From NCBI GenBank assembly GCA_945903545.1, contig CAMDOO010000030.1, positions 1 through 37,113 on the forward strand: a stretch of DNA of 37,113 nt, written 5' to 3'. This document shows, one piece after another, positions 1 through 37,113 of this stretch (positions are counted from its first letter, which is position 1; each line of letters starts with the position of its first letter). The notes beneath the pieces were generated by a model. It saw nothing but the letters and a program-made list of their open reading frames with translations. It was not told where the DNA came from and searched no databases. Both the position numbers and the translations under genes were made by a program. This DNA is from Opitutus sp. GAS368 (GTDB taxonomy: Bacteria > Verrucomicrobiota > Verrucomicrobiia > Opitutales > Opitutaceae).

Positions 1-223
1 GTCGATCCTGGGGTGCGGCAGCTTCCCTCCGGGTGGCCCCGCGCCAGATCGGCGCGATCACCGCTCGCGATGCGAGCGGGCTTCTTCCAATCCTCCGCCG
101 ATGGCCAATCGCGCGGATCACGCGCGGGGGCAAGTAGACTTTTGCTGGAAGTGGAATGCTTCCAGCAAAAGTCCTTCCGACTTTTCCGACCTTGGCTTCT
201 TCGCGTCTTGGCGTGCCAAACTT
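1..223. repeat. Copy 1 of a 255-bp multi-hairpin repeat element (left end outside window)
   Basis: This segment matches 5849-6070 at roughly 90% by eye. It holds three hairpins in series: one around 59-78 (arms CCGCTCGC / GCGAGCGG), a short CGCG-rich one near 113-126, and a perfect 14-bp stem at 136-170 (ACTTTTGCTGGAAG, 7-nt loop, CTTCCAGCAAAAGT). It ends in TTCGCGTCTTGGCGTGCCAA, the right terminal inverted repeat of the family. The left terminal repeat lies off the window. No plausible protein is encoded. Confidence 0.8.
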
Positions 224-638
224 CCGGGGATCGTTCCGGTTATGGGTCTCTTTGCAGCCAAACTTGCCGACATATTTCCCGGGATCGGGAACCCTAATCC
301 GGTTTTATCCGTTAGATCCCGCTTCGTTCCGCAGCTCCGGAACTACGCAGGACACGGTCCGCGTTTAAAAAAATCCGGGGTTCGAAACCCGAACACCAAC
401 GACGCTCGGACTCCGTGCTCTCTGTGTCTCTGTGTGCCCAACATCCGGGGATCGTTTCCGTTTATGCGCCTTTTGCGCCTTTTTGCGGCCAACCCTTCCG
501 GGGCTGTCATCCCTCCTTCGTTCTGCGAGCTTCACAGGGCGGATCGTATCGGTCTTCGGTCATCAGCTTCCTGGCCCGTTGCCCGCGGGCGGCCATCGCG
601 GGATCTCAGATTTCAGATTTCAAATCTCAGATTCCGTC
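224..638. other. Gene-free stretch of degenerate dispersed repeats
   Basis: No credible gene is visible. The stretch contains fragments of the window's repeat families: a TTTTATCCGTTAGATCC unit near 303, a CTCTGTGTCTCTGTGTGCC unit near 419, and an ATTTCAGATTTCAAATC-type unit at 604-634 that abuts the stop codon of the next gene. Short reading frames here are low-complexity translations of repeats. Confidence 0.7.
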
Positions 639-2654
639 CTACCGGGTCGGGCTGCGCAGCAGGCCATCCGCCCGCTCGAGGTTGTTCCGCGCGCCAGTGA
701 AGCCCGGGTCGAGCCGCACCGCCTCGGCGAACTGGGCCCGGGCCTCGGCCAGCCGTCCGAGCTGGGCGAGCGCGATGCCGTAGGCGTTGCGCCACGGCGC
801 CGCCGCCGGCTCGAGCCGGATCAGCTCGGCGTACTGGGCGACCGCCTCGGGCAGGCGGTTCAACTGCGTGAGGGCCATGGCCAGGTTGGCGCGCGCCCCC
901 GGGTGGTCGGGCCGCTCCCGGACGAGCGCAATGAGTTCCTGCTCCGCGGCGTCCATCCGCCCGCTTTGCAGGAGGGCAAAGGTGAGATCCAGGCGGATCT
1001 CCCAGTCCCCTGGTTTCCGCTGCAGCGCCTCCCGGAGGGCCGTGATCGCCTCGGGAAACCGCCCCGTGTCGCCCAGGGCCCGGCCGAGGTTGGCCCACGC
1101 CCCGATGAACGAGGGCAGCAGCTGGACCGCGAGGTCGTACTGCTCGGCGGCCTCCGCTGGTTTCTGCAGCGCCATGAGGGCGCTGCCGAGGTTGTTGTGG
1201 AAACTCGCCATCTGCGGGTCGAGCCGTACGGCCTCGGCGAAGCGCGCCCGGGCCTCCTCGGTTCGCCCCTCCGCCGCGAGTGCGATGCCAAGGTTGTTGT
1301 ACGCATGCGGGTTTTCCGGCCGGTGCGCGACGGTGGCGGTCCACAGTGCAAGACTGGATTGATAATCGGTGTTCCGCCGCCACGTCAGCCCGCCCCAGGC
1401 GAGCGCGAGCACGGTGCCGCCCGCGACGGCGATCCTGAGGGCCCCGCGGCGCTGCGCTTCCGGCCGGCGCCCGATCCACCGTGCTAGTCCCGCAACCCCA
1501 AGGATGATTACCGGGGCGAGGGCGAGGTACAGGCGATGCTCGGAAAGGGTCTGCCGGTTGGCCGGCACCAGGCTCGTGGGCGCCAGCACCGCGAAGAACC
1601 AGCCGGCGAGAAAGCCGGCGACCGGCTTTTTCCAGAGGAGCCAAAGGGCGCCGAGCGCGAGGGCGGCGACGGCCAGGACGGCGGGCAGGGTGGCTAGCGG
1701 GCTGTCCGGGAAGATTGCGCCGTAGTCGAAGATCAGCGGGTGCGGCCAGGCGATGAGCCGCAGGTAGTGCAGGATGGCCGGGCCCTGCGTGAACAAATAT
1801 TCGCCGAGCGAGACGCTGAGGCCGAGGCCCATCGAGCCGCCGCGGTCCTGGGTCGAGAGCACCAGCGCGCCGAGCAGGAGCCAAGTCGCCCCCAGCCCGA
1901 TATAATAGAACCGGCGCCGGTGCCACGCGGCGGCGATCGTGCCGCTGACAAACGCGCGGTCGAACAGCAGCACCAGCACCGGGGCCGAGACCATCACCTC
2001 CTTGGTTGCCATGCCCGCCAGGCAACAGGCGAACGACGCGGCCAGCCAGGCCGGCCGGGACCCGGCCGCCACCCCGCGCACGAAGCAGTAGAGCGTCAGC
2101 AGATAGAGCAGTCCCATCAGCGACTCCGCGCGCTGGATCACGTAGGTGACCGACTCCGTCTGCAGCGGATGCAGGCCCCAGAGCAGCGCCACCACGAGGG
2201 CGAAGGTGACGGCTGCCGACGGAGGGCAGAGGGCAGGGGACAGAGGACTGATCTCCGGGGCTGTCCTCGGTCGTCCGTCGTCCGTCCTCTGCAATAGCAG
2301 CGTGCGCCGCACCAGCCCGAAAAGTGTCAGCACCGCCGCGAGGTGGATCGCGAGGTTCACGACATGGTAGCCGGTCGGATTGAGCTCACCCGCGGCGTAG
2401 TTGAGGGCGAGCGTGACATTCACCAGCGGACGCCCGCCGACGGTCTGGCCATCGGCGAACGGCGGCGAGAGCACCGCCCCGGGGTCGGCCAGGCGGCGGA
2501 TTGTCGGGTTCTCGACGATCGCCTCCACGTCATCGAAGACGAACGGCCCCCCGAGGCTGTTCGCGTAGGCGGCAAGCAGGGCAAAGACGATCAGCGCCAG
2601 CGCGATGAGCGTGTGGCCGCGGGAGGAAGGTTGGGTTTCGACCGCGGGGGGCAT
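639..2654 (-). CDS. TMTC/DUF1736-like multi-pass membrane protein with C-terminal TPR repeats
   Basis: The 671-residue product begins with a membrane segment (about residues 15-32), then the loop FVFDDVEAIVENPTIRR. An FxxDD..I..NP loop is characteristic of the GT-C-like membrane half of TMTC/DUF1736 proteins, where acidic residues of the first external loop are catalytic in related O-mannosyltransferases. About ten hydrophobic segments follow up to roughly residue 430. The C-terminal third is TPR repeats (for example NPHAYNNLGIALAAEGRTEEARARFAEAV). By family it is an inner-membrane protein that may glycosylate exported proteins; the sugar and target are unknown. Residues of about 118-148 are encoded by a repeat insertion (separate entry). 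It is monocistronic, and its stop is immediately followed by an intergenic repeat. Confidence 0.8.
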   Translation of the reverse strand: MPPAVETQPSSRGHTLIALALIVFALLAAYANSLGGPFVFDDVEAIVENPTIRRLADPGAVLSPPFADGQTVGGRPLVNVTLALNYAAGELNPTGYHVVNLAIHLAAVLTLFGLVRRTLLLQRTDDGRPRTAPEISPLSPALCPPSAAVTFALVVALLWGLHPLQTESVTYVIQRAESLMGLLYLLTLYCFVRGVAAGSRPAWLAASFACCLAGMATKEVMVSAPVLVLLFDRAFVSGTIAAAWHRRRFYYIGLGATWLLLGALVLSTQDRGGSMGLGLSVSLGEYLFTQGPAILHYLRLIAWPHPLIFDYGAIFPDSPLATLPAVLAVAALALGALWLLWKKPVAGFLAGWFFAVLAPTSLVPANRQTLSEHRLYLALAPVIILGVAGLARWIGRRPEAQRRGALRIAVAGGTVLALAWGGLTWRRNTDYQSSLALWTATVAHRPENPHAYNNLGIALAAEGRTEEARARFAEAVRLDPQMASFHNNLGSALMALQKPAEAAEQYDLAVQLLPSFIGAWANLGRALGDTGRFPEAITALREALQRKPGDWEIRLDLTFALLQSGRMDAAEQELIALVRERPDHPGARANLAMALTQLNRLPEAVAQYAELIRLEPAAAPWRNAYGIALAQLGRLAEARAQFAEAVRLDPGFTGARNNLERADGLLRSPTR
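2213..2297. repeat. Short-period inverted repeat inserted in frame in the TMTC-like gene
   Basis: Plus strand reads as 8-nt-period units such as GGAGGGCAGAGGGCAGG and GGACAGAGGAC, a short spacer, then the complementary arm with GTCCTCGGTCGTCCGTCG and GTCCTCTGC. It encodes a polar, proline-rich peptide (TDDGRPRTAPEISPLSPALC) between two membrane segments and keeps the frame open. Composition and periodicity are unlike the surrounding coding sequence. Confidence 0.7.
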
Positions 2655-2726
2655 CAGCGGGGAGGGGGGCAGCGCAAGGGAACCAACGGTTTGCCGCCGA
2701 TGCCGTCAAGGCGCGTGAGCTTCAAA

Positions 2727-2972
2727 CCAGGTTTTGCCACCCGTCTTCGTCCCGCATGCGCGGGACTTCACCGAGGCAGGCAGAGGCGCGGAGTTCACCG
2801 AGCCCAAGCCTCGTTGGTTTGATTCGGAATTATTGGCCGCAAAAAGGCGCAAGCAGCGCAAAAACATCCCGGAGGTTTCGATCCCCGGAATTATTTTTTG
2901 CCACAGAGCCCAAGCCTCGGGTTTGGGTTCGAGCCACCCATCCATCCAATCTCTGTGCCTCTGTGGCAAAAA
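2727..2972. repeat. Inverted-repeat element, TTTTGCCAC family (copy a)
   Basis: It opens with TTTTGCCACCCGTCTTCGTC and closes with CTCTGTGCCTCTGTGGCAAA, so the ends are complementary over GCCAC. The left 90 bp match, in reverse complement, the right part of the element at 4907-5079, and both share the GAGCCCAAGCCTCG core. The two copies flank the S41/lipoprotein gene pair in opposite orientation. Confidence 0.65.
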
Positions 2973-3049
2973 AGGTTTGGGATCGATCCGGTGGGGGAGG
3001 CACTGCCGCAGCGGCGATTTCAAATTTCAGATCTGAGATTCGGGGATCG

Positions 3050-3107
3050 GGCGGAGATGTCATCTCCGCCGCGATGACACCGATTCGGAGGACATGACAT
3101 GTCCGCC
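3050..3107. repeat. Pair of perfect palindromes in tandem
   Basis: Two hairpins lie side by side: 3050-3070 (arms GGCGGAGATG and CATCTCCGCC, 1-nt centre) and 3087-3107 (GGACATG and CATGTCC with GC-rich outer pairs). They are followed by CCTACCC. The arms differ between the two, but each is self-complementary, like the other TAGGG-flanked hairpins in the window. There is no T-run on either strand, so this is not an obvious terminator. Confidence 0.7.
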
Positions 3108-3183
3108 CTACCCACATGAGGACACTATGCTGCGGCGGCGACTCCGGATCTGAAATTTGAAATCTGAAATTCGCCCGCCCGGC

Positions 3184-3597
3184 TCACGGCTTGGCCTTGC
3201 CGGCCTCCAGCTCCCTCAGCCGCTTCCGCGCGAGATAGCCGTCGGGCGTGTTGGGGTAGGCGGCCACGACCTCCTGGTACTGGGCGATTGCCTCGGGGAG
3301 TTTCTTTTGGCCCTCAAGCACCCGGGCCTTCACGTAGGCGGCCTCGGAGCGGACCTCGGGCGGCAGGTCGGGTCGTTGCGCGAGTTTCTCGACCTCCGCC
3401 ATGGCGTCGTCGAATCGCTCCTTCTTGATGTCATCGTAAGCCAGCATCAGGCCGCTCGCCTGCAGGTTGAGCTTGATCGTCGCGCAACCCGGCCCGGCTA
3501 GGGCGGTGAGCAGGGCGATGGCCTGCAGGGCGATCGCAAATTTGAAATCTGAAATCTGGAATTTGCCGGTCGGCATCAGGTTCCTCGACGTGCTCAT
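3184..3597 (-). CDS. Small lipoprotein with TPR-like repeat (tol-pal YbgF-like tail)
   Basis: The 137-residue product starts at 3597, where its ATG overlaps the TGA of the S41 gene by 4 bases (ATGA), so the two are translationally coupled. A signal peptide ends in a lipobox (TALAGPGC), predicting a lipid-anchored envelope protein. The C-terminal half has one helical repeat, AAYVKARVLEGQKKLPEAIAQYQEVVAAYP, typical of YbgF/TPR proteins that use 'processed per gap in cell wall' scaffolds. It probably acts as a partner of the peptidase-like protein. Residues about 11-20 (GKFQISDFKF) come from a dispersed repeat inserted before the hydrophobic core of the signal peptide, so the effective N-terminus may be the later methionine-free stretch; function is not assignable. 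Confidence 0.75.
   Translation of the reverse strand: MSTSRNLMPTGKFQISDFKFAIALQAIALLTALAGPGCATIKLNLQASGLMLAYDDIKKERFDDAMAEVEKLAQRPDLPPEVRSEAAYVKARVLEGQKKLPEAIAQYQEVVAAYPNTPDGYLARKRLRELEAGKAKP
3537..3565. repeat. ATTTGAAATCTGAAATC-type repeat inside the lipoprotein gene
   Basis: The plus strand reads AAATTTGAAATCTGAAATCT and continues to GGAATTTG. The same repeat occurs between genes at 604-634, 3016-3043, 3147-3172, 7137-7174 and 10531-10567. Here it lies in the signal-peptide n-region and is translated in frame without a stop. Confidence 0.75.
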
Positions 3598-4862
3598 GGC
3601 TTGGACAGCAGGGCGATGGCGGCGGTGAGCTCGGGGTCCTCGTCCGCGCGCAGCTGGGCCAGGGTCGAAACCGGGATCTCGATGTCGGGGGCGAGCCCCT
3701 CGCCCTCGAGGCGCTTGCCGCCCATCGTGATCACGTCGAGCTCGCTGATCTGCACCATGCCCTTGTCGGGCAGGCTCGTCTGGACGGCGGCGAGCAGGGC
3801 CCCGGCGGTGCGGCGCCCGATGATGGTGGCGCGGCCTTTTTCCTGCAGGGCTGAGGAGAGGATCTCGGCGGCGCTGGCGGTCTGGGGTCCCGTGAGCACG
3901 GCGAGCCGGCCGGCGTAATTGGCCGAGCCCAGCATCAATGAGGCCCAGCGGAAACGCTCCCCCTTCTGGTCGAGCGTCACGAACACTGGCACCGCCTCCG
4001 GGAAGAATTCCCCGACGGCAAACAAGGCCGAGGCGATGAGCCCGCCGCTGTTGTGCCGCAGGTCGAGCACGATGCCCGGCGCGGTCCGGTGCCGCTCCAG
4101 CTCCTTGCTCAGCCAACGGGTGGCGGGAAGGTTGAAGCCGTCGAACCGGATGTAGACCAGCCCGCCGGAAAGCTCGCGGACCTCGAGCCGCGCGGTGGGG
4201 AGCGGCTGCACCTCGAGGTCGAGCACGACGGTCTGCCCCTCGGGCGTGAGGAATTCCCAGCGCACCACCTGCCCGGGTTTCTGGGTCGGGCGGCTGTAGC
4301 GCTCGCCGAGCTCCATGCCGTCGCGCTTGACGGCGATCCAGCCCGGCTTGACCCCGGCCCGCGCGGCGGCGCCGCCCGGGTTCACGTCGGCGATCAGCCA
4401 GGCGTCGTTCACCCGCCGCAGGGTGATCCCGACGATGGCCCGCTGGCCGGCGCGCTCCTCGCTGGCGTCGCGCGGCTCGATCGCCGCGGTGTGCGAGTCG
4501 TTCAACCGGCCCAGCATCTCGTTGATCGTCTGGTAGAGCGTGCGGGTATCAACTGCCGCGGTGGCGCGCGGCCCGTAGGTGCGGGCGAGGTCATTCCAGT
4601 CGAGGCCGTTGAAGGACGGGTCGTAGTGCTTGCGGTGCACCTGGTCCCACACCGTGTCGAACACCCGCAGGTTGGCCGTCGCCCGCGCGACTTCCGCCTT
4701 GGGCAGAGAGGCGGCATCCACCCGCGGCGCCGGCGAAACCGGCACGCGCACCGAGACGCACCCGCCCCCGAGCAGCAGTAATCCCGCGAGCAGGGTCAGC
4801 GCCGGATGGCGGATGGCCTTTGGTAGATGGCAGATGGGAGATGGGGCTTTCGGATCTGACAT
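3594..4862 (-). CDS. S41-family (C-terminal processing/tricorn-like) peptidase, lipoprotein
   Basis: The 422-residue product has a signal peptide with lipobox LLLGGGC (Cys at about 35), then an N-terminal helical part containing LNDSHTA, a PDZ-like segment (GGAAARAGVKPGWIAVKRDG) and an S41 core. The nucleophile motif is TASAAEILSSALQ. The Lys found in CtpA-type enzymes 25 residues after that Ser is replaced by Ala (IGRRTAGALL), so catalysis would have to follow the Ser/His scheme of tricorn-like S41B enzymes, with the His of DSHT as candidate base, or be lost. It is the first gene of a two-gene unit with the overlapping lipoprotein gene. Residues about 1-17 are encoded by a short-period repeat (GGCAGATGGGAGATGGGG on plus), so the true start could be internal. 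Confidence 0.85.
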   Translation of the reverse strand: MSDPKAPSPICHLPKAIRHPALTLLAGLLLLGGGCVSVRVPVSPAPRVDAASLPKAEVARATANLRVFDTVWDQVHRKHYDPSFNGLDWNDLARTYGPRATAAVDTRTLYQTINEMLGRLNDSHTAAIEPRDASEERAGQRAIVGITLRRVNDAWLIADVNPGGAAARAGVKPGWIAVKRDGMELGERYSRPTQKPGQVVRWEFLTPEGQTVVLDLEVQPLPTARLEVRELSGGLVYIRFDGFNLPATRWLSKELERHRTAPGIVLDLRHNSGGLIASALFAVGEFFPEAVPVFVTLDQKGERFRWASLMLGSANYAGRLAVLTGPQTASAAEILSSALQEKGRATIIGRRTAGALLAAVQTSLPDKGMVQISELDVITMGGKRLEGEGLAPDIEIPVSTLAQLRADEDPELTAAIALLSKP

Positions 4863-4906
4863 CTGAAGCAGGGAGATAGTCGTCGGGGGGCTTCAAACCC
4901 AAGCCG

Positions 4907-5079
4907 TTTTTTGCCACCCGTCTTCGCTGCGCTTTGCCGAGGCAAGCAGAGGCACAGGGAAACTGAGTTTGGATGGATTGGTGGTTCGATCCCAAACCCG
5001 AGGCTTGGGCTCTGTGAACTCCGCGCCTCTGCCTGCCTCGGCGAAGTCGCGCGCATGCGGGACGAAGACGGGTGGCAAA
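4907..5079. repeat. Inverted-repeat element, TTTTGCCAC family (copy b)
   Basis: The ends are TTTTTTGCCACCCGTCTTCG and CGAAGACGGGTGGCAAAA, an 18-bp terminal inverted repeat. Inside lie GCCGAGGCAAGCAGAGGCAC and its near-complement CTCTGCCTGCCTCGGC. The right half is a reverse-complement copy of the left part of 2727-2972. The element encodes no protein and has MITE-like architecture. Confidence 0.75.
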
Positions 5080-5123
5080 ACCAGGTATGAAAACCGCCTT
5101 CGCTCTTGCCTCTCAGCCGAAGC

Positions 5124-5540
5124 TTACCGCCTCAGCAGAATATTTCCCAAGCTCTGGATCCCGCCGTCCGCCGGGCGCGCGAGGATCAGCAGCCGCGGCG
5201 CGGGGTCGCCGTTCTTGTACTTGGTCGTGACGATGTGCGAAACCCCGCGGACGGGGGCGATCAGGCTGAAATCCGCCGTGACCTCCACGTAGCCGATCAT
5301 TTTTCCGGCCCGGTCGACCTCGACGCGGACATTGGTCGGGCTGGCCCCCACCTCGGAGCCGTTCATCGAAATCATCGCCCCGGTCGGCTTGGACTCGACA
5401 CTGATGCTGGCCATGAGTCCCGCCGGCGCGGCGACATCGGCCTCGGTGCTCTCATCGTAATGCTTCCCGAGCGACCCACAGCCTGCGAGGCCGGTCACGG
5501 CCGCAACCGAGGCCAGGGCGATCCAGAATCCATGTCTCAT
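5124..5540 (-). CDS. PEGA-domain lipoprotein
   Basis: The 138-residue product starts at MRHGFWIALAS; an upstream in-frame start would put a charged leader before the signal peptide. The lipobox is GLAGC (Cys about 21). Residues of about 45-95 match a PEGA domain: SKPTGAMISMNGSEVGASPTNV, the proline/glycine/asparagine pattern of this small surface beta-fold. It is probably an envelope-anchored protein, and its role is unknown. It is transcribed alone, with repeat-filled DNA on both sides. Confidence 0.75.
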   Translation of the reverse strand: MRHGFWIALASVAAVTGLAGCGSLGKHYDESTEADVAAPAGLMASISVESKPTGAMISMNGSEVGASPTNVRVEVDRAGKMIGYVEVTADFSLIAPVRGVSHIVTTKYKNGDPAPRLLILARPADGGIQSLGNILLRR

Positions 5541-5743
5541 GGGGTGGGGGTGGGACGAATTTCCGGGGCAGCGAACGCCCCAATCGGCCAGCAATTCCCC
5601 GGGGCGTCAATGACAGGGGAAATCGAAATGGTGTATGTTCTGAAAGATTGTCCCATGCAGACCGGAGGTTTTGAATCACGGATTGCGCGGATAAAACCGG
5701 ATTAAGATTTCGATCCACGAGCTCCAACCCCGGATTTTTCTGC

Positions 5744-5790
5744 CACAGAGACACAGAGACACAGAGACACAGAGACACAGAGACACAGAG
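5744..5790. repeat. Tandem array of the 8-bp unit CACAGAGA (about 6 copies)
   Basis: Near-perfect tandem copies run for 47 bp. This is the purest example in the window of the TGCCACAGAG family, which elsewhere appears as diverged inverted pairs (2899-2972, 17787-18092). It is a candidate slipped-strand length polymorphism. Confidence 0.9.
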
Positions 5791-5815
5791 CCTGAGACTG
5801 GTTCTTTTGGTTCGG

Positions 5816-6070
5816 AGTTTGTCACGCCAAGACGCGAAGGCGCCAAGGTCGATCCTGGGGTGCGGCAGCTTCCCTCCGGGTGGCCCCGCGCCAGATCGGC
5901 GCGATCACCGCTCGCGTGGCGAGCGGGCTTCTTCCGATCCTTCGCCGATGGGCCAACCGCGCGGATCACGCGCGGGGGCAAGGGGACTTTTGCTGGAAGC
6001 GGAATCCTTCCAGTAAAAGTCCTTCCAGCTTCTCCGACCTTGGCGTCTTCGCGTCTTGGCGTGCCAAACT
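5816..6070. mobile_element. MITE-like 255-bp element with ~36-bp terminal inverted repeats (copy 2)
   Basis: The left end, GTCACGCCAAGACGCGAAGG (from 5821), and right end, TTCGCGTCTTGGCGTGCCAA, are inverted repeats of about 36 bp with two or so mismatches. The interior carries the three-hairpin core shared with 1-223. The long hairpin (5986-6020) keeps a 14-bp stem, with one C-to-T change that leaves a G-T pair; the CCGCTCGC/GCGAGCGG stem is unchanged while its 3-nt loop differs (GAT versus GTG). There is no open reading frame for a transposase. Confidence 0.75.
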
Positions 6071-6110
6071 TCCGGCGATCGTTCCGTTTATGCGCCTCTT
6101 GGAGTCGGGA

Positions 6111-6184
6111 AAGGGGTTGGGCCGCGCATTGTCACATTTTCCAACCGCATCCCAAAAATGTGATAAAGTACGGCCCAACCCCTT
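6111..6184. repeat. Large imperfect hairpin downstream of the 6247-6891 gene
   Basis: The outer arms AAGGGGTTGGGCCG (6111-6124) and CGGCCCAACCCCTT (6171-6184) are perfectly complementary. The inner arms TTGTCACATTTT (6129-6140) and AAAATGTGATAA (6155-6166) pair with one G-T. It lies about 60 nt past the stop of the minus-strand gene but lacks a T-run. It may serve as an mRNA 3'-end structure or be a palindromic repeat element. Confidence 0.6.
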
Positions 6185-6246
6185 GGCTCGGCCCCCTTGG
6201 CTCGGCCCGAATCGCCAATGACGAACGGTGATGGTGCAACGCTTCC

Positions 6247-6891
6247 CTACTTCAAATACGACGGCAGGTCGTCGGCGGATGCGTGGGGCTCGGCGGGCGG
6301 CAGAGGTGACGCGGCGCCTTTGGTCATGAGTGGGCCGGGTTGCTGGCGCGCGGCTTGGCGCAGCGTGGCCAGCTCGGCGAGGCGCGTGTTGCGGAACCGC
6401 TGCTGGCGCGCGGCGTTGGTGCGGCGTTTCTCGTCGAGTGATTTGGCAGGGCGGCCGGGGCGGAGGGAGAGGGGAAGGTCGACCGCGGGCGTGAAGATAT
6501 TCCGCTGCTTGAAGGCCTGGGGGGAGTGGTTGAGCGCCAGGGTGAGCAATGCCGGGCTGTTTGCGGCTGGGTCGAAGATCGGAGAGGGTGCGGTGCGCTC
6601 GGGGGCATGGGCCCAGGCGGGGGTGTGGATGCTGGTCTGGTTGGCGAGGTGCTCGGCGTAGGCGGCCAGCCAGGCGTCGGCGGCGTGGCCGTCGGGGAAT
6701 TTCTCCCGCAGGGGCTCGGGTTTGTCCGCGATCGCGGCGGCGGCTTGGGTGCGCGATGATACCCGACGCAATGCCTGCAGCCAGTCGCGCAGGTGCCGGC
6801 TGAAGTCGTCCTGTGACGTGGATCGGGCGGCAATCTCCCGGAGCGTCGTGGGGTAGGGGATCATGAGGGAGGCGTGGGGCGCGGATGCCAT
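6247..6891 (-). CDS. Hypothetical protein with basic C-terminal segment
   Basis: I do not recognise this 214-residue protein with confidence. It is soluble, with no signal peptide or membrane segment. Residues of about 100-140 contain SPALLTLALNHSPQAFKQRNIF, which vaguely resembles a C-terminal motif I have seen in verrucomicrobial small proteins of unknown role. A strongly basic stretch (RPGRPAKSLDEKRR, then NAARQQRFRNTR) at about 143-170 looks suited to nucleic-acid binding. The gene has its own intergenic region with an AT-rich promoter-like sequence over a perfect 12-bp palindrome, as expected for an autoregulated DNA-binding protein. It could be an antitoxin-like or phage-derived regulator; this is inference only. 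Confidence 0.55.
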   Translation of the reverse strand: MASAPHASLMIPYPTTLREIAARSTSQDDFSRHLRDWLQALRRVSSRTQAAAAIADKPEPLREKFPDGHAADAWLAAYAEHLANQTSIHTPAWAHAPERTAPSPIFDPAANSPALLTLALNHSPQAFKQRNIFTPAVDLPLSLRPGRPAKSLDEKRRTNAARQQRFRNTRLAELATLRQAARQQPGPLMTKGAASPLPPAEPHASADDLPSYLK

Positions 6892-6950
6892 GAATCCGAG
6901 CCGTTATGATGCTTGGTTGGGCTGATTTGGATGGGGGATCCGATCGGAAT

Positions 6951-6979
6951 AATAAAGCGTTACGTAACGAGAAAAGCAA
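6951..6979 (-). promoter_or_regulatory. Candidate promoter overlapping palindromic operator CGTTACGTAACG
   Basis: On minus, TTGCTT (6979-6974), a 17-nt spacer and TTTATT (6956-6951) form a plausible sigma70-type promoter 60 nt upstream of the 6891 start. The spacer contains the perfect 12-bp palindrome CGTTACGTAACG (6958-6969). The AT-rich patch stands out from its GC-rich surroundings. Confidence 0.4.
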
Positions 6980-7010
6980 TTATAGTTCCTGGGTGCCACC
7001 CGAGAGATTC

Positions 7011-7114
7011 GGCCGCTCCCCATGGCCGGTTTGGCCGTAAAGCGGCCATCTACGGCCATCATAGGGGCGCTTTCGGCCTCAATTCGGCCTCAATTCGGCC
7101 TTAAAGCGGTGGCC
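7011..7114. repeat. Array of nine GGCC-centred units with about 10.5-bp spacing
   Basis: GGCC occurs at 7011, 7024, 7033, 7044, 7054, 7075, 7086, 7097 and 7111, with a near-match (GGGGC) at about 7064. Most steps are 9-11 bp. The clearest unit is TTCGGCCTCAA, tandem at 7073-7094. It lies between the divergent genes starting at 6891 and 7279. Confidence 0.7.
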
Positions 7115-7136
7115 TAGGGGAGGGGATTTTCGGCAA

Positions 7137-7174
7137 ATATCAGATCTCAGATCTCAGATTTGAGATTAGAAATG
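7137..7174. repeat. CAGATCTCAGATCTCAGATTTGAG repeat unit
   Basis: A period-10 array (CAGATCTCAG, ATCTCAGATT, TGAGATT) of the same family as 604-634 and 10531-10567. It lies about 100 bp before the DUF6438 gene. Confidence 0.75.
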
Positions 7175-7278
7175 CCCGCAGACCAATCGTCGGTGCTCTC
7201 CGTGTCCTCCTGTTAAAACCGCCCGGGGCCCGCCCCCATAAATTTTGACGCCCCGGCGGGAATGGGTATCCGTGGACC

Positions 7279-8307
7279 ATGAGCCCCGTCCGAATTTGGA
7301 GCCTTTTGGCGTGCCTTGCGCTGGCCGGGGTGGCGTGGGCGGCGGAGCCGGCGCCCGCCGACCTGCCCGCCTCCTTCACGCTGGTGCGGGCTCCGTGCGA
7401 CGACTTTTGCCCGGGCTACACCGTCTCGATCTCGAGCGATGGGACCGTGGTGTTCGACGGGCGCGAATGGGTGACGTGGCAGGGCTTGGCGACCAAGCAG
7501 GTGCCGGTGGCCCGGCTCGCGCCGCTCTTGCAGAAGCTGCGCGACATCAATTTCTGGCAGATCGACGGCAAGGGCGACGGGCGCGTCATGCTGCCCAACG
7601 GCACCGTCACGCTGACCCTCCCGCCCAATCGGCCGGTGTATTCCGTGACGGTTTTCCAGGGCGACAAATCCAAGCAGGTGCAGGGAATCACCGGCGGCCG
7701 CTACGCCGAGGGCGATCTCCCGGAGCTCATCGACCAGGTCGCGGACATCGCGGACTGGATCGAGCGCAGCACTCGCAAGTACGGCGACCCTGCCAGTGCC
7801 CGGGTCGCACCCGTGCCGCCGACCAGTGGAGTCGCGCTCGCCCTGCCTGCCACGCCGCAACCCGCGTCCCCGACCGTGCAGCCCTCGACCCCGCCTCCGG
7901 CCCCACGTTCCAACCGGGTCCTCACCGCCATCGTGGCGGCCCAGGGCAATCAAGGCATGGTCACCACCCCGGGACAGGCCCCGACACTCGTCGGGTCCAC
8001 GTCTGACGGCGGCAGCTTTGTCACCGCCCCGGGACAACCCCCGACCCGGGTCGTGCTCACGCCCGGTGGCGGCAGCATGATCATCACGTCCGGCGAGGCG
8101 CCGACCACCGTCATGCCGATTGCCGGCGGGGGAACCCTCATCACGCCCCCGGGCCAGCCGCCGTCGACGATGGTGCCCACCCCGGGCGGCGGCAGCACGA
8201 TCTACACGCCCGGCGAAGCTCCGACGATGGTCGTGCCCACCGCCGGCGGCGGGAGCATCATCTATGCGCCGGGCCAGCCTCCGGTTGTGGTTATGCCGAC
8301 GAATTAG
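7279..8307 (+). CDS. Exported DUF6438 protein with a six-copy 20-residue repeat tail
   Basis: The 342-residue product has a Sec signal peptide (about 1-21, cleavage near AWA). Residues 30-165 match DUF6438: FTLVRAPCDDFCPGYTVSIS with two conserved cysteines, then DGTVVFDGREWV. A proline-rich linker (about 175-215) leads to a tail of six near-identical 20-residue repeats, of the form GGG-S-x-I-x-x-PG(Q/E)(P/A)P-T-x-V-x-P-T, running to the C-terminus. The tail is probably an extended low-complexity surface segment, and repeat number may vary between strains. It is a single-gene unit. The function of DUF6438 is not established. Confidence 0.75.
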   Translation: MSPVRIWSLLACLALAGVAWAAEPAPADLPASFTLVRAPCDDFCPGYTVSISSDGTVVFDGREWVTWQGLATKQVPVARLAPLLQKLRDINFWQIDGKGDGRVMLPNGTVTLTLPPNRPVYSVTVFQGDKSKQVQGITGGRYAEGDLPELIDQVADIADWIERSTRKYGDPASARVAPVPPTSGVALALPATPQPASPTVQPSTPPPAPRSNRVLTAIVAAQGNQGMVTTPGQAPTLVGSTSDGGSFVTAPGQPPTRVVLTPGGGSMIITSGEAPTTVMPIAGGGTLITPPGQPPSTMVPTPGGGSTIYTPGEAPTMVVPTAGGGSIIYAPGQPPVVVMPTN

Positions 8308-8535
8308 ATCGGAGGGTCGGATGTTCAGAGGTTCGGACCCAAAATCTGGTTTTATCCGTTAGATCCGCGGTTAAAAAGGATCGGCACTCTGCGGTCCCTG
8401 CGCTCTCTGCGTGAAACAAACCGAGGATCGGAACCGCGATCCGTGAAATCCGCGGTCAAAACGGTTCGACGGCTGGAATCGGGGCCAGCCAAAACAGGAT
8501 TGATTCACCCGCGGTGACACCCCACGTTCCGCCTT
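8308..8535. other. Gene-free gap with repeat fragments
   Basis: It contains GGAGGGTCGGATGTTCAGAGG (8311-8331), TTTTATCCGTTAGATCCGCGG (8351-8371), and CTCTGCGGTCCCTGCGCTCTC (8388-8408), each from a repeat family found elsewhere in the window. No gene or terminator is evident. Confidence 0.6.
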
Positions 8536-8572
8536 CCCTGCTTCGCCCACTTGGGCTTCGCAGGGCAGGCCC
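8536..8572. repeat. tRNA-flanking hairpin, upstream copy
   Basis: CCCTGC, then TTCGCCCACTTGGGCTTC, then GCAGGG: outer arms pair (CCCTGC/GCAGGG) and an inner GCCC/GGGC stem forms around ACTT. It is followed by CAGGCC. A second copy at 8667-8701 directly repeats it on the other side of the tRNA with compensatory changes in the outer stem. Confidence 0.8.
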
Positions 8573-8592
8573 CTCCGCAAAGAGGGCGCAAT

Positions 8593-8669
8593 GGACGCTT
8601 AGCTCAGTTGGTTAGAGCACGTGCTTCACACGCACGGGGTCACAGGTTCGAGTCCTGTAGCGTCCACCA
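8593..8669 (+). tRNA. tRNA-Val (anticodon CAC), CCA encoded
   Basis: A complete cloverleaf: acceptor GGACGCT/AGCGTCC, D-arm AGCTCAGTTGGTTAGAGCA, anticodon stem CGTGC/GCACG with loop TTCACAC (anticodon CAC), and T-arm ACAGG-TTCGAGT-CCTGT. The 3' end ACCA is genomically encoded. CAC reads GUG valine codons. The gene sits between two direct-repeat hairpins, and its last six bases (CCACCA) belong to a 19-bp inverted repeat. Confidence 0.97.
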
Positions 8670-8763
8670 TGCTTCGCCCGTTGGGCTATGCATGGCAGGC
8701 CATTAAGTCGCAGGCCGGCAATTGGCGTCGCTGGCCCTGGAATTAACGGGCGAAGCATGGTGG
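8664..8763. repeat. 19-bp inverted repeat overlapping the tRNA 3' end
   Basis: The left arm CCACCATGCTTCGCCCGTT (8664-8682) includes the last bases of tRNA-Val. The right arm AACGGGCGAAGCATGGTGG (8745-8763) is its perfect complement. The 62-nt interior includes the rest of the second covarying hairpin (GCCCGTTGGGC, closing GCATGG). Overlap of a palindromic arm with a tRNA 3' end is the position at which integrating or homing elements often sit. Confidence 0.85.
8667..8701. repeat. tRNA-flanking hairpin, downstream copy
   Basis: CCATGC, then TTCGCCCGTTGGGCTAT, then GCATGG, followed by CAGGCC. Relative to 8536-8572 the outer stem changes from CCCTGC/GCAGGG to CCATGC/GCATGG, so both arms changed together and pairing is kept. 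Confidence 0.8.
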
Positions 8764-8820
8764 CCCTGCGAAACCTTCTAGGTGAAGCGGGGCGTAGCCT
8801 TTAGGCGAAGCGGGGCTGCA
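8764..8820. repeat. GGCGAAGCGGGGC tandem repeat tract before the GIY-YIG gene
   Basis: Near-tandem units CTTCTAGGTGAAGCGGGGCG and CTTTAGGCGAAGCGGGGC (period about 22 bp) follow the tRNA inverted repeat. They share the core of the tRNA-flanking hairpins, GGCGAAGC. Confidence 0.65.
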
Positions 8821-8864
8821 GATCGAAGGGGTTCGCATCTCAAAAAAGTACCCGTTCGGCCACT

Positions 8865-8898
8865 TTCAGTGAAAGATTCGCCCCATTCTTTCCGTTCT
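8865..8898 (+). promoter_or_regulatory. Shared 34-bp upstream motif, copy 1 (GIY-YIG gene)
   Basis: TTCAGTGAAAGATTCGCCCC, then ATTCTTTCCGTTCT, ending 10 nt before the GIY-YIG ATG. The same pattern, same orientation relative to the gene, precedes comEC (17698-17731) and the intact GxxExxY gene (27710-27743). Invariant cores are AGTGAAAGAT and CGTTCT. It could be a promoter, an operator, or a dispersed repeat. Confidence 0.55.
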
Positions 8899-8908
8899 CA
8901 GGGGTGCC

Positions 8909-9151
8909 ATGACTTACGTCTATTTGCTCCGAAGCGAATCTCATCCCGATCAAACCTACATCGGCTTCACCCGTGACCTGCGCACCCGTCTTGCCGCGCA
9001 CAACGCCGGCCTGGGCAAGCACACGGCGAAACACCGTCCTTGGCATCTCGTCACCTACGTCGCTTTCAGCAACCCCTCCCGGTCCCTTGCATTCGAAGCC
9101 TACCTGAAATCCCATTCAGGAATCGCGTTCGCCAGAAAACGCCTGTGGTGA
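8909..9151 (+). CDS. Single-domain GIY-YIG nuclease
   Basis: The 80-residue protein is a minimal GIY-YIG domain: YVYLLRS (first strand, GIY equivalent), TYIGFTRDLRTRLAAHNAG (YIG strand and catalytic-helix Arg), WHLVTYVAF, and FEAYLKSHSG with the conserved metal-binding Glu. This resembles the stand-alone YhbQ-like class (UvrC-type catalytic fold), with no added DNA-binding domain. By family it would cut DNA with a single metal ion. The gene follows tRNA-Val and a tract of covarying hairpins; a purine-rich GGGG sits 5-8 nt before the ATG. Its position suggests a role with those palindromic repeats rather than housekeeping repair; this is inference. Confidence 0.85.
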   Translation: MTYVYLLRSESHPDQTYIGFTRDLRTRLAAHNAGLGKHTAKHRPWHLVTYVAFSNPSRSLAFEAYLKSHSGIAFARKRLW

Positions 9152-9290
9152 TTGCCACTCGCCCACGCTTGCCATTTTCGTTGATTCTCCATCGTAAAAC
9201 AGCCGGCAAAGTAACCGGCAGAAAATGATAGTGATCATTTGATGGAAAAGTTTTAAGTGGCTCATTGATGGGATCTAGTGGTCTTGACTA

Positions 9291-9338
9291 ACCGGCAAAA
9301 GAACCGGCAAAAGAACCGGCAAAATGACCGGCAGAATA
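9291..9338. repeat. Four tandem 12-bp units ACCGGCAAAAGA
   Basis: Units at 9291, 9303, 9315 and 9327 read ACCGGCAAAAGA twice, then ACCGGCAAAATG and ACCGGCAGAATA. Two more diverged units lie at 9201-9224. The period is a multiple of three, so a reading frame passes through as Asn-Arg-Gln-Lys repeats. Exact copies suggest recent slippage. Confidence 0.85.
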
Positions 9339-9340
9339 AG

Positions 9341-9508
9341 ATGCTCTCAAAGACAGCCATCGAACCTGCCATTCCCACCCAAAGGCTTGAGCCGTTGGAA
9401 CATTTGGCCAGCACCGTCCTGGAGTCATCCGCGCGGCTTTCGGCCAAGATCCGCGAACCACTGCGCGCGGATCTGGCTGAAATCACGCGATGGATGCACG
9501 AAGGTTGA
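9341..9508 (+). CDS. Doubtful small ORF, possible Fic N-terminal remnant
   Basis: A 55-residue frame from ATG at 9341; a GTG at 9278 would extend it through the 12-bp repeats. The sequence EPLEHLASTVLESSARLSAKIREPLRADLAEITRWMHEG loosely resembles the helical N-terminal region of Fic-domain proteins, which ends near the SNxIEG motif, but no Fic catalytic motif follows. It may be a truncated remnant or chance. It lacks a convincing ribosome binding site. Confidence 0.25.
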   Translation: MLSKTAIEPAIPTQRLEPLEHLASTVLESSARLSAKIREPLRADLAEITRWMHEG

Positions 9509-9648
9509 CGGTGGGTCGTTTCGACCCGGCCCCCGGGCGGATGGCGGATGGTTTGGGGTCAATCCGACGGGGTTGGGACGCTCCTTGTGGATAAAATTGG
9601 GGATTTCGCAGGGCCCGGCGGCGAGCGGAGTCGCCGCCCTACCGGGAC

Positions 9649-9680
9649 AAAAAAGGCGCGGGGGCCGAAGCCGCCGCGCC
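9649..9680 (-). terminator. Rho-independent terminator of the DUF2911 gene
   Basis: On minus, GGCGCGG-C-GGC, tetraloop TTCG, GCC-C-CCGCGCC, then TTTTTT. The stem is strong with one C-C mismatch, has a stable UUCG loop and a run of six T. It ends 24 nt past the DUF2911 stop. Confidence 0.85.
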
Positions 9681-9703
9681 GGGGAGGGAAGGGGGAAGCG
9701 GGT

Positions 9704-10465
9704 TTACTGCTTCACCTGGAAGTCCACCGCGAACTGGGTGGCTTCCCACATGATCTTGAGCTTCACGGTCGGGTTGACCGGGGCCGGCGGGGCGCCTTCG
9801 GCCGGGGCGGGGGCCGGGACGTTCTCGAAGGCCATCGCGAACTGCTCGTTGGCGGGGGTCAGCACCGTCTTCACGAGGTCGACCTTCGCCACGTCGGTGG
9901 TGGTGTCGACCGGGATGCCCCACTTGCCGATGTTCTTGCTGAACACCAGCTGGGAGGCGCCGGTCTCGACCGGCATCATGTAGAGGGTGTAGCTGCCGGC
10001 GGGAACCGTGACGCTGCCGCCGAAGACGAGGTCGACCGGCGTGACCAGCAGGGTGGCCTCATCGGAACCGAGGCGCCAGGCGGCGCCGTACGGGACCAGG
10101 CCGCCCCAGATCTTGCGCAGCTCGGTCGAGTTCGGCGCCTTCGTGTAGGGCCGGCCGTAGGTGATCGAGACCACGCGGTTGCTGATATTGGCACTGATGG
10201 TCTCGTGCGGGCTCACGCGACCCGTCGATCCCTGCTGGATGCCCACGCCGCGTCCGCGTCCGCCACCGCGGGCGCCGCCACCCATGCCACCGCGTCCGCC
10301 GCCGGGGCCACCGGGACCGCCCCCACCCGGACCACCGGGGCCGCCGGGTTGCATCTGGGGAGCGCCACCAGACGCAGGGGGTTGTCCGCCAGGGGCGGGT
10401 TGGGCGTAGACACTGGCCGCCGCCAGGGAGGCGAGGGCGAGGAGGAGGCGGATGGGTTTATTCAT
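9704..10465 (-). CDS. Exported DUF2911 protein with Gly/Pro-rich N-terminal tract
   Basis: The 253-residue product has a signal peptide (about 1-21, ending SVYA), followed by a low-complexity tract of PGG and RGG repeats (about 25-75), then a DUF2911 domain: ISITYGRP-like VVSITYGRPYTKAPNSTEL, IWGGLVPYGAAWRLGSDEAT, and VPAGSYTLYMMP. DUF2911 proteins are exported beta-rich proteins of unknown function, common in Bacteroidota and Verrucomicrobiota. It is monocistronic and ends in a strong terminator. The glycine tract is longer than in a typical family member and probably acts as a flexible linker. Confidence 0.85.
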   Translation of the reverse strand: MNKPIRLLLALASLAAASVYAQPAPGGQPPASGGAPQMQPGGPGGPGGGGPGGPGGGRGGMGGGARGGGRGRGVGIQQGSTGRVSPHETISANISNRVVSITYGRPYTKAPNSTELRKIWGGLVPYGAAWRLGSDEATLLVTPVDLVFGGSVTVPAGSYTLYMMPVETGASQLVFSKNIGKWGIPVDTTTDVAKVDLVKTVLTPANEQFAMAFENVPAPAPAEGAPPAPVNPTVKLKIMWEATQFAVDFQVKQ

Positions 10466-10498
10466 GGAAGGAAAATCATGGGCCCGCGGTGCGGGCCG

Positions 10499-10567
10499 GA
10501 GATGGGAGATCGGAGATGGGGGGCGGGGGCATTTCAGATTTCAAATTTCAGATTTGAGATTTGAGAT
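10499..10567. repeat. Two short-period repeats upstream of the DUF2911 gene
   Basis: GAGATGGGAGATCGGAGATG (10499-10518) is the GGAGAT family also found inside the S41 and gcvP genes. ATTTCAGATTTCAAATTTCA (10531-10550), continuing to 10567, is the family also found inside the TPR-like lipoprotein gene. Both lie within about 100 bp of the start codon. Confidence 0.8.
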
Positions 10568-10640
10568 GGCCGGTGCAGCCGGCGCGGCGGGGCTTATGGC
10601 TGGGAGATTACACTACGGTAACTATTCCGTTGGCCAGAGG

Positions 10641-10965
10641 GTTTTTGCCGTGTTGGCACAGAGAACATCGAGGTCGGATGGATAAGCTCGGAAACCAAAA
10701 CCGGATTGGTGGCACGCCAAGATCGCGCTGCGCGCCAAGGCAAAGGACGAGCCAAGGTCGATCCACCAGGATGCTGCCCCAAACCTTGGCCTGGTCTTTG
10801 TCCTGGCCTGCAAGGCCTCCTTGGCGTGAACCAAGCCGGAATTTATTCGCACAGCGAATTCAGCTGAATTGGGGCTCGAAACCCAAAGCTCTGAACTCTG
10901 AACCCAAAACAGTTACCTGAGGCTCGGGCTCTGCGAGCTCTGGGCCTCCGTGGCAAAAACAGGTT
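10641..10965 (+). repeat. Long repeat, copy 1 (inverted partner at 17785-18094)
   Basis: About 320 bp that match the reverse complement of 17785-18094 at near 90% by eye, including GGTCGGATGGAT, GTGGCACGCCAAGATCGCGC, GCCCCAAACCTTGGCCTGG, CTTGGCGTGAACCAAGCCGG and AATTGGGGCTCGAAACCC. It has nested inverted repeats (TTGGCAC...CCAAGG against CCTTGGCGTG). No coding function is seen. Confidence 0.85.
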
Positions 10966-11029
10966 CGTGATCGATCTGCCGGGGGAGAGACTGCTCGTTC
11001 ACGCTCGCAGCCAACGATCCCTGTCAATC

Positions 11030-11059
11030 GCGGCCGCCTCGTCGAGGCAGCCCTACCTT
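11030..11059 (+). repeat. TAGGG-flanked hairpin, copy with core GCCTCGTCGAGGC
   Basis: CGCGGCC, palindromic core GCCTCGTCGAGGC, then AGCCCTACCTT. Related hairpins at 19484-19519 and 19665-19692 keep the flanks but have different, still self-complementary cores. Confidence 0.75.
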
Positions 11060-11069
11060 AAGTCCACGG

Positions 11070-11768
11070 TTAAACAGGCTTTTTCCGGCGGGAGAAGGTC
11101 CGGCAGATCCCGCAGGTGTGGCCGTCGCAGCCACGGGCGGTGCAGTGCTCGCGGCCGTAGAAGATGATCCGCAGGTGGAGCTGGTTCCAGTGCGCGGTGG
11201 GGAAGAGCGCCTTCAGGTCGCGCTCGGTCTGCTCGACGTTTTTCGCGGCGCTGAGCCGCCAGCGCTTCGCGAGGCGGTGGATGTGGGTGTCGACCGGGAA
11301 GGCCGGCACGCCGAAGGCCTGCGCCATCACCACGCTCGCGGTCTTGTGGCCGACGCCTGGGAGGGTCTCCAACTCGGCGAAGGTGCGCGGGACTTGGCCG
11401 CCGTGATGCTCCACCAGGAGGCGCGAGAGGCCCGCGATCGCCCTGGCCTTGGACGGCGCGAGGCCGCAGGTGCGGATGAGGCCGAGGATCTCGTCGACCG
11501 GCACGGTCGCCATCTTCTGTGGCGTGTCGGCGCGAGCAAAGAGGGCGGGGGTGACCAGGTTGACGCGCTTGTCGGTGCACTGGGCCGAGAGCAGCACGGC
11601 GATGAGCAGCGTGAAGGGATCGCGATGGTCCAGCGGGACGGGGGTCTCCGGATAAAGCGCGGCCAGCCGGCGGTCCACGTAGGCCGCCCGGGCGGCGCGG
11701 TTGGAGTAGGGGTGGGCGGCGGCCAGCGGTGGGAGGTGGTCAATGTCAGCAGCGCCGATGGCGATCAA
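11070..11768 (-). CDS. nth: Endonuclease III (DNA glycosylase/AP lyase)
   Basis: The 232-residue product removes oxidised pyrimidines in base-excision repair. Motifs: LLIAVLLSAQCTDKRVN, helix-hairpin-helix LPGVGHKTASVV with the catalytic Lys, and FPVDTHIHRLAKR with the catalytic Asp. The C-terminal cysteine cluster is HCTARGCDGHTCGIC, which differs from the classical C-x6-C-x2-C-x5-C spacing of the [4Fe-4S] loop and lacks the last Cys; Nth proteins of this broad group may differ here. The first in-frame start is a TTG at 11768; a GTG at 11675 would give 201 residues, so the start is uncertain. A repeat block lies immediately upstream. Confidence 0.9.
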   Translation of the reverse strand: MIAIGAADIDHLPPLAAAHPYSNRAARAAYVDRRLAALYPETPVPLDHRDPFTLLIAVLLSAQCTDKRVNLVTPALFARADTPQKMATVPVDEILGLIRTCGLAPSKARAIAGLSRLLVEHHGGQVPRTFAELETLPGVGHKTASVVMAQAFGVPAFPVDTHIHRLAKRWRLSAAKNVEQTERDLKALFPTAHWNQLHLRIIFYGREHCTARGCDGHTCGICRTFSRRKKPV

Positions 11769-11769
11769 G

Positions 11770-11868
11770 GGTGGAGGGTCGGAGGATCTGAGGTTCAGAG
11801 GAGCGGAGGTTCAGATGCTCAGATCCTCGGGCCTTCAGACGCTCTGAATCTCCGATCCTCCGACCCTC
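11770..11868. repeat. GGAGGGTCGGAGG inverted-pair repeat
   Basis: GGAGGGTCGGAGGATC (11772-11787) and GATCCTCCGACCCTCCGG (11852-11869) form the ends. The inside iterates 8-9-nt units such as GAGGTTCA, GCTCAGATCC and GCTCTGAATC. It fills the divergent gap between nth and gcvP, so both promoters must lie in or beside it. Confidence 0.75.
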
Positions 11869-11984
11869 CGGATTTCCCTGCCGGCAACAGCCCCACTTCG
11901 GGCCCGCGGGTGCCGGGCTAATGTCGGGGGTAAACTCCAGAACGCGGTTGCGCGGCCAACCTTGCCTCCTACGTTCACGAACGC

Positions 11985-14891
<2,907 letters not shown>

Positions 14892-14897
<6 letters not shown>

Positions 14898-14911
14898 CGC
14901 TTGGCGTCAGG
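14892..14911 (+). terminator. Possible 3'-end hairpin of gcvP
   Basis: CCTGACGCTTGGCGTCAGG forms an 8-bp stem with a tiny loop over the gcvP stop codon. No T-run follows, so termination would not be classical. Confidence 0.35.
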
Positions 14912-14916
14912 CGAAG

Positions 14917-14950
14917 AGGGCGGAGGGCGGACGACGGAGGGCGGAGCGGG
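14917..14950. repeat. GGGCGGAGGGCGGACGACGG short-period repeat
   Basis: Array of GGGCGGA-type 8-nt units, the intergenic counterpart of the insertion at 14198-14235 in gcvP. Confidence 0.7.
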
Positions 14951-14952
14951 CT

Positions 14953-15084
14953 TTAAACCCGGCGCTGCCAGTGCCGTTCGTGGCGCGCAGCATGCACCAC
15001 GCAAGCGACGATAACGGGGTGGGTCGATTCGCTCACTTCGTAGACCACGCGAAAGGGAACCGGTTCGTCAGTCTCCAGCGGAGG
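14953..15084 (-). pseudogene. RelE/ParE-type toxin remnant (C-terminal part only)
   Basis: The terminal residues PFRVVYEVSESTHPVIVACVVHAARH resemble the last two beta strands of RelE/ParE toxins (pattern FRVVYxV...V.V.AVxHxxR). The upstream frame becomes unrelated sequence shared with the next gene's downstream region, and neither the N-terminal helices nor an antitoxin gene is present. It is probably a decayed toxin gene, with no start codon or ribosome binding site I can support. Confidence 0.55.
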
Positions 15085-15154
15085 TCCTATTCCGGATGCG
15101 TTTGCCGGGAGTTCAGGCGGGGATTTACCCCAAGTTCGTCCCCGACCCGGATGA

Positions 15155-15439
15155 CTACTTCGCGCGGCGGACGCGTTCCTTCTCGTCCTCGCGTTCTTCC
15201 TCGAGGCGGCTGCGCTCGCTGGAGAGCTGCTTCTGGATCTTCCCGATCTCGTCGGCCTTGCCGTCGGCATAGGCGTCGTTGAGCTGCTTCTTCAGGAAGA
15301 TCTCCCGCTCGGCCAACTTGCCCTGATAGACGCGGTCGATCTCCGCGAGCCGGGCCTTCTGCTCCGCGGTGACGGGCTTGCCGGCGGCGGGGTCGGACTT
15401 GGCCAGGCGTTCCATCGCGAGTTCGTAGGCGCTTTTCAT
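15155..15439 (-). CDS. Small coiled-coil protein of unknown function
   Basis: The 94-residue product starts at MKSAYELAMERLAKSDP; a longer version from 15475 adds residues with little support. The sequence is charged and helical: LTAEQ-like VTAEQKARLAEIDRVYQGKLAEREIFLKKQL, then QLSSERSRLEEEREDEKERVRR, with heptad-like leucines typical of a coiled coil. No signal peptide or membrane segment is present. I recall similar small proteins in Opitutaceae but no function. It stands alone between a toxin remnant and a broken GxxExxY gene. Confidence 0.75.
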   Translation of the reverse strand: MKSAYELAMERLAKSDPAAGKPVTAEQKARLAEIDRVYQGKLAEREIFLKKQLNDAYADGKADEIGKIQKQLSSERSRLEEEREDEKERVRRAK

Positions 15440-15523
15440 GGCGAGATCTTTGGCGGCGATGTCCGGGGAACACACGCCGAAATGGGGGTTATTTTTAACC
15501 GCGGATTTAACGGATTACGCGGA

Positions 15524-16018
15524 TTAGGGGAGTTGGCGGACGATCCTCTTCCAGCGGAGACCGGCAGGTTTGAAGTTCAGGTTCAGGGCGGTTTCCAGGC
15601 CCGTGATTCGAAGATATCGAATCATTTGGGCAATGTGTGCCTCGTTGAATTCCGCGACGACCTTGGTGTCTGCAATCACTTTCCCGTCGACGATAAGATC
15701 CGGGATCAGGTCGCCGATCTTCGTGCCGTCGTAGAGCACCGGGAAAGCCCGCTGCTGTTCCACCCTGTGGCCACACTTGGTTAGCTCCAAGACTAGAGCG
15801 GTTTCAAAAATACTGTAGCCGGCGTCGTTGACCCCGGTGCCTGCGGACCGGGAATGAAGAAGGGCAGACCGGGGTCAACGACCCCGGCTACAGAAATCTT
15901 TAAAATGCTCTAGCGCCCGCTCGTACAACTTTTCACCCAAGCCGGGTTTTAGCCGCGTCGACACCGTCATGGCCGCCCCAATGATCTGCCCCGTCAGTTT
16001 TTCTTCAATGGGATCCAT
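15524..16018 (-). pseudogene. GxxExxY protein gene disrupted by a MITE
   Basis: The N-terminal part (MDPIEEKLTGQIIGAAMTV, LKPGLGEKLYERAL) and C-terminal part (VLELTKCGHRVEQQRAFPVLY, then DLIPDLIVDGKVIADTKVV) are in the same frame, separated by a 113-bp element plus a 4-bp duplication (117 bp, 39 codons). Removing these restores a 125-residue protein, the usual length of the GxxExxY/PDDEXK_3 family. The insert brings an in-frame TGA 11 codons in. The signature is G-EKL-Y rather than G-xxE-xxY, and the family E is carried as GLGEKLYERAL. An intact relative is at 27275-27658. Confidence 0.9.
15797..15909. mobile_element. 113-bp MITE with CTAG target duplication
   Basis: Flanked by CTAG at 15793-15796 and 15910-15913. 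The terminal inverted repeats are about 42 bp. Inward from each end the first bases read AGCGGTTTCAAAAATACTG and AGCATTTTAAAGATTTCTG, and both then continue TAGCCGG, (C/G)GTCGTTGACCCCGGT. The centre is 25-30 bp of unrelated sequence, with no reading frame. Removal restores the host gene exactly. A related CTGTAGCCGGGGTCGGTGAC palindrome lies at 25803-25861. Confidence 0.9.
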
Positions 16019-16058
16019 CCGTGTAATCCTTTAAATCCGCGGTTAAAAAACTCCGGGG

Positions 16059-17690
16059 TTAGAACTTCACCGTGCAGAGCAGCAACAGCGCGAGGAAGGC
16101 GAAGGGCGGCCAGAAGCGGCCCAGCCGGCGGGGCCAGCCGAGGGCGTAGCCGGCGAGGAGAAGCGCGAGCAGTGCCACGAAGGCAGCCTCGCCGAGCCAG
16201 GGCTGGCGGAACCTGCCCTCAAACCACATCGCGGGCAGACGCAGGGCGGCCGCGATCGCCTGTTCCGAGAGCCAGAGGATCACCAGCGCGGCGCGGTTGA
16301 AGAGCGCGCTCCAGGCTTCGAGCCCGGTGAGTCCGGTCAGGAGCGAGAGCAGGCCGGCCCAGATGACCCCGGTCGAGAGCGGGATCAGGGCGAGATTCAC
16401 CAGCAGCGCCCCCGGCGTGAACATCCGGAAGAAATGCAGTCCCGTGACAGTGCCCACCAGCGCGGCCGACAATCCCAGGGCCGCGGACGACCGCAGCTTG
16501 TCCCAGATATTCGTCGTCCATCGGTGCCACCAGCGCCACGTGACCGGGGGCAGGGAGCGGAACGGTGCCCAGTGAGCCTGCCAAGCCTCGTCGAGGGGCA
16601 GGCCGAGCAGGATTAGCGCGGCCACGATCCCGTAGCTCATCTGGAAGCTCGCGCTGAAAACCTGCAGGGGCGCCGCCAACAGCACGAAGGCCATGGACGC
16701 GGTCAGGGCCGCGAGCGGATTCAGCGGCCGCCGCACCGTGAACGCCACGCGCAGCAGCGCCACCATCACGAACGCCCGGACCGCGGAGGGCGCGGTGCCC
16801 GTGATGTCCACATACAGCCAGAGCGCGCCGAGCTCGAGCGCGAGCGCGACGAGCCGCGGGAGGCGCAACGCGGCCAGCCCGGTCTGCAGGGCGAGCGCGA
16901 TCGCGGCGATGTGCATGCCGCTGATCGAAAAGACGTGCATGGTGCCGCTGAGCCGGAACTCGCGGACCTGTTCCTCGCTCAGTTCCTGCTGCCGGCCCAG
17001 GACCATGGCGCGGTAGGCCGCGGCAAGGTCCGGGCGGCGTTGGCCGGTGTCGAGCGTCAGGATCACCTCGAACCGGGCCGCGGTGGCCGCGCAGAACCGG
17101 CGGTAGGCATTGGCGGGGGCCAGATCCTGGAGCACGCGGCCGCGCTCGAGCCGGAAGTTTACGCCCGAGTCGGCGAGGTAGCCGTCGAAGGTATCACTGG
17201 TCAGGTCAGCGGGCAGCGCAGTCAGCACCCCCAGGGCGGCGAGCCGGGATGAGACGATCGGCAGGGGTTGTCCGGGCGGAAGCGACAACGACACGTACAG
17301 CCGTTGCCCCTGCAGTTCGCGGAGATGGGGCTGGGCTGCGGTGACACGGGCCAGGCCGGTCAGCCGGTTCGGCCAGTGCGAGGCGAAGACGCGTTCCAGC
17401 CGCAGTTCCAGCTCGGCCTCGCGCGGCGGGAGTTTTTCGCGAACGGGCAGGTGCCGCCGGTGCAGGGCATGGCTGGCGTCGCCGGCGAGAAACATCGCGA
17501 GGGCGAGCAGCCCCGCCCAAGCCCGGGCGTTGCGCAGCGTCGCCCACGCCGCCAGCCCGGAGGCCAGCAGCGCGCCCCCGAGCAGCCACGGGACCGGTGC
17601 CGGCAGCCCGGCCCGGCCGGCGCCCAGCCCGGCGAGGAAGGGCAGGACGATCCAGAGCAGCGGGGCGCGATGACCGAGAGTGCGGTTCAC
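16059..17690 (-). CDS. comEC: ComEC/Rec2-type DNA-uptake channel, short form
   Basis: The 543-residue product starts with GTG at 17690. An N-terminal membrane/DUF4131-like part (about 10-180, with the soluble region around EAELELRLERVF) is followed by the Competence domain: FRLSGTMHVFSISGMHIAAIA, GTAPSAVRAFVMVALLRVAF, and PLQVFSASFQMSYGIVAAL. It forms the inner-membrane pore for single-stranded DNA in natural transformation. The C-terminal metallo-beta-lactamase domain of full ComEC (about 750 residues) is absent, and the protein ends in hydrophobic helices, so any nuclease would be another protein. The upstream region carries the motif shared with the GIY-YIG and GxxExxY genes. Confidence 0.9.
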   Translation of the reverse strand: MNRTLGHRAPLLWIVLPFLAGLGAGRAGLPAPVPWLLGGALLASGLAAWATLRNARAWAGLLALAMFLAGDASHALHRRHLPVREKLPPREAELELRLERVFASHWPNRLTGLARVTAAQPHLRELQGQRLYVSLSLPPGQPLPIVSSRLAALGVLTALPADLTSDTFDGYLADSGVNFRLERGRVLQDLAPANAYRRFCAATAARFEVILTLDTGQRRPDLAAAYRAMVLGRQQELSEEQVREFRLSGTMHVFSISGMHIAAIALALQTGLAALRLPRLVALALELGALWLYVDITGTAPSAVRAFVMVALLRVAFTVRRPLNPLAALTASMAFVLLAAPLQVFSASFQMSYGIVAALILLGLPLDEAWQAHWAPFRSLPPVTWRWWHRWTTNIWDKLRSSAALGLSAALVGTVTGLHFFRMFTPGALLVNLALIPLSTGVIWAGLLSLLTGLTGLEAWSALFNRAALVILWLSEQAIAAALRLPAMWFEGRFRQPWLGEAAFVALLALLLAGYALGWPRRLGRFWPPFAFLALLLLCTVKF

Positions 17691-17697
17691 ACTCCAC

Positions 17698-17731
17698 AGA
17701 ACGAAGAAAAGGGGGCCAATCTTTCACTTAA
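17698..17731 (-). promoter_or_regulatory. Shared upstream motif, copy 2 (comEC)
   Basis: On minus: TTAAGTGAAAGATTGGCCCC, then CTTTTCTTCGTTCT, ending 7 nt before the GTG start. The spacing to the start is close to that for the GIY-YIG gene (10 nt). Confidence 0.55.
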
Positions 17732-17784
17732 TCTGCAGAAACCGGCATTTTTTTAACCACGGATTGCGCGGATCCCGGATGTTT

Positions 17785-18094
17785 TGCCACAGAGGTACAG
17801 AGAGCACAGAGCCCAAGCCTCAGATAATTGTTTTGGGTTCTGAGTTCTGGGGTTTGGGTTTCGAGCCCCAATTCATCTGAATTCGCTGTGCGCACAAATT
17901 CCGGCTTGGTTCACGCCAAGGAAGCCTTGCTAGACCAAGACAAAGACCAGGCCAAGGTTTGGGGCAGAATCTTGGTGGATCGACCTTGGCTCGTCCTTTG
18001 TCTTGGCGCTCAGCGCGATCTTGGCGTGCCACTAATCCGGTTCTGGATTCCGAGCTGATCCATCCGACCTCTGTGAGCTCTGTGGCAAAAACCG
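17785..18094 (-). repeat. Long repeat, copy 2 (inverted partner at 10641-10965)
   Basis: Reverse complement of 10641-10965 at near 90%. The ends are TTTGCCACAGAGGTACAGAG and GAGCTCTGTGGCAAA, themselves an inverted repeat, so the whole is a palindromic element. It fills the gap between comEC and rarA. No gene is visible. Confidence 0.85.
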
Positions 18095-18125
18095 GTTTTG
18101 TGGTCCTTGTGCTCCTTCGCGGTTA

Positions 18126-19490
18126 ATGAATGAATCCGCGGCCATGATTCCCGCCGACGATCAGCCCTCGCTCTTCGCCGAGCCGCCCGAGCCGGTGCGG
18201 GCGCCGGAGGTGGCCGCTGCCGGGGCGCCGCTGGCCGCGCGGATGCGGCCGCGGAAACTGGCGGAGGTGGTGGGCCAGGATCATCTCCTGAAGGCGGGCA
18301 GCCTCCTGCCGCGCCTCGTGGCGCAGAACCGCTTCGGCTCGCTGCTGTTCTACGGGCCGCCGGGCTGTGGCAAGACCAGCATCGCCGAGGCGATCGCGCA
18401 CGAGACCAAGAGCCGGTTCGTCCGCATCAACGCGGTGATGTCCAATGTCGCCGAGCTGCGCGAGATCCTCGCCGCCGCCCGCCGCCGGCCCGAAGCGCGG
18501 ACGATCCTCTTCATCGACGAGCTGCACCGCTTCAACAAGTCGCAGCAGGACCTGCTGCTGCCCGACGTCGAGGCGGGCAGCGTGCGGCTGATCGGCGCCA
18601 CCACCCACAACCCGGGTTTCTACGTCAATCCGCCCCTGCTCTCGCGCAGCCATCTCTTCCGGCTCGAGCCACTCGCCCCCGCCGCCATCGCCGGAGTGCT
18701 GCGCGCCGCCCTGGCCGACCGCGAGCGCGGGCTTGGCCCCCACGGGTGCACGGCGGAGGACAAGATCCTCGCCGACCTGGCGGTGCTCTGCGACGGCGAC
18801 CTGCGCCGCGCGCTGAACGCGCTGGAGGTGCTGGTGCTCGGGCTGCCGGAGAAGTCCGCCGTCACCTCCGCCGAGCTCGAGGTCTTCGCCCGCGAGCGGA
18901 GGATCCGTTACGACGCGGACGAGGATGAGCACTACGACACCATCTCGGCCTTCATCAAGAGCTGCCGCGGCAGTGATCCCGACGCGGCGATGTACTGGCT
19001 CGCCAAGATGCTGGCGGGTGGCGAGGACCCGCGCTTCATCGCGCGGCGGCTCGTGATCCTGGCCAGCGAGGATGTCGGCCTCGCCGACGCGCAGGCGCTG
19101 CCGCTCGCGGTCGCCGCGCATCATGCGTGCGACTTCATCGGGCTGCCGGAGGCGGAACTGACCCTCGCTCACGCCACGCTCTACATCGCGACCGCGCCGA
19201 AGAGCAACTCGGCCACGCTCGCACTCGGGGAGGCGCACGCCGCGCTGAAAAACGCCCCGGTCCAGTCGGTGCCGCTCCCGCTGCGCGACAAGAGCGGCGA
19301 GGCGAGCAAGCAGGCGGGCCACGGCAAGGGTTACGCCTACTCGCACGACTATCCGGAGAACATCTCCGGCCAGGACTACCTCGAAAAACCGCTCGCGCTC
19401 TATGCGCCAAAAGCCGCCGGCGCCGAGGCGGTCATCGCCGAGCGGCTGGCGCGCTGGAAGAAACTGAAGACCGGATCAGTCCCAAGGTAG
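18126..19490 (+). CDS. rarA: Replication-associated recombination protein A (AAA+ ATPase)
   Basis: The 454-residue clamp-loader-like ATPase acts at stalled replication forks (RarA/MgsA/WRNIP1 family). Order: an N-terminal tail with QPSLF (13-17), which fits the beta-clamp-binding consensus QxxLF; LAARMRPRKLAEVVGQDHLL; Walker A GPPGCGKT (77-84); Walker B ILFIDELHRFNK; sensor 1 GATTHNP; and the C-terminal tetramerisation region with KNAPVQSVPLPLRDK and GKGYAYSHDYP. Length is usual for the family. It is monocistronic, on plus, with repeat elements on both sides. Confidence 0.95.
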   Translation: MNESAAMIPADDQPSLFAEPPEPVRAPEVAAAGAPLAARMRPRKLAEVVGQDHLLKAGSLLPRLVAQNRFGSLLFYGPPGCGKTSIAEAIAHETKSRFVRINAVMSNVAELREILAAARRRPEARTILFIDELHRFNKSQQDLLLPDVEAGSVRLIGATTHNPGFYVNPPLLSRSHLFRLEPLAPAAIAGVLRAALADRERGLGPHGCTAEDKILADLAVLCDGDLRRALNALEVLVLGLPEKSAVTSAELEVFARERRIRYDADEDEHYDTISAFIKSCRGSDPDAAMYWLAKMLAGGEDPRFIARRLVILASEDVGLADAQALPLAVAAHHACDFIGLPEAELTLAHATLYIATAPKSNSATLALGEAHAALKNAPVQSVPLPLRDKSGEASKQAGHGKGYAYSHDYPENISGQDYLEKPLALYAPKAAGAEAVIAERLARWKKLKTGSVPR

Positions 19491-19692
19491 GGCTGGGTCG
19501 CCGACCCGGCCGCGATGATATTTCGATCCTTTGGCACGCAGAGAGCGCAGGGATCGCAGAGGTCGGAAGGGATTGGGTGACTGAATCCAGCCAGAATTCG
19601 GGCTCATCCCTCTGCGGTCCCTGCGCTCTCTGCGTGAGACCAAATCCGATGGGTCGGAATCATCGCGGTCGCCTCAGTGAGGCAACCCTGCC
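19484..19692. repeat. Nested palindromic element: TAGGG hairpins around a CACGCAGAGAG inverted pair
   Basis: The outer ring is AAGGTAGGGC-TGGGTCGCCGACCC-GGCCGCGATGAT (19484-19519) against ATCATCGCGGTC-GCCTCAGTGAGGC-AACCCTGCC (19659-19692). The inner ring is TTTGGCACGCAGAGAGCGCA (from 19531) against TGCGCTCTCTGCGTGAGACC. The element overlaps the last codons of rarA on its left edge and ends 8 bp before the stop of the aminotransferase gene. Confidence 0.75.
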
Positions 19693-19700
19693 CGCTGAAC

Positions 19701-20855
19701 TCAGAGCGCGGCGAGGGCTGACTTCATCCGGCGGATCGCTTCGTCGAGGGTGGCGCGGGTGCAGCCGAGGTTGATCCGCACATAGGTGCCGCGCGCGACG
19801 CCGAAGGGCACGCACTCGCTCAGGCCGACGCCGAACTTCTCGAAATGCGCGATGGGGTCGGTGAGCTGGAGCGCGGTGACGTTGAGCCAGGCGAGGTAGG
19901 TGGCCTCCAGCGGGGCCTCGAGCTTCATGCCGGGCAGCTCGGTCGCGAGGGCCTGGACGAGGCGGTCGCGGTTGCCGCGCAGGTGCTCGAGCATGGCCTG
20001 GCGCCACGGCTCGCAATCGCGGTAGGCGGATTCGCACGCGGCAAAGCCGAGGGTGGTCACCTCGGCCACGATGCCTGCCGTGGCCCGGATGAACTTCGTG
20101 CGGAGGGCGTCGTCCGGGATGATGGCGAACGAGGTGCCTAGTCCCGGCACGTTGTAGGTCTTGCTCGGCGCCATCAGCGTGATGGTGCGGGCGGCGATCG
20201 CGGGCGAGAGGGTGGCGGTGGCGATGTGGCGCAGCGCCGGGTCAAGGATCAGGTCGCAGTGGATCTCGTCGGAGCAGAGCACGAGGTTGTGCCGCACGCA
20301 GAAGTCCGCGAGGCGCTCGAGCTCGTCGCGGCGCCAGACGCGCCCGATGGGGTTGTGCGGGTTACAGAGGAAGAACAGCCGGGTCTTGGGTGTGACCGCC
20401 TTTTCCAGCGCGGCCCAGTCGATCTCCCAGCGGCCGGCGGACAGCACGCAGGGCACGCCGACCGGCACGCGGCGCGAGTTGCGCGGGGCCGACAGGAAGG
20501 GCGGATAGATCGGGGTGAGGGTGAGGACTTCCTCCCCGGGCTCGGCGAAGGCCTGGGCGGTGACGTTCAGGCCGACGACCAGGCCCGGGAGCCAGACGAG
20601 CCATGAGGGCTCGATCTGCCAGCCGTAGCGTTCGGCCATGGCGGACACGACGGTGCTGATGGTGGACTTGGCCGGACGCGCGTAGCCGAAGATGCCGTGA
20701 TCGACGCGGCGGTGCAGCGCCTCGAGGAGGGCCGGCGGGGACTTGAAATCCATGTCAGCCACCCACATCGGGAGGATGTCGCGCCCCTCGTATTTCTGCC
20801 ATTTCTGGGAGTCGGTGCCGAGGCGGCCGGGGGGATTCGTGAAGTCGAAGCTCAT
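19701..20855 (-). CDS. patB: MalY/PatB-type PLP C-S lyase (cystathionine beta-lyase)
   Basis: The 384-residue fold-type I enzyme contains DILPMWVADMDF (substrate-facing N-terminal motif of MalY/PatB), HGIFGYARP, CNPHNPIGRVW, SDEIHCDL, and the PLP lysine in APSKTYNVPG (Lys232). By family it cleaves cystathionine or cysteine S-conjugates to thiol, pyruvate and ammonia; some members also have regulatory roles. The ATG at 20855 is preferred because the alternative eight residues upstream (GTG at 20879) adds no conserved sequence. It is convergent with rarA across a nested palindrome. Confidence 0.9.
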   Translation of the reverse strand: MSFDFTNPPGRLGTDSQKWQKYEGRDILPMWVADMDFKSPPALLEALHRRVDHGIFGYARPAKSTISTVVSAMAERYGWQIEPSWLVWLPGLVVGLNVTAQAFAEPGEEVLTLTPIYPPFLSAPRNSRRVPVGVPCVLSAGRWEIDWAALEKAVTPKTRLFFLCNPHNPIGRVWRRDELERLADFCVRHNLVLCSDEIHCDLILDPALRHIATATLSPAIAARTITLMAPSKTYNVPGLGTSFAIIPDDALRTKFIRATAGIVAEVTTLGFAACESAYRDCEPWRQAMLEHLRGNRDRLVQALATELPGMKLEAPLEATYLAWLNVTALQLTDPIAHFEKFGVGLSECVPFGVARGTYVRINLGCTRATLDEAIRRMKSALAAL

Positions 20856-21278
20856 GCGTGCGAAACCCGACCCAACCACGGATCGCGCGACGGATCACGG
20901 ACTTTCTGCGTCCTAAAATTTCATCGGTGATGGTTGCACGCAGAGAGCGCAGGGAACGCAGAGGGATACCAATCGGAATCCTGATTGGGTTCGGATTCAC
21001 TCCCCAAATCCTTTCCGTTCTCCGCGCTCTCTGCGCTCCCTGCGTGCCAAAGGATCGAAAGATCGGTGGAACGGGGTTTGGCCGTGCCGGAATTACCCAG
21101 GTGCGACGTCGCAGGGAGAGACGAGATTTCTCTCTTCATTGCGTCGGGGGAAACCAAGTCGCGGTCCGTCGGCCACTTAGCGTGAACGACACGGCCGGCA
21201 TTCATCGTGCAATAGGACGGGCCAATGCAATCCGCGTTCTGCGGAGCCAAAAACCAAATCCTAAATCAGACTCCCACC
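20856..21278. other. Gene-free divergent region with one repeat element
   Basis: It lies between patB (minus) and hsp20 (plus). It contains a CCACGGATCGCGCGACGGATC unit (20876-20896) and the inverted element 20934-21051. I see no CIRCE heat-shock operator, and no clear promoter for hsp20 beyond the AT-rich patch near 21245-21270. Confidence 0.6.
20934..21051. repeat. CACGCAGAGAGCGCAGGG inverted-pair element
   Basis: The left arm CACGCAGAGAGCGCAGGGAA (20938-20957) faces the right arm CTCTCTGCGCTCCCTGCGTG (21027-21046). The arms are complementary around a 60-70-nt interior that also pairs in part (GGAATCCTGATTGGG). Similar elements lie at 19531-19653 and 27782-27876. Confidence 0.8.
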
Positions 21279-21698
21279 ATGAGACTTGTCCGCTACTCCT
21301 ATCCCGATCAGCAATCCTTCGCGCCTTCCGCCCTCCTGCGCAACCCGTGGGCCGGGCTCTCCGGCGAACTCGACCGCCTCTTCACCCCGTCCCTTGCCGA
21401 CACGCCGTTCGCGGCGGAATTCGACGAGGACAAGGACAGCATCGTCATCCGCGCCGACCTGCCCGGGGTTGCCAAGGAGGACGTCGCCATCGAGCTGACC
21501 GGCGACCTCCTGAACATCACCGCCAAGCGCAAGGCCCGCTCCGGCGACGAGCGTGAGGCGGTGACCTACCGCCGCACCTTCCGCATCGCGGAGGGCGTGC
21601 AGGCCGACAAGACCGCCGCGAAGCTCGAGAATGGCGTGCTGACGGTGACCCTGGCCAAGGCCGAGGCGCTGAAGCCGCGCCAGATCGTCATCAACTGA
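21279..21698 (+). CDS. Hsp20/alpha-crystallin small heat-shock protein
   Basis: The 139-residue ATP-independent holdase has an alpha-crystallin domain from about 45 to 130: ADLPGVAKEDVAIEL, GDLLNITAKRKAR, YRRTFRIAEGVQADKTAAKLENGVLTVTLAKAE, with the A-x-x-x-n-GVL signature. The C-terminal anchor is QIVIN, an I-x-I-type motif used in oligomer assembly. The ATG at 21279 (MRLVRYSYP) gives the usual length; an earlier in-frame ATG at 21225 would add residues from a non-coding region. It ends in a good terminator. Confidence 0.93.
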   Translation: MRLVRYSYPDQQSFAPSALLRNPWAGLSGELDRLFTPSLADTPFAAEFDEDKDSIVIRADLPGVAKEDVAIELTGDLLNITAKRKARSGDEREAVTYRRTFRIAEGVQADKTAAKLENGVLTVTLAKAEALKPRQIVIN

Positions 21699-21743
21699 TC
21701 GTCATCGATGACCGCGGGGCCTCCCACCGGAGGCGCCGCTGAC

Positions 21744-21784
21744 AAACGCCGGGCATGCCGTCATGGGCCGTCCGGCGTTTTTTG
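21744..21784 (+). terminator. Rho-independent terminator of hsp20
   Basis: AAACGCCGG (21744-21752) pairs with CCGGCGTTT (21772-21780) around an 19-nt loop with inner CATG pairing, followed by TTT. It lies 45 nt past the stop. Confidence 0.85.
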
Positions 21785-21909
21785 TTTTCGGGCCAAGGCA
21801 ACGAGCCGGTTTTCACCGCGGATGGCGCGGATTCAGACCTGATCCTTCCGGCAGTTTTTACAGGAGGGCGCTGAGGACATGGAGGATGCCGACCTCGCCT
21901 GTTTTGCGA

Positions 21910-22374
21910 TCAGCTGTGTGGCTCGAGCAGCCGCGGGCCGGGGCCTTGAGAACCCAGCTCGTCGTGGGGATTCCGCAGCGGACATTCCTTGAGGGAGAGG
22001 CAGCCGCAGCCGATGCAGCCGCCGAGGCGGTCGCGAAGCAGCGTGAGGCGCTCGATCCGTTCGGTAAGTTCGTCGCGCCAGCGTGAGGCGAGGCGGCGCC
22101 AGTCGGCTGCGGTGGGGGTGCGGCCGCGGGGCAGCGCATCCAGGGCCTGCTGGATCGAGGCGAGCGGGATGCCGAGGCGTTGGGCGACCTTGATGAGCGA
22201 AACCCGGCGCAGCACCTCGTAGGGGTAGCGGCGCTGGTTGGCTTGGTTTCGCCAGCCGAGGATCAGCCCCTTGGCCTCGTAGAAATGCAGGGCGGACACT
22301 GCGAGTCCGCTGCGTTTAGCGACTTCGCCTACGGTGAGCCCGCCATGGACGGTTTCGGTTTCGGATTTTTTCAT
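21910..22374 (-). CDS. soxR: SoxR-type redox-sensing MerR-family regulator
   Basis: The 154-residue protein starts at MKKSETETV, the ATG that fits the family length. The MerR winged helix-turn-helix is [26 protein letters not shown] (about 13-38), then a dimerisation helix, then the [2Fe-2S] cluster C-x2-C-x-C-x5-C at Cys120, 123, 125 and 131, matching the arrangement in E. coli SoxR. It senses superoxide or redox-cycling compounds through oxidation of the cluster. The intergenic region upstream carries a near-perfect sox box with a 19-bp promoter spacer driving the divergent gene, which is therefore its likely target. Confidence 0.95.
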
Positions 22375-22382
22375 GGCAGCTC

Positions 22383-22413
22383 TTGACCTCAAGTTAAGTT
22401 GAGGCCGTAGGCT
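22383..22413 (+). promoter_or_regulatory. SoxR-activated promoter with sox box
   Basis: -35 TTGACC (22383-22388), 19-nt spacer, -10 TAGGCT (22408-22413). The overlong spacer contains CCTCAAGTTAAGTTGAGG (22387-22404), differing from the classical sox box CCTCAAGTTAACTTGAGG only at one central base. Activators of the MerR family untwist such 19-bp spacers. It faces the 22445 gene; the soxR start is 9 nt to the left, so the same site probably autorepresses soxR. Confidence 0.9.
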
Positions 22414-22444
22414 GGAGCTTCGATTCACCAACGCAATCTCCACC

Positions 22445-22747
22445 ATGATTCATTATCACGTCTGGTTCACCCTGAAACCCGCGGTCGACGAGGCCGAGGG
22501 CCTCGCCGTCGCGCGGTCCTTCCTCAACGAGCTGGCCGGCCGAGGCGCCGTTGGTCGGTCCCTGCTGCTCCGCAACACCGGCGAGGCGCCGAAGAGTCGC
22601 CTGCCGCGCTATCACGCGCTGTTCGAGTTCGCGGACGACCAGCAGATGGAGCGGGCGTTCGCGGCCCAGCGGGCGGAGGGCATCCATGCCTGCGCCCACG
22701 GACGCCTCGTCGCCGAGATGCAGGTGGAGGTTTTCCGGGAGGTTTAG
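22445..22747 (+). CDS. DUF6614-like small protein, probable SoxR target
   Basis: The 100-residue protein opens [19 protein letters not shown], the YHxWxxLKPGV pattern I associate with DUF6614, and ends [16 protein letters not shown]. It looks like a dimeric alpha/beta ferredoxin-like fold of the Dabb/ABM type. No catalytic residues can be named. It is the only gene downstream of the SoxR-type promoter (ATG 32 nt past the -10), so its role is likely linked to redox-active compounds: detoxification or modification, as with the small monooxygenases that SoxR controls in non-enteric bacteria. That link is inference. The family assignment is moderately certain. Confidence 0.75.
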
Positions 22748-22785
22748 GCGCCAGCGGGCGGAGGGCGGACTCAAGTGGATCGGGA

Positions 22786-24093
22786 TCAATCCGTGAGTTG
22801 GCGTGCCTGCTCTTGCAGCCCGCCGAGGATCTTGTCCTGGACGAGAGAGGGGAACCCTTTCGGAACCTGGCGGCTCACCTCCGCGATGGCCTGGGGCACT
22901 TGGGATGAGATTTCATGCAGCAGGGAATCGGCACTGCCGAGGCCGGCGGCAAAGGAGACCGCCTCCCAGTGCGGGGCCTTGATCTCGCTGAGTTTCCAGT
23001 GGGCATTCTTGCTGCGGACCGCCATCGCGAGCCGGGCCTTGCGCCAGGCAATGTGGTTCGCCCCGGGTCCAATGATCGGCCACGCCGACAGCACGTCATA
23101 GAACGGCGTCAGACGGTAGCCGCCCCCTCGTTCATGGAAGAGCGAGAAATTCTTGGCATGGCCGTCGGTCGCGGCGAGCAGCCAGAAAATGATCTGGGCC
23201 TTTACGAAGGCGCGTTTGTCCCCCAGCGGACGGCGGCCGGTATCGAGCAGGCGGATGATCTCGCGCATGCCGGGGCCGTCGTCGGACTCGTATTTTTTGG
23301 AGCTTGGCAGGCCCAACGCCTGGCAGAAATCCTCCTGCGGCAGCCGGGCGATCCATCCGGCCGCCTCGGGCGCGCGGTCGAAGCGCTCGACCGCGAGCAC
23401 CTTGTAAGCGCCAAAATCGATCATCTCGGCCGTGGCCGTCGGCAGGCCGAATGCCTGCATCAGCCGCAGGCAAAGCCACTCGTTTTCCACCGAGTCCTTC
23501 ATGTCGGCCTGCAGGTGGCCAACCAAGCCCAGCGGCAGCTTGAGGATATGCGTGGTCGGAGTCGCGCCCAAGGGACGGCACCATTTCCCACCATGCCGGA
23601 GCAGCGCGGTTTTCTCCTGGGCGCCGGCCAGGGAAATCCGGAAGTCGTCCGTTTCCGCCTGCCCCAGCACGCGGTGGCCGGAAAGCGAGGCGGCAATGAG
23701 GCGCTCGACGCCCGTCTCGGTGAGTGGCTCCGCCTCGATCCGATCAAAGCCGACCGGGGCTTCGTCTTCCGGCAGCAATTGCACGGCTCCGACGCAGTCC
23801 CGGCCGATCGCGGTCAACAGGTCGAAGGCCTCGGTGGAAGCCGCGGAGAATTTGGCCCGGATGCGGCTGCGAATGGCATCGCTGTCGGGCAGAAGGTTGT
23901 CGAAGTAGTTGGCGACCGCCTCGCCGCGATGGGCCGAATTGCCCGGACTGAAGGCGAGGGACAGCGAGAGCACCCGGCCGGCGGGTGATTGCACCCATGA
24001 CGGATCGTATTGCAGCAGGTGCAGGCCCTGCCCTTGGGTCCAGGTGCCGACCCGAAATCCGTTCATCCAAATCGATAGGGCTGAAGAGGGCAT
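22786..24093 (-). CDS. hipA: HipA-family serine/threonine kinase toxin
   Basis: The 435-residue toxin has an N-terminal HipA_N part (about 8-105, with SPGNSAHRGEAVANYFDNLLPD) and a C-terminal kinase: DDFRISLAGAQEKTALL (ATP loop), THILKLP, ENEWLCLRLMQAFGLP, YKVLAVERFDR, the catalytic-loop motif ATDGHAKNFSLF and the metal-binding PFYDVLSAWP. All key residues appear intact. HipA kinases phosphorylate aminoacyl-tRNA synthetases (GltX in E. coli), halting growth. It lies 15 nt downstream of hipB, in the classical antitoxin-first order. Confidence 0.93.
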   Translation of the reverse strand: MPSSALSIWMNGFRVGTWTQGQGLHLLQYDPSWVQSPAGRVLSLSLAFSPGNSAHRGEAVANYFDNLLPDSDAIRSRIRAKFSAASTEAFDLLTAIGRDCVGAVQLLPEDEAPVGFDRIEAEPLTETGVERLIAASLSGHRVLGQAETDDFRISLAGAQEKTALLRHGGKWCRPLGATPTTHILKLPLGLVGHLQADMKDSVENEWLCLRLMQAFGLPTATAEMIDFGAYKVLAVERFDRAPEAAGWIARLPQEDFCQALGLPSSKKYESDDGPGMREIIRLLDTGRRPLGDKRAFVKAQIIFWLLAATDGHAKNFSLFHERGGGYRLTPFYDVLSAWPIIGPGANHIAWRKARLAMAVRSKNAHWKLSEIKAPHWEAVSFAAGLGSADSLLHEISSQVPQAIAEVSRQVPKGFPSLVQDKILGGLQEQARQLTD

Positions 24094-24108
24094 GGCCGAT
24101 GGTTGCCC

Positions 24109-24420
24109 TTACCAGGTGCCTTGATCGGACCGCGCGGTTGCGGCACCGGTTTTGCGGCGGGTGGCGCTCCGCTTGGCCGGCGCCGTGGCGGGCGGCGGGG
24201 GAGTGTCCGGCAGCTCGATGACGAGCCGGCCTCCCAAGGCGGCGACGAGGCGGGCAATCTGGTCGAAACCGGTCACGCCGGGCGCACCCTCGATCCGGGC
24301 GGCCCGCTTCTGGTTAACCCCGAGCAACTGGCCGACCTGCGCCTGGCTGAGCGCCCGGGATTGGCGCAGTCCGCGCAGGACGGTGCGGAGCTGCGCGGAT
24401 GTGGTCACGGGATAATTCAT
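24109..24420 (-). CDS. hipB: HipB-family antitoxin, XRE helix-turn-helix
   Basis: The 103-residue antitoxin has an XRE domain at about 12-70: LRGLRQSRALSQAQVGQLLGVNQKRAARIE, then a strand GGRLVIELP that fits the HipB dimer core. A basic, proline-rich tail (TPPPPATAPAKRSATRRK) is longer than in E. coli HipB, but the protein still ends in Trp (QGTW), as E. coli HipB does, where the C-terminal Trp contacts HipA. It represses its own operon and neutralises HipA. The promoter region is AT-rich and carries three evenly spaced operator-like repeats. Confidence 0.93.
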   Translation of the reverse strand: MNYPVTTSAQLRTVLRGLRQSRALSQAQVGQLLGVNQKRAARIEGAPGVTGFDQIARLVAALGGRLVIELPDTPPPPATAPAKRSATRRKTGAATARSDQGTW

Positions 24421-24430
24421 GGCTATTGGC

Positions 24431-24500
24431 TACTACCTTTAAGGGGTAAAATCAATATACTACTTTAAAATAGGAAAATCGAATTACTAGCTTAAGATAG
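24431..24500 (-). promoter_or_regulatory. hipBA control region with three operators at 27-bp steps
   Basis: TACTACCTTTAAGG (24431), TACTACTTTAAAAT (24458) and TACTAGCTTAAGAT (24485) start exactly 27 bp apart. Each is an imperfect dyad around TTTAA or CTTAAG (clearest: ACTAGCTTAAGATAGT). The first copy is 11 nt from the hipB start. The AT-rich patch (about 24430-24500) is unlike the neighbouring DNA and must include the promoter; a TATATT on minus near 24460-24455 is a possible -10. Confidence 0.7.
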
Positions 24501-24594
24501 TGGACTGGCGGGAGGCCGCGCACCGTTTCGCCCCGCCGCCCCGGCCAGGCGGGTGCGGTCCGCCCTCCGCCCCCGGCCCCAAGCCCCGCGGCGC

Positions 24595-25560
24595 TCAGCC
24601 GGAACGTTTCCCGTCCCGGATCAGCACCGACATCAGCACGGAGGTGGTGAGGACGGCGCCGATGACGAGGAGCGAGGTGGTGGTGGAGATCTCGAAGTGC
24701 ACGATCTCGGCCAGCATCTTGGAGCCGATGAAGATGAGGATGACGGCGAGGCCGACCTTCAGGAAGCGGAAGACCTGCATCACGCCGTGCAGCGCGAAGT
24801 AGAGCGAGCGCAGGCCGAGGATCGCGAAGATGTTCGAGGTCAGCGCCACGAAACCGTCGGTCGTGATCGCCAGCACCGCGGGGAGCGAGTCGAGGGCGAA
24901 CACCAGGTCGGTCGTCTCGATCACCAGCAGCACGATGAACAGCGGCGTGGCCATGCGGCGGCCCTGGTGATGGGTGAAGAAATGTCCGTGCTCGTTGTGC
25001 GGCGCCACCGGGTAGAACCGCTTGAAGAGCCGCACCACGATGTTGTTCTCGGGGTGGATCTCCTCGTCGCCTTTCTTCGGGATGGCCATCTTGATGCCGG
25101 TGAAGACGAGGAACGCGCCGAAGATGTAGAGGATCCAGTGGAAGCGGGCGATGACGCTCACGCCGACGAGGATAAACACGGCCCGCATCAGCACCGCCCC
25201 GATGATGCCCCAGAAAAGCACGCGGTGCTGGTAGCGCGGCTGCACCTTGAAATAGGCGAAGACGAGGATGAAGACAAAGACGTTGTCGACGCTGAGGCAG
25301 AGCTCAACGAGGTAGGCGGCGAGGAACTCCTGCCCGACCTGCGGGCCGCGCCACCACCAGAGGAGGGCGTTGAAGCCCAGCGCGAGCGTGAACCAGACGA
25401 CGCACCAGCTGATCGCCTCCTTCATGCTCATCACGTGGCTCTCGCGCTGGAAGACCCCGAGGTCGAGCGCGAGCATGGCGATGATGAAGGCAAAGAACGC
25501 CCCCCACGCCCAGAGGGGCATGGTGTCGAGCACGGCGAGGGGGAGGGGAAACAGTTCCAT
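24595..25560 (-). CDS. TerC/Alx-family membrane protein
   Basis: The 321-residue product starts at MELFPLPLAVLDTMPLWAW; a longer frame to 25683 adds low-complexity sequence. It has about nine membrane helices with family acidic motifs: LALDLGVF, ELCLSVDNVFVFILVF, FALDSLPAVLAIT and the IETTDLVFALDS helix. TerC-family proteins export or handle metal ions, notably manganese in Alx and other members; the conserved aspartates in helices are the likely ligands. A charged cytoplasmic loop (KKGDEEIHPENN) lies mid-protein. No yybP-ykoY Mn riboswitch is recognisable upstream. Confidence 0.9.
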   Translation of the reverse strand: MELFPLPLAVLDTMPLWAWGAFFAFIIAMLALDLGVFQRESHVMSMKEAISWCVVWFTLALGFNALLWWWRGPQVGQEFLAAYLVELCLSVDNVFVFILVFAYFKVQPRYQHRVLFWGIIGAVLMRAVFILVGVSVIARFHWILYIFGAFLVFTGIKMAIPKKGDEEIHPENNIVVRLFKRFYPVAPHNEHGHFFTHHQGRRMATPLFIVLLVIETTDLVFALDSLPAVLAITTDGFVALTSNIFAILGLRSLYFALHGVMQVFRFLKVGLAVILIFIGSKMLAEIVHFEISTTTSLLVIGAVLTTSVLMSVLIRDGKRSG

Positions 25561-25947
25561 GGAAGGGTGGGAGCATGGAGGGGGGGCCGAATTCCGGGCA
25601 AGCGAGCAGTTGGTGGTGGGAAAGCCCCGGCCCGTTTCCAGTTTCCGGGGATTAGTCCGGCAGGGCGGCGACTCCGTCGGCACCGGATGGGTGCGATCAT
25701 GGTGAGCACGGCTTGCTTCGCCGGGGCTGCACCGCCCGAGGAGTGTCGCCCCTCTGCCGGGCCGTCACCAAAGGGTCGTGGGGCCGTTGACTCGGAATTG
25801 TCTGTAGCCGGGGTCGGTGACCCCGGTTCCGATCCGCCGGCCTCACCGAGGCCAGCTACAGGGAAGCAAACCAAACGGATCCACCCTCACCCGCCCGCAG
25901 CGAGGTTTTGACAAGCGCCCGCCCCGGCTCTTTTTTCCCGGGTCTCC
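25561..25947. other. Gene-free divergent region with two hairpin repeats
   Basis: It lies between terC-like (minus) and mscS-like (plus). It contains GGCAGGGCGGCGACTCCGTC (25662-25681, TAGGG family, half-preserved) and CTGTAGCCGGGGTCGGTGAC (25802-25821) with its partial complement GGCCAGCTACAG at 25850-25861. The latter resembles the ends of the MITE at 15797 without its AT-rich tips. TTGACA at 25910 is a possible -35 of the mscS-like gene. Confidence 0.6.
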
Positions 25948-27228
25948 ATGAAGCGATTGCAGCCACTGTTTTACACCCTTGCCGCACTGCTCCTGAACGC
26001 GATCCCGGCCCGGGCCCAGGACGCCGCGGCGGACCAGGCGGCCCAGGCCGCGTTCAACAACAACGCGGCCGCCGCCGTTGCCAGCCAGCGTCCCACCTTG
26101 CCCAACCCGGCCTCCGATTTCCTGGAGCACCTGGTGGACAGCATCCTGTCGCTCTTTAATGTTCAGGCCGGCGCCAACACCACGACGCACTATGTGATCA
26201 GCGCCCTGTTCCTCGCGGGTGCGTTCCTGCTGCGGCGGGTCGTGACGGGGCTGATCTTCCGCTGGCTGAGGAAGCTGGCGTCCAAGACCGAGACCACTCT
26301 GGACGACAAGCTCTTCCCCGCGCTGGAGACGCCGGTCGCGACCTTGGTGATGCTGATCGGCATCCTTGCCGCGCTGAAGGTCCTCAAGCTTTCGGCGGAG
26401 TCGGACGTTTACATCGGGTATGGTTCCACCGGCGCTTTCTCTCTCGTGATTCTCTGGGGCCTGTTGCGGGCCTTCAACGCCGTGCTGGATCACGCGCACG
26501 AAGTGGCGCTGGAACGGCAGATGGGCGTCGCGGCCTTCATGCCTTGGATCAAGAAGACGCTCGTCGCGGTGTTTGTCGTCTTCGGCGTCCTGATGGTCGT
26601 CCAGAGCCTCGGTTACAATGTCACGGCGGTGCTCTCGACCCTCGGCATCGGCGGCCTGGCCTTCGCCCTCGCCGCGCAGGACACGATTGCGAATCTCTTC
26701 GGCTCGATCGTCGTCGCCATCGATCAGCCCTTCAAGGTCGGCGAGACGGTGAAGATTGGCGCCAGCCTGGGCGTGGTCGAGGACATCGGCCTGCGCTCGA
26801 CGAAGATCCGCCTCGTGGACAAGTCGCTCGTCGTGGTCCCGAACAAGTCGGTCGCGAGCGAGCCGATCGTGAATCTTTCCCGTTTCACCGGCCGCCGCAC
26901 CGAGCAGGTCTTCGGCCTGACCTACGACAGCACGCCGGAACAGCTGGAGACGATGGTGGATGAGATCCGGAAGATCATCACGGCGGAACCGGAGGTGGAT
27001 CCGGCGTCGGTGAATGTCTACTTCCGCGACCTCAACGCCTCATCCCTCGACATCTGGTCCGTATATGTGACGAAGAGCCCCGACAACAACCTGCACCTCG
27101 CGACCCGCCAGCGGATCAACCTCGCGGTCATGCGCGCGGTGGCCGCCCGCGGCCTGTCCTTCGCCTTCCCGACGCAGACGGTGATGACGGCGGAGCCAGT
27201 CGCCAAGAAGCAGGTGGAGAAGCCCTGA
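25948..27228 (+). CDS. MscS-family mechanosensitive channel
   Basis: The 426-residue product has a signal peptide (1-23, ARAQ) and a periplasmic Ala/Asn-rich linker, then four or so membrane helices. The pore-lining helix is GIGGLAFALAAQDTIANLFG (about 231-250), followed by the beta domain VAIDQPFKVGETVKIG, VVEDIGLRSTKIRLVDKSLVVVPNKSV and a C-terminal alpha/beta domain. It releases solutes during hypo-osmotic shock. The gene is longer than E. coli MscS (286) because of the extra N-terminal helices. It is monocistronic. Confidence 0.92.
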   Translation: MKRLQPLFYTLAALLLNAIPARAQDAAADQAAQAAFNNNAAAAVASQRPTLPNPASDFLEHLVDSILSLFNVQAGANTTTHYVISALFLAGAFLLRRVVTGLIFRWLRKLASKTETTLDDKLFPALETPVATLVMLIGILAALKVLKLSAESDVYIGYGSTGAFSLVILWGLLRAFNAVLDHAHEVALERQMGVAAFMPWIKKTLVAVFVVFGVLMVVQSLGYNVTAVLSTLGIGGLAFALAAQDTIANLFGSIVVAIDQPFKVGETVKIGASLGVVEDIGLRSTKIRLVDKSLVVVPNKSVASEPIVNLSRFTGRRTEQVFGLTYDSTPEQLETMVDEIRKIITAEPEVDPASVNVYFRDLNASSLDIWSVYVTKSPDNNLHLATRQRINLAVMRAVAARGLSFAFPTQTVMTAEPVAKKQVEKP

Positions 27229-27274
27229 TTCGATCCGGGTGTCACGCAGAGGCGGCTGGGGGCGCAGGGGAAAC

Positions 27275-27658
27275 CTATTCAGGGAGTCGATTGACCAGAC
27301 GGTGAATGCCGTCGGTCAGGGTCGGGACATTGAAGTTGATGCGCAGACCGACGGGGCGGCGGGCTAGTTTCAGGTAGGTGAGCGTCTGCCGGAAGTGCAC
27401 TCGTTGTACTTCCTCGATGGATTTCAGCTCAACGATGACCAAGTCCGCAACCAATAGGTCGACGCGGAAGGGGTCCGGGAAAGTGAGTCCCTCGTATGTA
27501 ATGGGGATGGGCTTTTGCCGTTCCACCGCGAGGCCCCGGCGGCCCAGTTCATGGGCGAGAACGGTTTCATATACTGACTCGAGCAGTCCGGGCCCAAGGT
27601 GGCGGTGAATTTTGACGGCTGGCTCAATGAGCGCGGCGGTGATTTCGTTGGGATGCAT
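27275..27658 (-). CDS. GxxExxY protein (PDDEXK_3-like), intact
   Basis: The 127-residue protein starts at MHPNEITAALIEPAVKIHRHLGPGLLESVYETVLAHELGRRG, which contains the signature G-LLE-SVY. It continues with VERQKPIPITYEG, FRVDLLVADLVIVELKSIE (a D...E-x-K nuclease-like triad) and ends NVPTLTDGIHRLVNRL. The family is classed with PD-(D/E)xK folds, so a nuclease activity is plausible but untested. An upstream frame extends to 27874 through a repeat element and is not used. A disrupted relative lies at 15524-16018. The start region carries the motif shared with comEC and the GIY-YIG gene, 50 nt before the ATG. Confidence 0.88.
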   Translation of the reverse strand: MHPNEITAALIEPAVKIHRHLGPGLLESVYETVLAHELGRRGLAVERQKPIPITYEGLTFPDPFRVDLLVADLVIVELKSIEEVQRVHFRQTLTYLKLARRPVGLRINFNVPTLTDGIHRLVNRLPE

Positions 27659-27709
27659 GGCTATGGGGCCGTGGCTTCCGGAATGGGACGCAGCATGGCC
27701 ATAGCCGGT

Positions 27710-27743
27710 AGAACGGAGAAAATGCCCCCGATCTTTCACTAAA
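27710..27743 (-). promoter_or_regulatory. Shared upstream motif, copy 3 (GxxExxY gene)
   Basis: On minus: TTTAGTGAAAGATCGGGGGC, then ATTTTCTCCGTTCT, ending about 51 nt before the ATG. The AGTGAAAGAT and CGTTCT cores are identical to the other two copies, but the C-run is replaced by a G-run and the distance to the start is longer. Confidence 0.5.
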
Positions 27744-27781
27744 TCGCCCGAGACTTCCGATTTTGGGGAAGTCGATCCTAG

Positions 27782-27876
27782 GTTAGCACGCAGAGGTCGC
27801 GGGGCCGCACCAATCCAGCAAAAAGAAGGGAATAGGTTTCCTCTTCTGCGCCCTCTGCGGCCCCTGCGTGCCACAC
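27782..27876. repeat. CACGCAGAG inverted-pair element
   Basis: Left GCACGCAGAGGTCGCGGGGC (27786-27805) and right GCCCTCTGCGGCCCCTGCGT (27849-27868) are complementary in large part. Same family as 19531-19653 and 20934-21051. It lies between the GxxExxY gene and the ABC-2 permease stop. Confidence 0.75.
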
Positions 27877-27887
27877 TCCGGGTACGG

Positions 27888-29021
27888 TCAGTCCAGGGTT
27901 TGCCGGTACCGCTTCACCGCGACCGTCATCGCCACGACGAGGAAAAGCGCGATGGGCCAGAGCTCGGGCCAGATCTCGCCGAGGCCGTTTCCCTTGAGCA
28001 GGATCCCGCGCACGATCCGCAGGAAATGCGTGAGCGGCAGGCCCGAGCCGATCCATTGCGCCCATTCCGGCATGCCGCGGAAGGGAAACATGAAGCCGGA
28101 GAGCAGCAGCGAAGGCAGGAAGAAGAAGAACGCCATCTGCACCGCCTGGAGCTGGTTCTGCGCGAGGGTGGAGAACGTGATGCCGACGGCCAGGTTGGCC
28201 GCGATGAAGAGCAGCGCCACGGGATAGAGCAGCAGCAGGCTCCCGACCATCGGCACGCCAAAGATGAAGCGCGCCGCGAGCAGGATCAGCGTCACCTGGA
28301 TGTAGCCCACGAGGATGAAGGGCAGAATCTTGCCGACCATCACCTCGAACGGCCGCACCGGGGTGGCGAGCAGGTTCTCCATCGTGCCGCGCTCGCGCTC
28401 GCGGGTGATGGCGAGGCCCGTGATGATCACCATCGTCATGGTCAGGACCACACCCATGAGGCCGGGCACGACGTTGTACTGGGTGATGTTCTCCGGGTTG
28501 TAGTGGGCGTGGAGGCGGAGCTCGATCGCGCCGCCGCGGGCGCGCAGCGGGGCGAGGGGGCCGGTGAGGTCGCGGTCGAGGACGGAGTCGGCGATCGCAC
28601 GCATGGCCGCGAGCGCGGGCCCGGTGGCGGCCGGGTCGGTGGCGTCGGCCTCGATGAGCACGGCCGGCCGCTCACCGCGCAGGATCCGCCGGGTGAAGTC
28701 CTCCGGGATGTTGATCACGAACTGCACCTCGCCGAACTGCAGCAGCCGCGCCGCCTCGGCCTCGGTTTCCGCCTCGGCCACGATCTGGAAATAATCGCTG
28801 TGCCGCAGCGCCGCGACGAGCGTGCGGGAGAAGGGGCCTTGGTCGGCCGAGCGGATCGCGGTCGGGAGATGCCTTGGGTCGGAGTTGATCGCGAAGCCGA
28901 AGAGCATCAGCTGCATCAGCGGGATGCCGACCATCATCCCGAAGGTCACGCGGTCGCGCCGCATCTGGATGAACTCCTTCAGCACCATCGCCCAGAGGCG
29001 GTGAAACGTGAAACGCTTCAT
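27888..29021 (-). CDS. ABC-2 type permease (YbhS/YbhR-like)
   Basis: The 377-residue product starts at MKRFTFHRLWAMVLKEFIQM, whose ATG overlaps the TGA of the ATPase gene (ATGA). An N-terminal helix is followed by a periplasmic domain (about 45-170, ending NPENITQYNVVPGLMG) and five to six C-terminal helices with TGLAITRERERGTMENLLATPVRP, the cytoplasmic coupling motif of ABC-2 exporters. With the ATPase and HlyD-like genes it forms an efflux set of the YbhGFSR type; substrates of relatives include drugs and lipophilic cations. A single permease gene is present, so it probably homodimerises. Confidence 0.9.
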   Translation of the reverse strand: MKRFTFHRLWAMVLKEFIQMRRDRVTFGMMVGIPLMQLMLFGFAINSDPRHLPTAIRSADQGPFSRTLVAALRHSDYFQIVAEAETEAEAARLLQFGEVQFVINIPEDFTRRILRGERPAVLIEADATDPAATGPALAAMRAIADSVLDRDLTGPLAPLRARGGAIELRLHAHYNPENITQYNVVPGLMGVVLTMTMVIITGLAITRERERGTMENLLATPVRPFEVMVGKILPFILVGYIQVTLILLAARFIFGVPMVGSLLLLYPVALLFIAANLAVGITFSTLAQNQLQAVQMAFFFFLPSLLLSGFMFPFRGMPEWAQWIGSGLPLTHFLRIVRGILLKGNGLGEIWPELWPIALFLVVAMTVAVKRYRQTLD

Positions 29022-29947
29022 GTGAAGTTGTCCTCCGCGGATTCCATCAGGCTGATGAAGACGTGCTCGAGGCCGGCCTCGATCCGGCGCCACTCGTGCT
29101 CCGGGGCGCGCCGTTCCGCGACGGCGCGGTCGAGGAGCGCGGCGTCGCGCCCGCTGACGTGCAGGGAATTGCCGAAGGGCACCACCTGCTCGACGCCGGG
29201 CCGCCCGCGGAGCGCGTCGGCGAGGGCGCGCAGGCCGGGGCCGGTTGCGACCCAGGTGTTGAGCCGGGCCGCGGCCACGACGTCGGCCACGGTGCCGCGC
29301 GCGAGCAGGTTGCCGTAGGCGAGGTAGGCGAGGCGGTGGCAGCGCTCGGCCTCGTCCATGTAGTGCGTGGTGATGAGGACGGTGAGGCCGTCGGCGGCGA
29401 GCCGGTGGATCTCCTCCCAGAAATCGCGCCGGGCCTTGGGGTCCACGCCCGCGGTCGGCTCGTCGAGCAGGAGCAGCCGGGGCTGGTGGATGAGGCAGGC
29501 GGCAAGGGCGAGGCGTTGTTTCCAGCCGCCGGAGAGCTGGCCGGCGAGCTGGTGGCTGCGGTGTTGCAGGCCGAGCCGCTCGAGGCTGCGCTCGACGGCC
29601 GCGCGGCGGCCGGGCACGCCGTAGATGCGGGCGACGAAGTCGAGGTTCTCCCGGATCGTGAGGTCCTCGTAGTAGCTGAAGCGCTGCGTCATGTACCCGA
29701 CCTGCAGCTTGATCGCGGCCTGCTGCGTGCGGACATCGAGCCCGAGGCAGGTGCCGGCGCCCGCGTCGGGCGTGAGCAGCCCGCAGAGCATGCGGATGAA
29801 CGTGGTCTTGCCGCTGCCGTTCGGCCCGAGGAACCCGTAGATCTCACCGCGGCGGACCTGCAGGTCGATCGCGTTCACGACGGTCTTGTCACCGAACTTC
29901 TTGGTGACGCCGGTGACGTCGATGACGAGGTCAGGGGCGGTGCTCAT
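29018..29947 (-). CDS. ABC exporter ATPase (YbhF-like half)
   Basis: The 309-residue product starts at MSTAPDLVIDVTGVTKKFG; ten more residues upstream are not conserved. Motifs: Walker A GPNGSGKTT, Q-loop YMTQRFSYYEDLTIREN, signature LSGGWKQRLALA, Walker B LLLLDEPTAGVD and switch ITTHYMDEAERC. It has one nucleotide-binding domain, whereas E. coli YbhF has two, so two copies would pair at the membrane. It powers the ABC-2 permease encoded next, with which it overlaps by 4 bases. Confidence 0.93.
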   Translation of the reverse strand: MSTAPDLVIDVTGVTKKFGDKTVVNAIDLQVRRGEIYGFLGPNGSGKTTFIRMLCGLLTPDAGAGTCLGLDVRTQQAAIKLQVGYMTQRFSYYEDLTIRENLDFVARIYGVPGRRAAVERSLERLGLQHRSHQLAGQLSGGWKQRLALAACLIHQPRLLLLDEPTAGVDPKARRDFWEEIHRLAADGLTVLITTHYMDEAERCHRLAYLAYGNLLARGTVADVVAAARLNTWVATGPGLRALADALRGRPGVEQVVPFGNSLHVSGRDAALLDRAVAERRAPEHEWRRIEAGLEHVFISLMESAEDNFT

Positions 29948-30053
29948 CGGACCGCGGGGTGGGGGCACCCCGCCCACATCTTGATCTCAATAGGTAGTCC
30001 GGGTGCCCTCACCCGGAGATTGTGCGCACGCGACGCCATCGCGGGATCCGGAC

Positions 30054-31004
30054 TCACGGTGACACCAGCGCGACATCCGCCGGCTGGCCGGGGTGAAGGT
30101 CGCGGGCGGCCGCGGGGTCGAGGAGGGCCTCGACCATGAACACCAGCTTCGAGCGGTTGGCGCGGTTGTAGAGGACGGGCGGCGTGTACTCGGGCCGGGG
30201 GGAGAGATAGCTGATGCGGGCCTCGAGGGCCGGCCGGCCGGTGAGGGTAACGCGGACGCGGGCCCCGGCCTTGAGGGCGGCGAAGTCGGCCTCGGGCACA
30301 AAAAAGCGGACCTTGATGTTTTCCGGCGGGAGGAGGGTGACGACCGGGGCGGCGGCGGCGGCGAATTCGCCCGCGCGGTAGAGCGTGTCGTAGACCAAGC
30401 CGGAGCGCGGGGCGGTCTGGACCTTCTGGGCGACGGACCAGTCGGCGCGTTCCAGGGCGGCGGCGGCGGCGGCCATGTCGGCCTCGGCGGCCCTTACGGC
30501 ATCGTCGCGGGCGCCGAGCTTGGCGGTGGCGAGCTGGGCCGCGATCTCGTCGATCAGGCCCATGTTCCGCTCATGGGTGAGCCGAACCTGATCGAAATCG
30601 CTGGCGGTGGTGGCACCGCGCTCGAAGAGCGGCTTGCGCCGCTCGAGCTCGACTTTCGAGAGCTCGGCGGTGGAGCGGGCCTGGGCCAGCCGGGCCTCGA
30701 GGGCGGCCAGTTCGCTCGGCCGGACCCCCTTGCGGAGGTCGTCGAGGCGGGCCCGCGCGGCCGCGAGCTGTCCGGCCGCCTGGCGCTGCGCGGCGAGCTC
30801 GGCGCTGCGCTCAAGGGTGAAGAGGGGAGCCCCGGCCTCGACCCGGTCGCCCTTGGCGACGGCGAGCTGCTCGACCCGGCCGGCGAGGGGGGAGGCCACC
30901 TGGATGAATTCACCCTCCAGGTAGCCTTGGAATCCATCCGCGGTTTGGCGGGCGCAACCGGCGAGGGCGACGAGCATCAGGAGGGGCAGGACGGTCAATC
31001 GCAT
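30054..31004 (-). CDS. HlyD-type membrane-fusion lipoprotein (YbhG-like)
   Basis: The 316-residue product starts at MRLTVLPLLMLVALAGC (lipobox LVALAGC, Cys17). The biotinyl-lipoyl-like segment EGEFIQVASPLAGRVEQLAVAKGDRVEAGAPLFTLE is followed by a long coiled-coil hairpin (about 70-180, Ala/Arg/Glu rich) and beta-barrel segments ending ARISYLSPRPEYTPPVLY. It bridges the inner-membrane exporter with an outer-membrane channel, whose gene is not here. It precedes the ATPase gene by 106 bp, a gap containing a GGGTGGGGGCACCCCGCCC hairpin, so coexpression is likely but not proven. Confidence 0.9.
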   Translation of the reverse strand: MRLTVLPLLMLVALAGCARQTADGFQGYLEGEFIQVASPLAGRVEQLAVAKGDRVEAGAPLFTLERSAELAAQRQAAGQLAAARARLDDLRKGVRPSELAALEARLAQARSTAELSKVELERRKPLFERGATTASDFDQVRLTHERNMGLIDEIAAQLATAKLGARDDAVRAAEADMAAAAAALERADWSVAQKVQTAPRSGLVYDTLYRAGEFAAAAAPVVTLLPPENIKVRFFVPEADFAALKAGARVRVTLTGRPALEARISYLSPRPEYTPPVLYNRANRSKLVFMVEALLDPAAARDLHPGQPADVALVSP

Positions 31005-31106
31005 GCGCGTTCTTCTGCCAGCCGCTTCCGGCGGGTCCAAGTCCGAAAAGCGTGCCGGAGCCTGTCACTTGACCCGTAACGACGTCGTCATACCATCCCG
31101 AGCCCC

Positions 31107-31709
31107 ATGAAAGTGCCCCCGTACGTTTCCGGAGTGACGGTTGTCGCGATGCTCTCGCTCGCGGCCGGGCTGCGGGCGGTCGAGTTGCCGATGACGTCGC
31201 CCTTCCTGCCCGCCTCGGGGGCGCCGGCCGCCGCGGCGCCGGTGGCGGACGCGGGCGGGATCGAGCTGCGCGGCGTGATCCAGACCCCCGTCGGCCCGCT
31301 CTTCTCCATCTACAACACGTCGCGCCGGATTTCGAAGTTCGTTGGCCTGAACGAGACCGGCACCTGGGGCGCTGGCGCCGCCGGCACGTTCGTGGTCCGG
31401 AGCTACCGGCAAGTGGGCGACCAGGATCAGGTGACGGTGGAGTACCAGGGCCGGTCGTCGACGCTGGTCACCAAGAAATCCAAGGTGGGGCTGACCACCC
31501 GCGCCGGCGCGAACCTGCCGGCGCCCGCCAACGTCCCGACGCCCGCGCTGACGCAGACCGTGACCCTGAATCCGACCCCGGAGAGCGAGGCCCTGCGCAT
31601 GCAGGCCGTGACCGATGAGATCGCCCGCCGCCGCGAGGCCCGCGCCCAGGGCGATGCCACGGGCGCCGCGGCTCCCGCCGGTCCCCCGGCGCGGGCGGGC
31701 ACCCCTTGA
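31107..31709 (+). CDS. Exported protein, tandem paralogue 1 (function unknown)
   Basis: The 200-residue protein has a signal peptide (1-23 or so, ending LRAV). The core (about 30-130) contains TSPFLPA, GIELRGVIQTPVGPLFSIYN, SKFVGLNETGTWGAG, FVVRSYRQVGDQDQVTVEYQG and KKSKV, shared with the next gene. The pattern LRGV..TP.G.LFSIYN loosely recalls the HR-like domains of type II secretion GspC/PilP proteins, but this is not a firm assignment. The C-terminal tail is Ala/Pro/Arg rich and probably disordered. The two genes are 77 bp apart and probably arose by tandem duplication. Confidence 0.7.
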   Translation: MKVPPYVSGVTVVAMLSLAAGLRAVELPMTSPFLPASGAPAAAAPVADAGGIELRGVIQTPVGPLFSIYNTSRRISKFVGLNETGTWGAGAAGTFVVRSYRQVGDQDQVTVEYQGRSSTLVTKKSKVGLTTRAGANLPAPANVPTPALTQTVTLNPTPESEALRMQAVTDEIARRREARAQGDATGAAAPAGPPARAGTP

Positions 31710-31786
31710 CTCCAGGGGGCTTTGGGCGGACAAAGCACCCGCGAAGTAACTTCCCCGGCTTCCCCGCCGTCTGCCCTGTCCGCCCC

Positions 31787-32593
31787 ATGAGTTTTCCCCG
31801 TTCCGCCGGCCCCGCCGTTTTCCCGTTCTCCCTTTGCCTCGCCGCGCTGGCGGCCCCGGTGGCGGCCCAGCTGGCCGCCACGTCGCCCTTTTTGCCGGCC
31901 AATGCGGTGGTGGCCGCGCCGACCGCGCCTGCCGAAAGCACCGCCATTGAACTGCGCGGCGTGGTGCCGACCCCGAACGGCCCGCTTTTTTCGATCTACA
32001 ACGTCACCCGCAAGACCTCGACCTTTGTCGCGCTGAACGAGCCCGGCAACTGGGGCTCGGGGACGGGCTCGGCCTTCGTGGTCCGTGGCTACCGCCAGCT
32101 CGGCGAGCAGGACCAGGTCACGATTGAGTACCAGGGCCAGACTCTGACCATCACGAGCAAGTCGCCCAAGGTGGCGGTGGCGGGCCGTGCCGGTGCGGCG
32201 AACCCTGTGACGACAACGACGGCGGCGGTGGCGGCGACGACGACGACGAATGCCGCGCCGGCGGGCCGGGGCGGCGGGGGAGGTCGCGGTGCCGGCGGAC
32301 CGGCCGGTGGTTTTGGCGGGGGCGGTGCTCCCGGTGGTGGTCGCGGCGGCGCGGCGGCGGGTGCTCCCAACGGGGCCGTTGGCGCCGCGGGAGGCACGGA
32401 TGCGGCGGCGGCGACCACTCCCATCTCGGCGAATCAAGCGGCCAGCCTGGCGGATGCCGTGGCGAGGGCGCAACAGGCCCGGGCTAATGCCTTGGCGAAT
32501 CCAACGGCAGCCCCGACGACGCCAGCGACCCCGGCGACCCCGGTCGCCCCGGCGGGCGGTGGCGGTGGCCGCGGCGGGCGCGGCGGGAACTGA
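31787..32593 (+). CDS. Exported protein, tandem paralogue 2, with Gly-rich tail
   Basis: The 268-residue protein starts at MSFPRSAGPAV (ATG 31787); the frame extends further upstream without a better start. It has a signal peptide ending PVAAQ and the same core: TSPFLPA, IELRGVVPTPNGPLFSIYN, STFVALNEPGNWGSG, FVVRGYRQLGEQDQVTIEYQG. The distal half is TTTT- and GGGRGG-rich low complexity to the C-terminus (GGGGGRGGRGGN), clearly longer than in paralogue 1. No function is known. Confidence 0.7.
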   Translation: MSFPRSAGPAVFPFSLCLAALAAPVAAQLAATSPFLPANAVVAAPTAPAESTAIELRGVVPTPNGPLFSIYNVTRKTSTFVALNEPGNWGSGTGSAFVVRGYRQLGEQDQVTIEYQGQTLTITSKSPKVAVAGRAGAANPVTTTTAAVAATTTTNAAPAGRGGGGGRGAGGPAGGFGGGGAPGGGRGGAAAGAPNGAVGAAGGTDAAAATTPISANQAASLADAVARAQQARANALANPTAAPTTPATPATPVAPAGGGGGRGGRGGN

Positions 32594-32622
32594 GCGGATT
32601 GCCGCGTCGGGACGGGCTTCAC

Positions 32623-32670
32623 GCCCGCCTTCGCCAAGGCTTCGGCGGGCAAGCCGCCCATCGGCGGCTT
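32623..32670. repeat. Two adjacent hairpins before the ABC exporter genes
   Basis: GCCCGCCTTCGCCAAGGC, then TTCGGCGGGC (stem GCCCGCC/GGCGGGC), followed at once by AAGCCGCCCATCGGCGGCTT (8-bp stem, CATC loop). Such TTCGCCAAGGCTTCGGCGGG palindromes are dispersed in several bacterial genomes. The second could end transcription from the paralogue genes but lacks a T-run. Confidence 0.65.
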
Positions 32671-32718
32671 GGAAATTCCATGACTTTGCGGCGGATTGGG
32701 CCCAATCGTTGCGGTCCC

Positions 32719-34599
32719 ATGCCGCCCGAATCCAGTCCGCCGCCGGCCGCACCCGGGCCCACGAACGCGGCGCTCGTGCGCCGGCTGTTCCGGCTCGCCT
32801 GGCGCTACCGCGGGCACTGCCTGCTCGTGCTCGGGCTGCAGCTGGTGCTGCTCACGCTCGGCATCGCCGGCCTCAGCTTCACCGGCGTCGGCATCGACTA
32901 CATCCGGCACCGCGCGGGCGAGGCGGCGGCCGTGACCGCGGTCGGGCCATTTCACTTCGGGCTCCCGGACGACTGGGAGCCGCTGTCGGTGCTGGGCCTG
33001 CTCGCCGGACTGATCCTGCTCTTCGCCCTGGTCCGCGCGCTGCTCAACTACGCCTATGCGCTTTCGCTCAACCATCTCGTGCAGCTCAAGCTCGTCGTCG
33101 ACCTGCGCGGCGAGGTCTATGAAAAGCTCCAGCGGCTGAGCTTCCGCTTCTTCGACGCCAACTCGACCGGCTCGATCATCACGCGCGTGACGGGCGACGT
33201 GCAGTCGGTCCGCATGTTCGTCGACCAGGTTTTGATGCAGAGCGTGATCATGGTGATCTCGCTCACCGTCTACGTGGCCTACATGGCGGCGCTGAGCCCC
33301 GCGCTCACGCTCGCCTGCCTCGCCACGACCCCTGTGCTGGCCTTCATGTCGGTGCGCTTCTCGCAGCGGATCCAGCCGGAGTACGTCCGCAACCGCTCGC
33401 TGGTGGACCGGATGGTCGAGGTGTTCGCGGAGGGCGTGCAGGGCGTGGCGGTGACGAAGGGCTTCGGCCGCGAGGCGGAGAGCCAGGCGCGCTTCGACGC
33501 GGCCAACCGCGCCTGCGTCGAGCAGCAGCGGGGGATCTTCTGGCAGATCAGCCTGTTCTCGCCCGCGGTCGGCTTCCTCACGCGCATCAACATGATGGTG
33601 CTGCTGGGCTACGGCGGCTGGCTGGTGGCGCAGGGCCGGCTCCCGCTCGGCGCCGGCCTGGTGGTCTTCGCCGGCCTGCTCGAGCAGTTCTCGGGTCAGG
33701 TCAACAACGTCGCGACCATCGTGAACTCCGTGCAGCAGTCGCTGATCGGGGCCCGCCGGGTCTTCGAGATCCTCGACGCCCCGGTGGAGGTCGCGAGCGA
33801 ACCCGGCGCCGTGCGCCGGCCGCGGCTCGAGGGGGCGGTGCGGTTCGAGCAGGTGTCGTTCTCCTACGGGACGAACCAGCCCGTGCTGCAGAGCCTCGAC
33901 CTCGACGTGAAGCCCGGCCAGTGCGTCGCCATCCTCGGCGCGACCGGCGCGGGGAAGAGCGTGCTGATGAGCCTGATCCCGCGCTTCTTTGATCCCACGG
34001 CCGGCCGGCTGCTGATCGACGGGGTCGACGCGCGCCGGCTGCACCTCGACGACCTCCGGCGCAACATTGGCACGGTCTTCCAGGAGAGCTTCCTCTTTTC
34101 CAACACCGTGGCGGCGAACATCGCGTTCGGTCACCCGGAGGCGACCCCGGCGCAGATCGAGCAGGCGGCGCGGATCGCGGCCGCGCACGACTTCATCATG
34201 GCCCTGCCCAAGGGCTACCAGACGGTGCTCGGTGAGGGCGGCAACAGCCTCTCGGGCGGCCAGCGCCAGCGGCTCGCGATCGCCCGCGCCCTCCTGCTCC
34301 AGCCCGCGATCCTGCTGCTCGACGACCCGACGGCGGCGATCGATAGCGGGACCGAGGAGGAGATCTTCGCCGCGCTCGACCGCGCGATCACGGGGCGCAC
34401 GACGTTCATCGTGGCGCACCGGCTGAGCACGCTGCGCCGCGCCGACTTCATCATCGTGCTCGAGCGCGGCCGCATCGTGCAGCAGGGCACGCACGAGAAG
34501 CTGATGCGCGAGACCGGACCCTACCAGCATGTCGCCAGCCTGCAGCTGGTGGACGGGCGGGAGCTCGGCGCGCCGGCGGGCGGGGAGGGCACGCCATGA
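32719..34599 (+). CDS. ABC exporter half-transporter A (heterodimeric, degenerate Walker B)
   Basis: The 626-residue half-transporter starts at MPPESSPPPAAPGPTNAALV (ATG 32719). A type I exporter membrane domain has six helices (about 30-330) with the coupling motif FDANSTGSIITRVTGDV. The nucleotide-binding domain has Walker A GATGAGKS, signature LSGGQRQRLAIARALL and Walker B ILLLDDPTAAID, where the catalytic Glu is Asp. The H-loop IVAHRLSTLRRAD is intact. In heterodimeric exporters such as TM287/288 this is the degenerate-site subunit. It overlaps subunit B by ATGA. Confidence 0.93.
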   Translation: MPPESSPPPAAPGPTNAALVRRLFRLAWRYRGHCLLVLGLQLVLLTLGIAGLSFTGVGIDYIRHRAGEAAAVTAVGPFHFGLPDDWEPLSVLGLLAGLILLFALVRALLNYAYALSLNHLVQLKLVVDLRGEVYEKLQRLSFRFFDANSTGSIITRVTGDVQSVRMFVDQVLMQSVIMVISLTVYVAYMAALSPALTLACLATTPVLAFMSVRFSQRIQPEYVRNRSLVDRMVEVFAEGVQGVAVTKGFGREAESQARFDAANRACVEQQRGIFWQISLFSPAVGFLTRINMMVLLGYGGWLVAQGRLPLGAGLVVFAGLLEQFSGQVNNVATIVNSVQQSLIGARRVFEILDAPVEVASEPGAVRRPRLEGAVRFEQVSFSYGTNQPVLQSLDLDVKPGQCVAILGATGAGKSVLMSLIPRFFDPTAGRLLIDGVDARRLHLDDLRRNIGTVFQESFLFSNTVAANIAFGHPEATPAQIEQAARIAAAHDFIMALPKGYQTVLGEGGNSLSGGQRQRLAIARALLLQPAILLLDDPTAAIDSGTEEEIFAALDRAITGRTTFIVAHRLSTLRRADFIIVLERGRIVQQGTHEKLMRETGPYQHVASLQLVDGRELGAPAGGEGTP

Positions 34600-36527
34600 G
34601 GCCGCCCCCGACCCCCGGAGGGCTCACGCTGCTCAGCCGCGACGACGAGGAGGACGAGCAGTTCCGCCCGCTGGAGTGGGGGCTCATCCGCCGCCTGCTC
34701 GGGTACACGGCGCCGGTGCGCGGCAAGTTCCTCGCCCTGTGCGTCCTCACCGTCATCCGCTCGGTCCAGCTCCCCGCGCTGGTCTGGGTGGTCTCGCTCG
34801 TGATCACCGGGCCGATCGCGCAGCTCAACCCGGCGGCCGTGGTTCTCGGTGTCGTGGGCTACGGAATCCTCGCGCTCACCACCGACGGGATGTTCCACTT
34901 CCGCCAGCGGTACGCCCTCGAGATCGGCGAGACGGTGGTCAGCGGCCTGCGCTCCCAGCTTTATGCCCGCGTGCTCCGCCAGCCGCTGGCGTTTTTCCAC
35001 CGGGTGAAGATCGGGCGCATCATCGGGCGCGTGACGAGCGACGTCGAGGTGGTGCGCGCGGGCATCCAGGACGTGCTCTTCGTCACGATCGTGCAGGGCG
35101 GCGCAATGCTGTTCGCCGCGGTGGTGATGGCGTGGATCGACCCGGTGATGTTCCTGATCGTGCTCGCGATGGCGCCGGCGCTGTGGGTCGTCAACCGCCA
35201 CTTCCGCGGCCGGCTCAGCCGGCACTCGCGCGCGGCGCAGGAGAGCTTCAGCCGCGTCACGGCCACGCTCGCCGAGTCGGTCAACGGCATCCGCGTCACC
35301 CAGGGCTTCGTGCGGCAGGAGACTAACGCCGGCCTCTTCCGCGGGCTGCTGGCCGACCACTCGCGCTACAACATCGCGCTGACCCGCACCTCGGCGATCC
35401 TGACGCCGCTGCTGGAGCTGAACAGCCAGTTCTTCGTGGCGATCCTGCTGCTCTTCGGCGGCTGGCGGGTCTTCCACGGGGAGATGGCGACGGGCGACCT
35501 GATCAAGTTCTTCCTGCTCGCGAACCAGTTCTTCGCCCCGATCGCGATCATCGGCAACCAGTACAACCAGGCCCTGATCGCGATGGCGGGCGCCGAGCGC
35601 GTCTTCCGCCTGATCGACGCCCCGCCGGACTGGGAGGACGCTCCGTCCGCCACGGATCTGGACGATCCGCGGCCGGGCAAGTTCCAAGTGACAAGTGACA
35701 CGTTCCAAGAAGGAGCCGGAGCGATCCCTCATTCTCGTCACTCGTCACCCGCCACTGGTCACTTGCCGCCGTTCGGCGGCATCCGCGTCGAATTCCGGAA
35801 CGTCACCTTCGGCTACGACCCGGCGCGGCCGATCCTGCACGACATCAGCTTCACGGCGGAGGCCGGGCAGACGGTGGCGCTGGTCGGCCACACCGGCAGC
35901 GGCAAGAGCACGATCGTGAACCTCGCGGGAAAGTTCCACCTCCCGACGCGCGGCGCGGTGCTGGTGGACGGGCGCGACCTGGCGACGGTGACCGGCGGCT
36001 CGCTGCACCGCCAGATGGGCCTCGTGCCGCAGCAGAACCACCTCTTCAGCGGCCCGGTGCTCGACAACCTCCGGCTCGGCCGGCCCGAGGCCACCGAGGC
36101 CGAGGTGCTGGCGGCGGCGGAGGCGCTCGGTTGCCGCGACCTGTTCGAGGCCCTGCCGGGCGGGCTCGCGACCGAGGTCGGCGAGCGTGGCGCCGCGCTG
36201 TCGGTCGGTCAGCGCCAGCTGGTCTGCTTCACCCGCGCGCTCCTCGCAGACCCGCGGCTCGTCGTGCTCGACGAAGCCACGAGCGCGATCGACGCCGTGA
36301 CGGAGGCGCGCCTGCAGGAGGCGCTCGTGCGGCTGCTGCGCGGGCGGACGAGCTTCATCGTCGCGCACCGGCTCAGCACGATCCGTCACGCGCACCTCGT
36401 GCTCGTGCTCGACCAGGGCCGCATCATCGAGCGTGGCACGCATCCGGAGCTGATCCGGGCCGGCGGCACCTACGCCGCGCTGTACCGGCAGTTCGTGCAG
36501 GTCGACGACGATCCAGCCGCGAGCTGA
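34596..36527 (+). CDS. ABC exporter half-transporter B (heterodimeric, degenerate signature)
   Basis: The 643-residue partner starts at ATG 34596, overlapping the stop of subunit A. It has six membrane helices with FFHRVKIGRIIGRVTSDV, then a nucleotide-binding domain: Walker A GHTGSGKST, signature LSVGQRQ (degenerate, LSGGQ in canonical sites), intact Walker B LVVLDEATSAID and H-loop IVAHRLSTIRHAH. Subunit A's Walker B pairs with this degenerate signature, giving one dead and one active ATP site. Such pairs export drugs, lipids or peptides; the substrate is unknown. Residues about 363-390 are a repeat-encoded insertion between membrane and ATP domains. Confidence 0.93.
   Translation: MRPPPTPGGLTLLSRDDEEDEQFRPLEWGLIRRLLGYTAPVRGKFLALCVLTVIRSVQLPALVWVVSLVITGPIAQLNPAAVVLGVVGYGILALTTDGMFHFRQRYALEIGETVVSGLRSQLYARVLRQPLAFFHRVKIGRIIGRVTSDVEVVRAGIQDVLFVTIVQGGAMLFAAVVMAWIDPVMFLIVLAMAPALWVVNRHFRGRLSRHSRAAQESFSRVTATLAESVNGIRVTQGFVRQETNAGLFRGLLADHSRYNIALTRTSAILTPLLELNSQFFVAILLLFGGWRVFHGEMATGDLIKFFLLANQFFAPIAIIGNQYNQALIAMAGAERVFRLIDAPPDWEDAPSATDLDDPRPGKFQVTSDTFQEGAGAIPHSRHSSPATGHLPPFGGIRVEFRNVTFGYDPARPILHDISFTAEAGQTVALVGHTGSGKSTIVNLAGKFHLPTRGAVLVDGRDLATVTGGSLHRQMGLVPQQNHLFSGPVLDNLRLGRPEATEAEVLAAAEALGCRDLFEALPGGLATEVGERGAALSVGQRQLVCFTRALLADPRLVVLDEATSAIDAVTEARLQEALVRLLRGRTSFIVAHRLSTIRHAHLVLVLDQGRIIERGTHPELIRAGGTYAALYRQFVQVDDDPAAS
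35681..35765. repeat. GTGACAAGTGAC inverted repeat in frame in exporter subunit B
   Basis: GTTCCAAGTGACAAGTGACA (35681-35700) is answered by GTCACTCGTCACCC and CCACTGGTCACTTG up to about 35764: an inverted pair of 8-nt-period arrays. It encodes a polar stretch (FQVTSDTFQEGAGAIPHSRH) between PGK and the first strand of the ATP domain, with no frame loss. Confidence 0.75.
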
Positions 36528-36640
36528 GAGTCGAGGGTCGAGAGCCGCGCCAAAGGGTGAGTCGATGGGGCGGTCGGGTTCAAAGAGTGTCGCATCGGGA
36601 TTCCGGCTCTCGATCCTGGCCTCTGGACTCTCGACTTCAC
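36525..36640. repeat. GAGAGTCGAGGGTCGAGAG inverted-pair repeat
   Basis: GAGAGTCGAGGGTCGAGAGC (36525-36544) starts at the stop of the exporter gene. The answering arm CTCTCGATCCTGGCCTCTGG, then ACTCTCGACTTC, lies at 36608-36640. It has the same design as other families here (8-nt units, inverted arms). Confidence 0.65.
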
Positions 36641-36794
36641 GAGGCCGGCGAAAGTCGCAATTCACCGCTTTTTCAGAGGGAAACGGCCGGTCGCGAACGC
36701 AAAGATTTCTCAAAATTTTCCTCGGAAAACCGCATCTTCTCCCTCTAGTAGTGCGTTGCTTTCAGGTAAAACCGTCTCACAACCCATCATCACT

Positions 36795-37073
36795 ATGGCT
36801 AAATCAGCTCCCAAACCAGCTCGTAAACCGAATGCCGCGTTCATGAAACCGGTGACCCCTGACGACAAGCTTGCCGCTGTCGTTGGCGCGTCCCCCCTCC
36901 CGCGCACGGAGCTCACCAAGAAGCTCTGGGCCTACATCAAGAAGAATGGTCTGCAGGACAAGAAGGTCCGCACGCAGATCAATGCCGACGACAAGCTGAA
37001 GCCCGTGTTCAACGGCAAGGCCAAGGTCAGCATGTTCGAGATGACCAAGCTGGTTTCCGGCCACGTCAAATAA
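36795..37073 (+). CDS. SWIB/MDM2-domain protein
   Basis: The 92-residue protein starts at MAKSAPKPARKPNAAF, a lysine/proline-rich tail, followed by the SWIB domain: FMKPVTPDDKLAAVVGASPLPRTELTKKLWAYIKKNGLQDKK, NADDKLKPVFNGKAKVSMFEMTKLVSGHV. This small helical fold is known from chromatin complexes and also occurs in chlamydial proteins and topoisomerases; bacterial free-standing copies are common in the PVC group and may bind DNA or nucleoid proteins. The basic N-terminus fits nucleic-acid binding. It begins after 267 bp containing repeat arms. Confidence 0.92.
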   Translation: MAKSAPKPARKPNAAFMKPVTPDDKLAAVVGASPLPRTELTKKLWAYIKKNGLQDKKVRTQINADDKLKPVFNGKAKVSMFEMTKLVSGHVK

Positions 37074-37092
37074 GCCAGCGCTAGCTTTTTTA
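37074..37092 (+). terminator. Weak terminator-like dyad after the SWIB gene
   Basis: AGCCAGCGCTAGCT followed by TTTTTT: arms AGC.AGC and GCT.GCT pair, but almost no loop is left. The T-run supports termination; the stem is poor. Confidence 0.35.
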
Positions 37093-37113
37093 CCCTGAAG
37101 CGCCGCGGGATTT

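Follow-up and report, generated by a model that had tools for sequence, protein, structure and literature searches.

Elements that target tRNA genes by means of a tyrosine integrase insert at the tRNA 3' end, a classic integrase target, and leave the tRNA whole. The GIY-YIG domain of the Slx1 branch has a conserved Tyr, Tyr/Gly, Arg, His and Glu, and homing endonucleases of the Seg and I-TevI type, I-TevI itself included, carry separate DNA-binding parts. As far as the account of target recognition in PMC8266576 goes, TnpA-REP reads a folded strand with a stem bulge and a guide tetranucleotide, and IS200/IS605 elements use folded-strand hairpins and recognise their target via pairing with a guide sequence. 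Standalone prokaryotic Slx1-like GIY-YIG proteins are presented in PMC1564403 as a minimal variant without other domains and as predicted repair proteins; the section that deals with them is silent on tRNA position, hairpins and mobility.

The window analysed here (the whole stretch of 37,113 nucleotides from Opitutus sp. GAS368) holds what looks like one copy of a very small mobile element of a few hundred bases, composed of two hairpins and a minimal nuclease gene, all on the + strand. The tRNA-Val(CAC) gene (8593..8669), found with ARAGORN and the Rfam tRNA model, ends in an encoded CCA. Hairpin 1 (HP1, 8667..8695), identified by folding, is flush with the tRNA and reads CCATGC TTC GCCC/GGGC TAT GCATGG: its outer stem, CCATGC/GCATGG, uses the CCA of tRNA-Val, and an internal loop (TTC/TAT) precedes the inner stem (GCCC/GGGC). 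It matches the hairpin model R1 at E 1.4e-6, the window copy being itself one of the 23 rows of R1. The left arm of a perfect 19-bp inverted repeat (8664..8682) contains the CCACCA of the tRNA and the head of the element; the right arm (8745..8763), an inverted copy of the tRNA-element junction, stops where hairpin 2 (HP2, 8763..8793) starts. HP2 has the opposite polarity to HP1 (GCCCTGC GAA ACCT/AGGT GAA GCGGGGC) and is followed by a partial duplication of itself (8794..8816; GTAGCC TTTA GGCGAAGCGGGGC) and by the GIY-YIG nuclease ORF (8909..9151; 80 aa; Pfam GIY-YIG, PF01541, E = 1e-13), the stop codon of which, judging from other loci, would be the right end of the unit. When positions 8664-8763 were folded as a single strand, z was -6.1 and 0/200 shuffles were as good; the small hairpins are each modest alone (z about -2.1; 7/200 shuffles as good).

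An earlier note on this DNA had named the tRNA-Val, both hairpins, the inverted repeat and the GIY-YIG ORF, all of which are present, and had proposed a mobile cassette comprising the tRNA between two hairpins. Our comparisons support the mobile cassette, its link with the 3' ends of tRNAs and the union of hairpin and single-domain GIY-YIG gene in one unit, and redraw its borders. The tRNA is target rather than cargo and lies outside the unit, and its 3' end, which pairs in HP1, may travel with copies. The upstream hairpin (8536..8565; CCCTGC TTC GCCC/GGGC TTC GCAGGG) is a separate copy; the congener G002, otherwise similar in the DNA leading up to the tRNA, lacks it at the corresponding place. 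The compensatory change that the note had seen between the two window hairpins is a real one (C-G to A-T), but it concerns one pair only and is weak alone, since this pair is set by the CCA of the tRNA. Its near-tandem GGCGAAGCGGGGC units are also there, but look like a partial HP2 duplication in the source species, because the congener G001 and L011, the copy in G002, have one plain copy.

The window protein is predicted from its structural model to have the fold of Slx1, which cleaves branched DNA. Its best Foldseek relatives were of the Slx1 type (At-HIGLE, 7wme, E 6.5e-5; Slx1-Slx4, 7cq3 and 6sei, below 1e-3), UvrC appeared at E about 1, and I-TevI was not among the best 50 matches. Among 34 members of the family, G19, H31 and E63 are invariant and Y5, Y17 and R27 are present in at least 90%, and the Tyr, Tyr/Gly, Arg, His and Glu of the Slx1 branch are all found. 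A profile match (E 1e-10) was obtained with UPF0213 BH0048 (PDB 1zg2), a standalone prokaryotic Slx1-like GIY-YIG protein of the same domain and size; NCBIfam had no family for any of the 34 members. No extra, sequence-specific DNA-binding domain accompanies the nuclease domain, the 80 aa forming one compact model without a low-confidence tail. The ORF is under purifying selection (dN/dS about 0.08 and 0.06, with dS near saturation).

We then considered where such genes lie. A single-domain GIY-YIG gene was found just 3' of a tRNA or tmRNA gene, on the same strand, at 102 of 141 loci, the rule being that the RNA gene lies at most 600 nt upstream; the set of 141 was obtained after dropping seven repeats of other loci, among them L154, which equals L147 (neither has a tRNA). 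The expectation by chance is about 0.4%, based on a density of 39 tRNAs in 3.08 Mb, and tRNAs elsewhere around the GIY-YIG gene numbered only a handful. Further loci, examined afterwards, gave a tRNA or tmRNA upstream on the same strand in 49/62. Eighteen loci without a near tRNA contained no other RNA family in Rfam and a single tRNA match (L035), and in a second scan, of 16 loci, the one Rfam match was a tmRNA cut by the contig end (L088). The RNA genes occupied comprise tmRNA and 17 tRNA isotypes, and the occupied 3' ends have little in common beyond the T-loop and CCA.

The hairpins recur with the gene. A covarying HP1 stands between RNA gene and ORF at 71 of these 102 loci, flush with the CCA at 68 (shuffles 1.2%), and was absent by the search rule in the other 31; an inverted HP2 was found at 48/102 (shuffles 1.7%). 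An inverted repeat like the one in the window was present at 62/99 loci and in 0/495 shuffles. In both hairpins the stem is interrupted by an unusual 3x3 internal loop, which reads TNC/TNC on one strand and GNA/GNA on the other. That structure is kept, as the earlier note had argued from the window pair, is borne out by 23 HP1 hairpins of different loci (34 doubly changed cells versus 10.9 +/- 2.5 in shuffles), and covariation of HP2 was seen at the level of the family. A search for a general hairpin 3' of the ORF was abandoned, a fixed motif being found in only 2/102 loci versus 1/98 in a control region.

Hairpin and gene also co-occur by genome: of 57 genomes, 15 had both, three the hairpins only, seven the gene only and 32 neither (Fisher p = 4e-6), the seven being those of 22 gene-bearing genomes without a strong HP1 match. 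This answers the question whether the hairpins, as the earlier note had considered, are widespread with no link to GIY-YIG genes: an association exists, yet 30 of the 42 matches to the hairpin model in the source genome (at E up to 1, some of the 30 weak) lie away from tRNAs. These matches are dispersed, imperfect hairpins with a stem mismatch. About 13 of the 39 tRNAs of this genome carry some form of the element, as judged by eye, and copies without an ORF outnumber the others. In three congeners, the strict head motif followed 9/38, 4/30 and 5/27 tRNAs (shuffles 1.9%). A loose automatic rule, applied behind every tRNA of the three congeners, was discarded, as it also fired in 92/920 shuffled flanks and missed clear cases.

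Short dispersed hairpins with a stem mismatch, here arranged as an inverted pair, and many gene-less copies recall the REP/REPIN-RAYT systems. The unit differs from these in having a GIY-YIG nuclease (Slx1-like) where they have an HUH tyrosine nuclease, in targeting the 3' end of tRNA or tmRNA genes, and in holding the nuclease inside the unit, where it forms its end. No HUH/Y1 transposase (RAYT) lies within the unit, and the compact unit of locus L133 (337 bp, about 240 of them GIY-YIG ORF) leaves no room for one. The likeness to IS200/IS605 lies in the folded-strand hairpins and in that the TGG of the element can pair with the CCA of the target, a guide role of this TGG being conjecture; here too the unit differs by having no HUH transposase.

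By comparison between genomes, the sequences show a unit that appears flush behind tRNA and tmRNA 3' ends, filled in one species but empty in the next at the same gene, in tandem and as ORF-less copies. In favour of mobility are occupied and empty sites among congeners, differing elements at one orthologous tRNA, copies without an ORF, bare tRNA 3' ends attached to copies, and DNA homology that ends at CCA and at the stop codon of the ORF. At tRNA-Leu(TAG), the discriminator base of genome G000 is followed by CCA plus 80 bp, an ORF-less copy, and then by a flank that in G002 comes right after the discriminator base; the empty site begins at this base because G002 encodes no CCA there. At tRNA-Leu(CAG), G383 has an ORF-bearing unit, and G038, G353 and G499 have a terminator-like hairpin right after CCA. 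Occupied and empty alleles of a fixed target exist for both kinds of copy. The empty sites that the earlier note had asked for were thus found at these tRNAs; at tRNA-Val itself the downstream element is present in three of three congeners, with a broken ORF in G001. Behind tRNA-Gly(CCC), three congeners have three different elements, and behind the same tRNA-Tyr 12 Bradyrhizobium genomes differ, with one of three types of element, a remnant, or no element at all. The type-A unit of Bradyrhizobium occurs in 12/146 genomes, always at tRNA-Tyr, which indicates that jumps between tRNAs are rare in this genus.

The ends of the unit were apparent from L106 (Phe) and L133 (Tyr), which are homologous over a single block that begins with the final 5 nt of the tRNA and reaches 5 nt past the matched ORF. 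A second element head follows the stop codon within about 70 nt in 12/97 loci versus 0/95 in a control region, heads of other loci reaching an equal score in 5/1157 comparisons. Copies joined to a bare tRNA 3' end, the tRNA gene itself being absent, were found at L030, L103, L122, L147 and other loci.

We considered the possibility that the nuclease is a host gene for repair or for processing of tRNA trailers, with an old, operon-like linkage to tRNAs and with hairpins that are structures of the trailer. A repair role is indeed predicted for prokaryotic Slx1 relatives in the part of PMC1564403 devoted to them, purifying selection is strong, and the elements lie in the tRNA trailer, at tRNA-Gly(CCC) before a terminator-like hairpin. 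Yet the gene is patchy (37/95 relatives; 108/288 genomes sampled in the phylum), the nearest protein relative sits at a different RNA gene in 47/87 cases, ORFs have decayed in G001 and G103, and tandem copies occur. Presence/absence and turnover behind one tRNA also count against this explanation, which is strained by the empty sites, and we regard it as very improbable.

Another explanation would be that general recombination between tRNA 3' ends, or an integrase of unrelated origin, moves the units and that the nuclease gene hitch-hikes in them. The unit shares with tyrosine-integrase elements its insertion at the 3' end of a tRNA that stays whole, and at five loci (L023, L042, L049, L080 and L082) 19 nt of the tRNA 3' end recur exactly beside the element; these copies belong to a different, neighbouring kind of unit. 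The unit differs from such elements in spanning only a few hundred bp, and in that a single protein family is found at tmRNA and so many isotypes. The 337 bp of L133 offer no room for an integrase or other recombinase, which would have to act as a helper from elsewhere in the genome. Duplication of the tRNA 3' end as a direct repeat beyond the ORF, assessed with exact suffixes and with mismatches, was rejected as a rule for most ORF-bearing units: the exact 19-mer occurred no more than 250 nt past the ORF in 3/102 loci, all in the divergent Met group, which has long duplications, and L020 has one of 10 nt. Furthermore, searches of plasmid and phage records with the window protein found nothing at E 1e-8 and 1e-6, and the family profile found three matches in viral contigs, one of them identical in sequence to a bacterial contig. 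We regard movement as a passenger as improbable.

More weight has to be given to spread of the homing type, in which the nuclease would break the tRNA 3' end or a resident hairpin and host recombination would copy the unit in, the hairpins serving only as landing homology. As with free-standing GIY-YIG homing endonucleases, the predicted catalysis is of the GIY-YIG type, insertion is between genes and empty alleles exist. The extent of the unit from CCA to stop codon, tandem stacking at the CCA/hairpin junction and the travel of tRNA 3' ends with copies all fit such a process. What it does not explain well is a bare 80-aa domain with no DNA-binding part, closest in fold to Slx1-type proteins and not to I-TevI, or the hairpins, the many isotype targets with so little shared sequence and the dominance of ORF-less copies in the source genome. 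We consider it unlikely, though less so than the other two alternatives.

The reading that we favour, and hold to be probable, is that of a minimal mobile element in which the Slx1-like nuclease acts on the hairpins and the unit enters tRNA 3' ends. The unit, mostly 300-550 bp, would comprise the CCA of the tRNA, HP1, a spacer with its own head inverted, HP2 and the GIY-YIG ORF up to its stop codon. Cutting of folded hairpins by the nuclease and copying of the unit into tRNA 3' ends are what we infer from these arrangements. The nuclease would recognise the 3x3-loop hairpins either as cruciforms or as single strands folded on themselves, and nick them at their foot. Guided by the near-universal sequence from T-arm to CCA, which it would restore, the freed or copied unit would enter a tRNA 3' end and bring along as much as about 25 nt of tRNA 3' sequence. 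A position behind CCA would leave the tRNA unharmed, and the unit could be transcribed from the tRNA promoter. Copies without an ORF would move in trans, by analogy with REP sequences, which are thought to do so via their transposase. Counting against this mechanism, the duplicate of the tRNA 3' end past the ORF that simple insertion should leave is mostly missing. Also against this reading are the 31 loci without HP1, the genomes with only the gene or only the hairpins, the 30 hairpin matches far from tRNAs, the restriction of the Bradyrhizobium type-A unit to tRNA-Tyr, the poor resolution of the protein tree and the lack of an extra DNA-binding domain.

A bolder version, which we put forward tentatively, is that of an undescribed class of mobile element, among the smallest that bear a gene, in which the CCA of the target completes HP1, the Slx1-like nuclease, and no transposase or integrase, is the mobility enzyme, the ORF-less copies are REP-like dependents, and the spread covers eight or more phylum-level groups. 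The family spans eight such groups, as counted on a poorly resolved protein tree (87 rows, 80 columns, 5/84 inner branches starred) that served only for this count and for context. In full-text searches of an open-access library covering few subscription papers, judged by title and abstract start, we found no description of the element and nothing on GIY-YIG genes at bacterial tRNA/tmRNA 3' ends.

If this is a mobile element, an Slx1-kind nuclease would be a transposition enzyme, REP-like hairpins would be driven by a second system with no relation to the first, and parasite DNA would be a common component of the tRNA trailers of bacteria. The gene is present in over a third of the sampled genomes of the phylum and stands behind tRNA or tmRNA genes in other phyla too, and the part of PMC1564403 concerned treats this branch as predicted repair proteins. 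For annotation, copies of the element could be recognised by hairpins that follow CCA and by bare tRNA 3' ends.

In the window, all the parts that the earlier note had described were found in their places: a tRNA-Val(CAC) gene (8593-8669, + strand), a hairpin upstream of it (8536-8565), another downstream (hairpin 1, 8667-8695), a perfect 19-bp inverted repeat (8664-8682/8745-8763) and a GIY-YIG ORF of 80 aa (8909-9151, + strand). Taken as a single strand, 8664-8763 was highly stable (z = -6.1; 0/200 shuffles as stable), and each small hairpin by itself was modest (z about -2.1; 7/200 shuffles as good, each). Since the stability of single hairpins was unremarkable and that of 8664-8763 strong, the recurrence of the arrangement became the question. 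Two neighbouring features were also observed: a DUF6438 protein (7279-8307) with a C-terminal part made up of GGGS..PGQ.PT repeats, and a short (A)ACCGGCA(G/A)AA repeat array downstream of the unit (9200-9335).

A tRNA or tmRNA gene (called with ARAGORN) lay at most 600 nt upstream of the GIY-YIG gene, on the same strand, in 102 of 141 loci, against a chance expectation of about 0.4% (39 tRNAs per 3.08 Mb). These loci comprised all matches listed in relatives (95 genomes searched, 37 with a match), the best 80 of at least 536 matches in GTDB contigs and 3 viral contigs, after removal of same-place repeats (L057, L072, L073, L074, L079, L144, L154). Among the loci lacking such an RNA gene, about a dozen have less than 420 nt of contig upstream; a tRNA downstream or on the opposite strand was rare (in the first set, L017, L045, L048 and L107). 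The window's own genome has two homologues, each sitting behind a tRNA (Val, Ser). A second set was chosen once the hypothesis stood, from a protein-profile scan of 288 genomes of the phylum (108 with a match), and had no overlap with first-set loci. Here a tRNA or tmRNA was found upstream on the same strand in 49 of 62 loci, of which 22 came from genomes new to the study and 40 were further rows from the upper part of the match list, most near-contig-end rows being skipped. As to the others, 4 fitted a loose bare-tRNA-3'-end pattern (two at contig edges), 5 had too short a flank and 4 showed none of this. Over both sets, the RNA genes were tmRNA and 17 tRNA isotypes, Cys, Ile and Trp being missing. 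Tree rows with named hosts covered eight phylum-level groups, and loci with an upstream RNA gene occurred in Verrucomicrobiota, Alphaproteobacteria, Desulfobacterales, KSB1, Planctomycetota (Kuenenia), Kiritimatiellales, Tectomicrobia and a Harrisonbacterium, among others.

The protein has the conserved residues of an active-type GIY-YIG domain (Y5, Y17, G19, R27, H31, E63), which presumably have a catalytic role, and is under purifying selection (dN/dS 0.08 and 0.06, with dS near saturation). No NCBIfam model matched any of 34 family members. The structure was predicted with confidence (pLDDT 97), its nearest folds being of the Slx1 type; branched DNA is the substrate cut by Slx1 (PMC1564403).

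Between RNA gene and ORF, a TNC/TNC hairpin with a 3x3 internal loop (hairpin 1) was present in 71 of the 102 loci, in 68 of them flush with the CCA (1.2% in shuffles), and a GNA/GNA hairpin (hairpin 2) in 48 (1.7% in shuffles); the 2040 shuffles preserved dinucleotides where possible and were otherwise plain. The loops were mostly TTC/TTC or TTC/TAC in hairpin 1 and GAA/GAA or GAA/GTA in hairpin 2, which therefore resembles a reversed hairpin 1. GCGAAGC, which arises here, is known as a very stable DNA mini-hairpin. Across the 23 hairpin 1 copies compared, 97% of cells were paired and 34 had changed on both sides, versus 10.9 ± 2.5 in shuffles; 17 copies of hairpin 2 showed 22 versus 4.7 ± 2.3, these shuffles taking no account of relatedness. 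Shifting the partner columns by 1-3 abolished the signal in both. A second rule detected stems in 67 loci; their outermost pair fell on the first C of CCA (41 loci), on the A (14) and on the first base of the element (10). An inverted copy (at least 9 nt) of the element head, i.e. the start of the unit directly behind the tRNA end, was found in the spacer of 62/99 loci and in 0/495 plain shuffles, and 51 of these 62 copies extend into the tRNA end; the 19-bp repeat of the window is the local version of this general feature. At L091, L096, L114 and L142, the hairpin block forms tandem repeats between tRNA and ORF.

Where the unit ends was seen most cleanly by comparing L106 (Phe) with L133 (Tyr), which share a single block of similarity that begins with the final 5 nt of the tRNA and stops 5 nt past the matched ORF; nine further pairs were less clean. 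In Bradyrhizobium units, similarity drops immediately past the TGA, and in 12/97 loci another element head begins no more than about 70 nt beyond the stop codon, in most of them at once (control region, 0/95). From these three observations, the unit seems to span CCA to stop codon. The upstream hairpin sits in a stretch missing from the congener G002, so the earlier note's tRNA between two hairpins is in all likelihood not the unit; the flanking of tRNA-Val on both sides probably came about later, by accident, in the window's species.

At several loci, a T-arm-to-CCA end is flush with hairpin 1 and no tRNA is called: L030 (24 nt), L103, L122 and L147, further L029, perhaps a decayed tRNA-Val, and the tmRNA-like L075, L090 and L124. 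Rfam found no tRNA or tmRNA at the bare-3'-end loci. When moving, copies seem to take along tRNA sequence, about 25 nt at most; alternatively, the bare ends may be tRNAs that lost their 5' part. In the own genome, the hairpins of L286 and L287 directly follow tRNA 3' ends that are bare or degenerate, no tRNA gene being nearby. A different tRNA-end unit was seen in 5/102 loci (L023, L042, L049, L080, L082), where the tRNA is followed, after 100-200 bp, by an exact repeat of its 3' end (19 nt, position 58 to 76; control, 0/9172 comparisons at ≥15 nt); some of these units also contain a T-arm copy in inverted orientation and a tail rich in GCGAAGCG. Behind tRNA-Met, a divergent GIY-YIG group (L059, L062, L071) has, beyond the ORF, a repeat of at least 30 nt from the 3' half of the tRNA, which recalls classic integration.

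Comparison of orthologous tRNA-Val loci, proposed in the earlier note, gave no empty site: the element is common to all three congeners (G000, G001, G002), its ORF being fragmented in G001 and intact in G002, whose contig breaks at the tRNA end. Elsewhere, filled and empty sites were found. At tRNA-Leu(TAG), CCA and exactly 80 bp more are present in G000; in G002, which encodes no CCA there, the same flank adjoins the discriminator base and aligns over 678 bp (87%). At tRNA-Gly(TCC), G000 has CCA and element, G002 neither and G001 CCA only; at tRNA-Leu(TAA), G002 has both, G000 and G001 neither. Thus the genes of this comparison that encode no CCA (L248, L200, L186, L246) are without the element, and their element-bearing orthologues do encode it; all three cases fit a CCA that comes or goes together with the element. 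At tRNA-Leu(CAG), G383 has an ORF-bearing unit, and G038, G353 and G499 a terminator-like hairpin straight after CCA, the downstream flank being alignable too for G038 and G353. At tRNA-Gly(CCC), the three congeners have three different inserts, each ahead of a similar terminator-like hairpin. Bradyrhizobium tRNA-Tyr (12 genomes, 450 nt each) showed type A with the ORF intact in 2 and decayed in 1, type B with ORF in 2 and without in 1, type C without ORF in 2, a hairpin remnant in 1 and nothing recognisable in 3. In one genome (G008), an Ala and a Gly tRNA each have a copy, the two being related (85% aa), and the closest protein sits at a different RNA gene in 47/87.

ORF-less copies are frequent: in the own genome about 13/39 tRNAs, judged by eye, have some form of the element (9/38 with a strict head motif; shuffles, 1.9%), the gene being present at only two. 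The hairpin 1 model R1 gave 42 matches at E ≤ 1 there (150 of 4408 candidates scored), 12 of them within 100 nt of a tRNA and the others dispersed, so that the tRNA-distant hairpin is REP-like. The tie between hairpin and GIY-YIG gene, which the earlier note had wanted checked, was borne out by genome: among 57, treated as independent and scored for hairpin 1 at E ≤ 0.001 and for the gene at E ≤ 1e-4, 15 had both, 3 hairpin 1 alone, 7 the gene alone and 32 neither (p = 4e-6). One hairpin copy (L284, G000:C4:76330-76358) lies within a long reading frame, by eye an enolase-superfamily gene, and is apparently read through. In Bradyrhizobium, L323 (G156:C44) is a solo copy of hairpin 1 plus hairpin 2 that matches the tRNA-Tyr unit at 89%; no tRNA was called immediately before it.

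Place, anatomy, presence and absence, ends, tandem stacking and ORF-less copies of the unit are established at the level of sequence. As to mechanism, the nuclease may act upon the folded hairpins, and the unit would be copied into tRNA 3' ends. CCA:TGG pairing may serve as guide, by analogy with IS608 and REP systems, where a tetranucleotide is thought to do so (PMC8266576). Three findings count against this mechanism: far-end repeats of the tRNA 3' end are few, hairpins distant from tRNAs exist in the own genome, and the Bradyrhizobium unit is confined to one tRNA (12/146 genomes). REP/RAYT is the nearest system in its working, but the unit's nuclease differs, so membership fails; prokaryotic Slx1-like domains, the nearest in protein, are described as predicted repair enzymes. 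We found no account of tRNA-end GIY-YIG elements in the open-access papers searched, and newness is claimed for the combination of features as a whole. If plain homing proves true, the unit would be better classed as a homing endonuclease variant.
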